NCBI RefSeq assembly: GCF_004323735.1
Contig: NZ_CP036455.1
Coordinates: forward strand, 3,839,101 to 3,903,100
Direction of reading: 5' to 3'
DNA: 64,000 bases
Source of the DNA: Streptomonospora litoralis
GTDB lineage: Bacteria; Actinomycetota; Actinomycetes; Streptosporangiales; Streptosporangiaceae
How positions within the stretch are numbered: the first letter of the stretch is position 1; every line of letters begins with the position of its first letter. The position numbers were made by a program, and so were the translations under genes. The notes beneath the pieces were generated by a model that saw nothing but the letters and a program-made list of their open reading frames with translations, was not told the origin of the DNA and did no database searches. Shown here in pieces: positions 1-64,000 of this stretch.

Positions 1-783
1 GCCCAGCGGGGCGCTGGTGCGGGCTCCGTAGCGCTGGGCCGACTCCTCCAGGCGCTCGGCGGAGAATTCGGGGCCGACCACGCTCGGGGCGATGACCGGG
101 CGCGCGCACCCGGCGGCCGACATCTGGTCGAAAGCCTCCTGCAGGCTCGCCTCGTCCTCCAGATCGGCCGGCAGGACGGTGATGCCCAGCCGGGCGGCGA
201 GCAGAACGGCGGTGACACCGGCGGCGCTGACGGCCTCCGCACCGCCCACGGCGCCCACGACGACCCCGTCGGTCATCTGCGTACCCGGCGCCACCACGCT
301 GATCAGGCGCATGCGGTCGGCGCGCACGAAACCGGATTCGGCCAGGCGCAAATGCAGGATCTCGGCGAGCATGGGGTGGGGGCCCAGCGCCTCGGTGATG
401 CGGACGTCGGCGCCCGACTCCTGGACGGAGGCGGCGACGGCCTCCGAGGTGGCCTGATGAGGTGCGGTGACCAGCGGGACGACGACTCCGCGCAGCGGGT
501 GCTCCTCGCGGGCCTCCAGGTCGCCGAGGGACTCGGCGAGATCGGCGGCGCGCCCGTGCCGGATGGTGACCTCGGGCCGGTAGGAGCGCACGAGGTCGGC
601 CATCTGCTCGCCGATCTCGGCGTCCGCCGCACTGTCGGACCCGCCGGCCTCAGGGGCTCCGGCGGGCACGGCGAGGACGAGAGTCGGGGTCCCCACCCAG
701 CTGTCGAAGGACAACGGGTTGCGGTGTCTGCCGGAGCGGCGCCGCGGAAGATCCCGAGGGGGCAGTCTGTCCGGGTTTTGCAT
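1..783 (-). CDS. CbiX/sirohydrochlorin chelatase-like protein (3' end outside window)
   Basis: An open frame starts at the ATG at 783 and runs for 261 codons to the window edge without a stop, so the C-terminus is missing. After a basic, probably disordered N-terminus (about 30 residues), the protein has the two-lobed pattern of CbiX-type chelatases, which insert metal into sirohydrochlorin for siroheme or cobalamin: strand LVLAVPAG, helix EIGEQMADLVRSYRP, then APHQATSEAV and GPHPMLAEIL. The usual HGS metal motif at the first strand is absent (LVLAVPAGAP instead), while the later histidines remain, so chelatase activity is doubtful. No Shine-Dalgarno is visible before the ATG. The fold assignment is from recalled family patterns; many actinomycete proteins of this type have unknown substrates. 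Confidence 0.6.
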   Translation of the reverse strand, partial: MQNPDRLPPRDLPRRRSGRHRNPLSFDSWVGTPTLVLAVPAGAPEAGGSDSAADAEIGEQMADLVRSYRPEVTIRHGRAADLAESLGDLEAREEHPLRGVVVPLVTAPHQATSEAVAASVQESGADVRITEALGPHPMLAEILHLRLAESGFVRADRMRLISVVAPGTQMTDGVVVGAVGGAEAVSAAGVTAVLLAARLGITVLPADLEDEASLQEAFDQMSAAGCARPVIAPSVVGPEFSAERLEESAQRYGARTSAPLG

Positions 784-908
784 ACTGTCAGGGTTCACGC
801 GAAGAATGCTAACGACTAGTGAGTGATGATCTCGCCCGCTGCCTCGGCGCCGACGCCCGAAACGGGCGCGACCTCGGACTTCGGCGGATCGCGGTCAAAT
901 GCGTGGGG

Positions 909-1550
909 CTATGGTAGCGGCCGCCCGGACAATGCGGGGCTGCGTCGGCGCATTACGTGCTCGACGAGGGCGAGCAGTACCGATTTGCTCGACTGGCGCT
1001 CTCTGGCATCGGTGATCACGATGGGGACGTCGGCGCCCACGTCGACGGCCTCGCGCACCTCCTCCGCCTCGTAGCCGGGTGAGCCTTCGAACCGGTTGAC
1101 CGCCACCACGAACGGGATCTTGCGGCGCTCGAAGAAGTCGACCGCGGGGAAGCACGTGTCGAGCCGACGGGTGTCGGCGAGCACCACGGCCCCCAGGGCC
1201 CCCTCCGCGAGTTCGTCCCACATGAACCAGAAACGGCCCTGGCCCGGGGTGCCGAACAGGTAAAGGACGACCTGCCGATCTACGGTGATCCGCCCGAAAT
1301 CGAGGGCGACCGTGGTCGTCGACTTCTCTTCGACGCCGCCGAGGTCGTCGACGCCCATGCTGGCCTCGGTCATGACCTCCTCGGTACTCAGCGGAGCGAT
1401 CTCGCTCACCGAGCCGACCATGGTCGTCTTGCCGACGCCGAAGCCGCCGGCTACCAGGATCTTCACCGCCAGCGGAATGTGCGCGCCCGAGTCGGCGCCG
1501 GGTTCGGCTCCCAAGGGTGCGGTGCCGTCGTCAGAGTCTACGGATGCCAT
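909..1550 (-). CDS. cvnD: conservon GTPase CvnD-1
   Basis: Small GTP-binding protein of the conservon (CvnD/MglA-like) family, 213 residues. It carries the P-loop GGFGVGKTTMVGSVSE (about residues 35-50), an effector-like segment ending in STTTVALDFG, a G3 region in FGTPGQGRF, and VNRF in place of the usual NKxD-type G4. The first ~25 residues are an acidic, probably disordered extension absent from the second copy near the right end of the window. Start is ATG at 1550; the first 20 bases overlap the end of cvnC, which implies translational coupling. As the last gene of the conservon it probably acts as a membrane-associated switch downstream of the CvnA kinase. The functional role follows work on Streptomyces conservons; the specific signal is unknown. 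Confidence 0.9.
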   Translation of the reverse strand: MASVDSDDGTAPLGAEPGADSGAHIPLAVKILVAGGFGVGKTTMVGSVSEIAPLSTEEVMTEASMGVDDLGGVEEKSTTTVALDFGRITVDRQVVLYLFGTPGQGRFWFMWDELAEGALGAVVLADTRRLDTCFPAVDFFERRKIPFVVAVNRFEGSPGYEAEEVREAVDVGADVPIVITDARERQSSKSVLLALVEHVMRRRSPALSGRPLP

Positions 1551-2070
1551 CGAGTACCGCCTGGAGGACGTTCATGTGGGGTGGGTCCGAGGCCGGCATC
1601 GGCGCCCGGGCGAGGACATCGCCGCCTGCGATGAGGTCGCCGAGAAGCACCTTGACCACGGTCATCGGAAGGTCGAGTTGGGCGGAGAGTTCCGCCACGG
1701 ACACCGGGCGTTCGCACAACCGCAGGATCACGGCGTGTTCGTGCTCCAGCGAGCCCGGGGCGAGGGGCTCGCGAGTCGCCACCACGATGCTGATCATGTC
1801 GAGCCCGGCTTCGGCCGGCCGGGTGCGCCCGCCGGTCATGGTGTAGGGGCGGACGAGTGGGCCGGCCGAACCGTGGCGCGGGAACGCGCCGTCGTGGACG
1901 CCGCGCTGCCGCCTCTGCCGCAGCAGCTCCTCCGCCGCCTCGCGGGCGCCGGCGCCGAGGGAGGCGGCGGCCTCCCGCGGGGTACCGGGAGGCGGCTCGC
2001 CGCCCGCCCCGGGGCCGGACGCGGACGCCGGACGCTGCTCGGCGCGTCGATGTTCGCCTGTGCTCCTCAT
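1531..2070 (-). CDS. cvnC: conservon DUF742 protein CvnC-1
   Basis: 179-residue DUF742 protein. The first ~75 residues are Arg/Pro/Gly-rich and look disordered. The conserved part begins near SAGPLVRPYTMTGGRT and contains a winged-helix-like segment (HEHAVILRLCERPVSVAELSAQ), ending in the family's typical NVLQAVLDGIRRL tail. The ATG at 2070 forms an ATGA overlap with the cvnB stop, and its 3' end overlaps cvnD by 20 bases, so the middle genes are coupled. In conservons CvnC interacts with CvnB and CvnD. No DNA-binding role is established for it. Confidence 0.88.
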   Translation of the reverse strand: MRSTGEHRRAEQRPASASGPGAGGEPPPGTPREAAASLGAGAREAAEELLRQRRQRGVHDGAFPRHGSAGPLVRPYTMTGGRTRPAEAGLDMISIVVATREPLAPGSLEHEHAVILRLCERPVSVAELSAQLDLPMTVVKVLLGDLIAGGDVLARAPMPASDPPHMNVLQAVLDGIRRL

Positions 2071-2495
2071 GAGCCGGAGCTTCCCGCCGGCACCGACTCC
2101 GGGAACCGCGGCGCGGAGGTGAGGAACTGCCCGACGCGCTTGACGCGCATGTTCATCTCGTAGGCGATGAGCCCGACGTCGGCGCTCTCGTCGGCGAGCA
2201 CCGCCAGGCAGGCGCCCTCGCCCGCGGCGGTCACGAACAGGTAGGCGTACTCCATCTCGACGACGGTCTGGCGCACGGCCCCGCCGCCGAACTGGCGGCC
2301 GGTCCCGCGTGCCAGGCTCTGGAAGGCCGAGGCCACCGCCGAGAGATGTTCGCCCTCCTCGGGGGTGAGACCGCGGGACCGCCCGATGAGCAGGCCGTCG
2401 GCGGACAGCACGATCGCGTGCTGGGCGCCGACGACGCGGTCGACGAGGTCGTCGAGCAGCCAGTTCAGATCGCCTGCGGCGTGGTTGTTCTGCAT
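2067..2495 (-). CDS. cvnB: roadblock/LC7 domain protein CvnB-1
   Basis: 142-residue roadblock/LC7 protein. A single domain spans about residues 8-125: DLNWLLDDLVDRV helix, strand HAIVLSADGLLIG, the long central helix starting EEGEHLSAVASAFQSLA, and the closing strands EYAYLFVTAAG and ACLAVLADES. Such proteins modulate small GTPases (MglB-type), here presumably CvnD. The stop overlaps the next start (ATGA at 2067-2070) and the gene begins 3 bases after cvnA ends, so it is co-translated with the rest of the conservon. Length and motifs are normal for the family. Confidence 0.9.
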   Translation of the reverse strand: MQNNHAAGDLNWLLDDLVDRVVGAQHAIVLSADGLLIGRSRGLTPEEGEHLSAVASAFQSLARGTGRQFGGGAVRQTVVEMEYAYLFVTAAGEGACLAVLADESADVGLIAYEMNMRVKRVGQFLTSAPRFPESVPAGSSGS

Positions 2496-2498
2496 CGT

Positions 2499-5069
2499 CT
2501 ATTCGCTCTCTCCCGTGTGTGGGCCCGACGGCCGACCCGCGGCGCGCTCGCCTGCCGCGCCGACCGGCGTCGGCGGCCGCGGACCGCCCCCCGTTTCGTC
2601 TTCCGGACCGGCGAGCCGGCGCGGTCCCGCCCCCTCGGGTGCGGCGCCGTGCTCGAAGCGGCCGCGTTCCGCCGGCTCGGGCTGTTCGCCGACCGGGGCC
2701 CGCTCCCGGTCGCCGTCGTCGGACTCTTCGCGGCCCTGCCGCGTGCCGCTCTGGAAGGCGCTCATCATCCGGCGGGCGTCGTCGGGTTCGCGCAGGCTCA
2801 CCGGCGCGCCCGAGTCGGATTCGCCGCCTCCGCCGGCGGGTGCGGGGTCGTGGCGCAGCTGCGGCGCGAGGTTGGCCTGCCTGCGGCGCCGCGGCAGCGC
2901 GGGGCGTTCGCCGCCGGAGTCCTGGGGGTCGGCGGACGACGGCGCGGGCGCGTGGTCCGCCGGTTCGGGTTCCGCTCGGCGCCCGGGGGCGGCGGGAGCG
3001 GCGGGAGCGGACTCCGCGGGGACCTCCTTGCGGCGGCGGCCCGCGGTGCCGGCGAGGAGGCCGCCGGAAGTGCGGGCGTTCCCGTCGGGGCCGGGTGCAG
3101 TGGCCGGGCGGTCGGGGAGCGCCGAAGGCTCGGCCCGAGAGATCAGCGCGGCCGGGATGAGGACGACCGCACGCGTGCCGCCGTAGGGCGAGGGGCACAG
3201 CCGTACGTGGATGTCGTGCTTGGCGGCGAGGCGCGCGACGACGAACAGGCCCAGCCGGGAGTCCCGGTTCAGGGCCATGACGTCGAACTCTGGCGCCTGC
3301 TCCAGGGTCGCGTTGGCGGCGTCCAGATCGGGGCCGCCCATACCCAGGCCGCGGTCTTCGATCTCCACGGCGACGCCCTTGGGGACGACCTCGCTGTGGA
3401 TGTGCACCACGGTATGCGGAGGCGAGAAGGCGGTGGCGTTCTCGACCAGTTCGGCGACCAGGTGGATGACGTCGGCCACGACCGAACCGGAGAGGGAGAG
3501 CTCGGGCACCAGGCGCAGTTTGACGCGGGTGTACTCGTCGGTCTCGGAGATGGCGCCCCGCAGGATGTCCACGAGGGGGATGGGGTTGCGCCAGCGGCGG
3601 CCGGGGCGGCCTCCGCCGAGGATGATGAGGTTCTCGGCGTTGCGTCGTCCGCGGGTGGCCAGGTGGTCGAGGTGGAACAGGTCTTCGAGCAGGTCGGGGT
3701 CTTCCTCCTCGCGCTCGATCCGGTCCAGCAGCTGGAGCTGGCGCTGCACCAGCGACTGGTTGCGGTGGGCGATGGCGAGGAAGACCCGGTTGACGCCGGC
3801 GCGGGTCTCGGCCTCCTTCACCGCGGCGCTGACGGCGGTGCGCTGGGCGGTGTTGAAGGCGTCGGCCACCTGGCCGACCTCGTCGTTGCCGTGGTCGAGG
3901 CGGCGCAGCTCGGTGTCGAGGTCGACGGGCTCGGCGTCGGCCAGTCGGCGCACGATCCGGGGCAGTTCGTCCCGCGCCAGGATCAGCGTGTCGGCGCGCA
4001 GCCGGCCCAGCCGAGAGGTCAGGCGGGCGGCCGAGCGCGAGGCGACGCCGTATGCGACGGTTCCGGCGAACAGCGAGACGATGCCACCGCCGAGCGCCAG
4101 GTTGAACATCCAGGCGCTGGCGGCGTCGGTGGCGGCCGTGACGGCGCGGAGCTGGGAATCGACGAGGGCCACCAGGTGGGCGTTGACGTCGTCGGCGTCG
4201 GCGCGCCAGCCGTCGAGGCTCTCGGGCGCCGACCGGTCGGCGGAGCCGCCGCCGGTGACGGGGTCCACCTCGATGGCCGGTTCGTACGCGGCGACGGTGT
4301 CGGCGGTGTCGTTCATGCGGCGCCACGCCGCGCTCTCGACCATGCCGCTGTGCGCCTGCTCGGCCTGGCCGTCGAGGGAGGGGGCGGTGCCGGCCATGCG
4401 GGTGCGCAGCCCGGTGATCATCGAGGCGAACCCGGTCTGGCGGGCGGTGGTGAGCCGGTCGGCGGCGATGGCGCCGCTGAGCAGGGCGTCGCCGCGGGTG
4501 AAGGACTCCTGAGCGCGGACGAGGGCGGCGGCGTCGGCTCCTGCGGCCGCCGCGGGGCCGTCGTCGAGGTCGTGCACGAGCGCGTCGTAGAGGCGGATGC
4601 CCTTGGCGATCACCTCGTCGTAGGCCGAGAGGGCGGACCGCGGCCCGGTTTCGTCGGACATGACACCGTCGCGGATCTCGCTGCGCCGGTCGACCTCGGT
4701 GAAGTAGGCCGCGGCGGCGCGGGCGGTTCCGCCGTCGCCGTGGTCGCGCAGTCCTGCGCCGCGGGAGTCGACTTCCTCGACGGCGCCGTCGGTGGTCCCG
4801 GCCTGTTGGCGCAGCGCCGAGAGCACCTCCTGCGAAGGGGCGCTCGCGTACTGGACCGCCAGGCGGCGCTCGCGCTGCAGCTCGACGATCGAGTAGTAGA
4901 GGTAGACGCCGGTGCGCCCGTCGCCGGTGGCCACCCGCAGCGAGACGGCCTGGGTGAGCGTCACCGTGCTCAGCACGGCGAACAGCGCCAGGAACGTGAT
5001 GCTGGGAATCAGCACGATCCTGTTGAGCTGGGCTCTGATGCCGCGCTCCGAGCCGCCCTGCTCACTCAT
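2499..5069 (-). CDS. cvnA: conservon sensor histidine kinase CvnA-1 (nitrate/nitrite-sensor type)
   Basis: 856-residue membrane sensor kinase. TM1 lies at about residues 18-41, followed by a ~275-residue helical extracytoplasmic region of the nitrate/nitrite-sensing (NIT) type, TM2 at about 318-340, a HAMP-like linker, then a kinase core with N box NATAFSPP (~541) and G box EDRGLGMGG (~575). The dimerisation region LAIAHRNQSLVQRQLQLLD is typical of conservon kinases, which often lack partner response regulators; none is encoded here. The last ~200 residues are Pro/Gly/Arg-rich and disordered. The ATG at 5069 was chosen because GGGGGG lies 4 bases before it; an in-frame GTG at 5081 is less likely. 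First gene of cvnABCD. Confidence 0.9.
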   Translation of the reverse strand: MSEQGGSERGIRAQLNRIVLIPSITFLALFAVLSTVTLTQAVSLRVATGDGRTGVYLYYSIVELQRERRLAVQYASAPSQEVLSALRQQAGTTDGAVEEVDSRGAGLRDHGDGGTARAAAAYFTEVDRRSEIRDGVMSDETGPRSALSAYDEVIAKGIRLYDALVHDLDDGPAAAAGADAAALVRAQESFTRGDALLSGAIAADRLTTARQTGFASMITGLRTRMAGTAPSLDGQAEQAHSGMVESAAWRRMNDTADTVAAYEPAIEVDPVTGGGSADRSAPESLDGWRADADDVNAHLVALVDSQLRAVTAATDAASAWMFNLALGGGIVSLFAGTVAYGVASRSAARLTSRLGRLRADTLILARDELPRIVRRLADAEPVDLDTELRRLDHGNDEVGQVADAFNTAQRTAVSAAVKEAETRAGVNRVFLAIAHRNQSLVQRQLQLLDRIEREEEDPDLLEDLFHLDHLATRGRRNAENLIILGGGRPGRRWRNPIPLVDILRGAISETDEYTRVKLRLVPELSLSGSVVADVIHLVAELVENATAFSPPHTVVHIHSEVVPKGVAVEIEDRGLGMGGPDLDAANATLEQAPEFDVMALNRDSRLGLFVVARLAAKHDIHVRLCPSPYGGTRAVVLIPAALISRAEPSALPDRPATAPGPDGNARTSGGLLAGTAGRRRKEVPAESAPAAPAAPGRRAEPEPADHAPAPSSADPQDSGGERPALPRRRRQANLAPQLRHDPAPAGGGGESDSGAPVSLREPDDARRMMSAFQSGTRQGREESDDGDRERAPVGEQPEPAERGRFEHGAAPEGAGPRRLAGPEDETGGGPRPPTPVGAAGERAAGRPSGPHTGESE

Positions 5070-5849
5070 CGATCCCCCCACGACGCGTACGCGAACGCGG
5101 GCACCCCGCCGGATTCACACGGCGGCGGCCGCGGGTCTTGCCCGCTGCTCCGCCGACGCGCCGCGCCGGCACCGGCCGCTGTCCATCCCCGTGTCCACGG
5201 TCCCCGTGCCCGGCTGCGGCAGGCCGCAGCGGAGGCCACCCCCCGCGCCGTCACAGTACGCGCAGGGGGAAACACCCGTGGTGCCCACAATCCAAGGACG
5301 CTACAGCATCGGACCGGGCGGCGATGGCGGTTTGCACGAAGTCCCAGGTGAGTGGGGGTGACGGCTAGATGAGTGAGTCCACGGGTTGCCTGACGGAGAA
5401 CAGTGGGCACCGAGGACGGCGCCGGGTCCGGCCCGCGGTCGACGCACCCGACCCGACGACCGCAGGCCCAACCATCCACCACCGTCGCCGCCGCTTTTCA
5501 GTCAAGTTCACCCGTCACCCGGCAGACCACAAGGCCGCCCAGCGCACCCGGCGCCGCGCCGAGACCGGCCCCAGGGACGGATTCGGCGCCGAAACCGGCT
5601 CCAAAGACAGTCTCGGTGAAGACCGGACGCCCGATTGTCCGTTATGCAGGATTTCGCAACATCTATTGCGCGGGAATTGCCAAGAACCGGCCTTGGATAT
5701 GGCGATTTCCGCACAGTAGATGCCGACCGGGCCGCCCCTCCCCCGCCCGGCCCCAGGAGCGGGATAGCGCCCGCGCGGGCGCGAGGGACACCCGCCACCC
5801 GCCCGGTGTGCAGGCCGCACAGCCGACCCGAGGCGCCCCCAGGCGGCTG
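5070..5849. other. intergenic region without a recognisable gene
   Basis: This 780-base stretch separates the start of cvnA from the end of argH and should hold the conservon promoter. No reading frame in it has a recognisable domain. It contains one copy of a dispersed intergenic repeat (5465-5560), an imperfect 29-base tandem directly after it, and an AT-richer patch at about 5635-5715 that stands out from the surrounding GC-rich DNA. I could not assign a convincing -35/-10 pair. Confidence 0.5.
5465..5560. repeat. dispersed intergenic repeat, copy A
   Basis: Two blocks match a second copy at 14906-14997. Block 1 (5465-5498) agrees at 28 of 34 positions, including ACCGTCGC. Block 2 begins CACAAGGCCGCCCAGCG and agrees at 20 of its first 22 positions. 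The gap between the blocks is 29 bases here and 25 in the other copy. Both copies lie in non-coding DNA flanking the arg cluster. The comparison was made by eye; function unknown. Confidence 0.5.
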
Positions 5850-8649
<2,800 letters not shown>

Positions 8650-8714
8650 GATGCTTTCTCCTTGTGTGTTCGTTGCGTGCGGCGCCGCGGTCGCCCCCGG
8701 CCGGGCCGGTGCCG

Positions 8715-11421
<2,707 letters not shown>

Positions 11422-11424
11422 CGG

Positions 11425-12342
11425 TCACTCGCCTTCGAAAATGTCGACGGGCTCGGTGGGCTCCTCGGCCTCGGCGACGATCATCGTGCCGATGCCCTCG
11501 TTGGTGAAGACCTCCAGCAGCATGGAGTGGGGGGTGCGCCCGTCGAGGACGTGGGCCTGCGGGACTCCGCCGCGCACCGCCTGCAGGCACGCCTCCATCT
11601 TGGGCACCATGCCTTCGGCGAGGTCGGGCAGCATGGTCTCCAGCTCGCCGGCGGTGAGCCTGCTGATCAGCTCCTCGCAGACCGGATAGTCGGCGTAGAG
11701 CCCTTCGACGTCAGTGAGCACGACGAGTTTTCCGGCGTCCAGGCCCACCGCGAGCGCGGCGGCGGCGGTGTCGGCGTTGACGTTGAAGACGCCCTCCTCG
11801 GAGCGGGCGACGCTGGAGATGACGGGGATGCGGCCGTCTTCGAGCAGGGTGCGCACGACGCCGGGCTGGACCTCGGCCACCTCGCCGACCTGCCCGAGGT
11901 CGACGGGGGCGCCGTCGACCCAGGCGGACTTGCGCTCGGCGGTGATCAGGTGCGCGTCCTCGCCGGAGAGGCCAACGGCGAAGGGGCCGTGGGCGTTGAT
12001 GAGCCCGACGATGTCGCGGTTGACCTGGCCCACCAGCACCATGCGCACGACGTCCATGGTCTCGGGGGTGGTGACGCGCAGCCCGGCCGCGAACGTGCTG
12101 GTGACGCCGAGCCGGTCCAGGTGGGCGCTGATCTGCGGGCCGCCCCCGTGCACGACGACGGGGCGCAGGCCGGCGTAGCGCAGGAAGACGATGTTCTCGG
12201 CGAAGCGCTCGCGCAGCGCGGGGTCGGTCATCGCGTTGCCGCCGTACTTGACCACGACGGTCTTGCCGTGGAAGCGGCTCAGCCAGGGTAGGGCTTCGAT
12301 CAGCGTGTTGGCCTTGTCCAGGGCCTGTTTGCGAGAGTTCAT
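11425..12342 (-). CDS. argB: acetylglutamate kinase
   Basis: Phosphorylates N-acetylglutamate, usually the arginine-feedback-controlled step. 305 residues from the ATG at 12342; an in-frame GTG nine bases further upstream is an alternative, and neither has a clear ribosome site. Motifs: VKYGGNAM (nucleotide loop, ~residue 33), [19 protein letters not shown], and near the C-terminus [20 protein letters not shown], with the catalytic lysine. The N-terminal helix preceding the kinase core is of the type used for arginine-sensitive hexamers, which suggests feedback inhibition. It follows argJ by 132 bases and argD follows after three. Confidence 0.96.
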
Positions 12343-12474
12343 CGGATTCACGGTGGCGCCGCGCCGTCTGAATGGCGCCGGTGCACCGCTCTTCCCTCCC
12401 TTTCCGACGTGTTCGCCTGGGCTGGTCCGGTGGTCGCCGCGCCGCGGGCGGGCGGCGGCGGGCTCGGCAGGCGG

Positions 12475-13626
12475 TTAGGAGCTGTAGTCCGCGTTTTCGT
12501 GCACGTAGCCGGTGGTCAGGTCGTTGGTCCACACGGTCGCCGCCGCGCTGCCGGCCTGCAGGTCGACGGTGACGGTGACGTCGCGCCCGCTCAGGTCCAC
12601 CTTGGATCGGTCGTCGCCGATGGCGCCGCGGCGGCACACCCAGACACCGTTGATGGCGAGGTTGACCTCGTCGGGGTCGAACCGGGCGCCGGTGGTGCCC
12701 ACCGCCGCCAGGGCCCTGCCCCAGTTGGGGTCTTCGCCGAACACGGCGCATTTGAACAGGTTGCTGCGGGCCACGGAGCGGGCGGCCTCGACGGCGTCGG
12801 CCTCGTCGGCGGCGCCGACCGCCTCGACGGCGATGGACTTGGTGGAACCTTCGGCGTCGGCGACGAGTTGGCGGGCGAGGTCGTCGCAGACCTCGGTGAG
12901 CAGCGCGCCGAACTCGGCCTCGTCGGGTGTCGTACCCGACGCGCCGCTGGCCATGAGCACGACGGTGTCGTTGGTGGAGGCGCAGCCGTCGGAGTCGACG
13001 CGGTCGAAGGTGCGCCGGGTGGCGGCGCGCAGCAGGCCGTCGCACTGGGGGGCGGTGAGGTCGGCGTCGGTGGTGATGACGGCCAGCATGGTGGCCAACT
13101 CGGGAGCGAGCATACCGGCGCCTTTGGCCATGCCGCCGACGGTGTAGCCGGCGCCGCGCTTGAAGGCGATCTTGGCGACGGTGTCGGTGGTGCGGATGGC
13201 GTCGGCGGCGTCGAGGCCGCCGTCGCGCGCGGCGGAGCCCACCGCCTGCTGGGCGCCGTCGAGCAGCCGCGGCATGGGCAGCCGCTCGCCGATGATGCCG
13301 GTGGAGCAGACGAGGACCTCCCCTGCGGAGTCCTCCAGGGCGTCGGCGACGTGCTCCGCTGTGGCGTGGGTGTCCTGGAACCCGGCGGGGCCGGTGCAGG
13401 CGTTGGCGCCGCCGGCGTTGAGGACCACCGCGCGGACGCGGCCCCCCTCGGCGACCTGCTGCGACCACAGCACGGGGGCGGCCTTTATGCGGTTGCGGGT
13501 GAACACGGCCGCGGCGGCGCGGGAGGGCCCGTCGTTGACGACGACGGCGACGTCGCGGGAGCCGCCGGGTTTGAGGCCGGCGCTGACGCCGGCGGCGCGG
13601 AACCCGTTGGGTGCGGTGACGCTCAC
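12475..13626 (-). CDS. argJ: glutamate N-acetyltransferase / N-acetylglutamate synthase
   Basis: Bifunctional ornithine acetyltransferase that recycles the acetyl group from N-acetylornithine onto glutamate, so no separate ArgA or ArgE is needed in the cycle. 383 residues. The self-cleavage site is in KGAGMLAPELATML: cleavage before the threonine of ATML gives alpha and beta chains, and that threonine becomes the nucleophile. GTG at 13626 (VSVTAPNGF) was preferred over the in-frame GTG at 13641 because AAAGG precedes it at normal distance and family members begin MSVT. Second gene of the arginine operon, 44 bases after argC. Confidence 0.96.
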   Translation of the reverse strand: MSVTAPNGFRAAGVSAGLKPGGSRDVAVVVNDGPSRAAAAVFTRNRIKAAPVLWSQQVAEGGRVRAVVLNAGGANACTGPAGFQDTHATAEHVADALEDSAGEVLVCSTGIIGERLPMPRLLDGAQQAVGSAARDGGLDAADAIRTTDTVAKIAFKRGAGYTVGGMAKGAGMLAPELATMLAVITTDADLTAPQCDGLLRAATRRTFDRVDSDGCASTNDTVVLMASGASGTTPDEAEFGALLTEVCDDLARQLVADAEGSTKSIAVEAVGAADEADAVEAARSVARSNLFKCAVFGEDPNWGRALAAVGTTGARFDPDEVNLAINGVWVCRRGAIGDDRSKVDLSGRDVTVTVDLQAGSAAATVWTNDLTTGYVHENADYSS

Positions 13627-13670
13627 GGTGGGGCCTTTCACGTGGGTCGAAGGCGGTGCGGCCGGTTCGG

Positions 13671-14765
<1,095 letters not shown>

Positions 14766-14905
14766 TGTGGGTCGAAGGCAGAATTCCCGGGCGCCGCCGC
14801 GTCGGACGGGCGCGCTAGTAGCACTTCGTTGCGTGCGTCGTCGGTGGAGGCGGCTCGGGTCGACTTTCCACTGGATGGATACGCGCGCCCGAACCGATCC
14901 GCGCG

Positions 14906-14997
14906 GGCCCAGCCACCCGCTACCGTCGCTGCCGCCTTTACCGGACAACCGGAGATCGCCCGCCCACAGGGCCGCCCAGCGGACCCTCGGTGCCGCC
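14906..14997. repeat. dispersed intergenic repeat, copy B
   Basis: Matches copy A at 5465-5560 in two blocks (28 of 34, then 20 of 22 positions). The second block reads CACAGGGCCGCCCAGCG. Both copies are oriented the same way and flank the arginine cluster, one at each end. Confidence 0.5.
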
Positions 14998-15040
14998 GAA
15001 GGCGGCGGACGGCCGGACGCGGCCGTAGCGGACGGCCGCC

Positions 15041-16489
15041 CTACTTCCCCGCCAGGCGCCCCGCTATACCCGCCAGCCGGGAGGTGCGCGAGCCGGAGAC
15101 ACAGCCGGACTCGCGGCGGTCGGCCCCCCGGTGGAGGCCGTGGACCATGTGGGTGCCCACCCACCGCAGGGGCTCGGGCTCCCAGCCGCGCACGCGCCGA
15201 CCCACCCAGGGCAGTCGCGTCAACTCACTGCGCTCGCCCAGCACCAGGTCCCGCAGCGTGCGCCCGGCCAGATTCGCCGCAGTGACGCCGCTGCCCACGT
15301 AGCCGCCCGCCCAGCCGAGGCCGGTGGCCGGGTCCAGGCCGACCGCGGGGCACCAGTCGCGCGGTACGCCCAGCACGCCCGACCAGGCGTGGGCGATGGG
15401 GACCTCCGATGCGACGGGGAACAGCCGCGCCAGCACGCGCCAGAGTTCGGCGATGGTCTGCGGCGGCGTGGCACCGTCGGCGTCGTGGCCCGAGCCGAAC
15501 CGGTAGGGCACGCCGCGGCCGCCGATGGCGATGCGGCCGTCGGCGGTGCGCTGGGCGTAGCAGTAGGCGTGCGCCACATCGCCCAGGACCTCCGCGCGGT
15601 CCCAGCCGATGTGGCGCCACATGACGTCGCTCAGCGGCTCGGTGGCGATCATGGAGCTGTTCATGGGCAGCCACTGGCGGCGCTGCCCCTGCAGGCTCGC
15701 GGTGAAGCCCTCGGTGGCGCGGATGACGTAGTCGGCGCGCACCGTCCCGAGGCCGGTCACGGCGCGCGGCCGCGACGACTCGTCGCGGCCGCGGATGTCG
15801 GTGACCGCGGTGCCCTCGAAGATGTCCACGCCCAGCGCCTCGGCGGCCGCGGCCAGCCCCAGCACCAGTTTGGCCGGGTGCACGCGGGCGGCGTGCGGAC
15901 TGTAGGCGGCCGCGACCGCACCGTCGACCTGCAGGCGGGGCTCGCCGCACGGGTCGAGCAGGTACAGATCCTCCGGCCAGTAGCCCCACGCGTGCAGCTC
16001 GGCGACTTCGGCGTGCAGCCGGGACTTCTGCGCGGGGTTGGTCGCCACCAGGCGCATACCGCCCTTGACGATGTCGGCGTCGACGCCCTCCTCGGCCGCC
16101 ACCGAGACGACCTCGTCGACCGAGTCCATCATGGCCCGCTGCAGGGCGACGACGCCTCCCTTGCCGTGGGAGGCGGCGTAGCGCCGCTTGGATCCGGCGA
16201 ACTCGGCGGACAGCCACCCGCCGTTGCGGCCGGAGGCGCCGTAGCCGGCGAACCGGCGCTCCAGCACGGCGACGCGCAAGTCGGGGCGGGCCTTCTTGAG
16301 GTAGTAGGCGGTCCACAGGCCGGTGTAGCCGGCGCCCACGATGCATACGTCGTAGTCGGCGTCGCCGGGCAGGGCGGCGCGCTGCTCGGGCAGCCCCGCG
16401 TCGCGGAACCAGTAGGAGACCCCGCCGTTGCGGAAGGCGGACGAGCGCGGGACAGCGCGCATCTCAGCGGCACTGGCGAACGGTTTCAT
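15041..16489 (-). CDS. FAD-dependent oxidoreductase, gamma-glutamylputrescine oxidase-like
   Basis: 482-residue DAO-family flavoprotein. The Rossmann FAD motif CIVGAGYTGLWTAYYL is at about residues 49-64, followed by the second nucleotide-binding region GYGASGRNGGWLSAEFAG; the C-terminal part carries WAGGYVGSGVTAANLAGRTL, typical of PuuB/OrdL-type enzymes that oxidise gamma-glutamylputrescine or related amines. ATG start at 16489. It sits 125 bases after a MarR regulator and near a class III aminotransferase, which supports a role in amine or polyamine breakdown. The exact substrate cannot be read from the sequence; no glutamate-putrescine ligase or aldehyde dehydrogenase is adjacent. Confidence 0.75.
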   Translation of the reverse strand: MKPFASAAEMRAVPRSSAFRNGGVSYWFRDAGLPEQRAALPGDADYDVCIVGAGYTGLWTAYYLKKARPDLRVAVLERRFAGYGASGRNGGWLSAEFAGSKRRYAASHGKGGVVALQRAMMDSVDEVVSVAAEEGVDADIVKGGMRLVATNPAQKSRLHAEVAELHAWGYWPEDLYLLDPCGEPRLQVDGAVAAAYSPHAARVHPAKLVLGLAAAAEALGVDIFEGTAVTDIRGRDESSRPRAVTGLGTVRADYVIRATEGFTASLQGQRRQWLPMNSSMIATEPLSDVMWRHIGWDRAEVLGDVAHAYCYAQRTADGRIAIGGRGVPYRFGSGHDADGATPPQTIAELWRVLARLFPVASEVPIAHAWSGVLGVPRDWCPAVGLDPATGLGWAGGYVGSGVTAANLAGRTLRDLVLGERSELTRLPWVGRRVRGWEPEPLRWVGTHMVHGLHRGADRRESGCVSGSRTSRLAGIAGRLAGK

Positions 16490-16614
16490 GAGCTGCCCCC
16501 GACTGCTCGGTTCCTCGCGGCGCTGCTGCGCCGACCGATCAGACTACCGGGCAGCCCCGGTTCGCGCGGCCCGGTCCGTGACCGGGCGGGCTGCCGCGCT
16601 TCGCGCAGGCGGCG

Positions 16615-17127
16615 TCAGCCCGCGCGGGAGCTGTCGCGCAGCCGCCGGGCGAGTTCGGCCATGCCGCGCACGCCGCCGGGACCGAGCGGACCGAGCACGT
16701 GCTCACGCAGCAGCAGGACGTGGCGGGCGCGGGCCTCGTCGGCGAAGTCGCGGCCGGACGCGGTGAGTTCGGCGTAGACCACGCGCCGATCGTCGGGGCA
16801 GGAGGTGCGGGCGAGGTAGCCTTTGCGCTCCAGGCGGTCGGCCAGTTTGGTGAATCCGCCGCTGCTCAGGCTGACCTCGCGGGCCAGTCGGCTCATCGGC
16901 AGCCGGCCTCCCGGCGAGCGCTGGAGCCGAATGAGGACCTCGAACCACGGGCCGGCCATGTCCTCGCCGCTGGGGTCGACGCCGCGCAGCAGCAGTGGGT
17001 AGGTGTCGTGCAGCGCCTCGACCAGCAGGCCCCAAGCGGTGATGAGCTCGTCGTCGTCCATGCCGCCCGCACCGCCGTCCGCCCTGGCCTCCCCGCGCCC
17101 GCTCACCCGTCTGATCCCCGCTTCCAT
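16615..17127 (-). CDS. MarR-family transcriptional regulator
   Basis: 170 residues if translated from the ATG at 17127. Winged-helix core at about residues 60-125: LIRLQRSPGGRLPMSRLAREVSL, recognition region SSGGFTKLADRLERKGYL and the wing RTSCPDDRRVVYAELTASG. GGAGG lies very close to the ATG at 17127, and the ATG at 17061 (MDDDELITAW) is an alternative that drops a Gly/Arg-rich lead. A possible promoter/operator with the palindrome TGTATACA (17144-17151) lies just upstream. Located between the aminotransferase and the oxidoreductase, it is the likely local regulator; the ligand is unknown. Confidence 0.8.
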   Translation of the reverse strand: MEAGIRRVSGRGEARADGGAGGMDDDELITAWGLLVEALHDTYPLLLRGVDPSGEDMAGPWFEVLIRLQRSPGGRLPMSRLAREVSLSSGGFTKLADRLERKGYLARTSCPDDRRVVYAELTASGRDFADEARARHVLLLREHVLGPLGPGGVRGMAELARRLRDSSRAG

Positions 17128-17143
17128 CGCCTCCAGGCATCCT

Positions 17144-17151
17144 TGTATACA
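17144..17151. promoter_or_regulatory. possible operator/-10 region of the MarR gene
   Basis: Palindromic TGTATACA in an AT-rich patch 17 bases upstream of the MarR ATG at 17127. On the minus strand TATACA could be the -10 element, giving a leader of roughly 12 bases. Overlap of promoter and palindrome would fit autorepression. No good -35 was found. Confidence 0.3.
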
Positions 17152-17257
17152 TTATCGGCGAAGTATCTTGACATCGCGCCCGATTCACCTGGAACGTGCG
17201 CACACAGCGGCGGGGGCGCCGCATGCCGAGCTGCGGCGCCCCCGGGTCCGCCTCGCG

Positions 17258-18568
17258 TCACTCGTGGCGCTGGGCCACCGCGTCCAGCGCGGAACGCAGC
17301 GTCGAGACGAGGTGGTCGATCTGCTCCCAGGTGATGATCAGCGGGGGCGAGATCAGCAGCGAGTGCGGGATCGCGCGCAGCACGACGCCCCGGGCGCGCG
17401 CCTCGGCGAATACCTCGGCGGTGGTGATGCCGCGGTCGCCCAGCGCCTCCTCGGTGAGCTGTACCGCAGCCATGACGCCGGTACCCGAGCGCACCTCGGA
17501 TACCAGGGGGTGGTCGGCCAGGGTGCGCACCGCGGCGTCGAGCTGGGCCTCGACCTCGTACGCGACCGTGAACAGGTCCTCGCGCTCCAGGATGTCCATG
17601 TTCGCCATGGCCGCCGCGCAGCAGGTGGGGTGCCCGGCGTAGGTCGTCCCGTGGTGGAACGGGTTCCCGGAGCGGTTCCAGAACGGCTCGGCGATCCGAC
17701 CGCCGACAACGACACCGCCCAGCGGCTGGTAGCCGCTGGTGACGCCCTTGGCGAAGACGATCATGTCCGGGCGCACCCCGTAGCGCTCGATCCCGAACCA
17801 GTTGCCCATGCGGGCGAAGGCGCAGATCACGCTGTCGACGACGAAGAGCACCCCGTGGCGGCGGCAGACCTCGGCGACGCCGGTGAAGTAGTCGGTGTCG
17901 GCGGCGTAGACCCCGCCGGCACCGATGACGGGCTCGGCGAAGAACGCGGCGACGTTCTCCGGGCCCACGCGCAGGATCTCCTCCTCCAGCGCGCGTACCG
18001 AGTCGTGGGGCACCACCGAGGCGTCCTCGACCATGGGGCCGAAGCCGGAGCGGAAGCGGTCCATGCCGATGATTCCGGTCCCGATGCCGTGGAGTCCGTG
18101 GTAACCGCCGGTGCGGCTGATCAGGTGCCGCTTGCCGGGGCGGCCCTCGGCGGCCCAGTAGCGCCGGGCGAGCTTGGCCGCGGTCTCGATGGACTCGCCG
18201 CCGCCGCAGGTGAGGATGACGCGCGGATCGACCACGGGGGCGTGGGCGGCCAGGCGCTCGCTCAGCTCCAGAGCCGGGCGGTTGGCGAAGTCGCCGTAGA
18301 CGGTGAACGCGTCCAGCGCAGTGAGCTGCTTGTAGACGGCGTCGGCGATCTCCGTGCGGCCGTGGCCGACGTTGCAGTACCACAGGCTGGCGGTGCCGTC
18401 GAGGAAGCGGTCGCCGTTGTCGTCCCAGAGCCAGGGCCCCTCGGCCCGTTCGACGATGAACTTGGGGCCCTGGGAGACCTTGTTCATGTCGCTGAAGGTG
18501 TGCCAGAAGCGGCTGGGCTCCAGCCGCTCCATAGGTGTGCGCGCATACGAAACCACTGTTTCGGTCAT
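17258..18568 (-). CDS. class III aminotransferase (putrescine/taurine-pyruvate type)
   Basis: PLP-dependent transaminase, 436 residues, resembling SpuC-type polyamine:pyruvate and related omega-aminotransferases. Recognisable: NVGHGRTEIADAV, CGGGESIETAAKLARRYW, HLISRTGGYHGLHG, the Schiff-base lysine in IVFAKGVTSGYQPLGG and FHHGTTYAGHPTCCAAA. The cofactor-binding motif, normally DEVxxGFGRTG, reads VDSVICAFARMG: the aspartate stays but the following Glu is Ser and the glycines are replaced. ATG at 18568 is supported by GGAGG seven bases upstream. It starts the cluster that continues with the MarR regulator and the FAD oxidoreductase. The amine donor is not determinable from sequence. Confidence 0.8.
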   Translation of the reverse strand: MTETVVSYARTPMERLEPSRFWHTFSDMNKVSQGPKFIVERAEGPWLWDDNGDRFLDGTASLWYCNVGHGRTEIADAVYKQLTALDAFTVYGDFANRPALELSERLAAHAPVVDPRVILTCGGGESIETAAKLARRYWAAEGRPGKRHLISRTGGYHGLHGIGTGIIGMDRFRSGFGPMVEDASVVPHDSVRALEEEILRVGPENVAAFFAEPVIGAGGVYAADTDYFTGVAEVCRRHGVLFVVDSVICAFARMGNWFGIERYGVRPDMIVFAKGVTSGYQPLGGVVVGGRIAEPFWNRSGNPFHHGTTYAGHPTCCAAAMANMDILEREDLFTVAYEVEAQLDAAVRTLADHPLVSEVRSGTGVMAAVQLTEEALGDRGITTAEVFAEARARGVVLRAIPHSLLISPPLIITWEQIDHLVSTLRSALDAVAQRHE

Positions 18569-18623
18569 AGAGCGACCTCCGAGCCGAGCTGTGCGTACGG
18601 GACGCACCAAGAAAACGCCGATT

Positions 18624-18637
18624 GAAACAGCTGTTCC
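18624..18637. promoter_or_regulatory. possible operator upstream of the aminotransferase
   Basis: Near-palindrome GAAACAGCTGTTCC (6 of 7 base pairs) about 55 bases before the aminotransferase start. It is a candidate site for the neighbouring MarR protein. Based on symmetry only. Confidence 0.25.
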
Positions 18638-18828
18638 GCGAGTGCCCCGGGACCCCGGATCGCGGCAGGTGACTGCAGGTTAAGTTCTTCGCAGCGCCCG
18701 GTTCAAGAGACGAAACAAAGAATAATCCCCGCATTCACGCGGAGCATTCATCCTACCTTTGACCTCAGCCTGCCATACCCCATCTGACCTGGGCAAAGAT
18801 CGGGGAAAAATCTTCTGCGAAAGCGTCT

Positions 18829-18866
18829 TCGGCCCCGCTCCTCCTACGTTCGAGAAGCGGGGCCGA
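18829..18866 (-). terminator. pheT intrinsic terminator
   Basis: Perfect 11-base arms TCGGCCCCGCT (18829-18839) and AGCGGGGCCGA (18856-18866), 20 bases downstream of the pheT stop. On the minus strand the stem is followed, about 20 bases on, by a TTTTT run. It ends the pheS-pheT transcript. Confidence 0.75.
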
Positions 18867-18886
18867 AACATGACGGCGCGTCGCGC

Positions 18887-21391
18887 TCAGCCGCGCAGCA
18901 CCGCGCCGGTCCGCTCGGCTGCCGCGGCGACGGCGGCGTCGCGCGCCCGGGCGATCTCCTCGGTCTCCAGAGTGCGGTCGGGCGCGCGGAACCGCAGCGA
19001 GTAGGCCAGCGAGCGGCGGCCCTCGCCCACCTGTTCGCCGGTGTAGACGTCGAACAGCCGCACGCCCTCCAGCAGTTCGCCCGCGCCCGCGCGCAGCGCC
19101 TGCTCGACGTCGGCGGCCGGGACGCCGTCGGGCACCACCAGCGCCACGTCCTGCAGCGCCACCGGGTAGCCGGAGACGTGCGGGGCGGCGACGGGTTCGC
19201 CGGCGGCCTCGACCGCGTCGAGGTCGACCTCCACGGCGACGGTGCGCTGCGGCAGCCCGTAGGCCGACACCGCCCGCGGATGCAGCTCTCCCGCGTGCCC
19301 GACGAGGCGTTCGGCGCCGCCGATGCGCACGTACAGCGCGGCGCAGCGGCCCGGGTGCCACGGCGCGTAATGGGCGGCGCGCACGATCAGCTCGGCGTTG
19401 GCCGAGCGCGCCACCTCGCGCGCGGTCTCGACCGCGTCGGCCCACGTGGCCGGGCGCCCCGCGCCCTGCCAGCCGCCCGGTTCGCGGTCGCCGGCCAGCA
19501 CGGCGCCCACCCGGCGCGGCTGGTCGGGCAGCGCGCGGGCCACCGACTCGGCCTCATCGGCGGTGGGCCCCCGGTCGACGGCGAGCATGGGCGCTCGCCC
19601 GGGTGCGTCCGGGCGGGGCAGGTAGACCAGGCCGATCTCGTAGAGCGCGACGTCGTTGAAACCGCGCCCGACGTTGCGCACGAGCGTCTTGGACAGCCCC
19701 GGCAGCAGCGTGGTGCGCAGCAGCGGCTCGTCCTCGCTGAGCGGGTTGGCCAGCCGCAGGGCGGTGCGGCGGACGTCGTCGCCGTCGGCTTGCAGGCCGT
19801 CGAGGTCGCGCTGGCCCATGAACGGATAGGCGAGCACCTCGGTGAAGCCGGTGGCGGCCAGGCGGCTGCCGACCGAGCGGCGCAGCCGCTGGCTCGGCGT
19901 CAGGCCCCGCCCCGCCGGCGCGCGCGGCGGAATGGAGGGCACGGCGTCGTAGCCCTCGATTCGGACGACCTCTTCGGCGAGGTCGTTCGGGTCGCCCAGA
20001 TCCGGCCGCCAGGTCGGCGGGGTGACCCGCAGCATGGCCGCCCCCTCCTGCTCGACGGTGCAGCCGACCTGCTGCAGCCGCCGCACCACGCGCTCGCGCC
20101 CGTAGGCCACGCCGGCGATGCGGTCGGGGTGGTCGGCGGCGATGTCGATCGGCTGCGGGGCGGCCGCGGCCTCGTCGGCGATGTCGGTGTATCCCGCATC
20201 GACCGCACCGCCGCCCAGCTCCGCCAGCAGGCGCACCGCGCGCGTGGCGGCCGCCGGCTGCACCGCGGAGTCGACGCCGCGCTCGAAGCGCCGGGAGGAC
20301 TCCGAGGACAACTGGTGGCGCCGCGAGGCCCGCGCGATGTGGGTATCGGCGAAATGCGCCGCCTCGACCAGCACGTCGGTCGAACTCAGGCCGATCTCGG
20401 TGGTCACCCCGCCCATGACGCCGGCCAGGTTGATCGGGCCGGACTCGTCGGTGATGAGGATGTCGTCGGGGTCCAGGGCGCGCTTGACGTGGTCGAGTGT
20501 CTCCAGCTCCTCGCCCGGGCGGGCCAGGCGGACCTCGATGGGTCCACGCAGCGCCGAGCGGTCCCAGGCGTGCAGGGGCTGGCCCAGTTCCATCATCACG
20601 TAATTGGTCACGTCCACCGCGAGCGAGACGGAGCGGACCCCGGTCAGCGCGAGGCGGCGCTTCATCCACAGCGGGGTGGGAGCCTCGGGGTCGAATCCGG
20701 TGACGCCGTGCAGCACGTAGCGCGAGCAGATCGCCGAGTCGGCCACCGCGGCCGGATACCCGTCGCCCGGCGTGCCCGCGGCCTCGACGTCGGCCGGGTC
20801 GCGGAAGTCCGTGCCGTAGGCCGTCGCCGCTTCGCGGGCCACGCCGCGCACCGACAGCGCGTAGCCGCGGTCGGGTGTGACCGCGATGTCGAGTACGTCC
20901 TCGCGCAGCCCGAGCAGCCCGTAGGCGTCGCCGCCGGGTTCGGCGCTGCCGGCGGGCAGCACGATGATGCCGGTGTGGTCCTCCCACAGCTGAAGCTCCG
21001 CGGCCGAGCAGATCATGCCCTCGGAGACCCTGCCGTAGGTCTTGCGCGCGCCGATGGCGAACCCGCCGGGCAGTTCGGCGCCGGGCAGCGCCACCACGAC
21101 GAGGTCGCCTGCGCCGAAGTTGCGGGCGCCGCAGACGATGTGCTGCGGCTCGCCGGTGCCGTTGGCCGCGCCCACGTCGACCCGGCAGTAGCGGATGGGC
21201 TTCTTGAAGCCGGTCAGCTCCTCGATGTCCAGCACCCGCCCCACCGAGACGGGACCGGTGATGTCGGCGCCGACACGGTCGACGGTCTCGACCTCCAGCC
21301 CCAGGGCGATCAGCCGGTCGGCCAGATCGCGGGCGGTGGTGTCCGCGGGAAGGTCGGTGTAATCGGTGAGCCAGGAAACGGGGACGCGCAT
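18887..21391 (-). CDS. pheT: phenylalanyl-tRNA synthetase beta subunit
   Basis: 834-residue beta chain of the (alpha-beta)2 PheRS, which charges tRNA-Phe and edits mischarged Tyr-tRNA. Order: N-terminal [15 protein letters not shown], an EMAP-like tRNA-binding domain (about 40-155, with [21 protein letters not shown]), the B3/B4 editing domain ([21 protein letters not shown]), B5, the synthetase-like core, and a C-terminal anticodon-binding FDX-ACB domain ([16 protein letters not shown] to [14 protein letters not shown]). ATG at 21391 overlaps the pheS stop by one base (TGATG), ensuring stoichiometric synthesis. Length typical; terminator follows. Confidence 0.97.
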
Positions 21392-22509
21392 CAGATCTCC
21401 ATCCCGAAGGCCGAGGTGAACCGGACGTCGCCCTCGACCATGTCGTGCATGTCCTCCACACCGCGGGCGAACATCAGGGTCCGCTCCACGCCCAGGCCGA
21501 AGGCCCAGCCGCTGTAGCGGTCGGTGTCCACTCCCGCCGCCGTGAGCACGCGCGGGTTGACCACGCCGCAGCCGCCGATTTCGATCCAGCCCTCGGAGGA
21601 GCAGGTGCGGCAGGGGTTCGCGGGGTCGCCCACGGACGCGCCCCGGCACACGAAGCACTCCATGTCCACTTCGGCGGAGGGCTCGGTGAAGGGGAAGTAG
21701 GACGGGCGGAACCGTGTGCGCAGCCCGCTGCCGAACATGCTCTGCACGAAGGCGTCGATAGCCCCGCGCAGGTGTCCCATGGTGATGCCCTCGTCCACGA
21801 CCAGCCCTTCCAGCTGGTGGAAGACGGGGGTGTGCGTGGCGTCCAGTTCGTCGGTGCGGAAAGTCTTTCCGGGCGCGACCACGTAGACCGGCAGATCGCG
21901 CTCCAGCAGTGCGCGCACCTGCACCGGTGAGGTGTGGGTACGCAGCACCAGGCCGGACTCGCCGCCGTCGGGCCCCTCGACGAAGAAGGTGTCCTGCATG
22001 GTGCGGGCCGGGTGGTCCGGCAGGAAGTTGAGCGCGTCGAAGTTGAACCACTCCGCCTCGACCTCGGGGCCCTCGGCGATCTCGAAGCCCATGCCGACGA
22101 AGATGTCGGCCATGCGCTCGGCGACCGTGGTCACCGGGTGCCGTCCACCCCGGGGCAGGCGCCCGGTGGGCAGGGTGACGTCGACGGCCTCCTCGACCAG
22201 GACGCGCGCGTCGCGCTCCTCCTCCAACTCGGCCTGGCGCCGCTTCACGGCCTCGTTCACCTCGCGGCGGGCGCCGCCGACACGCTTTCCGGCGTCGGCC
22301 TTGGCCGACGGCGGCAGCGCGCCGATCTCGCGGTTGGCCAGCGCCAGCGGCGAGCGGTCGCCGGCGTGGGCCAGGCGCGCCTCCTTGAGCTCCTCAAGGG
22401 TGGCGGCCGCCTCGATCGCCGCTAGTGCCTCGTCGCGCATCCGGGCGACCTCGTCGGGATGCAGGGGCGTCACTTCGACCGGATCGAACCGGTTATTGGG
22501 TGCAGACAT
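21391..22509 (-). CDS. pheS: phenylalanyl-tRNA synthetase alpha subunit
   Basis: 372-residue catalytic alpha chain of class II PheRS. It has the N-terminal coiled-coil tRNA-binding arm (about residues 20-100), motif 2 in [33 protein letters not shown], and motif 3 in [20 protein letters not shown] at 22509 gives the expected N-terminus [10 protein letters not shown]; the open frame continues upstream in low-quality Arg/Pro sequence. It forms an operon with pheT. A four-cysteine segment ([19 protein letters not shown]) is a normal insertion in some actinobacterial enzymes, possibly zinc-binding. Confidence 0.97.
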
Positions 22510-22633
22510 GGATGTTCGCCTCGCCGCCCGCGCCGCGTGGGCCGGGCGGCCGTCACGGCCCAGCGCGCAGCGTGGGCTCAAGCCGACAGGGACCTCAGAA
22601 GACACCGCCCGCCGCGGCCGCTCCCGAGTACGC

Positions 22634-23719
22634 TCACGCGAACTCGGGGGTGCCGGCGGGCACGGTAAATCGGAACTCCGCACCGCCACTGGGCGCACGC
22701 CCGACCGTGATCTCGCCGCCGTGGGCCTCGATCAGTCCCTTGACTATGAACAGCCCCAGGCCGGTGCCGCCGCGGCGCCGGGTGCGCCAGAAACGCCGGA
22801 AGACACGCGGAACGGCGTCGGGTGCGATGCCCTTGCCTTCGTCGCGTACCGACACAACGGCCCCGTCCTCGTACGGCTCGATCACAATGGTGACAGTACC
22901 AGCGCCGTGCCGCACGCCGTTTTCCAGCAGGTTGGCCATGATCTGGCCGATCTTGTCGGCGTCGAGCCACAGCTCGGGCAGCGGGCCGCGGACGTCGAGG
23001 CGGTAGCGGTCGGCGGGCTCCCCCGCGGCCACCCGCCCGGCGACCAGCGTGCGCGCGAGCTCGGCGAGGTCGACGACCTGCTTGCGGATCTCGACCCGGC
23101 CCGACTCGATGCGCGAGACGCTCAGCAGTTCGGTGATGAGCCGGGTGACGCGGTCGGCGTCGGCGTTGACCGTCTCCAGCATGAACATCTTCTGCTTGTC
23201 GGTGAGCCGCTCCCATTTGCCCAGCAGCGTGGCCGTGAATCCCTTGACGCTGGTCAGCGGCGAGCGGAGTTCGTGGGCGACGGTCGAGACGAGGTCGGCG
23301 CGGCTGCGTTCGCCCCGGGCGCGGTGCGAGGCGTCGCGCAGCGTGACGACCAGCCGGTCCACCTGGGCGCGGGGCTCGGTGCGCACGTAGCGCGCCGCCA
23401 CCAGGATCTCGCGGCCGTCGGCCAGAAACAGCGGGCGCTCGGGCTGGCGGGTGCGGGTGCGCAGTCCGCCGTAGGGGTCGCTGCACTTCCACCAGTCGCG
23501 CCCGTCGGTGTCGTGCAGCGGCAGCACGTCGCGGAAGTCGCGGCCGAGCGCATTCGCGGCGGAAACCCGCGAGAGCCGGGCGGCCATGCGGTTGAACGTC
23601 ACTACGCGGCCGTCGCCGTCGGCGACGACGACACCGTCGGGAAGGTCGTCGGCAGCGAGCGCGGGAGCCGCGTCCGACGCGCCCGCGCCGCTGTGCTCCG
23701 CTGGTTGGTCGCCGCCCAC
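22634..23719 (-). CDS. orphan PAS-containing sensor histidine kinase
   Basis: 361-residue cytoplasmic kinase without membrane segments. A PAS domain (about 25-130, GVVVADGDGRVVTFNRMAARL) precedes a HisKA region with the phosphorylated histidine in STVAHELRSPLTSVKGF (~152) and an HATPase domain with N box NLLENGVRHGAG, G1 RDEGKGIAP and G2 GGTGLGLFIVKGL. GTG start at 23719 has GGAGG five bases upstream. No response regulator is adjacent. It sits between trmH and pheS, where other actinomycetes also tend to carry a kinase. Its 5' leader contains a solitary CRISPR-repeat-like element (23762-23790), which is unusual. Confidence 0.88.
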   Translation of the reverse strand: MGGDQPAEHSGAGASDAAPALAADDLPDGVVVADGDGRVVTFNRMAARLSRVSAANALGRDFRDVLPLHDTDGRDWWKCSDPYGGLRTRTRQPERPLFLADGREILVAARYVRTEPRAQVDRLVVTLRDASHRARGERSRADLVSTVAHELRSPLTSVKGFTATLLGKWERLTDKQKMFMLETVNADADRVTRLITELLSVSRIESGRVEIRKQVVDLAELARTLVAGRVAAGEPADRYRLDVRGPLPELWLDADKIGQIMANLLENGVRHGAGTVTIVIEPYEDGAVVSVRDEGKGIAPDAVPRVFRRFWRTRRRGGTGLGLFIVKGLIEAHGGEITVGRAPSGGAEFRFTVPAGTPEFA

Positions 23720-23761
23720 GACCGCCTCCCCACGCCCTCATACGACCGCACCCGCCGGATC

Positions 23762-23790
23762 GGGACCATCCCCGCGGTCGCGGGGAGCAC
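23762..23790 (-). repeat. solitary type I-E CRISPR-repeat-like sequence
   Basis: A 29-base sequence that on the minus strand begins GTGCTCCCCGCG and ends CGCGGGGATGGTCCC, with a GC-rich hairpin in the middle. Length, flanks and stem match, from memory, the type I-E repeats common in actinobacteria. No second copy occurs one repeat-spacer unit (about 61 bases) away on either side, and no cas gene is present, so this is not an array. It lies 42 bases upstream of the histidine kinase start and would be in its mRNA leader. Confidence 0.6.
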
Positions 23791-23964
23791 AAACGTTTCG
23801 CCGACGACCCGTGGAGATGAGAGCTTGAGCGTATCGGCAAGACGGGGGATGCGGGCAACCCGCAGAACGCGGGGAAAACCCGGGCATACGCCGGAAAGCC
23901 CGGCGCAGGGGCGTCTCACCAGGCGTCCGGCACCGCGCGGCGGCCCTACCCGTTTTGCGGGTGG

Positions 23965-24816
23965 TTACGCGTCTGCCGCATAGCGAGCGGCTCGGCCTGG
24001 TGTACCAGCTTCGGTCCGCTGCTGGCGCGCGGTGGTGTACAGGCATACGGCAGCGGCAGTCGCCAGATTCAGGCTTTCAGCCGCGCCGTAAATGGGGACG
24101 GCGACCGCGCCGTCGGTGAGCGCGACGGTCTCCTCCGGCAGCCCCCACGCCTCGTTGCCGAAGACCCAGCCCACGCGGCCGTCGAGGCCGCCGTCGTCGG
24201 CGACGGCGTGCAGGTCGCGCTCCCCGCTTCCGTCGGCGGCGAGGATCCGGGCGCCGGCGTCGCGCAGACGGGCGAGTGCGTCGGCGACCGGCACGCCCAC
24301 GACGACGGGCAGGTGGAACAGGCTGCCCGCCGAGGCACGCACGCATTTGCCGTTGTAGGGGTCGACCGAGGCGTCGGTGAACACGACCGCGTCGGCGCCG
24401 GCCGCGTCGGCCGTGCGCACGACGGTTCCGGCGTTGCCGGGATCGCGCACGTGGGAGAGTACGGCGACCAGTCGGGCGGGGCCGAGGCCGCCGAGCGGCA
24501 CGTCGACGAAGTCGCACACGGCCAGCACCCCTTGGGGGGTGACCGTCTGCGCCAGTTCGGCCATGACCTCCAGGGTGACCCGGTGGACGGCCGCGCCGCG
24601 CCGCTCGGCGGCCTCGATCAGCTCCGCGTGGCGCTGGGCGGCATCGGCGGTGGTGAACAGTTCGTGCACCCGCCCCGGTGCCGCCAGCGCCTCGCGTACG
24701 GCTTGGGGCCCCTCGACCAGGAACCGGCGCTCACGCTGGCGGAATGCGCGCTTGGCGAGCCGACGAGCCCCCTTGATGCGGGGGGACCTGGTGCTTGTGA
24801 ACTCGTGGCTCGCCAT
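23965..24816 (-). CDS. TrmH-family (SpoU) RNA 2'-O-methyltransferase
   Basis: 283-residue SPOUT methyltransferase that transfers a methyl group from S-adenosylmethionine to a ribose 2'-OH in rRNA or tRNA. An N-terminal substrate-binding domain (FRQRERRFLVEGPQAVREAL) is followed by the knotted catalytic domain with motif 1 in SHVRDPGNAGTVVRTADAAG, motif 2 in WVFGNEAWGLP and motif 3 in PIYGAAESLNLATAAAVCLY. ATG at 24816. It lies 29 bases after rplT, so it is probably the last gene of infC-rpmI-rplT-trmH, an actinobacterial arrangement. The target nucleotide cannot be inferred. Confidence 0.9.
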   Translation of the reverse strand: MASHEFTSTRSPRIKGARRLAKRAFRQRERRFLVEGPQAVREALAAPGRVHELFTTADAAQRHAELIEAAERRGAAVHRVTLEVMAELAQTVTPQGVLAVCDFVDVPLGGLGPARLVAVLSHVRDPGNAGTVVRTADAAGADAVVFTDASVDPYNGKCVRASAGSLFHLPVVVGVPVADALARLRDAGARILAADGSGERDLHAVADDGGLDGRVGWVFGNEAWGLPEETVALTDGAVAVPIYGAAESLNLATAAAVCLYTTARQQRTEAGTPGRAARYAADA

Positions 24817-24845
24817 CGCGTAGTGCCGGTCTGCTCCCGGGCCGC

Positions 24846-25229
24846 TCAGGCCGCGGTCTTCTGCTGCACGTCGGTGGGCAGCGCGCCCTTGGCGGTCTCG
24901 ACGAGGGAGGCGAAGGTCGCCTCGTCGTTGACGGCCATGTCGGCGAGCATCCGGCGGTCGACCTCGACGCCGGCGAGCTTGAGACCCTGCATGAACCGGT
25001 TGTAGGTCAGGCCGTTGGCGCGGGCACCGGCGTTGATGCGCTGGATCCACAGCTTGCGGAACTCCCCCTTGCGATCCTTGCGGTCGCGGTAGGAGTAGGT
25101 CATCGAGTGGAGCATCTGCTCCTTGGCCTTGCGGTACAGGCGCGAACGCTGCCCGCGGTAGCCCTTGGCCCGCTCTAGGACGACCCGGCGCTTCTTCTTG
25201 GCGTTGAGAGCCCGCTTCACGCGTGCCAC
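24846..25229 (-). CDS. rplT: 50S ribosomal protein L20
   Basis: 127-residue L20, an early-assembly protein binding 23S rRNA. The sequence shows the basic N-terminal extension ([14 protein letters not shown]), [15 protein letters not shown] and the conserved [20 protein letters not shown] at 25229 is supported by AAGGGAG upstream. Third gene of the infC operon, 109 bases after rpmI. Confidence 0.98.
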
Positions 25230-25338
25230 TGTGACTCCCTTGTGGGTAGGCGTCGGTATCCGCCGCGGTCCCGGCCGGATCAGGGCACACAGGCACCCTG
25301 CGGAGGGATGGACGGATCGGACGGAATGGAATTCGGCC

Positions 25339-25530
25339 CTAGCCGAGCAGCGTCTTGAGCTTGTTGGCGTCGGGACGGGACATCTCCACCTCGCCGCTGA
25401 GGCGGCGGGTGCGCTTGCTCGACTTGTGCTCGAGGAGGTGGTTCTTGTTGGCACGGCGGCGCATGATCTTGCCCGAGCCGGTCACGCGGAAGCGCTTCCT
25501 CGCCCCACTGTGCGTTTTGTTCTTCGGCAT
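25339..25530 (-). CDS. rpmI: 50S ribosomal protein L35
   Basis: 63-residue L35, full length, starting [20 protein letters not shown] and carrying the internal [20 protein letters not shown] at 25530. It lies about 200 bases downstream of infC and 109 upstream of rplT in the conserved IF3-L35-L20 operon. Confidence 0.98.
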
Positions 25531-25730
25531 AGTCGCCGTCGTCTCCTACCTCAGTCGCTCGACTCTGTGCCGCCGGTGGCTCCCGGCGGCACGACTGCAC
25601 TGCTTCGCGAAAAGCACGTCAGCACATCGACACACCGCGGCACACCACCGGCGCCCCGAAGGTCCGGCGGCGGTACACCGCGCTGCATCAACGTAGCGGG
25701 GGCGCTACCGCCCGAAGCGGGCGGCCGCGG

Positions 25731-26330
25731 TCAGGTCCCCTGGCCGGCCTGCTCCTGCTGGCGCTGTTCGCGCCGCGGCTTGCCGCCGCCGGCGCGGGAC
25801 TCGGCCTTGTGCTCGGAGCGGCGCTTGTGCGGCCCGAGCACCATCACCATGTTGCGGCCGTCCTGCTTCGGCTGCGATTCGACCGCCCCGAGTTCCGAAA
25901 CGTCCTCGGCCAGCCGGGACAGCAGCCGGCGCCCCAGCTCGGGCCGGGACTGCTCGCGACCGCGGAACATGATCGTCACCTTGACCTTGTCACCGCCCTT
26001 GAGGAACCGCTCCACGTGACCCTTCTTGGTCTCGTAGTCGTGCGGGTCGATCTTCGGGCGGAGCTTGATCTCCTTGATGATCGTGTTCGACTGGTTCCTG
26101 CGCGACTCGCGCGCCTTGACCGCGGACTCGTACTTGTACTTGCCGTAGTCCATCAGCTTCGCGACCGGCGGGCGGGCCGTGGGCGCGACCTCCACGAGGT
26201 CGAGCTGGGCCTCTTCGGCGAGGCGCAGCGCGTCCTGAACGGGCACGATACCGACCTGCTCGCCGTTGGGACCGACGAGTCGGACCTCGGCCACCCTGAT
26301 GCGGTCATTGATGCGGGGCTCAGCGCTGAT
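25731..26330 (-). CDS. infC: translation initiation factor IF-3
   Basis: 199-residue IF-3, which prevents premature subunit joining and proofreads start codons. N-domain begins [20 protein letters not shown]; linker and C-domain contain [33 protein letters not shown] and [17 protein letters not shown]. The C-terminus is Lys/Arg/Gln-rich. No ATG, GTG or TTG occurs at the right place; the start is most likely ATC at 26330, with GGGAGGGG five bases upstream. Rare start codons (AUU, AUC) on infC are a known autoregulatory device because IF-3 discriminates against them. An attenuator-like hairpin lies in its leader. Confidence 0.95.
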
Positions 26331-26403
26331 GGGACCCCTCCCTAGCTTTGTCGTAACTCTTGTGGGGGGCCACCCGGTCCTGTGTGCGGATCCGAAATGC
26401 GAA

Positions 26404-26432
26404 AACCCCGCCGGCGGTGTGCAAGCGGGGTT
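26404..26432 (-). promoter_or_regulatory. infC leader terminator/attenuator hairpin
   Basis: Perfect 8-base arms AACCCCGC and GCGGGGTT (minus strand), followed by TTTTCGCATTT, lie 74 bases upstream of the infC start. An intrinsic terminator before the first gene of the operon suggests regulated readthrough. A second hairpin with arms CCGGTGCG/CGCACCGG at 26596-26614 lies further upstream and may belong to the same leader. Confidence 0.6.
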
Positions 26433-26708
26433 GATCCACCGAACGCATCGGCCCCGGCGGGCGAAGAGCCGCCGCCGCGACACGCGCTGCCGCCGTTGCC
26501 GACGGCGTCGGACGACGCATCTCCTGCGCCTCCGACCGGAACCCGTGCGAGTAGCGCCCCGACGGGTGGGAGGATCCGCCTCCGCTTACGTCTGACCGGT
26601 GCGAAGCGCACCGGATCAAGTCAGGACTTCATGATACCAGCAGTTCCGCTGCACTCCGCCACAAGCGCCGGGTGGCGCCTGTTATCGCAACATCGGCGGT
26701 ATCGGCCG

Positions 26709-27596
26709 CTATTCCCGCAGCGCCCCGGATCCGCCCGTCTCGGCGCCTTCGGCTGCGGCGCCGCCGGCGGAGCGGCGCCGCAGTTCCGCCAGACCCGCGG
26801 CGCGCATCGCCTCGACCGGTGCCTGCTCGGCTCCCGTCATCAGTTCGACCTGGCGCGCCGCCTGGTGCAGCAGCATCGCGAAGCCGTCGACGACCGTGCG
26901 CCCGGCCTCCTGCGCCGCGCTCGCCAGCACGGTGGGCCAGGGACTGTAGACCACGTCGAACAGCGCAGCGCCGCTCGCCACCACCGGCGCGGCATAGGCG
27001 TCGCCGGCCCCGGTGGGAAGTGTCGACACCACCACGTCGACGTCCAGGCGGCCCTCGATCCGCTCCAGCGGTGCGGTGGCCACGCCGAGCTGCATCCGCT
27101 CGGCCGCCGCCGCGACGCCCGCGGTCCGCTTCGGGTCGCGGGCCCAGACAGTGACCGCGCCGTCCCCGGTGGCGCCAAGCTCGCGCAGCGCGGCGACCGC
27201 CGAAGCGGCGGTCGCGCCACCGCCCAGCACGGCCGCCGAGGAGGCGCGTTCGACACCGGCTTCGCGCAGCGCGGCGACGATGCCGTGGACGTCGGTGTTA
27301 TAGGCCAGCCGCCGCCCCCGGCGGTCGAACACGACGGTGTTGGCGCCGCCCACCTCGCGGGCGAGGGGTTCGACCTCGTCGGCGAGCCGCAGTGCCTCGC
27401 GCTTGAGCGGCATGGTCAGGCTCAGCCCGGCCCACTCGGCACCGCAGCCCTGAAGGAACGCGGCCAACCCCTCCTCGCGGCACTCGTGCAGGGTGTAGTC
27501 CCACTCCCCCGCCAGACCGAGTGCCGCGTAGGCGGCCGTGTGCAGCGCCGGCGACAACGAGTGGCCCACCGGCGAGCCCAGTACCGCCGCCCGCAT
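26709..27596 (-). CDS. aroE: shikimate dehydrogenase
   Basis: 295-residue NADPH-dependent enzyme reducing 3-dehydroshikimate to shikimate in aromatic amino-acid synthesis. N-terminal substrate motif GSPVGHSLSPALHTAAY, catalytic lysine in LTMPLKREAL, NTVVFDRRG with NTDVHG, and a variant nucleotide-binding loop LGGGATAASAVAAL. ATG at 27596 forms an ATGA overlap with the mltG stop. In many actinomycetes aroC-aroK-aroB follow; here infC follows after a gap, so the shikimate cluster is broken at this point. Confidence 0.92.
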   Translation of the reverse strand: MRAAVLGSPVGHSLSPALHTAAYAALGLAGEWDYTLHECREEGLAAFLQGCGAEWAGLSLTMPLKREALRLADEVEPLAREVGGANTVVFDRRGRRLAYNTDVHGIVAALREAGVERASSAAVLGGGATAASAVAALRELGATGDGAVTVWARDPKRTAGVAAAAERMQLGVATAPLERIEGRLDVDVVVSTLPTGAGDAYAAPVVASGAALFDVVYSPWPTVLASAAQEAGRTVVDGFAMLLHQAARQVELMTGAEQAPVEAMRAAGLAELRRRSAGGAAAEGAETGGSGALRE

Positions 27597-29713
27597 CACG
27601 CGTCGCCCCGGTTCTGCTGGAACTCCTGCTTGAGCTGCAGGAACTCCGCGTGGGTCTCGGCGAACTCGGTGACGCCGTTCTCCGGGTCGGTGGCGACGAA
27701 GTACAGCCAGTCGCCGTCGGCCGGATTCAGCGCGGCCTCGATCGCGTCGCGGCCGGGGCTGACGATGGGGCCGACGGGCAGGCCCTGACGACCGTAGGTG
27801 GCGTACTCGCTGCCGCTGTCCTTGCACTCCTGGAGCTGCTCGCCGTTCAGCGCGATGCCGTACTCGTCCAGCACGTAGAAGCAGGTGCTGTCCATGCCCA
27901 GCTCCATGCCCCGCTGCAGCCGGTTGTAGACCACGCGCGCGATCTTGGGCATGTCCTCGGCGGATCCCGCCTCCGCCTGCACGATTGCCGCGACCGACAT
28001 CGCCTCGTTGGGTGTCAGATTGCGCTCTTCGGCGCTCTTCACCAGCGACACCTCCTCGGCCACCTCGTGGAACCGGTCCACCATGCGCTTGAGCAGCGCG
28101 GCCGCTCCCGCGTCTGCGGGCATGTCGTAGGTGTCGGGGAACAGGTAGCCCTCGGCGCCCTGCTCGGCGTAGTCGGGCAGACCCAGTCGCTCGCCCTCCG
28201 CCACGGCGGCGCGCAGTTCCTCCATCGGGATGCCGGTCTCCTCGGAGATCAGGTTCAGGATCTCCTCGGACCGCAGCCCTTCCTTGAAGGTGATGTGCGC
28301 CTGCACGCGGGAGGCGGGGTCCATCAGCATGGCCACGGCGGCCTCCCCGCTCATTCGCTCCTGCAGCCGGTAGGTCCCGGGGGCGAGGCTGCCGCCGTGG
28401 TCGTCCAGCGCGTTGAGGAACGCGCGGGAGCTGGCGACGACGCCCTTGTCCGCGAGGTTCCGCGCGACGGCGCTTCCGGTGGCGCCCTCCTCGACGGTGA
28501 CCTGCACGTCGCCGCTGCCCCGGCCCTCGTAGTCGGGCGGGAAGAGGTAGCCGCGGCCGACGTAGCCGCCCGTCGCCAGAAGCGCCACCAGCGCGACGGC
28601 CAGGGCGGCGATCAGCGCCTTGCGCGGTCCGCGGCCGCGCTCGCGGCGCGCCGATCCGGCCTTGCCTCCCCGCGACCGGGAGGAACCGCTGCGTTCGGCG
28701 GAACGGCGGGCCCGCCGCCGGCCGCCGCGTCGGCCGCCGTCGTCCTCGGGTGCATCGTCCTCGTCGCCGTAGGCGGGGTCGGTGAAGCCGGTGCGGTCGC
28801 CGTGGTCTCGGCGCCCGTCCGGATCGTCCGGGGCCTGCGGAGCGGAACGGCGGCCGCGGCGCGGTGCCTCTCGCTCCTCTTCGCGGTAGCGGCCTTCGTC
28901 GCCGCCGCTCTCCGCCGGGAACTCGAACTCGCCGGTGTCGGCTCCGCGGCGGCGCCTGCGGCCGCCGCGGGAGTCCTGCGCGCGCGATCGGTCCTCGGAC
29001 CGGGCGGGATCGGGTTCCTCCACGGCGGGGAACGCGCCCGAGTCCGCCGAGCGCCGGCGCCGTCCCGTGCGGCCGTCGTCGGGGGCGGCATCCGGGACGG
29101 CCGGGAACGCGCCGGAATCGGCGGAACGGCGGCGCCGGCCACCGCGCGGCTCGTCCGCGGAGTCCTCGCCCCGGGGGCGCTTGCGGCGGACCGGGACGGA
29201 GTCGAAGTCCAGCGTACGCCGCGGGGCGGTCTGGAAGCCGTCGTCCCGGTCGTCGGGTGCAGGACGGCTCCAGGCGAGGTGCTCCTCGGCCTCGTCGTCG
29301 TATCGCGGCCTGCGCCGGCGCCCGCGGGAGGGGGCGCCGTCCGCCGGCGCGTAGGGCTGGGGGCCGGTGGCGGGACCGGGGTCGGCGCCTTCGCCGCCAC
29401 CGCGGTGGCGGCGGCCGCGGGGGCGGGCGGCCTGGGCGTCCTCCCAGCGGGGCGGCGGCTGGTCCGGATAGCCGGGGTCTCCGGGCGGCTCGGGGGCCGG
29501 CGGCCGGGAGCCGGTCGGGTGATCGGCCTCCGCGCCGGGCCGGTCCGGGGGCGACCGCCACGGGTCGGTGAACGGCTCGGGGTGGGATTCGCTCGGCTGT
29601 CGGCCGGAATCCGAGGGGCCGCGACGGGCATCGCCGTGGGGGTCGCCAACGCGGCGGCGGCCGCGCCGCGAGCGGTAGCGATCGCCGTCGTCGTAGGGGC
29701 TGCGGTCGCTCAT
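27596..29713 (-). CDS. mltG: endolytic transglycosylase MltG with long Arg-rich N-terminus
   Basis: 705 residues, about twice a compact MltG. The membrane segment is at about 360-385 (ALIAALAVALVALLATGGYV), and the extracytoplasmic YceG domain follows (about 395-700), with the catalytic Glu in QAEAGSAEDMPKIARVVYNRL near 580; such enzymes cut nascent peptidoglycan strands. Residues 1-355 are predicted cytoplasmic, charged and disordered, with three imperfect copies of a motif like RRRRSADSGAFPAV at about 190-265. Start ATG at 29713 overlaps the ruvX stop (ATGA), its stop overlaps aroE. The extension may bind cytoplasmic cell-wall partners; that is inference. Confidence 0.9.
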   Translation of the reverse strand: MSDRSPYDDGDRYRSRRGRRRVGDPHGDARRGPSDSGRQPSESHPEPFTDPWRSPPDRPGAEADHPTGSRPPAPEPPGDPGYPDQPPPRWEDAQAARPRGRRHRGGGEGADPGPATGPQPYAPADGAPSRGRRRRPRYDDEAEEHLAWSRPAPDDRDDGFQTAPRRTLDFDSVPVRRKRPRGEDSADEPRGGRRRRSADSGAFPAVPDAAPDDGRTGRRRRSADSGAFPAVEEPDPARSEDRSRAQDSRGGRRRRRGADTGEFEFPAESGGDEGRYREEEREAPRRGRRSAPQAPDDPDGRRDHGDRTGFTDPAYGDEDDAPEDDGGRRGGRRRARRSAERSGSSRSRGGKAGSARRERGRGPRKALIAALAVALVALLATGGYVGRGYLFPPDYEGRGSGDVQVTVEEGATGSAVARNLADKGVVASSRAFLNALDDHGGSLAPGTYRLQERMSGEAAVAMLMDPASRVQAHITFKEGLRSEEILNLISEETGIPMEELRAAVAEGERLGLPDYAEQGAEGYLFPDTYDMPADAGAAALLKRMVDRFHEVAEEVSLVKSAEERNLTPNEAMSVAAIVQAEAGSAEDMPKIARVVYNRLQRGMELGMDSTCFYVLDEYGIALNGEQLQECKDSGSEYATYGRQGLPVGPIVSPGRDAIEAALNPADGDWLYFVATDPENGVTEFAETHAEFLQLKQEFQQNRGDA

Positions 29714-30189
29714 TCGCCGCTCCCAACGGTCTCGCCGGGCGGGCGGCCGCTTTGGCGCTCGGTGTCGAGCGCGCTCTGCAGCAGCACCACCGCCGCGGCC
29801 TGGTCGACGACCGAGCGCCGCGCCTGGCCGCCGCGGGCGCCGCGGCCGCCGTAGGACGCGCCGGCGCGCAGCTGCTCCTGCGCGGTTACCGTCGTCATCC
29901 GCTCGTCCACCAGCCGCACCGGCACGGGCGCCAGCCTGCGCGCCAAAGCGGTGGCGAAGGAGCGCGCGCGGCGCGCCGCGGGCCCCGCCTCGCCCGAGAG
30001 CGAGGCGGGGTAGCCGACGACGACCTCGCGGGCCTCGTGTTCGACCACGAGTTCGGCGATCCGGTCGAGATCGCCGCTGCCGCGGCGGACGGTCTCCACC
30101 GGGGTGGCGAGCATGCCGCTGGGATCGCTGAGCGCGACCCCGATCCGGGTGCTACCGGGATCGACCGCGATTCGTACGCCGTGCCTCAA
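29710..30189 (-). CDS. ruvX: Holliday junction resolvase-like RuvX (YqgF)
   Basis: 159-residue RNase H-fold protein of the YqgF/RuvX family, linked to 16S rRNA 5'-end maturation and recombination. The first strand with the catalytic Asp is RIAVDPGSTRIGVALSDPSG; further motifs are VVGYPASLSGEAGPAARRARSFA and LVDERMTTVTAQEQL. ATG start at 30189; ATGA overlap with mltG. It lies 132 bases after alaS in the conserved alaS-ruvX-mltG-aroE order. Confidence 0.93.
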   Translation of the reverse strand: MRHGVRIAVDPGSTRIGVALSDPSGMLATPVETVRRGSGDLDRIAELVVEHEAREVVVGYPASLSGEAGPAARRARSFATALARRLAPVPVRLVDERMTTVTAQEQLRAGASYGGRGARGGQARRSVVDQAAAVVLLQSALDTERQSGRPPGETVGSGE

Positions 30190-30321
30190 GAATCGGGCTC
30201 CCCCACGCGGGGGCGGTGCAGGGCGCGCGGTCGCTCGCCGGGAGGGTTCCTCGTCAACTCGGGATGTCCTTTCTGCCCGTGGGGGCGGGTCAGCAGGTGT
30301 CGTCCGCCCGTTTCGGGATTG

Positions 30322-32994
30322 TCAGGCGGTTTCGCCGACCCGCTGCTCGACGGCGCGGAGCGCGCTCTCGACGGCGGAGGTGTCGCTCCCGCCGCCCTGG
30401 GCGAGATCGGGCTTGCCGCCGCCGCCACCGCCCAGGGTGCGGGCCGCCAGCCCGACGAGGTCGCCGGCCTTGAAGCCGCTGTCCTGGCCCCGCTTGTTCA
30501 CCGCGACGACGACGGCCGGGCGGTCGGCCGGGACGGTGATGAGGGCGACGACGGCCGGGCGGTCCTCGCCCAGGCGCTGGCGCACGTCGGCGGCCAGCCG
30601 GCGGAGGTCGTCGGCGGTGGTGCCGTCGGGTGCCCGGTGGCTGACCAGCAGCGCCGATCCGTACTGCCGGGCGCCCGCCGCCAGTTCGCCGGCCTGCTGC
30701 AGCACCTGGGCGGCGCGCATCCGCTCGATCTCCTTCTCGGCGCTGCGCAGCCGGGTGACGATGGAGTCGATGCGCTCGGGCAGCTCCTCCCGGGGAGCCT
30801 TGAGCTGTTCGGAGAGCCGGCTCACCAGCAGCGACTCGCGGGAGAGCCGGCGGAAGGCGTCGATGCCCACTGCGGCCTCGACGCGGCGCACGCCCGAGCC
30901 GACCGAGGACTCCCCCAGCAGCTTGACGACGCCGAGTTGGCCGGTGGCGCCGACGTGCGTGCCGCCGCACAGCTCGCGCGAATAGTCGCTCATCTCCACC
31001 ACGCGGACGCGGTCGCCGTACTTCTCGCCGAACATCGCCAGCGCACCCATGGACAGCGCCTCGTCGAGCGAGGTCTGGAAGTCGCGCACCTGGATGTCGC
31101 CGGACAGCACGGTGTTGACCTCGTCCTCGACTTCGGCGAGCCGCGCGTCGCCCAGGGACTGGCCGGCGGTGAAGTCGAAGCGCAGCCGACCGGGCTGGTT
31201 CTCCGAACCGGCCTGGCCCGCGGAGGGACCCAGCGCGTTGCGCAGCGCCGAGTGGATGAGGTGGGTGGCCGAGTGCGAGCGCGAGACCGAGGCGCGGCGG
31301 TCGGAGTCGATTGCCGCCTCGACCCGGTCGTCCAGGGCGACGGTGCCTTCGCGGACCGTGCCGCGGTGCACGAAGAGGCCCGGGACGGGCCGCTGGACGT
31401 CGGCGACGTCGACGGTGCCGCGTCCGGCCGCCGTGACGGAGCCCTTGTCGGCGAGCTGGCCGCCGCTCTCGGCGTAGAAGGGGGTGCGGTCCAGCACCAG
31501 CTCGACCTCGTCGCCCGCGGAGGCCGCGCCGACCGATTCTCCGTCCACGATCAGCCCGAGTACGCGGGACTCGGACTCGTGGTCGGTGTAGCCCAGGAAG
31601 TCGGTGGAGCCGGCGCTCTCCAGCAGCCGTCCGTAGAGGCTGATGTCGGCGTTGCCCAGCTTCTTGGCCTTGGCGTCGCGCTTGGCGGTCTCGCGCTGCT
31701 CCTCCATCAGGGTGCGGAAGGTCGACTCGTCGACGCCCAGCCCCTGTTCGGCGGCCATCTCCAGGGTCAGGTCGATGGGGAAGCCGTAGGTGTCGTGCAG
31801 CTGGAAGGCGTCGGCGCCGGAGATCTGCGCGGAACCGCTGCTGAGCGTGCGCTCGGCGGCGCGGGAGAACAGCGCCGTGCCGGAGCGCAGCGTGTCGGAG
31901 AAGTGCTTCTCCTCGGTCTCGATGACCTCGTGGATGCGGTCGGCGTCGGTGCGCAGCTCCGGGTAGATGCCTTCCATGGCGGTGATGGCGGTCTCGGTGA
32001 GGCCGTGCAGGTAGGCGGCGTCGCTGCCGGAGAGCAGCCGCAGGTTGCGGATCGAGCGCCGCAGGATGCGGCGCAGCACGTATCCGCCCTTCTCGTTGCC
32101 GGGCCGCACGCCGTCGGAGACGAGCATGGTGGCGCTGCGCACGTGGTCGGCGACCACGCGCAGCATGACGTCGGAGCGCTCGTCGTCGCCGTAGGCCACG
32201 CCGGTCCGCTCGGCGGCGTCCTGCAGGATGCGGCCGAGGGTGTCGGTCTCGTAGATGTTGTCGACGCCCTGCAGCACAGTGGCCAGGCGCTCCAGCCCCA
32301 TCCCGGTGTCGATGTTCTGCTTGGGCAGGTCGCCGAGGATGGGGTAGTCCTTCTTCGTGCCGCCCTCGCCGCGCTCGTACTGCATGAAGACGAGGTTCCA
32401 GACCTCGACGTAGCGGTCCTCGTCGGCGGCGGGCCCGCCCTCGGCGCCGTACTCGGGGCCGCGGTCGTAGAAGATCTCCGAGCAGGGGCCGCACGGGCCG
32501 GGAACACCCATGGACCAGTAGTTCTCCTCGACCCCGAAGCGCTGGATCCGGTCGGCCGGGACCCCGACCTCGTCCCGCCAGATGCGCGCGGCCTCGTCGT
32601 CGTCGAGGTAGACGGTGACCCAGAGCCGCTCGGGGTCGATCCCGAAACCGCCCTCCGAAACCGGCGCGGTCATGAGCCGCCAGGCCAGCGGGATGGCCTT
32701 CTCCTTGAAGTAGTCGCCGAAGGAGAAGTTGCCGAGCATCTGGAAGAAGGTCGCGTGCCGGGAGGTCTTGCCGACTTCTTCGATGTCGATGGTGCGGATG
32801 CACTTCTGGACGCTCGCGGCGCGGTCGTAGGGCGGCGTCCGCTGACCCAGGAAGTACGGTTTGAACGGCACCATGCCGGCCGGGACGAACAGCAGGGTCG
32901 GGTCGTCTGCCACCAGGCTGGCCGACGGCACCGCGGTGTGTTCGTTCTTCTCGAAGAAAGCGAGGAAGCGGCGAGCGATTTCTGCCGTCTCCAT
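30322..32994 (-). CDS. alaS: alanyl-tRNA synthetase
   Basis: 890-residue class II synthetase with proofreading. N-terminal catalytic domain begins [20 protein letters not shown], with motif 2 region [15 protein letters not shown]; the editing domain carries the zinc ligands HSATH (~577) and CGGTH (~675); a Gly-rich C-Ala linker ([17 protein letters not shown]) precedes the end. ATG at 32994 overlaps the stop of the preceding small gene by one base. Length and motifs are standard. Confidence 0.98.
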
Positions 32995-33305
32995 CAGCGG
33001 CCGTCCTTGGGGTCGGGGGCGCCGATGGCGCCGCGTGGTCGGGTGGATCGGCCCGGAGGATCAACGGGCGCCGCGGGCTGGTCGCCGCCGTCGTAGTGAC
33101 GGTGCAGTTCGGCCTCGCGTCGACGCATCGCGTCGTGGACGTCTTCGTTGAACTCGCGGAGGGCGGCGCGGTAATCGGCGACCTGATCCTCGACGCGGCC
33201 GGCGATTCCCGCCGGGCTCCACGCACGGGCCGTGCGGTTGAGCTTGTGCACAAGATACCCGCCGAGCGCGGCACCTGCGACAAGATAAAGCAGGCGGCGG
33301 ATCAT
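32994..33305 (-). CDS. small membrane-anchored protein (DUF6167-like)
   Basis: 103 residues with a single N-terminal membrane segment ([15 protein letters not shown]) and a charged helical tail containing [22 protein letters not shown]; the C-terminus is Pro-rich. Proteins like this commonly sit between a DUF948 gene and alaS in actinomycetes. The ATG at 33305 overlaps the DUF948 stop (ATGA), and the stop overlaps the alaS start. Function unknown. Confidence 0.75.
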
Positions 33306-33694
33306 CGGCGCCCCTTCCTGCGCCGTCCGCGCACCAGGGCCAGCGCGCGCCGCTGGCCCAGCACCCGGCGCACGCCGTAGGAGAACGACGCCACCTTCAC
33401 CAGCGGACCGGTTACGACCGAGCGCGTCAGCGCGGTCACAGTCGAGACGTCCTCGGTGGTCGTGGCGAGGTTCGCGGTGATCTCGTCGACGCGGTCGAGG
33501 GAGGCTCCGGTGCGCTCGACGGTGCTGGCGACGTCGTCGAGCATCGGGCGGGCGCGCTCGCCGAACTCCGCGACGACCTTGGTGGTCTCCGACAGCAGCC
33601 GGGTGAGCTTGACGAGGGCCACGCACATGAAGGCGACCAGCACCGTCCAGACCACCGCCGCGATGAGCGCTGCTACGTCTCCTGCGGTCAGCAT
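33302..33694 (-). CDS. DUF948 membrane protein
   Basis: 130 residues. One N-terminal transmembrane segment (ALIAAVVWTVLVAFMCVALV), then a long amphipathic helix (LLSETTKVVAEFGERARPML) with heptad character, as in DUF948 proteins, and a basic C-terminus (RGRRRKGRR). ATG at 33694. It leads the DUF948-DUF6167-alaS unit with ATGA overlaps. In Streptomyces rpsD usually precedes it; here a kinase-like gene diverges instead. Confidence 0.8.
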   Translation of the reverse strand: MLTAGDVAALIAAVVWTVLVAFMCVALVKLTRLLSETTKVVAEFGERARPMLDDVASTVERTGASLDRVDEITANLATTTEDVSTVTALTRSVVTGPLVKVASFSYGVRRVLGQRRALALVRGRRRKGRR

Positions 33695-34015
33695 GCGGGA
33701 CTCCGTTGGCGAATCGGGGTGGCGGCATCTCCCGGGGCCGGCGTTCGGGGGGTCACCTGGCCTTCCGCGACGGGCGGAGCGGCCGACGGGGTGTCCGGGT
33801 GGCACCGGGCCGACGGAATAAGGAGATCCGAATACGCCGACCCTACCGCGTCCGAGACGGATGTGCCCGCGTGAGACCCGCGTGCGTGGCGTACCGCGCT
33901 CCCGCCGGCGGCCATATGGACTGACATCGACTAAAGGCCCGAGATGTCGCACAATCAGGGCATCGTTTCCGCCATAGAGCCCGATGGCGCCAGGCCCCGT
34001 GCAGACAGGATCCCC

Positions 34016-35545
34016 ATGAGCCGCCCCTCCGAGCGCGAGATCTCCGTTCTGGTACCGCCGCACCTCGCCCGACTCGCCCCCGGAGATCCGGGTTCGGTAG
34101 GGCCCTACGTGCTGATCGGGCGCATCGGCGCCGGAGCGACCGGAACCGTCTTCGCCGCCGTCGATCCGGCCGAGGGCGGCGATCCGCTGGTCGCGGTGAA
34201 GGTGCTGCACCCCTGGCCGCTGGAGGAGCAGTCCACCCTCGCCTACCTGCACGCCCGGCTCGCCGCGCTGCAGGGCACCGACGGCCGCGTGTACGTGCCG
34301 CCGATCACCTTCGACGCCGCGGCGGAGCGGCCGTGGCTGGCCCTGCCCTACATTCCGGGCGTGGCGCTGGACGGCTTCGTCCGCGAGCACGGCCCGCTGG
34401 GCCGCGGCAGGCTCATCGCGCTGGCCGCCGCGCTGGGCGAGGGCCTTTCGGCGCTGCACAGCAAGGAGGTGGCCCACGGCGACCTGAAGCCCGGCGACGT
34501 GCTGCTGTGCGCATCCGGGCCGCGCCTCCTCGACTGCGCGCTGCCCGGCGAGGGGGAACTGCTGGGCCGCACCGCGTGGCACTGGACGGCCCCCGAGCGC
34601 CTCGCGGGCGGCGAGCCCTCGCCCGCGGCCGATGTCTTCTCCTGGGGGGCGATCGCGGTCTTCGCCGCCACCGGCCGCCCGCCGGTCGAGGAGGAAGGCG
34701 CGTCGGCGGCGACGTCCCCGTGGCTGGAGGGTGTGCCCGGCGAGCTGCGCCCGATCGTGCGCCGTTCCCTGTCCGAGGACCCGCGCGACCGGCCGACGGT
34801 CCGCGAGGTGCTGGGGTCGACCATAGCCGCCTGGGAGTCGATCAGCGGTTCGGGAGCCGGTCCGGTGCAGGGCACGGCCGTCACCCAGGTGCTGGCCCGG
34901 GAGTGGCGGGGCATCAGCGAGCCCGACCGGCTGCCGCGGCTGGTGCGGCTGGGCACGGACCGGCGCCGCACGAGCGGGCGCGCTGCGCTCGTCGCGGGGG
35001 CCTCGGTGGTCGCCCTGGCGCTGGTCGGCGGCGGAGGCTACGCGGCGTATGGGGCGTTGAGCGGGGACGGCGCCCCGCAGGCGGCACCGAGCCCCTCGCC
35101 CTCCTCCCCCGTGCCCTCGGCGGACGAGAGCCGCCAAGGACCGCCCGTCGTGCGGTTCGACCCCGCGGAGCAGGAGAACCCGGTCGAGGGGCCGTGGGTG
35201 TACACGCGGGTGGAGCGCGCCGAATCCGCGCCCGCCACCCCCGCGGCCACGATCGCCCCCGCCACCTGGAGCGAGCATTGGACACCGGTGGACGCGGAGG
35301 CCCGGGCGGAGGCCGTCATCACCGCGGAGACCGAGGTGCGGTGCGCCCAGTTCTGCGTGCCGGGGCCCGGCTACATCGAGGACGGCCGCGGAACCTACGA
35401 GATGGCCGGGCAGGACTTCATCGATTACCTCAGCTGGGGGAAGCCGGTGATCGCCGAGGTCGAGTTCGCCGACTCGGAAGGCGAAGGCGACGGCCCGCGG
35501 GAGGTCACCCGCATCACCGAGCTGTACCCGACGCCGGCGCGGTGA
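34016..35545 (+). CDS. serine/threonine kinase-like membrane protein with altered catalytic motifs
   Basis: 509 residues from the ATG at 34016 (AGGA seven bases upstream); an ATG at 33944 would add 24 residues. The kinase domain covers about residues 28-270: Gly loop IGRIGAGATGTVF, VAIK-type lysine in VAVKVLHP, and APE-type TAPERLAGG. The catalytic loop reads HGDLKPGDVLL instead of HRDLKPxN, and the DFG motif is replaced by LLDCAL. A transmembrane segment (about 325-345) is followed by a Pro/Ser stretch and a ~150-residue outer domain with CAQFC. It may be a weak kinase or pseudokinase that senses at the surface. Divergent from the DUF948 gene, convergent with rarA. Confidence 0.8.
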   Translation: MSRPSEREISVLVPPHLARLAPGDPGSVGPYVLIGRIGAGATGTVFAAVDPAEGGDPLVAVKVLHPWPLEEQSTLAYLHARLAALQGTDGRVYVPPITFDAAAERPWLALPYIPGVALDGFVREHGPLGRGRLIALAAALGEGLSALHSKEVAHGDLKPGDVLLCASGPRLLDCALPGEGELLGRTAWHWTAPERLAGGEPSPAADVFSWGAIAVFAATGRPPVEEEGASAATSPWLEGVPGELRPIVRRSLSEDPRDRPTVREVLGSTIAAWESISGSGAGPVQGTAVTQVLAREWRGISEPDRLPRLVRLGTDRRRTSGRAALVAGASVVALALVGGGGYAAYGALSGDGAPQAAPSPSPSSPVPSADESRQGPPVVRFDPAEQENPVEGPWVYTRVERAESAPATPAATIAPATWSEHWTPVDAEARAEAVITAETEVRCAQFCVPGPGYIEDGRGTYEMAGQDFIDYLSWGKPVIAEVEFADSEGEGDGPREVTRITELYPTPAR

Positions 35546-35572
35546 TCCGCGCCGAGCCCGTCTGCCGAGCCG

Positions 35573-35601
35573 GTTTCGGCGGCGAATCCGACTCCGGGGA
35601 C
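35573..35601. repeat. short dispersed repeat related to the 5'-flank of copy A tandem
   Basis: The segment GGCGAATCCGACTCC followed by GGGGACAGACTCCG, starting at about 35580, matches the second unit of the 29-base tandem near 5585-5613 at about 22 of 29 positions. It lies between two convergent genes. The match is by eye and the boundaries are approximate. Confidence 0.3.
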
Positions 35602-35645
35602 AGACTCCGCGCACCTGGTTGGGGCGCCGGTGCCCGCCCGCGCAC

Positions 35646-36998
35646 TCACCGCTCCCCGGGCGTCCCCTCCACTCCGCCGGTCTCGCCGCGCAGGACGCCC
35701 TTGATGCGCTGCAGCACCTCGCCGAAGCGGCGCTCGGCGCCGTGGGTGGTGGGGGTGTAGTACTCGCGGCCGACGAGCGCGTCGGGGGCGTACTGCTGGG
35801 CGGCGACGCCGCCGGGGTGGTCGTGGGCGTAGGCGTATCCGGCGCCGTGGCCGAGCTCCCGGGCGCCCTGGTAGTGGGCGTCGCGCAGGTGGGCGGGCAC
35901 CGGTCCGGCACGGCCCTGGCGCACGTCGGCCATCGCGGCGTCGATCGCCGAGACGACGGCGTTGGACTTGGGCGCCAGCGCGATGTGCACGACCGCCTGC
36001 GCGAGGTTGATGCGCGCCTCCGGCAGCCCGATCAGCTCCACGGCCTGGGCGGCGGAGACGGCGACCTGCAGCGCGGTGGGGTCGGCCATGCCCACGTCCT
36101 CGCTGGCGTGCACGACGATGCGCCGTGCGATGAAGCGCGGGTCCTCGCCGGCCTCGATCATCCGGGCGAGGTAGTGCAGGGCGGCGTCGGGGTCGCTGCC
36201 GCGCATGCTCTTGATGAACGCGCTGATGACGTCGTAGTGCTGGTCGCCCGTGCGGTCGTAGCGCACGGCGTGGCGGTCGACGGCGCGTTCGATGTCGGCG
36301 ACGCCGATCCCGGAGCGCTCGCCCGCCACCAGCGCGGCCGCCTCCAGGTAGGTCAGGGCTCGGCGGGCGTCGCCGCCGGCGAGGCGGATGAGCTGGTCGG
36401 CGGCGTCGGAGTCCAGTGTGTAGCGTCCGGCGAGCCCGCGTTCGTCCTGCAGGGCTGCGTCCACGACGCCGCGGACGTCGTCGTCGGTGAGCGATTCCAG
36501 GGTGAGCAGCAGCGAGCGCGAGAGCAGCGGGCTGATTACGGAGAAGAAGGGGTTCTCGGTGGTGGCGCCGATGAAGCTGACCCAGCGGTTCTCCACGGCG
36601 GGCAGCAGGGCGTCCTGCTGGGTCTTGCTGAAGCGGTGCACCTCGTCGACGAACAGCAGGGTGCGGGTGCCGCGCATGCCCATCTGGCGGCGGGCGTCGT
36701 CGATGACCGCGCGGACGTCCTTCACTCCGGCGCTGACGGCCGACAGCTCGACGAACCTGCGCCGGGTGACGCGGCTGACCACGGTCGCCAGGGTCGTCTT
36801 TCCGGTGCCGGGCGGGCCCCACAGGAAGAGCGACATCGGGGCGTCGTCCTCGACCAGGCGGCGCAGCGGGCTGCCCTCGCCCAGCAGGTGCGCCTGCCCG
36901 GCGACCTCGTCCAGGGTGCGCGGACGCATGCGCACGGGCAGCGGCTCCTGGCCGCGCTGGGCTTCGGCTCCGGCGTCGTCGAACAGTGTTTCGGACAC
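35646..36998 (-). CDS. rarA: replication-associated recombination protein A
   Basis: 450-residue AAA+ ATPase (RarA/MgsA) acting at stalled replication forks. Walker [10 protein letters not shown] (~residue 60), Walker [11 protein letters not shown], sensor 1 in [13 protein letters not shown], followed by the C-terminal tetramerisation domain ending [20 protein letters not shown] start at 36998; the DP[ML]RP-like entry is [14 protein letters not shown]. In actinobacteria it typically lies between alaS and aspS, as here. Convergent with the kinase-like gene. Confidence 0.95.
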
Positions 36999-37064
36999 GC
37001 CATCCAGCCTAAGCGAGCGCCGCAGGGTGCCGCACGGCGCTGCCGCCGGCCGGAGACCGCCCGG

Positions 37065-39074
37065 CTACTCGGTGCCGCTCATGCGGGCGATGAGGAGGGC
37101 GATGTCGTCTCCGCGCCCGGCGGGGGTGAGGCCGATGAGGGAGGCCGCGGCGGCCTCGACGTCGCCGGCCAGGCCGACCAGGTCCTCCCCGACGACGCGC
37201 AGCCCCTCGTCCATGGGCATGTGCGCGCTCTCCACGAGACCGTCGGAGCACATCAGCAGGGTGTCACCCCCGCGCAGCCAGCGCGTGGTGACCGGGTACT
37301 TGCTGTCGCCGTCGACGCCCACCGGCGGTCCGGTCTCAGGCTCCCACAGGTCGTAGGAGCCCTGGGCGGCGATGACGGCGGGCGGCTGGCCGGCCCACGC
37401 GGCCTGCATCTCGCCGCTGTCGAGGTCCAGGACGAGGTAGCCGCAGGTGGCGAAGACGATTTCGCCGGTCTCCGAGAGCAGGCGGTTGGTCTCGGCCAGG
37501 ACCACGCCGGGGTCGACCTGGTTGCTGGCGTAGGCGCGGAAGGCGACGCGGATCTGGCCCATGGCCGCGGCGGCCTCGACGCCGTGGCCCTGGACGTCGC
37601 CCACGACCAGGCCCACGCGGCGGCCGGGCAGGCGGATGACGTCGTAGAAGTCGCCGCAAACCCGCCACCCGGCGCGGGAGGGCAGGTAGCGCACGGCGAT
37701 GCTCAGCTCGGCGAACTGCGCGATCTGCGGCGGCAGCATGCGCCGCTGGATGGCGTCGGCCAGCTGCAGCTCCTCCTGCTGGCGGCGCACCCGCTGCAGC
37801 GCCTGGCCGGCCAGCCCGGCGAGGGTGAGCATCAGGGCGCGCTCGTCCGGTGTGGCGTGGTGGGGCTCGCCCCAGGCGACCTGCCAGACGCCCAGTGCCA
37901 CCCTGCGGTCGCCGAAGACGGGGATGGTGGCCCAGGACTGGGCGGTGGTGCGGTGCAGGAACTCCCCGACCGCGGGAAAGCGCTCCAGGATCTCGGCGCG
38001 GCTTTCGAAGAAGCGGGGCTGGCGGTCCTGGATGACGGCGCCGATGGGGTGGGCGGCGTCGGAGGTGTCGTATTCGCCGGTCAGGCCCATCGGGCCCGGC
38101 GCTTCCTCGCTGGGGGGCGGCGAGGCGCGCAGGCCGCCCTCCTCCACGAGCATGACGCCGGCGCGGGCGCCGCCGAAGATCGGCACGAACTCGTCGGTGA
38201 GCAGGCCGGTGACCTCTTCGACGGTGGTGGCGGAGACGAGTTTGGCGGCGAGGTCGGTCACCTGGCGGCCCTGTGCGGCCTCGATGCGCCTGCGGTCGGC
38301 CAGGCGGCGGATGAGCTGCACGTGCTCGGTGACGTCGTCGAGGATGCCCACGAGGCGGGGGTGGTCGCCGCGGACGTAGCGGGCTCGGGCGTGCAGCGAG
38401 CGCTCGTCGCCGAGGTGGTCGAACATGCGGAAGCGCTGCTCGTAGTCGCGGCCCTGCTGGGAGGCTTCGATGGCGTCGCGGACGCGGGCGATGTCGTCGC
38501 GGTGGACGCGGGCGAGGATCTCCTCCAGGCCGCGGGCGTCGCCGACCAGCAGCCGCCCCAGCGGCGAGGGGCCGAACAGCTCGCGCAGCGCCCCGGTGCG
38601 CAGGTCCAGGGTCCACAGCGCGGTGTCGGCGTTCTCGGTGCGCAGTTCGCTGATGACCCGGAGGGTCTCCTCCTCGCGCAGCGGTTCGCGGAACACCACC
38701 ACGATGTTGCCGGCCTCGCCGCCGGGGCCGGGCTCGGGCAGCACGCGGGCCTCGGCGACGACGCGGTGGGTCGCGCCCGCGTAGTGGGCCGTGACCAGCG
38801 CGCGCCGGTGGGCCGGGTCGCCGTCGAGCGCGGCCCGGTGCAGCTCCCAGGCCGAGGCGGGGTCGTCGGCCGCGAGAACCTCCGGCCAGGGGCGGCCGAG
38901 CGCGTCCGCGTGCTCCACGCCGGTGAAGTCGGTGAACGCGCGGTTGGTCAGCATGACGCCGGCCGCGCGATCGGCGACGAGCATGGCCGCTGGAGCCGCG
39001 CCGAACGCGGCCGCGGCCCGGCGGCCCTCCCCACCCCCGGCAGAGCCGTGGTTGGAGCCGGTTGCACCGTTCAC
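37065..39074 (-). CDS. PAS-GAF-PP2C serine phosphatase (SpoIIE/RsbU type)
   Basis: 669 residues. Order: a PAS domain (about 30-125, MLVADRAAGVMLTNRAFTDF), a second PAS_3-like domain (about 135-255), a GAF domain (about 270-430) and a C-terminal PP2C phosphatase (about 445-665) with metal ligands in VCGDFYDVI, VVGDVQGHG, LLMCSDGLVE and RGDDIALL. Such proteins dephosphorylate anti-anti-sigma factors in partner-switching sigma control. No anti-sigma or STAS gene is adjacent. The GTG at 39074 was taken as start (V-N-G-A-T-G); no transmembrane segment. Confidence 0.92.
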   Translation of the reverse strand: MNGATGSNHGSAGGGEGRRAAAAFGAAPAAMLVADRAAGVMLTNRAFTDFTGVEHADALGRPWPEVLAADDPASAWELHRAALDGDPAHRRALVTAHYAGATHRVVAEARVLPEPGPGGEAGNIVVVFREPLREEETLRVISELRTENADTALWTLDLRTGALRELFGPSPLGRLLVGDARGLEEILARVHRDDIARVRDAIEASQQGRDYEQRFRMFDHLGDERSLHARARYVRGDHPRLVGILDDVTEHVQLIRRLADRRRIEAAQGRQVTDLAAKLVSATTVEEVTGLLTDEFVPIFGGARAGVMLVEEGGLRASPPPSEEAPGPMGLTGEYDTSDAAHPIGAVIQDRQPRFFESRAEILERFPAVGEFLHRTTAQSWATIPVFGDRRVALGVWQVAWGEPHHATPDERALMLTLAGLAGQALQRVRRQQEELQLADAIQRRMLPPQIAQFAELSIAVRYLPSRAGWRVCGDFYDVIRLPGRRVGLVVGDVQGHGVEAAAAMGQIRVAFRAYASNQVDPGVVLAETNRLLSETGEIVFATCGYLVLDLDSGEMQAAWAGQPPAVIAAQGSYDLWEPETGPPVGVDGDSKYPVTTRWLRGGDTLLMCSDGLVESAHMPMDEGLRVVGEDLVGLAGDVEAAAASLIGLTPAGRGDDIALLIARMSGTE

Positions 39075-39451
39075 GAATAGATCATCCCTGTATCTTCACG
39101 AACGTCCTTTTCGCGCAGTCGCGCGTTCCTCCCTGGGACATCCGATTCGGCTTAGTCTAGCCAGACCACCGCCTGTCCGCGCAGGTGAAGCATGCCTCGA
39201 TCACGACCCGCCGCACAGCCCCTCGACCACGCACTCCCGCGCCCCATTCGACCCGCGAGAATACGAAAAGCCACCTGAATACCAGGAATACCAGCGATTC
39301 ACACGGTTCCCGGCGCGACATTCGGCAGAATCGTTACGCCAGCGTGACCGACACCGCACATCTGCGTAAAGCCCGCACCTAGCCTAAGCCAACCGCCCCG
39401 CACGGGACGCATTGCCGGGATCGCCGGAAAAGTCCGGACTAAAATTCAGTC
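39075..39451. other. intergenic region between phosphatase and zinc-finger ORF
   Basis: 377 bases, visibly less GC-rich than neighbours. It contains a 9-base tandem (GAATACCAG twice, near 39275-39293) and a TAGACT on the minus strand near 39155 that could belong to the phosphatase promoter. No coding sequence is supportable. At its right end TAAAAT (39440-39445) is a probable -10 element for the zinc-finger ORF. Confidence 0.45.
39440..39445 (+). promoter_or_regulatory. probable -10 element of the zinc-finger ORF (leaderless)
   Basis: TAAAAT ends six bases before the ATG at 39452, so transcription would begin at or next to the start codon. No ribosome-binding site occurs upstream of that ATG, which fits leaderless translation, common in actinobacteria. 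A TTGCCG at 39412-39417 is spaced 22 bases away, too far for a standard -35. Confidence 0.45.
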
Positions 39452-39592
39452 ATGCGTGAACCAATGATCAGCACGGGCCCGGCCCTCAGGAACGCGCTCA
39501 TCGTCCGCAACTGGACCTGTCGACTCTGCACCTACAGCAATCCTGACAGCGAAGACATCTGCTGCCAACGCTGCGGCGCCGCGAAGAAGTAG
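39452..39592 (+). CDS. 46-residue RanBP2-type zinc-finger microprotein
   Basis: ATG at 39452, stop TAG at 39590-39592. Residues 21-41 contain W-T-C-R-L-C, then T-Y-S-N, and after seven residues C-Q-R-C, matching the RanBP2 zinc-finger pattern (W, C-x2-C, N, C-x2-C) apart from one extra residue before the second pair; an additional Cys adjoins it. The C-terminus is short and basic (GAAKK). RanBP2 fingers bind ubiquitin or single-stranded RNA in eukaryotes; the bacterial role is unknown. Codon use includes CGT, CCA, CAA and GAA, less GC-biased than neighbours. A leaderless promoter precedes and a 32-base palindrome follows. Confidence 0.7.
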   Translation: MREPMISTGPALRNALIVRNWTCRLCTYSNPDSEDICCQRCGAAKK

Positions 39593-39683
39593 TCCGCTCG
39601 CCGTTGCGCCGGACCCGCGTCGCAATCCGGGACCGGCTGCGCCCGCCGACGACCTGCGTGCAATGACCACCCAGCGGAGCGGC

Positions 39684-39715
39684 CCGGCCCGGGGCGGGGC
39701 CCCGCCCCGGGCCGG
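39684..39715. terminator. 32-base perfect palindrome
   Basis: Perfect 16-base arms (CCGGCCCGGGGCGGGG and its complement) with no loop, 92 bases after the zinc-finger stop. It is a strong cruciform or hairpin and could terminate that transcript. No T-run follows. Confidence 0.45.
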
Positions 39716-39750
39716 CGAATCGCCGACCGCTACCGGGTTCGTCGGCAGTG

Positions 39751-39770
39751 CTCCGCCGTTCACGGCGGAG
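39751..39770. repeat. 8-base-arm hairpin, possible IS end structure
   Basis: CTCCGCCG and CGGCGGAG around TTCA. It lies left of the TnpA remnant where the left end of the IS200/IS605 element would be; such ends carry subterminal hairpins. The left border is not certain. Confidence 0.3.
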
Positions 39771-39804
39771 GTGACGCCGACTCCCCCGTAGCGGGGCAGG
39801 AAAA

Positions 39805-39830
39805 GCCGGACCGCCCCCAGGCGGTCCGGC
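39805..39830 (-). terminator. hairpin after the tnpA remnant
   Basis: Perfect 11-base arms GCCGGACCGCC and GGCGGTCCGGC, loop of four. On the minus strand it is followed by TTTTCC, so it can act as an intrinsic terminator for the former tnpA; it may also be part of the element's left end. Confidence 0.6.
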
Positions 39831-39836
39831 GCCTCG

Positions 39837-39959
39837 TCACCGCGGACGTTCCTGTTGCTCGATGTACCGGCCCAGCACGCTCAACGGGGCGCCGCCCACC
39901 CAACCGGCGAAGTAGGAGCCCGACCAGAGCCGCTTGGCCCGCCAGTAGTGCCGGGCAAG
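39837..39959 (-). pseudogene. tnpA: IS200-type transposase TnpA, C-terminal fragment
   Basis: About 40 codons matching the C-terminal end of Y1 (IS200/IS605) transposases: LARHYWRAKRLWSGSYFAG, then WVGGAPLSVLGRYIEQQ, ending E-R-P-R and TGA at 39837. The HUH motif and the catalytic tyrosine lie upstream and are missing, so it is inactive. The reading frame meets the TnpB fragment near 39955. Confidence 0.8.
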
Positions 39960-39960
39960 C

Positions 39961-40480
39961 CAACCGGGACAAGGCCCGGGTGAAGGTCGCCCGCGCCCAC
40001 GCGAAGGCGGCCGACGCGCGCCGCGAGTTCCACCACCGGCTCTCCACGAAGCTGACCCGCGAGAACCAAGCGGTGGCCGTGGAAGACCTGGCGGTGAAAG
40101 GACTCGCGCGCACCAACCTGGCCGAGTCCGTCCACGACGCCGGGTGGTCGGCGTTCGTGCGCATGCTGGAGTACAAGGCCGCCCGGTACGGCCGCGCCTT
40201 CGTCAAGATCGACCGGTTCGAGCCCACCAGCCGGGTGTGTTCGGCCTGCGGCACCAAGGACGGACCCAAACCGCTGCACGTGCGCGAGTGGACGTGCAGC
40301 GGTTGCGGGGCCGTGCTGGACCGCGACGTCAACGCGGCACTCAATGTCGCCACGGCCGCCGGGCTGGCGGCATCAGCCTGTGGAGCGCAGGTAAGACCGG
40401 ACCCCGGTCCGGCTCAGCGCAATGAAGCAGGAACCCACCGAAGTGGCCGACCGGCCGTCGTAGGAATCCCCGGGCTGTAG
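39961..40480 (+). pseudogene. tnpB: TnpB (OrfB) nuclease, C-terminal fragment
   Basis: Similarity starts with ANRDKARVKVARAHAK and continues through FHHRLSTKL, the RuvC-II segment NQAVAVEDLAVKGLART, the zinc ribbon (CSACGTKDGPKPLHV, EWTCSGCG) and the RuvC-III aspartate in DRDVNAALNV, ending at 40480. An internal GTG at 39980 could still start a 166-residue product. The N-terminal half with RuvC-I is lost, so cleavage activity is not expected. The region near 40400-40497 corresponds to where the guide (omega) RNA of TnpB systems ends. Confidence 0.85.
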
Positions 40481-40495
40481 TCCGAGGAGCGGAAG

Positions 40496-42259
40496 TCAAT
40501 TGTTGTCCGGAGGGGCGACCGTGCGGATGTGCACGTCCCGGAGCTGCTTGTCTGAAACGGGCGAAGGGGCCCCCATCATGAGGTCTTCTGCGTTCTGGGT
40601 AAGCGGGAAGGCGATGGTTTCGCGGATGTTCGGCTCGTCGGCGAGCAGCATCACGATGCGGTCGATGCCCGGCGCGATGCCACCGTGCGGCGGGGCGCCG
40701 AACTTCAGTGCTCGCAGCATGCCGCCGAATTTGCTCTCCACGTCGGCGGGGCTGTAGCCGGCGATGTCGAACGCCTTGTACATGATCTCCGGCGAGTGGT
40801 TACGGATAGCCCCCGATGACAGTTCGACGCCGTTGCAGACGATGTCGTACTGCCAGGCGAGGATGTCCAGCGGGTCCTTGCTCTCCAACGCCTCACGCCC
40901 GCCTTGCGGCATCGAGAACGGGTTGTGGCTGAACTCGATCCGACCCTCGTCGGAAAGCTCGTACATCGGGAAGTCGACGATCCAGCAGAAGCGGAAGGCG
41001 TCCTCCTCGAACAGACCGGACCGGTGCCCCGCCTCGACACGAACCGGCGCCATGATCCGGTTGATCTCCGCGTCGTCCTCGCCCGCACAGAAGAACAGGC
41101 CGCTTCCGCGTCCGGCACCGCACCGCTTCAGCAGGTCCTCGGAGATCTCCTCGACGAACTTGGCGACCGGGCCGCTCATGTTCCCGTCCTCGTCGATTTT
41201 CAGCCACGCGAGGCCCTGGGCTCCCGCTTCGACGGCGAACTCGCCCATACCGTCGAAGAACGACCGCGGCCGACCCGCCACGTCGGGGACTGCGAGCGCT
41301 CGAACCCGCTTGCCCGCGAAGGCGCGGAAACCCGTCTTCGCGAACAGGTCGGTGACATCGACCATCGTCAACGGGATCCGCAAGTCCGGCTTGTCGGTCG
41401 CATACCACTCCATCGCGTCGCGGTACGCGATGCGCGTGAACGGCGCGGTCACCTCCCGGTCGGGGCGGAACTCGGCGAAGACTTCCGACAGCACCTTCTC
41501 GATGACCTGGAAGACGTCTTCCTGCTCGACGAAGCTCATCTCCATGTCGAGCTGGTAGAACTCGCCCGGTGAACGGTCGGCGCGGCTGTCCTCGTCGCGG
41601 AAACAAGGGGCGATCTGGAAGTACCGGTCGAACCCGGAGACCATCAGGAGCTGCTTGAACTGCTGCGGCGCCTGCGGCAGAGCGAAGAACTCGCCGGGGT
41701 GCAGCCGCGAGGGAACGAGGAAGTCGCGAGCGCCCTCCGGGCTGGAACTCGTCAGGATCGGCGTCTGGAACTCCGAGAAGCCGACATCCGTCATCCGCCG
41801 CCGGATCGAGGAGATCACTTGGGACCTGAGCATCACGTTGCGGTGCATGCGCTCCCGGCGCAGGTCCAGGAAGCGGTAGGCCAGCCGCCGCTCCTCGGAG
41901 GTGTTCTCCTCCGTCGCCACCTGCAACGGAAGTTCCTCGCTCGTCCCGAGGACCTCGAACTCCTCGACCTCGATCTCGATCTCGCCGGTGCCGAGGTTGG
42001 GGTTCACGTTCTCCGCGCTACGCCGGACGACCGACCCGTCGACTCGGATGACAGTCTCCTTGGGAACCCGGCTCAGCCGCTCGAAGACGGGCGACTCCGG
42101 ATGTCCCACAAGCTGGACGATCCCATAGTGATCGCGGAGATCGACGAAAAGGAGACCGCCGAGATCACGCCGGATATGCACCCAGCCGGAGAGACGCACT
42201 CTCTCACCGGCGTCGGCGCTCGTGAGCTGTCCGCAAGTATGGGTCCTGAAAGGATGCAT
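40496..42259 (-). CDS. aspS: aspartyl-tRNA synthetase, alphaproteobacterial-like
   Basis: 587-residue class IIb synthetase: OB-fold anticodon domain ([20 protein letters not shown]), class II motif 2 in [17 protein letters not shown] (~222), a GAD insertion, and motif 3 in [18 protein letters not shown] (~528). The sequence (for example [42 protein letters not shown]) resembles alphaproteobacterial enzymes rather than the usual actinobacterial AspRS. It is less GC-rich than its neighbours and has no clear ribosome site before the ATG at 42259. Its stop codon lies inside the right end of the IS605 remnant. It is probably acquired. Whether it is the only AspRS in the genome cannot be told. Confidence 0.93.
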
Positions 42260-42431
42260 GAGGTTACCAAGTCCACTTGTATTGCACGGCTGAACGGCTG
42301 ATCCGGGGAACTGGCGGGCCGTGGCGCGATCCGGTCGGTACGAGCCCGTAAGACCCTGGAAATCCTACCGTCACCCCTGCTGATCAGCTGTCGTGCGTAC
42401 ATCGCGACTGCGCAGCACGGGCGTCGACGTA

Positions 42432-43130
42432 TCAGCGCCCCGGGATATCGCCGAGGAACGGGTTGGTCGCGCGTTCCCGGGCGATGGTGGTGCGGGGGCC
42501 GTGGCCGGGCAGGACGGCGGTGTCGTCGGGCCAGTCGCGGCAGATGCGCTCCAGGCTGCGCATGATCTCGGCGTGGTCTCCGCCGGGGAAGTCGGTGCGT
42601 CCGATCGAGCCGGCGAAGAGCAGGTCGCCGGTGAACAGCACCGCCTCGCCGTCGTCGGCGCCGGGCGCCAGGGCGTAGCAGACCGAACCGGGCGTGTGGC
42701 CGGGCACATGCTCGACGGAGAACCGCAGACCGGCCACCTCCAGGGCCTCGCCGCCGGCGAGCTCCCGCAGGTCGTCGGGCTCCTCCAGGGCCGCCTGGCC
42801 CAGCAGGGCCGACAGCTGGGCCGCCAGGCCGGGGTCCAGACCCTTGGCGGGGTCGCTGAGCAGCGGGCGGTCGGCGCCGTGCACGTAGACCGGGACGCCG
42901 TGGGCGCGGGCGACCTCGGTCGCCGACCAGACGTGGTCGAAGTGGCCGTGGGTCAGCAGCACCGCGGCCGGAACCAGCCCTTCCTCGGCGACGCGGCTCG
43001 CGATCTCCGCGGCGGCGTCCTGTCCGGGGTCGACGATCACACACTCCGCCCGGTGCTCCGCGGCCGCGGCGACGGTGACTATGTAGCAGTTCGCGGCGAG
43101 CGGCCCTGCGGGAAAAGCGGAGATGGACAC
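42432..43130 (-). CDS. metallo-beta-lactamase-fold hydrolase (glyoxalase II-like)
   Basis: 232 residues. Metal motif LTHGHFDHVWS (HxHxDH, about residues 61-71), further ligands in VEHVPGHTPGSVCY and FTGDLLFAGSIGRTD and the C-terminal histidine in VLPGHGPRTT. These features fit glyoxalase II-like hydrolases of thioesters or related substrates. GTG start at 43130. In other actinobacteria it lies next to hisS and near relA; here aspS follows after 172 bases and hisS is absent. Confidence 0.85.
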   Translation of the reverse strand: MSISAFPAGPLAANCYIVTVAAAAEHRAECVIVDPGQDAAAEIASRVAEEGLVPAAVLLTHGHFDHVWSATEVARAHGVPVYVHGADRPLLSDPAKGLDPGLAAQLSALLGQAALEEPDDLRELAGGEALEVAGLRFSVEHVPGHTPGSVCYALAPGADDGEAVLFTGDLLFAGSIGRTDFPGGDHAEIMRSLERICRDWPDDTAVLPGHGPRTTIARERATNPFLGDIPGR

Positions 43131-43549
43131 GGTTCGCGCTGACTTCCTCTCGGTGATCGGCCACGGGCTCGAACAGGGCGGTCGCCGGCAGCGCCCGCAC
43201 TTACGAGCCTACCGAGGTGCACAGGCCGCGGCGACCGGGATTCCGGGCCTTCATCGGGCACGTCGTGCCGACACATCACCATTCGATCACCGCAATACGC
43301 GCGGCTCTTTGCCAAACGCCCCGTCAGTGTCATATTGGTCGCGTCGCACCGTCCGGTGTGTCCGGGCGGCATGCCTCGATGCGGCGATCGGCCGCTGATG
43401 TGCGACGACGCCGACAGGAGGCGGACGGTATCCGGTGAGGTGTGCGGATATCGTGCATAGTCACGGCGGTTCACACCGGTTCCGCGGAGCGGCCGCCGGA
43501 CCACCCGGACCTGGCCGCAGCGCCAGGCTCATGATTGCTGGAGGACACG
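43131..43549. other. divergent intergenic region
   Basis: 419 bases between the hydrolase (minus) and the DUF349 gene (plus). A possible plus-strand promoter is TTGCCA (43309-43314), 16 bases, CATATT (43331-43336). A cyclophilin gene is often found here in relatives; none is present. No coding sequence is supportable. Confidence 0.4.
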
Positions 43550-44782
43550 GTGACCACGGACCCCTGGGGCCGCGTTGACGACGACGGCACGGTCTACGTG
43601 CGCACGAGCGAGGGCGAGCGCGTCGTCGGATCGTGGCAGGCGGGCGCGCCCGAGGAGGCCCTCGCGTTCTTCCGCCGCAAGTACGACGCCCTGGTGACCG
43701 AGGTCGAGCTGCTGGAGAAGCGGCTGCGCACCACCGACCTGTCGGCCTCGCAGGCGCTGTCGAGCGTGGAGAAGCTGCGCACCGCGGTGCACGAGGCCAA
43801 CGCCGTCGGCGACCTGGACGCTCTGGCGCGGCGGCTGGACTCCCTCACCGAGCAGGCCGAGGAGCGCCGGGTAGAGCAGAAGCAGGCCCAGGAGCAGGCG
43901 CGCACCGAGGCCCGCGAGGTCAAAGAGCGCATCGTCGCCGAGGCCGAGCGGGTCGCCGCCGAGACGACGCACTGGAAGTCGGGCGGCGAGCGGATGCGCC
44001 AGCTGATCGACGAGTGGAAGGCGGCGCCGCGCACCGACCGGCCCACCGAGCAGGCGCTGTGGAAGCGGATGTCGGCGGCGCGCAACTCCTTCTCCAAGCG
44101 CCGCAAAGCCTACTTCGCCGGCCTGGACCAGCAGCGCGAGCAGGTGCGCCAGGAGAAGGAAGGCATCGTCACCGAGGCCGAGTCGCTGGCCGACTCCACC
44201 GACTGGGGCCCCACCGCCGGGCGCTACCGCGACCTGATGCAGCGGTGGAAGGCCAGCGGCCGCGCCGACCGCGCCAGCGAGGACCAGCTCTGGTCGCGCT
44301 TCAAGGCGGCGCAGGACCGGTTCTTCCAGGCGCGCAACGCCGCCTTCGCCGAGCGCGACGCCGAACTGCGGGTCAACGCCGAGGCCAAGGAGCGCATCCT
44401 GGAGGACGCCCGCAAGGAGCTGGCCGACATCGCCGACCCGCGCCAGGCTCGCGCGCGGCTGCGCGATTTCCAGGATGCTTGGGAGGACGCCGGCCCGCTG
44501 CCGCGCGACGAGCGCGACCGGTTGGAAGGCGCGTTCCGCAAGCTTGAGGACGGCATCCGCCGGGCCGAGGACCACGAATGGCAGCGCACCAACCCGGAGG
44601 GGCGGGCCCGCGCCGAGGCCACGGCCACCAGGCTGCGCGACTCGATCGCCCAGCTCGAAAGCGACCTGGAGCACGCCAAGGCGCGCGGCAACGAGCGCAG
44701 GGTCCGCGAGATCGAGGAGGCGCTGACCGCGCGGCGCTCCTGGCTGGACGAGGCGGAGAAGGCGCTCGACGAGATGAGCTGA
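43550..44782 (+). CDS. DUF349 coiled-coil protein
   Basis: 410 residues, almost entirely helical, with repeated DUF349 units (W-x-x-A-x-R-x-DRxxEDxLWxRFxxAxDxFF pattern; TDRPTEQALWKRMSAARNSF, then DRASEDQLWSRFKAAQDRFF) and a long charged coiled coil. The start is the GTG at 43550, because GGAGG lies five bases upstream (43540-43544). Actinomycetes usually carry it next to relA. Function is not established. The gene faces the cupin gene, with palindromes between them. Confidence 0.88.
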   Translation: MTTDPWGRVDDDGTVYVRTSEGERVVGSWQAGAPEEALAFFRRKYDALVTEVELLEKRLRTTDLSASQALSSVEKLRTAVHEANAVGDLDALARRLDSLTEQAEERRVEQKQAQEQARTEAREVKERIVAEAERVAAETTHWKSGGERMRQLIDEWKAAPRTDRPTEQALWKRMSAARNSFSKRRKAYFAGLDQQREQVRQEKEGIVTEAESLADSTDWGPTAGRYRDLMQRWKASGRADRASEDQLWSRFKAAQDRFFQARNAAFAERDAELRVNAEAKERILEDARKELADIADPRQARARLRDFQDAWEDAGPLPRDERDRLEGAFRKLEDGIRRAEDHEWQRTNPEGRARAEATATRLRDSIAQLESDLEHAKARGNERRVREIEEALTARRSWLDEAEKALDEMS

Positions 44783-44800
44783 CCCGGCGCGCCTTCGAAT

Positions 44801-44824
44801 CCGAGCCGCCGGCCGGCGGCTCGG
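44801..44824. terminator. 24-base perfect palindrome (bidirectional terminator candidate)
   Basis: CCGAGCCGCCGG followed directly by its complement, 18 bases after the DUF349 stop and before the convergent cupin gene. Position between converging genes supports termination on both strands. Confidence 0.55.
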
Positions 44825-44842
44825 ACCGTCGGAGCATCCGCT

Positions 44843-44889
44843 GGTTCGGCGGGGGTGCCCGGATCCGCCCGGGGCAGCTCCGCCGAACC
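44843..44889. terminator. long imperfect hairpin between convergent genes
   Basis: Outer arms GGTTCGGCGG and CCGCCGAACC are perfect; an inner stem (TGCCCGG with CCGGGGCA) extends it with small bulges. Together with the adjacent palindrome it forms a double hairpin between the DUF349 and cupin genes. Confidence 0.45.
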
Positions 44890-44973
44890 ATGCGCGGCCC
44901 CGCCGCCACGGAAGATCGCGATAATCGGGCCGCCTGCGCGCAGCCGCTCCGCACGGACTACCGTCGACCGGTC

Positions 44974-45306
44974 TCAGCCGATCTTGGCCACCGTGAGGAC
45001 CACCGCGCAGTCCTCCAGCGCCTCCAGGGAGTGAGCCTTGGGCGGCACCACCAGCAGGTCGTTGGTGCGGCCCTCCCACCTGTCCTCGTCGGCGTCGAGC
45101 CGCACGCGGCCGCGCAGCACCAGCACGGTCGCCTCGCCGGGGTTGGGGTGCTCGGAGAGGGAGTTGCCCCGGGTCAGGGCGATCAGCGTCTGGCGGAGGG
45201 TGTGCTCGTGGCCTCCGTAGAAGGTCTCGGAGCTGCGGCCGGCCGAGGCGGCCGCCGCCGTCTCCATGTGCTTGCGTGCCAGAGCGTCCAGCGAGAACTT
45301 GTTCAT
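44974..45306 (-). CDS. cupin-domain protein
   Basis: 110-residue small cupin. Single conserved barrel: LIALTRGNSLSEHPNPGEATVLVLRGRVRL, with histidine and glutamate as possible metal ligands, and the second motif in LLVVPPKAHSLEALEDC. ATG at 45306 (MNKFSLDALARKH) chosen as family-like start. Converges with the DUF349 gene and lies downstream of relA, 73 bases away. Ligand unknown; similar proteins occur near stress genes. Confidence 0.8.
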   Translation of the reverse strand: MNKFSLDALARKHMETAAAASAGRSSETFYGGHEHTLRQTLIALTRGNSLSEHPNPGEATVLVLRGRVRLDADEDRWEGRTNDLLVVPPKAHSLEALEDCAVVLTVAKIG

Positions 45307-45379
45307 GCCTGCAGTCTGACCATTCGGCCGCGCCTCACACACGAGAAACGCCGCGCGGTCCGCGTCGGCGTGCGGCGCC

Positions 45380-47827
45380 TCAGTTCTTCATCCGGTAGAC
45401 GTCGTACACGCCGTCGACGCCGCGGACCGCCTTGAGAACGTGGCCGAGGTGGGTGGGGTCGGCCATCTCGAAGGTGAACCTGCTCAGCGCGACGCGGTCG
45501 CGGCTGGTCTGCACGGTGGCCGAGAGGATGTTGACGTGCTGGTCGGAGAGCACGCGGGTGATGTCGGACAGCAGCCGCGACCGGTCCAGCGCCTCGACCT
45601 GCAGCGCCACCAGGAACATGGAGTCCTCGGTGGGCTGCCACTCCACGTCCACCATTCGCTCTTTGTCCAGCGCGCGGGTGTTGACGCAGTCGCTGCGGTG
45701 CACCGAGACGCCGTTGCCCCGGGTGACGAAGCCGACGATGTCGTCGCCGGGGACGGGCGTACAGCACTTCGACAGCCGCACCCACACATCGGGGTCGCCC
45801 TCGACCACCACGCCGGGGTTGCCCGCCGGGCGCGGCCGGGGCCGGGCGCGGGTGGGCAGCGAGGACTCGGCGATGTCCTCCTCGGCGCTCTCGATGCCGC
45901 CCAGAGAGTCGACGAGCTTCTGCACCACGTTCTGCGGACCGATGCGGCCCTCGCCCACCGCGGCGTAGAGCGCGTCGACGTCGCCGTAGCGCAGGTCGCG
46001 CGCCAGCGCGATCAGCGCCTCGCCGCTGAACAGGCGCTTTATCGGCAGTTCCTGCTTGCGCATGACGCGCGCGATGGCGTCCTTGCCCTGCTCGATGGCC
46101 TGCTCGCGGCGCTCCTTGGTGAACCACTGGCGGATCTTGTTGCGGGCGCGGGCGCTCTTGACGAACTGCAGCCAGTCGCGGCTCGGCCCGGCATCGGCGG
46201 CCTTGGAGGTGAGGATCTCGACGGTCTCGCCGTTGTGCAGCTCGCTCTCCAGCGACACGAGCCGGCCGTTGACCCGGCCGCCCACGGTGCGGTGGCCCAC
46301 CTCGGTGTGCACGGCGTAGGCGAAGTCGACGGGGGTCGCCCCCTGCGGCAGCGCGATGGCGTCGCCCTGGGGGGTGAAGACGAAGACCTCCTGCACCGAC
46401 AGGTCGAAGCGCAGCGCCTCCAGGAACTCGCCGGGGTCCTTGGTCTCCTGCTGCCAGTCGATGAGCTGGCGCAGCCACGCCATGTCGGCGGTGCCCTTGG
46501 ACTTGCCGCCCTCCTTCGCGGCGGCCCGCTCCTCCTTGTACTTCCAGTGCGCGGCGATCCCGTACTCGGCCCGGCGGTGCATGGCCCGGGTGCGGATCTG
46601 CAGCTCCACGGGGTTGCCGGAGGGGCCGATCACGGTCGTGTGCAGCGACTGGTACATGTTGAACTTGGGCATCGCGATGTAGTCCTTGAACCGTCCGGGG
46701 ACGGGATTCCACCGCGCGTGGATCGTGCCCAGGGCCGCGTAGCAGTCGCGGACGCTGTCGACGAGCACCCGCACCGCGACGAGGTCGTAGATCTCGTCGA
46801 AGCCGCAGTTGCGGGCGATCATCTTCTGATAGATCGAGTAGTAGTGCTTGGGTCGGCCACGCACCGTGGCCTTGAGCTTGGCCTCGCGCAGGTCGGCCGA
46901 GACCGCCTCGATGACGTCCTGCAGGTAGACGTCGCGCCGGGGCGCGCGCTCGGAGACCAGGCGGGCGATCTCGTCGAACCGCTTGGGGTAGAGCGTGGCG
47001 AACGCGAGGTCCTCCAGCTCCCACTTGATGGTGTTCATGCCGAGCCGGTGCGCGAGCGGCGCGAAGATCTCCAGGGTTTCGCGGGCCTTCTTCTCGCGCT
47101 TGTTCTGGGGCAGATAGCGCAGCGTGCGCATGTTGTGCAGCCGGTCGCACAGCTTGATGACCAGGACCTTGATGTCCCGGGACATGGCGACGACCATCTT
47201 GCGCACGGTCTCGGCCTGGGTGGCCTCGCCGTACTTGACCTTGTCCAGCTTGGTGACGCCGTCGACGAGTTCGGCGATCTCGTCGCCGAACTCCTCGCGC
47301 AACCGGTCGAGGGTGTAGCTGGTGTCCTCGACGGTGTCGTGCAGCAGCGCCGCGGCCAGGGTGGGCTCCTGCATGCCCAGCTCGGCCAGGATGGTGGCCA
47401 CGGCGAGGGGGTGGGTGATGTAGGGGTCCCCGCTCTTGCGCTTCTGGTCGCGGTGGTGGTGGGCCGCGACCTCGTAGGCGCGCTCGATGAGCCGGACGTC
47501 GACCTTGGGATGGGTCGCCCGGACGGTCTTGATCAGTGGTTCGAGGACCGGGTTCATGGATACCCCCCGCTGGGCACCGAGGCGTGCGAGTCTGCGGCGG
47601 ACCCGCACGCTGGACGACGGGCTGGACCGGGGCGGGGAGGCGCTGGGGCGGTCGGCGCCGGAGTCCGCACCCGCTTCGGAGGGGGCTCCGGGTTTACTCG
47701 GGTCGTCGGCTTGTGCGGCGGGCGGCGCGGGCGTATGCGCGCCGCCGGAAGGCTCCTGCCCGCTCGGGGAGGACCCGCGCAGAGCGGAGGCGGAGGCCGC
47801 CTCGGCCGATACCGCGTCACCTGCCAT
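45380..47827 (-). CDS. relA: bifunctional (p)ppGpp synthetase/hydrolase Rel
   Basis: 815 residues. N-terminal extension of ~120 disordered residues, then the HD hydrolase domain (HDTVED, ~164), synthetase domain ([35 protein letters not shown], ~396), TGS ([29 protein letters not shown]), zinc-finger region and C-terminal ACT domain. The RxKD form and intact HD site point to an enzyme that both makes and degrades the alarmone. The ATG at 47827 was chosen because GGGAGG lies seven bases upstream; an in-frame TTG at 47968 is less likely. Downstream of apt in the usual order. Confidence 0.95.
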
Positions 47828-48078
47828 GGACATCCCTCCCGCGGCTCCCCCGGGGACCGGGCCCGTTCCCCGTGTGCGGGAAGGGTGCCGCGCCGCGACG
47901 GTGGTCTCCGTCGCGGGGCCCTCCGGGTCGACGTCTGCGTCGTAAACGTCAGGTGTCACCTGTACCAACGCGTCGCCGCAGCTCCGTTATGCCCGCGAGT
48001 CTACTTCCGCTTGGGGGCGGTCTTCGCATGTCAGGGCGCAGGGAGAGGGTCCAGGGCGAGGGCCCGGACACCGGCTCT

Positions 48079-48609
48079 CTAGAGCACGGCCAGCGCGTGC
48101 GGCTCCACGTCGGTCAGCTTCCGCCGGCCCTGGAGGAAGCCGAGTTCCACGAGGACCGAGAATCCCAAGACCGTACCACCCGCCTTGTCCACCAGTTCCA
48201 CCGCGGCCCGTGCAGTACCGCCGGTGGCGAGGACGTCGTCGACGATGAGGACGCGGCTGCCGGGACTGACGGCGTCGGCGTGCATCTCGACCGTCGCGGA
48301 GCCGTATTCCAGATCATAGGAGGCGCGGTGGGTCTCGCGCGGCAGTTTCCCGGCTTTGCGCACGGGGACGAACCCGGCGCCGAGCTCCAGCGCGACGGGA
48401 GCGCCGAGGATGAACCCGCGGGCCTCCAGGCCGAGGACGGCGTCGACGGCGCCCTTCTCGTAGCGGCCGGCGATCTCGTCGACCACGGCCCGCAACGAGG
48501 CGGGCTCGGCCAGCAGCGGAGTGATGTCCTTGAAGACCACCCCCTCTTCGGGGAAGTCGGGGACATCGCGCAGGCCGGCCTTGATCAGGCCGCTCAGGTC
48601 AGCGGACAT
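48079..48609 (-). CDS. apt: adenine phosphoribosyltransferase
   Basis: 176 residues; converts adenine and PRPP to AMP in purine salvage. The PRPP-binding motif is VLIVDDVLATGGTARAAVEL (about 120-139), with the N-terminal VPDFPEEGVVFKDITPLL and GLEARGFILGAPVA typical. ATG start at 48609. In other actinobacteria secD-secF separates it from yajC; here only 180 bases do. Confidence 0.96.
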   Translation of the reverse strand: MSADLSGLIKAGLRDVPDFPEEGVVFKDITPLLAEPASLRAVVDEIAGRYEKGAVDAVLGLEARGFILGAPVALELGAGFVPVRKAGKLPRETHRASYDLEYGSATVEMHADAVSPGSRVLIVDDVLATGGTARAAVELVDKAGGTVLGFSVLVELGFLQGRRKLTDVEPHALAVL

Positions 48610-48789
48610 GGTGGAGGGGTCCTCGTCTTCGTCGCGGGCTCGGGGAAGGATCGGGCAGCCGGGCCGGGCAGGTGCTCGGCCCGCCGACCGGCGTCCGCGG
48701 GCGCGCGGAGGCGGCGCGGGACATGCGACCGCGGCGGACCCGCATCGGGCCCGTCTCGCCGGTGTCCGGCCCCTGCCCGGGGCAAGCCC

Positions 48790-49185
48790 CTACTTGGAGC
48801 CGTCGTCCTTGTCGTCCTTGCCGGGGAAGTCGGGGCGGTCCTCCACCGGGGTGTCGTCCTTCATGCTGTCGGGCCGCTGGATGTCGCCGACGCCCGCCTT
48901 GAGCATCCGGATGCGCGTTCCCGGGGAGATCTCCAGCTCGACCTCGCTGTCGCGCACCTCCACGACGGTGGCGTAGAAGCCCGCCTTGGTGAGCACCTCG
49001 ACACCCGGCTGCAGTTCGCTCTGCATCCGGGTCTCCTGCTGCTTGCGCTTCTGCTGCGGGCGCAGGATCAGCAGCCAGAAGACCAGCGCGATGAGCACGA
49101 ACGGCAGGAGCATCCCGAGGAGCCCACCGGATCCTTGGGCGCCCTCGGCCAAAATAGTCTGGGCCAGCACGGGGTGTCCTTCCAT
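48790..49185 (-). CDS. yajC: preprotein translocase subunit YajC
   Basis: 131 residues. One transmembrane helix (MLLPFVLIALVFWLLIL) followed by RPQQKRKQQETRMQ and a cytoplasmic domain with LQPGVEVLTKAGFYATVVEV, the YajC signature, and an acidic C-terminus (KDDKDD). ATG at 49185. YajC associates with the SecDF-YajC complex, but no secD or secF lies next to it here. Upstream genes are ruvB-ruvA-ruvC, as usual. Confidence 0.94.
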   Translation of the reverse strand: MEGHPVLAQTILAEGAQGSGGLLGMLLPFVLIALVFWLLILRPQQKRKQQETRMQSELQPGVEVLTKAGFYATVVEVRDSEVELEISPGTRIRMLKAGVGDIQRPDSMKDDTPVEDRPDFPGKDDKDDGSK

Positions 49186-49435
49186 AGATTGTTCCGACCT
49201 TCGCGGCCGCGCCGGAACCTGTGGCGGGCCGTGTTCGCGGCACCTGCCGCCGCAGGTCAACGCGCGAACGGGGGCGCGTGTTCCGCCCGAACGCGATCCG
49301 GCCTGCATCGTTGCCGTTTCGCAAGGTCCGGCCTCCAGTTTACCTACCGGGTACCGGAAAGCGGCCGCACGCCGACGGCGGTGTCGCCGCCGGTAGGAGC
49401 GCATCCCGTGCGGCTTTCGGCGGCTCGCCGGAGGT

Positions 49436-50524
49436 TCAAGGCGTCTTGCCGGCGCCCCCGGCCCCGGCCGTGCCGGTGGCGGCGCTGTCCGCGGCCGCGG
49501 CCGCGCCGAAGGCGGCGTCGGGCGGCGGGGCCAGACCCAGGTGGGCCCAGGCGTCGGGGGTGGCGACGCGCCCGCGCGGCGTGCGGGCGACGAGCCCCGA
49601 GCGCACCAGGAACGGCTCGGCGACCACCTCGACGGTCTCGGGTTCCTCCCCCACCGCTACGGCAAGGGTCGACAACCCCACCGGGCCCCCGCGGAACTTG
49701 CCGCACAGCGCCTCCAGCACCCCGCGGTCCAGCCGGTCCAGCCCGTGGCCGTCCACCTCGAACAGCGTCAGCGCCGACCGGGCGGTCTCGCGGGTGAGGC
49801 GTCCGTCGCCGTGCACCTCGGCGTAGTCGCGCACCCGCCGCAGCAGCCGGTTGGCGATGCGCGGGGTACCGCGGGAGCGGCCGGCGATCTCGGCGGCTGC
49901 GTTGGCGTCGACCTCCACCCCCAGCAGACCGGCGGATCTGTGCAGGATCAGCTCCAAATCGGCGGCGGCGTAGAAGTCCATGTGGCCGGTGAAGCCGAAG
50001 CGGTCGCGCAGCGGAGCCTGCAGCAGCCCCGCCCGGGTGGTGGCGCCGACCATGGTGAACGGCGCGATGTCCAACGGGACCGCGGTGGCGCCCGGACCCT
50101 TGCCGACCATCACATCGACCCGGAAGTCCTCCATGGCGACGTAGAGCATCTCCTCGGCGGGCCGCGCCATCCGGTGGATCTCGTCCAGGAACAGCACCTC
50201 GCCCTCCTGCAGGGTCGACAGCACCGCCGCGAGGTCGCCGGAGCGCTCGATGGCCGGGCCGGAGCTGATGCGCAGCGGCGCACCCAACTCGGCCGCGATG
50301 ATCATGGCCAGGGTGGTCTTGCCCAGGCCGGGACCGCCCGACAGCAGCACGTGGTCGGGCGCCCGGCCGCGCCGCTGGGCGCCGCGCAGCACCAGCGACA
50401 ACTGCTCGCGGACCCGCTCTTGGCCGACGAAGTCCTCCAGGCGCCGCGGGCGCAGGGCACCTTCGAGGGCACGTTCGTCCAGGTCGGCCTCAGCGGAGAC
50501 GGCGTCTCGCTCGTAGTCGCTCAT
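49436..50524 (-). CDS. ruvB: Holliday junction helicase RuvB
   Basis: 362-residue AAA+ motor of the RuvAB branch-migration complex. Walker [17 protein letters not shown] (~62), Walker B in [10 protein letters not shown], sensor 1 [10 protein letters not shown] and a winged-helix C-terminal domain. ATG at 50524; the gene starts 19 bases after ruvA ends. The last ~25 residues are Ala/Gly-rich, an extension common in actinomycetes. Confidence 0.97.
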
Positions 50525-50543
50525 GGTCCTATGCTCCTACGCG

Positions 50544-51152
50544 CTACGCCCTGCTCAGCCTGCGCAGGGCGCTGCGCAGCAGCAGGGACACGTCGGGGGC
50601 CTCGGCCGCTTCGGGGGCGACGGCGTCGGCGGCGGCCTCGGCGTCCTTGGTCGACCAGCCCAGGTTGACCAGGCCCGACACCACCTGGGGGCGCCACGGC
50701 GCATCCTGGCCGGGGGTCGGGTACTCGGCGACGGCCGGGTCGGCGGCCGGGGGCGGGCCGAGCTTGTCGCGCAGCTCCAGGGCGATGCGCTGGGCGCCTT
50801 TGGGTCCGATGCCGGGGACGCGGGTCAGTGCGGCGGTGTCCTCGGCGGCGACGGCCGCGCGCAGCGCATCGGGGGTGTGCACCGCCAGCATGCCCAGCGC
50901 CAGCCGGGGGCCGACCCCGCCGGCCTGCTGCAGGCGTTCGAACACGTCGCGCTCGTCGTCGTCGGCGAACCCGTACAGCGTCAGCGATTCCTCGCGCACG
51001 ACCAGCGAGGTGGAGACCGTGGCCTGCTCCCCCACGCGGAGCCCGGCGAGGGTGGCCGGGGTGCACTGGAGGGTCATGCCGACGCCGCCCACCTCGATCA
51101 CGGCGGTGCCGCCGGTGCGGGCGGCCACCCGGCCGCTGAGGAACGCGATCAC
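50544..51152 (-). CDS. ruvA: Holliday junction protein RuvA
   Basis: 202 residues. Binds four-way junctions and loads RuvB. N-terminal OB fold (VIAFLSGRVAARTGGTAVIEV), two helix-hairpin-helix motifs (LQQAGGVGPRLALGML and LTRVPGIGPKGAQRIALEL), and a C-terminal RuvB-contacting domain (VVSGLVNLGWSTKDAEAAADAV). GTG at 51152, seven bases after the ruvC stop. Confidence 0.96.
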   Translation of the reverse strand: MIAFLSGRVAARTGGTAVIEVGGVGMTLQCTPATLAGLRVGEQATVSTSLVVREESLTLYGFADDDERDVFERLQQAGGVGPRLALGMLAVHTPDALRAAVAAEDTAALTRVPGIGPKGAQRIALELRDKLGPPPAADPAVAEYPTPGQDAPWRPQVVSGLVNLGWSTKDAEAAADAVAPEAAEAPDVSLLLRSALRRLSRA

Positions 51153-51159
51153 CTCGGGG

Positions 51160-51738
51160 TCACCTTCCGTGGGGGTCGGGGGTCCGGCGGGCCTGGCGCG
51201 CCAGCTCGACCTTGCGGGCGAAGTCCTGCTGGGCCTGGGCGACGCGGGCCTGGGCCCCGCCGCGCCAGATGTGGCAGATGGCCAGGGCGACGGCGTCGGC
51301 GGCGTCGGCGGGCTTGGGCGGGGCGTCCAGCCGCAGCAGCCGGGCGACCATGGCCTGCACCTGCGCCTTGTCGGCGCGGCCGCTGCCGGTGATGGCGGCC
51401 TTGGCCTCGCTGGGGGTGTGCAGCGCCACGGGCAGCCCGCGCCGCGCCGCGCAGGCGATGGCCACAGCGCCGGCCTGGGCGGTGCCCATGACGGTGCTGA
51501 CGTTGTGCTGGGCGAAGACCCGCTCGACGGCCACGGCCTCGGGGGCGTGGTCGTCGAGCCAGCTCTCGACACCGCGCTCGATGCCCAGCAGCCGCTCGGC
51601 GAGGTCGCTGCCGGGGGCGGTGCGCACCACCCCCGATGCGGCCAGCGACAGCGGGCGCCCGACGGAGCCGTCGACGACTCCCAGGCCGCACCGGGTGAGC
51701 CCCGGATCGACTCCCATGACTCGCACGCCGCTTTTCAC
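51160..51738 (-). CDS. ruvC: crossover junction endonuclease RuvC
   Basis: 192-residue Holliday-junction resolvase. RNase H fold with the first catalytic Asp in [18 protein letters not shown], Glu in [20 protein letters not shown] and later acidic residues in [19 protein letters not shown] at 51738; another in-frame GTG at 51726 is possible. It begins the ruvC-ruvA-ruvB-yajC unit. Confidence 0.96.
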
Positions 51739-51821
51739 CTCACCTCGAACGCCCGTTCGCAGGCTCCGAGCCTACCGGGAAGCACCGACACTCCTCTCGC
51801 CCGCCTCCGGCGCGTTGGCGG

Positions 51822-52337
51822 TCACATGCCGTTGCGGGAGCGGATCGCGGTGAGGTCCTCGCTGATGCGGAACAGCACGATCAGCACTTCCAGACCCACC
51901 CGGGTGAGCAGCACGGCGACTGCGCCGCCGACCAGGGAGGCCAGCAGGGTGAGCAGGCCGGTCAGCGGGCTGAACCCCATGGCGCCGAAGGCCGTGACGA
52001 CACCGCTGAGGGTGAAGATGGCGATCAGCACCAGCCAGAGGATGAACAGGACCTTGATGATCCGGGTGGTGACGAAGCTGCGGAAACGGAAGTCGAACAG
52101 CGTGGCGAAGAAGCCCGGGGCGGGGGGCGGCGCGGCGGGTCCGGGTGCGCCGCCGTAGGGCTGCTGGGGCGGTTGCTGCGGCGGCTGCTGGGGCCCGGTG
52201 TAGCCGGGGGCGGGCTGCGGGCCCGGCTGCCCGGGCCCGGGCTGGGAGCCCGGATAGCCCGAGGGACCGCTGTAGCCGGGCTGTTCGGGCTGGTCGGAGC
52301 GGCCGTGCTCGTAGGGGTTCTCGCCGGGGGGATTCAT
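51822..52337 (-). CDS. DUF4282 membrane protein
   Basis: 171 residues. N-terminal ~75 residues are Pro/Gly/Gln-rich with QQPPQQPPQQPYG repeats, then the DUF4282 core GFFATLFDFRFRSFVTTRII with two hydrophobic segments (VLFILWLVLIAIFTLSGVV and LLTLLASLVGGAVAVLL). ATG at 52337 has GGAAGG six bases upstream. It lies between yebC and ruvC, and the gene is likely its own unit. Function unknown; the type is widespread in actinomycetes. Confidence 0.82.
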   Translation of the reverse strand: MNPPGENPYEHGRSDQPEQPGYSGPSGYPGSQPGPGQPGPQPAPGYTGPQQPPQQPPQQPYGGAPGPAAPPPAPGFFATLFDFRFRSFVTTRIIKVLFILWLVLIAIFTLSGVVTAFGAMGFSPLTGLLTLLASLVGGAVAVLLTRVGLEVLIVLFRISEDLTAIRSRNGM

Positions 52338-52550
52338 GGACGTCCTTCCTGAACGCAAGCGCGGGTGCAGACTGCTCGGCGAGTGGCAACACTACCGCGC
52401 ACCCGCGCTGCGCGGCGCTGGAGAAGTCGGCGCCGCGCATGCCCGGCACCCGGCGCAGCCGCGGGCCACCGGGCGCAAACGCCGCACGCCCCGCGTCCGG
52501 AATCCGGCGGCGGGGCGTGCGGCGATGGTGGGCGCGGATTCGCGCGGTTG

Positions 52551-53300
52551 TCAGCCGATGTTGGCCATGACGTTCTCGGGGATGTCGGCGTTGGTGTAGA
52601 CGTTCTGCACGTCGTCGGAGTCCTCCAGGACGTCGACGATGCGCATGACCTTCTTGGCGTCGTCCTCGGCCAGCGAGACCTCGACGCTGGGCAGGAAGGA
52701 GGTGTCGGCCGACTCGTAGTCGATGCCGGCCTCCTGCAACGCGGTGCGCACCTCGACCAGGTCGTTGGGCTCGCTGATGACCTCGAAGGACTCGCCCAGG
52801 TCGCTGACCCCTTCGCCGCCGGCCTCGACCACCGCCAGCGTGATGTCGTCCTCGCTGGTGCCCTCCTTGGGCACGATCACCACGCCCTTGCGGCTGAACA
52901 GGTACGACACCGAGCCGGCGTCGGCCATCGAGCCGCCGCCCCGGGTGACCGCGGTGCGGACCTCCGAGGTCGCGCGGTTGCGGTTGTCGGTGAGGCACTC
53001 GACGAGCAGCGCGACGCCTCCGGGCGCGTAGCCCTCGTACCAGACGGTCTGCCAGTCGGCGCCGCCGGCCTCCTCGCCCGAACCGCGCTTGCGGGCGCGT
53101 TCGATGTTGTCGAGCGGGACCGAGCTCTTCTTCGCCTTCTGGATGGCGTCGAAGAGGGTGGGGTTGCCCTCGGGGTCCCCGCCGCCCGTGCGCGCAGCCA
53201 CCTCGACGTTCTTGACCAGCTTGGCGAAGAGCTTGCCCCGCTTGGCGTCGATGGCGGCTTTCTTGTGTTTGGTGGTGGCCCACTTGGAGTGGCCGCTCAT
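52551..53300 (-). CDS. yebC: YebC/PmpR-family protein
   Basis: 249 residues. The family start [20 protein letters not shown] is present, then [20 protein letters not shown] and three domains, ending [19 protein letters not shown]. Family members act in translation of difficult sequences and were also described as transcription regulators. ATG at 53300; its first four bases overlap the pdxT stop. Adjacent to ruvC in many bacteria. Confidence 0.96.
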
Positions 53301-53905
53301 GCCTGTCCTTTCACCATGTCGACGAAGAGCCGGTGTATCCGCGGGTCACCGGTGAGTTCGGGATGGAAGGAGGTGGCCAGCAGGCCGCCTTGCCGTACCG
53401 CGACGATCCTACCGGCACGCTCGCCGCCGGCGATCTGGCCGAGCACGCGCACTCCCCCGCCGACCGACTCGACCCACGGGGCGCGGATGAAGACGGCGTC
53501 GAAGGGTTCGCCGTCGAGGCCGTCCATGTCGATCCGGCCCTCGAAGGACTCGGTCTGCCGGCCGAAGGCGTTGCGCCGCACCGTCACGTCGAGCCCGCCG
53601 AGGGTCTCCTGGTCGGCGGAGCCCTCGACGATGCGGTCGGCGAGCAGGATCATGCCGGCACAGGTGCCGTAGGCGGGCATGCCCTCGCCGATGTGCTTGC
53701 GCAGCGGCTCGACCAGCTCGTAGCGCGCGGCGAGCTTGGACATCGTGGTGGACTCCCCGCCGGGCAGGATCAGCCCGTCGACCCGGTCGAGGTCCTCGGG
53801 ACGCAGCACCGGGACGGCCGGCACGCCCAGGCCGCCGAGAACGCGCAGGTGCTCGGCGGTGTCGCCCTGCAGGGCGAGTACGCCCACGGTGGGTGCAGCG
53901 GTCAC
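53297..53905 (-). CDS. pdxT: PLP synthase glutaminase subunit PdxT
   Basis: 202-residue class I glutamine amidotransferase that feeds ammonia to PdxS. Nucleophile cysteine in [14 protein letters not shown], catalytic His/Glu in [10 protein letters not shown], and [11 protein letters not shown] near residue 48. GTG start at 53905. Follows pdxS after 111 bases and overlaps yebC by four bases. Confidence 0.96.
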
Positions 53906-54016
53906 GGTCTCCCTCGCTTCGGTGCTCGTGTCCTTCGGTGCGTCGGCGGGGCCGGCGGGGCCGACGCACCCCGGGTCCGGCGCGGATCCGCTCCGCGCCG
54001 GTGCCGCGGGGCTCGG

Positions 54017-54928
54017 CTACCAGCCGCGTCCGGCGTAGCGCTCGGACTCCTCCAGGTCGTCGAGGTTGATGCCGACCATGGCGTTGCCAAGGCCGCGCGA
54101 GACCTTCGCGACGACCTCGGGGTCGCGGTAGTGCAGGGTGGCCTGCACGATGGCGTCGGCGCGCTTGGCGGGGTCGCCGGACTTGAAGATGCCCGACCCG
54201 ACGAAGACGCTCTCGGCGCCGAGCTGGCGCATCAGCGCGGCGTCGGCCGGGGTGGCCACGCCGCCGGCGGAGAACAGCGGGACCGGCAGCTTGCCCAGGC
54301 GGGCGACCTCCTTGACGACCTCGTAGGGGGCCTGCATCTCCTTGGCGGCGCCGAAGAGCTCGGGCTCGTCGAGGGTGCCCAGCCGACTGATCTCGCGGCG
54401 GATGGCGCGCATGTGGCGGGTGGCCTCGACGACGTTGCCGGTGCCCGCCTCGCCCTTGGAGCGGATCATGGCCGCGCCCTCGGCGATGCGGCGCAGGGCC
54501 TCGCCGATGCTGGTGGCGCCGCAGACGAACGGGACCGTGAAGGCCCACTTGTCGATGTGGTACGCCTCGTCGGCGGGAGTGAGCACCTCGGACTCGTCGA
54601 TGAAGTCGACGCCGAGGGACTCCAGCACCTGCGCCTCGACGAAGTGTCCGATGCGGGCCTTGGCCATGACCGGGATGGAGACGGCCTCGATGATGCCGTC
54701 GATCATGTCGGGATCGGACATGCGGGCGACACCGCCGTTGCTGCGGATGTCGGCGGGCACCCGCTCCAGGGCCATGACCGCCACGGCTCCGGAGTCCTCG
54801 GCGATCTTGGCCTGCTCGGGGGTGACCACGTCCATGATCACGCCGTTCTTGAGCTGCTCCGCCATCCCGCGCTTGACGCGGGTGGTGCCGACGGCGCTGC
54901 CGGCCGGGTTGTCAACGGTGCTGGTCAC
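54017..54928 (-). CDS. pdxS: PLP synthase subunit PdxS
   Basis: 303 residues; forms the dodecameric core that builds pyridoxal 5'-phosphate from ribose 5-phosphate, glyceraldehyde 3-phosphate and ammonia. (beta/alpha)8 barrel with [51 protein letters not shown] and [20 protein letters not shown] at 54928, with GGAG about 10 bases upstream. First gene of pdxS-pdxT-yebC. PLP is the cofactor of ArgD and the other aminotransferase in this window. Confidence 0.97.
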
Positions 54929-55164
54929 GGTGGTGCTACTCCAAAAGTTCGGGGCGGACCGGGATGTGTGCACCCGGTGCGCAGACTGGTCAACATGGCA
55001 CGTCGGCGGCGTAGGGCCGGTGCTGTCCCGGCTTCCATGGTAGTTCACCGGTTCGTCGGTCTCTGTGTCGATAACACCGCAGCCGCGGCCGCTGTTCCAG
55101 CGGCGGGCCCGCCGCGCCGCAGGTCGGCGGGCGCACTCCGCCCGGCGCGGCCGGGCCCGCGGCA

Positions 55165-55719
55165 TCACAGCGGGGCGGCGGCCGGGGGCTCGTCGTCCAT
55201 GTCGAAGAACTCGGGCACGGGGGCGCTGCCGGCCAGGCGCAGCAGGCGCACCAGGCGGCGGGAGCGGGCCTCGCGGATCCCGGCCACGGCGTCGTTGTAG
55301 AAGCGCCGCGCCAGCATGACCCGTTTCGCGGCGGCCTCGACCGCGGAGAAGACGTCCTCGTTCGCGCCGTCGGCGCGGGTCAGCTCCTCGGCGAAGCCGG
55401 GCTCGTCCACCACCGCGCGCAGTGCGCGCGACAGGTTGCTCTCGGCCAGCTCGCGGGCGCCCCGGCCCTCGCCGTGCGCGCGGCGCGCCTGGGCCGCGGC
55501 CTCGCCCAGCAGCACCGCCGAGGCCGGTTCCAGAGCAGGGGATGCCGCCAGTTCCAGCACGACCGCGCCGCGCCGCAGCAGGGCGGCGTCGAGCGCGGCG
55601 TGCGCGGTCTCGACCCTTGTGTGCAGCCGGTCCAGCCGCCCGGCCCGCCAGGACACGTAGGCCGACAGCAGCACGAGCGCGGCGACCACCAGGGCCACTG
55701 CGGAGATCCAATCGGGCAT
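55165..55719 (-). CDS. LemA-like membrane protein
   Basis: 184 residues. N-terminal transmembrane helix ([18 protein letters not shown]), then a helical domain with a LemA-like pattern ([39 protein letters not shown], and [14 protein letters not shown] at the end). ATG at 55719, six bases downstream of the pimA stop, so probably the last gene of that block. Function unknown; actinomycete homologues lie between pdxS and pimA. Confidence 0.75.
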
Positions 55720-55725
55720 GGGCGG

Positions 55726-56874
55726 CTACACGCCTTCCCGGCGGCCGGCGGTCACCGGCGACTGACCGACGCCCGACGGAAGCACGGTCTCGTAGACACG
55801 GACGACGTCGGCGGCCACCGTGTGCCAGTCGTAGGTGCGCACGGCCTCCCGCGCGGCGCGGGAGAGCACGCTGCGGCGGTCGGGGGCGTCGAGCAGCTCG
55901 GCGCCCGCGCGTGCGAGGTCGGCGGGGTCGCCGGTGGCGAACAGCCGGCCCGCGCCGCCGTCGCGCAATACGTGCGCGAAGGCGGGGATGTCGCTGGCCA
56001 GGATCGCCGCGCCCGCCGACATCGCCTCGGCGAGCACGATCCCGAAGCTCTCCCCGCCCAGATTGGGTGCGCAGAACACGTCGACCGAGTGGTAGGCGCG
56101 TACCTTGTCCACGTCGTCGACCCGCCCGAGGACCTCCACCCGCTCGCGCAGCTCGGGGGCGACGCGGCGGCGCACCTCGTCGCCGTCGCCGGGTCCGGCG
56201 ATCAGCAGCCGCAGGCCGGGGCGGTCGCGGCCCAGCGTGTCGAAGGCGTCCAGCAGCACGCCCAAGCCCTTGCGCGGCTCGTCGAGCCGCCCCAGAAAGC
56301 CGATGGCACCGCCCTCGCCGGGCCAGCCCTCCAGCGGGCGCGCCTCGGCGAAGCGGTCGACGGCCACCCCGTTGGGGATGAGTACCGCGTCGCCGCCCAG
56401 GTGCTCAACGAGTGTCTTGCGTGCGGCGTCGGAGACCGCGATACGGCCGTTGATCTTCTCCAGGGCGGTTTGCAGCACCCCGGCCGAGACCGCGAGGGCC
56501 CGCGAGCGCGGGTTGGAGGCGTGGAAGGTCGCCACGATCGGCCCTTCGGCCGCCCAGCACGCCAGCAGGGACAGGCTGGGTGCCGCGGGCTCGTGGACGT
56601 GCAGCACGTCGAAGGAGCCGTCGCGGATCCAGCGGCGCACCCGCCCCGCGGCGCGGAACCCGAAGGACAGCCGGGCCACCGACCCGTTGTAGGGCACGGG
56701 GACGGCTCGCCCGGCCGATACGAGGTAGGACGGCAGTTCGGTCTCGGAGTCGCACGGCGCCAGCACCGACACCTCGTGTCCGAGCTGCAGCAGCGCCTCC
56801 GCGAGGTCGCCGACGTGCTGCTGGACGCCGCCGGGGACCTCCCAGGTGTAGGGGCAGACCAGACCGACCCTCAT
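55726..56874 (-). CDS. pimA: phosphatidylinositol alpha-mannosyltransferase PimA-like
   Basis: 382-residue GT4 glycosyltransferase that transfers mannose from GDP-mannose to phosphatidylinositol. It has the N-terminal [51 protein letters not shown] and the donor-binding [15 protein letters not shown] (EX7E motif). ATG at 56874 overlaps the acyltransferase stop. Gene order with the acyltransferase and CDP-alcohol phosphotransferase supports phosphatidylinositol mannoside synthesis at the inner membrane face. Confidence 0.9.
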
Positions 56875-57884
56875 GACCTCGTTCGCCTCCGACTCGTGCT
56901 GCGGCCGCGCCGAGGAGCCGGAGCCGCCGGCACGGCGGGGGTCTCCTTGACGCTACCCGCGGAACCGCTGCCATCACGGGGATCCAGGTCGGCGGTGAAG
57001 ACCCGCTGCAGCATGTGCCAGTCCTGCGGGTGCGCGGCGACGGCCGCCTCGAACGTGCGGGCCGTCTCCTGGGTCATGGCGCGCACGCGCTCGCCCCGGT
57101 CGGCGGCGGCCGGTACCGGGACCTTCTCGTGCACGTGGATCCGCATCCGGTCGCCCTCGTACCACAACGACACCGGCAGCAGGGCGGCGCCGGTGCGCTC
57201 GGCCAGGGCGGCGGGACCGGCGGGCATCCGCGCGGGTTCACCGAAGAAGAGGACCTCCACCCCGCCCGCGGAAAGGTCCCGGTCGGCGAGCAGGCAGACC
57301 AAGCGCCCCTGCCGCAGCCGGCGGGCGAGGACTCCGGCGCTGTGCTGCGGTCCGCCGGTCAGCGGCAGCACCTCCATGCCCAGCCGCTCGCGGAACGCCA
57401 CGAAGCGCTCGAACAGCGGCTCGGGGCGGAGCCGCTCGGCGACGGTGGTCAGCGGGATGCCGTACCGGGTGATCCACGCCCCGGCCAGGTCCCAGTTGCC
57501 CATGTGCGGCAGCGCGGCGACCACCCCGCGCCCCTCGGCGAGCGCGCGGTCGATCCGCTCGATACCGGTGCGGTCGACCCGCGCCTCGATCTGGTCGGCA
57601 CTCAGGGCATCGAGCCGGAACATCTCGTAGAAGTAGCGGAGGTAGGAGCGCATACCGGCCCGGGAGAGCGCGCGGATGCGGGCGTCGTCGGCCCCGGGGT
57701 CGACCGCGGCGCCGGTACGGGCTACACGGCGCAGGTTGGCCTCCAGCCGCCGAACCCCGGGGCCGCGGCGGCGCCAGGCGACGTCGGCGATCGCGCGGAA
57801 CACGGCCCGTCCGAAGCGCTCGGGCACCCGCCGCAGCAGTGCCCATCCGAGTGTGTACAGCGCCGTCGTCGCATGCTCGCCCAT
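56871..57884 (-). CDS. phosphatidylinositol mannoside acyltransferase (PatA-like)
   Basis: 337 residues of the lauroyl/myristoyl (LPLAT, HtrB-like) acyltransferase family. Catalytic HX4D motif in LPHMGNWDLAGAW (about 131-136), second motif RLRQGRLVCLLADRDLS and the FFGEPARMPAGPAALAERT block. In PimA operons it acylates the mannose. ATG at 57884, nine bases after the phosphotransferase. The C-terminus is Pro/Arg-rich and probably disordered. Confidence 0.85.
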   Translation of the reverse strand: MGEHATTALYTLGWALLRRVPERFGRAVFRAIADVAWRRRGPGVRRLEANLRRVARTGAAVDPGADDARIRALSRAGMRSYLRYFYEMFRLDALSADQIEARVDRTGIERIDRALAEGRGVVAALPHMGNWDLAGAWITRYGIPLTTVAERLRPEPLFERFVAFRERLGMEVLPLTGGPQHSAGVLARRLRQGRLVCLLADRDLSAGGVEVLFFGEPARMPAGPAALAERTGAALLPVSLWYEGDRMRIHVHEKVPVPAAADRGERVRAMTQETARTFEAAVAAHPQDWHMLQRVFTADLDPRDGSGSAGSVKETPAVPAAPAPRRGRSTSRRRTRS

Positions 57885-57893
57885 CGCGTCCTC

Positions 57894-58535
57894 CTAGACC
57901 GCGCCGCTGTCGTCGGCGGTGCGGCGGGGGCTGGTGAGCCGGTTGCGGGTCTCGATGAGCCGCTGCACGATGGTGATGCCGCTGATGAGGGCCAGGACAC
58001 CCAGCCCCGCGGGCAGTATGTAGGGCACCCCAAGCCCGCCGAGGCCCACGGCCACCAGCACGATCACCAGCCGTTCGGACCGCTCGGCGATGCCGACGTC
58101 GCAGTTGGCGCCGAGTCCTTCGGCGCGTGCTTTGATGTAGGACACCCCGAACCCGCTGACCAGGCAGAACAGGGTGAGGTAGCCGAGAGCGGGGTTTTCG
58201 CCGCCGCCGAAGGACCACAGCACCAGACCGCTGAGGATCGCGGCGTCGGAGAGCCGGTCCAGGGTGGAGTCGAGGAAGGCGCCCCACTTGGTGGTACTGC
58301 CGGAGGCGCGGGCGACGGCGCCGTCGAGCATGTCCAGCAGCACGAAGACGGTGACGGCGACCGAGCCGGTGAAGAGCTCGCCGCGCGGGTAGAAGACGAG
58401 CGCACTGGCGACGACGCCGAGGGCGCCGGTGAGGGTGACCATGGTCGGCGTGACGCCGAGCCTGGCCAGCAGCCGACCGAGCGGTAGCAGCAGTCGGCCG
58501 AACAGGGGACGCAGATATCTGAGCATGATCCTCAA
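57894..58535 (-). CDS. CDP-alcohol phosphatidyltransferase (phosphatidylinositol phosphate synthase-like)
   Basis: 213-residue integral membrane enzyme. The family motif is complete: DMLDGAVARASG, then GAFLDSTLDRLSDA (DX2DGX2ARX8GX3DX3D) at about residues 71-95. Several hydrophobic segments follow. By position next to PimA and PatA it is the PgsA1-type enzyme that makes phosphatidylinositol phosphate from CDP-diacylglycerol and inositol phosphate. ATG at 58535. Confidence 0.85.
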   Translation of the reverse strand: MRIMLRYLRPLFGRLLLPLGRLLARLGVTPTMVTLTGALGVVASALVFYPRGELFTGSVAVTVFVLLDMLDGAVARASGSTTKWGAFLDSTLDRLSDAAILSGLVLWSFGGGENPALGYLTLFCLVSGFGVSYIKARAEGLGANCDVGIAERSERLVIVLVAVGLGGLGVPYILPAGLGVLALISGITIVQRLIETRNRLTSPRRTADDSGAV

Positions 58536-58609
58536 GATCGTATGGCCGGGGCGGCGTGGGCGGGCGGTCCGCCCACCCGTCGCCCATCCTCAACGGAGAC
58601 GGTCGCGCG

Positions 58610-59005
58610 TCATGGCTCGTCCCTCGGCGGATCGAGGCGGCAGGCGGGGACTCCGCCGGGCATCAGGTGGCGGTGGTGGGACACCCACCGGTAGGCGGCG
58701 GCGCCGAGCGCGCGCACGGGAGCGCGGCGCAGCAGCCAGCCGGCGGCGGGCCACAGCGGGCGGTGGCTGGCCAGCATCAGTACCGCGATCGCGTCGATCC
58801 CGCCCCACAACCGCCGCCCGGCGGCGTCCAGCAGCAGGACCTCCTCCTGGGCGCGGCTGCGCGCGGCCGCGGAGAGGTCGCTGGTCTGCCAGGGGACCGT
58901 GGACAGCCGCGGCTCGACGAAGCGGCGGGCGAGCCGGGCGCTGCTGGTGCAGAACCCGCAGTCGCCGTCGAATACCAGTACGGGTGCCGAATGCCGAGTG
59001 GCCAT
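58610..59005 (-). CDS. DCC-family thiol-disulfide protein (DUF393)
   Basis: 131 residues. The signature VFDGDCGFCTSSARLARRF has DGDCGFC, the DCC family's redox-active motif, at residues 13-19. The central region (AIAVLMLASHRPLWPAAGWLL) is hydrophobic and the C-terminus is YRWVSHHRHLMPG. ATG at 59005. Located between the HIT protein and the phosphatidyltransferase. Physiological substrate unknown. Confidence 0.85.
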   Translation of the reverse strand: MATRHSAPVLVFDGDCGFCTSSARLARRFVEPRLSTVPWQTSDLSAAARSRAQEEVLLLDAAGRRLWGGIDAIAVLMLASHRPLWPAAGWLLRRAPVRALGAAAYRWVSHHRHLMPGGVPACRLDPPRDEP

Positions 59006-59027
59006 CGGCTCACCTCCCGAGCGTCGA

Positions 59028-59573
59028 TCAGGATTGGGGCCAGGACTCGGCGAGGGACTCCCGGGTCTGCTGCAGGAGTTCGGGCAGGATCTTGGTACGG
59101 CCGATGACCGGCATGAAGTTGGTGTCGCCTCCCCAGCGGGGGACGATGTGCTGGTGCAGGTGGGCGGCGATCCCGGCGCCCGCGATGGCGCCGAGGTTCA
59201 TGCCGATGTTGAACCCTTGGGGCCCGAGTGCGCGGCGCACCGCGGTGATGCCCGCCTGAGTGAACGTGGCGAACTCCGCGCTCTCGGACCCGTCGAGGTC
59301 GGTGTAGTCGGCCACGTGCCGGTAGGGGCAGATCAACAGGTGACCGCTGTTGTAGGGGTAGAGGTTGAGCACCGCGTAGGCGGTCTTGCCGCGGGCCACG
59401 ACCAGTCCTTCGGCGTCGGGCAGCTCCGGGGCGCGGCAGAAGGGGCACCCGTCTTCGGGGGCGGGGCCGCTCGGCTTGTTCTCGCCCTGGATGTAGGCCA
59501 TCCGGTGCGGCGTCCACAGGCGCTGGTAGCCGTCGGGGTCGCCGAAGGCGGCATCCCGCTCGGCTTCGCCCAT
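59028..59573 (-). CDS. HIT-domain hydrolase (Ap4A phosphorylase-like)
   Basis: 181 residues. The histidine triad is in GIAAHLHQHIVPRW (~135-148), preceded by CPFCRAPELP (a likely zinc site) and LNLYPYNSGHLLICPYRHV. Members hydrolyse or phosphorolyse diadenosine polyphosphates and related nucleotides. ATG at 59573; 22 bases after it, the DCC gene starts on the same strand. Length typical for actinobacterial HIT proteins upstream of the PimA block. Confidence 0.9.
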   Translation of the reverse strand: MGEAERDAAFGDPDGYQRLWTPHRMAYIQGENKPSGPAPEDGCPFCRAPELPDAEGLVVARGKTAYAVLNLYPYNSGHLLICPYRHVADYTDLDGSESAEFATFTQAGITAVRRALGPQGFNIGMNLGAIAGAGIAAHLHQHIVPRWGGDTNFMPVIGRTKILPELLQQTRESLAESWPQS

Positions 59574-59709
59574 CGTCTGCTCACCTCACCGCGTCGTCGA
59601 GGTCGCGCCGTGCCGGCGCCGGGTCCGCGCGGTCCGCCCCGCGGCGGCCGTGCCGACTCCAGCATAGGATGCGCGGCGCCGCGGGGCCGAACGACGTGCG
59701 GCCGCGGTC

Positions 59710-60579
59710 TCACTCGGCGGACTTGGCGGGCTCGCCGCCGGCTCCTTCGGCGGCGCGCGGCGGCTCCTTTTCTGTGGAGGGCGCTGAGGACGCGGCGGCG
59801 TCGGTGGCCTCGGCGGTGTCCTCGCCGGCGCGGTCGCCTTCCTCGGAGTAGCGGCTGCTGAGCTTGACGGGGGTGCCCTGGGCACGGCGGCGCAGCAGGT
59901 TGAGGATCTCCACGAACAGCGAGAAGCCCATCGCGGCGTAGATGTAGCCCTTGGGCACGTGGAAGCCGAGCCCGTCGGCGACCAGGGTCATACCGATGAG
60001 CAGCAGGAACGCCAGCGCCAGCATCTTGATGGTGGGGTGCTTGTTCACGAACCGGCTCAGCGGGGCGGCGAGCACCAGCATGACGATGACGGCGATGACG
60101 ACGGCGCCGACCATCGCCCAGATGCCGTAGGGCTGGTCGCCGATCATGCCGACCGCGGTGATGACCGAGTCCAGCGAGAAGATGACGTCCAGCGCGACGA
60201 TCTGCACCAGCACCGCGCCCATCGCGGCCCGGACCTGCGAACCGGCGTGGTCCTCCTCGCCTTCGAGGCTCTCGTGGATCTCGTAGGTGGCCTTGCCGAT
60301 GAGGAAGAGTCCGCCGATGAGCAGGATGATGGCCTGGCCGCTGAACTCGACTCCGGCGACTGTGAACAGCGGGGCCGTCAGTTGCATGATCAGCGTGATG
60401 GAGCCGAGCAGCGCCAGCCGGCTGATCAGGGCCAGCCCGATGCCGAGCTGACGCGCGCGGGCCTGCTGGTGCTTGGGCAGCTTGCCGGCCAGGATCGAGA
60501 TGAATACGAGGTTGTCGATGCCGAGGACGATCTCCAGCGCGGTCAGCGTGAAGAATCCGACGATCAGGTCCGTGGTCAT
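59710..60579 (-). CDS. TerC-family membrane protein
   Basis: 289-residue polytopic membrane protein with seven or more hydrophobic segments. The TerC motif LEIVLGIDNLVFISILAGKLP is at the N-terminus and LDVIFSLDSVITAVGM in the second half; the conserved Asp residues lie within the membrane. Family members export manganese or confer tellurite resistance. The last ~55 residues are Ala/Glu-rich. ATG at 60579. No terA/terD genes are nearby. Confidence 0.9.
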   Translation of the reverse strand: MTTDLIVGFFTLTALEIVLGIDNLVFISILAGKLPKHQQARARQLGIGLALISRLALLGSITLIMQLTAPLFTVAGVEFSGQAIILLIGGLFLIGKATYEIHESLEGEEDHAGSQVRAAMGAVLVQIVALDVIFSLDSVITAVGMIGDQPYGIWAMVGAVVIAVIVMLVLAAPLSRFVNKHPTIKMLALAFLLLIGMTLVADGLGFHVPKGYIYAAMGFSLFVEILNLLRRRAQGTPVKLSSRYSEEGDRAGEDTAEATDAAASSAPSTEKEPPRAAEGAGGEPAKSAE

Positions 60580-60703
60580 GGCGGGGTCGTCAGCTCCGGG
60601 AGTAACAGGGGGCGCGGATACGGGTAAGGCGTGTGGAGTCTAGATCATCCCGGTGTGTGCCTTCGCGGAATACCGGGCGCCGACAGCGGCCGGATCAGGC
60701 CGT

Positions 60704-62407
60704 TCACACCTGCAGCAGAGCGCGCAGGTGGCGCGGAGTGGGCGACCCGTGGGCCAGCACCTCGTCGTGGAGGTCGCGCCGGGCGGCGTCGGGCCGAGCC
60801 GCGCCCAGGTCGCGCACGACGGCCGAGACCTCCTGGTAGCCGACGTAGTAGGTGGACAACTGCGCACTGGTGAGCAGGGCCCGGCGCCACTTGCCGGCGG
60901 CCTCACCCTCCTCCTGGTGTCCTCGCTCGACGAGCAGGGACATGGCCTCGGACTCGGTCATGCCGTGGGCGTGGACGCGGATGTCCAGAATGGCGTTGAT
61001 GATCATGCGCAGCCGGGTCTTCAGCTGCACGAGCCGCAGCCGCCGGTTGCGCTCGGGATCGTCGGCGCACCAGCCGTGGCCCTGCATCGCGTCCTCCGCG
61101 TAGACGGCCCAGCCCTCGATGAAGGTGCCGCTGTGCAGTGCGTGGCGCAGCCTGGTGCTGCCGGAGTAGCCCGCGGCGCGGGCGAGTTGGAGGGCGTGGC
61201 CCGGGACGGCCTCGTGCACCATCAGCTCGCGCAGCATGTCGGCGTTGTACTCGCGGTAGAAGGAGGTCCGGCGCTCGGCGGGCCAGTCGGCGGGCGGCGG
61301 GGCGACGGCGATGAGCGTGGGACGCTCCGGAGTGGCGGAGAGCGGGCCGGGCGGGTCGCAGTAGGCCACGGCCATGCCGCGGCGCGACTCGGGCATCGGG
61401 ATCACGCGCACAGGATGATCGGGCAGGGTGGCGAAGTCGAGTTCGCGGACGCGGCCGACGAGGTGCTCCAAGGCCCGTTCGCAGGTGGGGCGCACGGTTT
61501 CCTCGGTGGTGGCGGCCTCGGCGGCGATGCGGTCGAGCACTTCGCGCACCTGGCCGGAACGCGGCGGCGCGCCCTCGAAGTCGGCGGCGGCCTCGGCGAT
61601 GGCCTCCTCCGTGGCCAGCAGGTCGCTTTCGGCGCGGGTGAGCAGGGCGTCCTGGGACAGTTCGGAGTCGAGCGTGTACCACAGCCGGGCGGCGTGGTCG
61701 CGCGCACCCAGACGGGGGTCGGCGTCGGCGGTCTCGACCCGCGAACGCAGCCAGTCGATGTGCTCGCGCAGGGCGGCCGCGGCGGCGCCCCGGGCCTCGT
61801 CGACGGCGGTGCGCAGGGCGGGGGCCTGTTCGATGAGGGTGTCGACCTCGCCGCCGAGCAGACCGAGGATGCCCTCGGCCCGGGTTGCGGCGGTCTCCAC
61901 GTGGACGCGCGGCATGCCGGGGCCGCCGTCGAGGCGGGTGCGCGCAGTGTCGAGGAACTGCGGGACGGCGGCGCAGCGGGCGCTGATGGCGCGCAGCCGC
62001 TCATCGGCGGGCAGGTCCTCGCCGGCGACGAGTCCGTAGAGCGCGTCGCCGGGCAGGTGCACCAGGGGGTCCCAGGTCTGCGGACGCAACTCGGTGAGCT
62101 GCCACAGGTCGGCGGAGACCCGGTTGCGCAGCATCTCCAGGTCGACTCGGTCGGCCGGGGGCAGCAGCAGGTCGTCGATCTCGTCCAGCGCGCCCAGGGC
62201 GTCGGTGAGCACTCCCGCGCGCCGGGAGTCGGCGTCGGCGGAGTGGTCGGTGAGCCGGTCGCGGAAGCGGTGGTCGCCGAGGTCGTCGGCCCATTCGGGG
62301 CCGTCCGCCAGCAGGGCGTCGAGGATGTTCTCGCCGACGGAGTGGAAGCGGTCCGTCATGGCGTTTGCGCCGGGGTCGGGCTGGTCGCGGGAAGGGTGAG
62401 AACTCAT
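60704..62407 (-). CDS. DUF885 zinc-peptidase-like protein
   Basis: 567 residues, mostly helical. The metal site is HEAVPGHALQLAR (~393), the HEXXH-like motif of DUF885 peptidases, with a distal EGWAVYAEDAM (Glu ligand). Such proteins resemble M32 or related zinc carboxypeptidases but their substrates are mostly unknown. The ATG at 62407 was used; an ATG at 62359 would remove the first 16 residues. No signal peptide seen, so probably cytoplasmic. Diverges from the cyclase gene. Confidence 0.85.
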   Translation of the reverse strand: MSSHPSRDQPDPGANAMTDRFHSVGENILDALLADGPEWADDLGDHRFRDRLTDHSADADSRRAGVLTDALGALDEIDDLLLPPADRVDLEMLRNRVSADLWQLTELRPQTWDPLVHLPGDALYGLVAGEDLPADERLRAISARCAAVPQFLDTARTRLDGGPGMPRVHVETAATRAEGILGLLGGEVDTLIEQAPALRTAVDEARGAAAAALREHIDWLRSRVETADADPRLGARDHAARLWYTLDSELSQDALLTRAESDLLATEEAIAEAAADFEGAPPRSGQVREVLDRIAAEAATTEETVRPTCERALEHLVGRVRELDFATLPDHPVRVIPMPESRRGMAVAYCDPPGPLSATPERPTLIAVAPPPADWPAERRTSFYREYNADMLRELMVHEAVPGHALQLARAAGYSGSTRLRHALHSGTFIEGWAVYAEDAMQGHGWCADDPERNRRLRLVQLKTRLRMIINAILDIRVHAHGMTESEAMSLLVERGHQEEGEAAGKWRRALLTSAQLSTYYVGYQEVSAVVRDLGAARPDAARRDLHDEVLAHGSPTPRHLRALLQV

Positions 62408-62522
62408 CGACTGCTATCTTGCCTCCTCACCGCGCGCGATGCACCCCTTGTCAACAGGGCCGCGGGCGCCGGTGCCGGAAGCGGCCGCCGAGAAAGCGGC
62501 ACCACCGAGTGTGAGGAGAGCC

Positions 62523-63188
62523 GTGCAGATCAACCGCATCGTCGACCTGAGCCGACCCGTGGGACCCGAGACCCAGGCTTTTCCCGGTGACCGGGAGCCC
62601 AGTCTGGAGCGTTCGGCCACCGTGGCCGTCGAGGGCTACAACTCCACGGGTGTGCACATGAGCTCGCACAGCGGCACGCACGCCGACGCGCCCTACCACT
62701 TCCTGGACGACGGGCCGCGGCTGGAGGAGCTGTCGCTGGGGCAGTTCACCGGCGCGGCCGTGGTGGTGGAGGCCACGGGCCGGGCCGACCGCTCCCCTAT
62801 CACCGCCGAGGATCTGGCGCCCTGGCGGGAGCGGTTCGCGCCCGGGGCGGCGGTGCTGCTGCACACCGGGTGGGCGGACCATTACGGCACTTCGCGCTAC
62901 TTCGACCACCCCTACCTCGCCGGGGACGCGGCGCGACTGCTGGTCGAGGCGGGGGTGCGGTGCGTGGGCATCGACGCGCCCAGTCCGGACTCGACACCGC
63001 ACGGCCCGCATCCCGAGGGCGACTGGGCGGCGCACATGAGTGTGCTGGGCGCGGGAGGCACCATCGTGGAGAACCTCTGCGGCCTGGAGCGCATCGACTT
63101 CGCCGATCCGCTGTTCGTCGCGCTGCCGATCCGCCTCAGCAGCGGAGACGGCGCGCCGGTGCGGGCCGTGGCCATGGGGTTCGGCTGA
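62523..63188 (+). CDS. cyclase/kynurenine formamidase-family hydrolase
   Basis: 221 residues. The metal motif HSGTHADAPYHFLDDG (HXGTHXDXPXH) lies near residue 52, and GTIVENLCGLERID near the C-terminus is family-typical. GTG at 62523 is chosen, with AGGAG four bases upstream; it gives VQINRIVDLSRPV. These manganese or zinc enzymes hydrolyse N-formylkynurenine or close cyclic imides. No other tryptophan-degradation gene is nearby, so the substrate is open. Confidence 0.88.
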   Translation: MQINRIVDLSRPVGPETQAFPGDREPSLERSATVAVEGYNSTGVHMSSHSGTHADAPYHFLDDGPRLEELSLGQFTGAAVVVEATGRADRSPITAEDLAPWRERFAPGAAVLLHTGWADHYGTSRYFDHPYLAGDAARLLVEAGVRCVGIDAPSPDSTPHGPHPEGDWAAHMSVLGAGGTIVENLCGLERIDFADPLFVALPIRLSSGDGAPVRAVAMGFG

Positions 63189-63235
63189 CCGCGGCCGGCG
63201 GTCGCGGCCACGCGGCGGCGCGTGGCGACCGCGCG

Positions 63236-63277
63236 CTCTCCCGGCCCGCCGCGGACGCGGTCGCGGCCGGGAGAGCA
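63236..63277. terminator. bidirectional terminator between cyclase and cvnD-2
   Basis: Perfect 12-base arms GCTCTCCCGGCC and GGCCGGGAGAGC with an 18-base loop, between two convergent genes. It can end both transcripts. Confidence 0.6.
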
Positions 63278-63278
63278 C

Positions 63279-63869
63279 CTATCGCCAGGAGCCCTGTCCG
63301 CCGGTGGAGGTGGGCTGTCCGGCACCGCCGGGGTCGCCGACGGTGATGGCGTGCTCCACCAGCGTGATGAGCGTGGACTTGGTGGAGGCGCGGTCGCGTG
63401 CGTCGACCTGGACGATGGGGATCTCCGGGCTGAGGGTGAGCGCGTCGCGCACCTCCTGGGCCGCGTGCGGGTAGTACCCGTCGAACCCGTTGATCGCCAC
63501 GACGAAGGGCAGCCGCGCCTCTTCGAAGTAGTCGATAGCGGGGAAGCAGTCGGCCAGACGGCGGGTGTCGACCAGCACCACGGCCCCGATGGCACCTTTG
63601 ACCAGGTCGTCCCACATGAACCAGAAGCGGTGCTGGCCCGGCGTGCCGAACAGGTAGAGGATGAGGTCGGAGTCCAGCGAGACCCGGCCGAAGTCCATGG
63701 CCACCGTGGTGGTCTGCTTGTCCGGCGTCTTGGCGAGGTCGTCGACCCCGACGCTGGCGCTGGTCATGACCGCTTCGGTAGTCAGCGGCACGATCTCGGA
63801 GACGGAGCCGACGAACGTCGTCTTGCCTACACCGAAGCCTCCGGCGACGACGATCTTGACCGACGTCAT
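63279..63869 (-). CDS. cvnD: conservon GTPase CvnD-2
   Basis: 196 residues, a close relative of the first copy but lacking its N-terminal extension. P-loop GGFGVGKTTFVGSVSE is at residues 9-24, then TTTVAMDFGR and FGTPGQHRFWFMWDDL; the G4 position reads INGFDG. ATG at 63869. It should follow cvnA, cvnB and cvnC on the minus strand, but an IS630-like gene appears within 82 bases upstream. The C-terminal tail is Gly/Ser-rich. Expression may now depend on a promoter in or near the insertion. Confidence 0.88.
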   Translation of the reverse strand: MTSVKIVVAGGFGVGKTTFVGSVSEIVPLTTEAVMTSASVGVDDLAKTPDKQTTTVAMDFGRVSLDSDLILYLFGTPGQHRFWFMWDDLVKGAIGAVVLVDTRRLADCFPAIDYFEEARLPFVVAINGFDGYYPHAAQEVRDALTLSPEIPIVQVDARDRASTKSTLITLVEHAITVGDPGGAGQPTSTGGQGSWR

Positions 63870-63903
63870 CGCACTCGCCGCGGCACCGCCCTCGTCGGCC
63901 GCG

Positions 63904-63933
63904 CTAGTGTTCTGCGCCTGAAATCCGTTTCAT
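63904..63933 (-). pseudogene. cvnC: possible 3' end of cvnC-2
   Basis: On the minus strand a frame reads K-R-I-S-G-A-E-H and stops at 63904, where the CvnC C-terminus would be (other copies end in LDGIRRL-like sequence). Coding similarity ends there, next to the putative insertion. Short, so tentative. Confidence 0.35.
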
Positions 63934-63950
63934 AAGTGTAGGCTTCGGAG

Positions 63951-64000
63951 ATGGTGAAGACGGGTCGGCCGAAGAAGGCCGAGTTGACGGTGACCGAGGC
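63951..64000 (+). CDS. 5' end of a probable IS630-family transposase (runs off window)
   Basis: ATG at 63951 opens MVKTGRPKKAELTVTE, which looks like the start of IS630-type transposases (TGRPKAEL followed by LTxEER). Only 16 codons are visible. The preceding bases (from 63935, AAGTGTAGGCTTCGG) could be the element's terminal repeat, adjoining a TA dinucleotide, the family's usual target. Confidence 0.5.
   Translation, partial: MVKTGRPKKAELTVTE

Follow-up and report, generated by a model that had tools for sequence, protein, structure and literature searches.

A solitary type I-E CRISPR repeat coincides with the absence of a conserved promoter-like element in the leader of an orphan histidine kinase gene of Streptomonospora litoralis

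The stretch of DNA analysed here, referred to as the window, comprises 64,000 nucleotides of the Streptomonospora litoralis genome (C1:3839101-3903100). Within it, the minus strand carries a 29-nt solitary type I-E CRISPR repeat, GTGCTCCCCGCGACCGCGGGGATGGTCCC (23790-23762), ahead of a histidine kinase gene. The annotation of the locus is provided in Table 1. The kinase gene is flanked by genes for a SpoU-type RNA methyltransferase (upstream) and for PheS (downstream), so that no response regulator adjoins it; this, together with its PAS, HisKA and HATPase domains, bears out its earlier description as an orphan PAS histidine kinase. It must be noted that all NCBIfam matches of the methyltransferase were below the cut-off, and that the coordinates given for pheS are those of the open frame, its true start lying near 22.5 kb as judged by eye. 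By gene order alone, we take the kinase locus to be the place held by the orphan kinase OhkA (SCO1596) in Streptomyces. The predicted distance of 42 bases between the repeat and the kinase start codon was exact (23761-23720, with the GTG at 23719).

Table 1. Features of the kinase locus (positions in the window).
Feature	Position	Strand	Remarks
pheS (phenylalanine-tRNA ligase alpha), open frame	21391..22698	-	TIGR00468, 281.6 bits, above cut-off
Orphan PAS histidine kinase, 361 aa, OhkA-like by position	22634..23719	-	PAS, HisKA and HATPase domains
Shine-Dalgarno site of the kinase gene, GGGGAGG	23725..23731	-	Conserved in five congeners
Solitary type I-E repeat, loop ACC	23762..23790	-	Matches the arrays of the same genome
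Repeat hairpin	23769..23786	-	Fold of -14.3 kcal/mol
Repeat 5' arm, CTCCCCGCG	23779..23787	-	Complementary to CGTGGGGAG over the Shine-Dalgarno site
Segment of ~37 bp in the place of ~73 bp of G004, SigB-like P2 element included	23762..23798	-	Borders set by eye from alignments
Promoter-like element P1, TTGCCC - 19 - TACGCT	23828..23858	-	Common to congeners; putative promoter
SpoU-type RNA methyltransferase, open frame as listed	23965..25296	-	Above Pfam cut-off

The whole genome (5,814,190 bp, two contigs) was searched for the repeat, any loop bases and at most three mismatches being allowed. On one strand there were 85 matches, in two clusters from C1:15952 to C1:30498, and the opposite strand gave a single match, which was the window site. 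In the account of S. litoralis M2 in PMC8448680, where it is named as the type strain and beach sand is given as its source, three CRISPRs are counted. The array repeat of this genome is GTGCTCCCCGCGCACGCGGGGATGGTCCC, and the window copy departs from it in the loop alone (ACC vs. CAC). The 26 non-loop positions of the window repeat are all identical to those of 75 of the 85 array repeats, the remainder having one mismatch (eight repeats) or three (two repeats) outside the loop. The array repeat and the window repeat, each folded alone, had the same hairpin energy (-14.3 kcal/mol), which counts in favor of an ectopic repeat. Sequence, length, stem, 3' handle and hairpin are thus those of the cognate array repeat, in line with the type I-E identity proposed earlier from length, hairpin and flanks, while the window copy is unlike the array repeats in being single, in lacking leader and spacer, and in its loop. 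No Rfam match was obtained across the window at gathering scores.

The original prediction had left open that the hairpin arose by chance. A weaker look-alike does exist in a congener, where an isolated match of 23 of 26 positions lies in a long open frame (L065) and is probably fortuitous. However, the agreement of the window site with the arrays of its own genome already refutes this explanation, to which we give a practically negligible probability: the next best score in the window was 19 of 26, and no other window site had three or fewer mismatches at the 26 non-loop positions, with none expected from 100 shuffles of the window.

Genes cas3, cse1, cas7, cas5, cas6e and cas1 (cas1e) were recognized by Pfam and NCBIfam between and beside the arrays; cas2 and cse2 were left out of this recognition. 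The check for a type I-E system with cas6e was therefore positive. The sole cas6e found in the genome (C1:24323-25024) lies outside the window, far from the repeat. Within the genus, cas6e was found in five of six genomes (own included), the one in which it was not found being that of G001, which is 97% complete. Given type I-E genes and array repeats that match, the site has withstood two of the three refutations proposed for it, namely that the genome has no such system and that its array repeats differ strongly.

The repeat is solitary, as had been noted. There was no second copy near +/-61 on the same strand within 300 bases, so there is no array-type spacing; the best other score in that range was 17 of 26, at -89, and this piece is native sequence also present in the congeners. 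A remnant of an array was ruled out, as there is neither a leader nor a second repeat and the flanks matched the ends of the 83 array spacers over at most four bases (left) and six bases (right). No array leader precedes the repeat, the upstream sequence being the kinase leader common to congeners with only about 8 bp that are new.

The third refutation proposed was absence of the sequence from this locus in close relatives. Kinase orthologs were taken from two collections. In the first, 54 of the 60 genomes, the own one among them, had a match, and of these loci the best 30 were taken; in the second, 80 of 333 relatives were among the matches listed. These 110 whole loci, own included, in which some species occur in both sets and two loci (L094 and L133) have less than 60 bp upstream of the match, were scanned for the repeat. 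The own locus scored 26 of 26 and the repeat was absent from the 109 others (best 30 of the first collection and 80 of 333 of the second), of which one scored 21 and the rest 19 or less. Conservation upstream of the orthologous kinase, suggested earlier as a check, was accordingly lacking in all five congeners, each of which has a kinase match of 88-91% identity, and in the other orthologs scanned. A conserved regulatory role is therefore unsupported. Moreover, the exact repeat with the ACC loop occurred in one of 341 family genomes, which is its own, so that no source for this loop was found in the other 340, nor in genome_contigs or viral_contigs, from which records near the own genome may have been excluded. 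The repeat is thus genuine, of the host's own kind, and seen in one lineage only. Several loop variants exist among the repeats of the genus, which also counts in favor of an ectopic repeat.

In the alignment of the six congeneric leaders (own included), homology breaks off about 8-12 bases ahead of the repeat and resumes right after it, a pattern of replacement and not of plain insertion. In this interval, the 37 bp of S. litoralis that include the repeat correspond to about 73 bp in the closest congener, G004, which there carries GCGTAG..GCGGGTAATGATC. Identity to G004 was 90/97 in the upstream flank, 33/42 over the 42 bases after the repeat and 50/60 over the first 60 coding bases. A sequence similarity search with 131 bp of the leader returned only Streptomyces records, two of one phage and 73 of plasmids. 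The distance from P1 to the start codon is 108 bases here vs. 140-143 in five congeners, whose leaders after P1 are 32-35 bp longer and hold a SigB-like element, GCGTAG-N14-GGGTAA, which we call P2. In these five, the element (GCGTA(G/A)-N14-GGGTAA) has the SigB-type arrangement of a GNNT-type -35, 12-14 nt and a GGGTAA-type -10. In the summary of such promoters in PMC8346170, the B. subtilis form is GTTTAA-N12-14-GGG(A/T)A(A/T) and osmotic-stress promoters of S. coelicolor have a less conserved GNNT. Both P1 and P2 are putative promoters.

The comparison was extended to 18 leaders anchored by a recognizable start motif, 15 with P1 and three without it, with a loose P2 pattern. An element of this loose type lay ahead of the start, and downstream of P1 in leaders with P1, in 17 of the 18, the sole exception being S. 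litoralis; in the three leaders without P1 its position can only be stated as upstream of the start. The 18 seem to include two pairs from one species or from closely related ones; L086 has a leader identical to that of L027, and L078 has the same P2 as L034. Of 37 Nocardiopsidaceae leaders, 19 had no start anchor and were left out of this comparison; each of these has a match to the strict P2 pattern in the 500 bp upstream. The strict pattern was present in 34 of 108 full leaders vs. five of 2160 shuffled leaders, the shuffles keeping single-base composition only. These 34 include matches upstream of P1, in some relatives as well as in the own leader, where one lies at -251. Therefore, the own leader is without a strict P2 only after P1 and not throughout. 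With this limit, the leader with the repeat lacks a conserved promoter-like element downstream of P1, and a replacement event that brought the repeat and removed P2 would account for the alignment.

Two further traits of these leaders were observed. Across Nocardiopsidaceae, leaders of the OhkA-like kinase share a conserved SigB-like element, GCGTA..GGGTA (e.g., L025-L029, L031-L033, L076, L077, L106). In addition, pairing is possible in several congeners between GGTCGCCGGCG of the P1 leader (GGTCGTCGGCG in S. litoralis) and GGCGGCGACC, which lies immediately behind the start codon. This long-range pairing, read by eye, spans 23707-23810 of the window (minus strand) and the congener leaders, and may represent a conserved leader structure.

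The explanation that we prefer, and to which we give about an even chance, is that an ectopic, leaderless repeat of the genome's own type replaced about 73 bp of the kinase leader, P2 included, and that the transcript from P1 thereby received a Cas6e-type site. In the S. litoralis lineage, an illegitimate replacement would have cost the gene its SigB-like P2, and transcription would then start from the upstream P1 and run through the repeat, so that the kinase transcript would have a leader of about 100 nt containing the Cas6e-type hairpin. In type I-E systems, the cut by Cas6e falls at the 3' base of the repeat hairpin. If the hairpin is folded, the enzyme would cut between 23770 and 23769, 50 nt before the GTG, and leave ATGGTCCC at the 5' end of a 50-nt leader. 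Such a site would be a side effect of the place where the repeat landed and not an evolved guide RNA. We consider Cas6e cleavage of the kinase mRNA to be possible and likely enough to be tested. In this regard, a chromosomal regulator gene whose mRNA leader holds an intact single repeat, and whose genome also encodes the matching Cas6e, would offer a natural test of whether this enzyme cuts ordinary mRNAs and of whether CRISPR repeats can rewire host genes. No report of a CRISPR repeat in an mRNA leader, or of an mRNA cut by Cas6e, was found in the titles and abstract openings of the open-access literature among the matches listed.

It must be considered that the predicted folds do not uniformly offer the hairpin. 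In the full leader, CTCCCCGCG of the repeat pairs with CGTGGGGAG over the Shine-Dalgarno site, and the predicted probability of the repeat hairpin was at most 0.11 for five 5' ends at 23830-23810, vs. 0.56-0.59 for 5' ends at 23800 and 23791. With another fold favored by prediction in the full leader, Cas6e may miss the hairpin unless it acts during transcription. This disfavoring of the hairpin for most 5' ends tried, and the finding of the exact copy in one genome only, would suit an inert relic, in which the same ectopic repeat and the same promoter loss are followed by no cutting in the cell, or by cutting of no effect. We regard this outcome as a serious one, though with rather less than an even chance. 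Its weak point is that the stem and the 3' handle are intact, both differences from the arrays falling in the loop; however, intactness is a weak argument, because it was through being intact that the site was noticed.

The same pairing could also be read as a Cas6e-dependent translational switch, in which the 5' arm of the repeat would mask the Shine-Dalgarno site in the P1 leader and cleavage would unmask it. With the masking arm removed, the leader would be short and open, as in the P2 transcript of the relatives, and kinase output would follow the CRISPR processing capacity of the cell. The predicted accessibility of the Shine-Dalgarno site agrees with this model, being 0.03-0.11 for the five 5' ends at 23830-23810, 0.44-0.47 for those at 23800 and 23791, and 0.47 for the cut leader. 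For the P1 leader itself it was 0.036, rising to 0.23 without the repeat and staying at 0.034 with the array repeat in its place. In the five congeners, assuming that transcripts start 7 bases after each element, predicted accessibility was 0.56-0.73 in the P2 leaders and 0.11-0.53 in the P1 leaders. Nevertheless, 40 of 300 shuffled repeats (29-mers) masked the site as well as the observed one. The CTCCCC of the repeat is complementary to every GGGGAG site, and the site in question is older than the repeat; the P1 leader of one congener (L029) is also masked (0.11) without any repeat; and a single genome is concerned. The switch is conceivable but, given the 40 shuffles that reach the observed value, not supported beyond chance, and we consider it improbable; as an evolved feature it was dropped on the same count. 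The probability becomes even smaller for the fuller version, in which the repeat replaced a stress-type promoter of an OhkA-like global regulator and processing by Cas6e now yields a short translatable mRNA instead of that of P2. If true, it would give a CRISPR RNA-processing enzyme control over a regulator of development and antibiotics.

The ectopic CRISPR repeats described in PMC9458426 and PMC10651486 serve as guides (CreA and scaRNA; PMC9458426) or as decoys (Racr; PMC10651486). The possibility that a crRNA-like RNA arises at the site had been raised, and in this case the handle and the bases downstream of it would direct Cascade to a promoter, as CreA does. The handle ATGGTCCC is intact, and PMC9458426 presents CreA RNAs that derive from a single ectopic repeat or from a pair of them. 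Matches to the 32 bases that follow the repeat were sought in the window, the cas region (L022) and L023, and 30 shuffled guides were run on the window alone. The best window match, the own site aside, had a total of 21 and a seed of 10, which is no better than the shuffles (best totals 20-23, best seeds 5-12). Genome-wide, AWG followed by GATCCNGCGGG (guide positions 1-5 and 7-11) had one match, located in a terminator-like hairpin, and about 0.9 were expected by a hand estimate from base composition with the PAM assumed to be AAG or ATG throughout the genome. A PAM-flanked seed match in a promoter, as expected of a CreA guide, was not found in the window, the cas region, L023 or by the genome-wide pattern. 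The guide was thus not borne out and is most unlikely. Compared with the CreA of CreTA as presented in PMC8501985 and PMC9458426, the window site is alike in being a repeat outside arrays, but no second repeat and no PAM-backed seed match to a promoter were found for it, it is not next to the cas genes, and it is intact whereas the CreA repeats are degenerate. The scaRNA of Francisella, as cited in PMC9458426, is comparable as an ectopic repeat that takes part in controlling host genes, but it belongs to a Cas9 system with another mechanism.

Decoys are the other precedent. Solitary repeat units are known from phages (PMC10651486), and an RNA anti-CRISPR left by a phage or plasmid could have the form seen here, a solitary repeat matching the CRISPR type of the host. 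A Streptomyces phage has one hairpin with 27 of 29 matching bases, ACC loop included, when read on the strand not used by the phage genes; counted over the non-loop positions, its agreement is only 22 of 26. Unlike the Racrs of phages in PMC10651486, the window site is in a housekeeping locus and not on a mobile element; it lies between housekeeping genes with native flanks, which disfavors a phage insertion, and viral contigs contained no exact copy of the repeat, with the loop fixed or open. The probability of this origin is accordingly remote.

An ectopic repeat in place of a promoter-like element remains our preferred explanation. Isolated or few-unit repeats with varied loops were also present in G001, G002, G003 and G005. 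Among 16 loci of this kind (L055-L070), nine have an array-leader-like end ahead of the first repeat, most clearly L064 and L066-L068; the motif used for this end is loose and also flags an inner repeat in L058. The window site resembles the single repeats of G002 and G005 in being an isolated copy of the same repeat family. It differs in that several of those follow an array-leader-like end, whereas it has no such leader and lies inside the native leader of a gene. In G004, 116 repeat matches were counted.

Some of these loci deserve mention in their own right. The single type I-E repeats of G002 (L055, L056, L057 and L061) and G005 (L067 and L068) are apparently one-repeat CRISPR loci, several of them behind an array-leader-like sequence by the loose motif, L057 being flagged by eye only. 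In G003, many small groups of repeats are spread over many contigs, several with a loop variant of their own (TAC, CAT, ACAC, ACGC and others). Finally, the Streptomyces phage Cumberbatch carries six diverged hairpins resembling type I-E repeats (MT451982.1 34596-34960; L156:1196-1560, minus strand), each agreeing at 20-22 of 26 positions. They are in gene orientation at steps of 61, 60, 58, 49 and 51 bp, in the intergenic region before gp55. At least 80% of this stretch is covered at no less than 95% identity in all 16 matching phage records, all of the same host strain. From its sequence, the tandem looks like mimics of CRISPR repeats, perhaps a multi-unit RNA anti-CRISPR.
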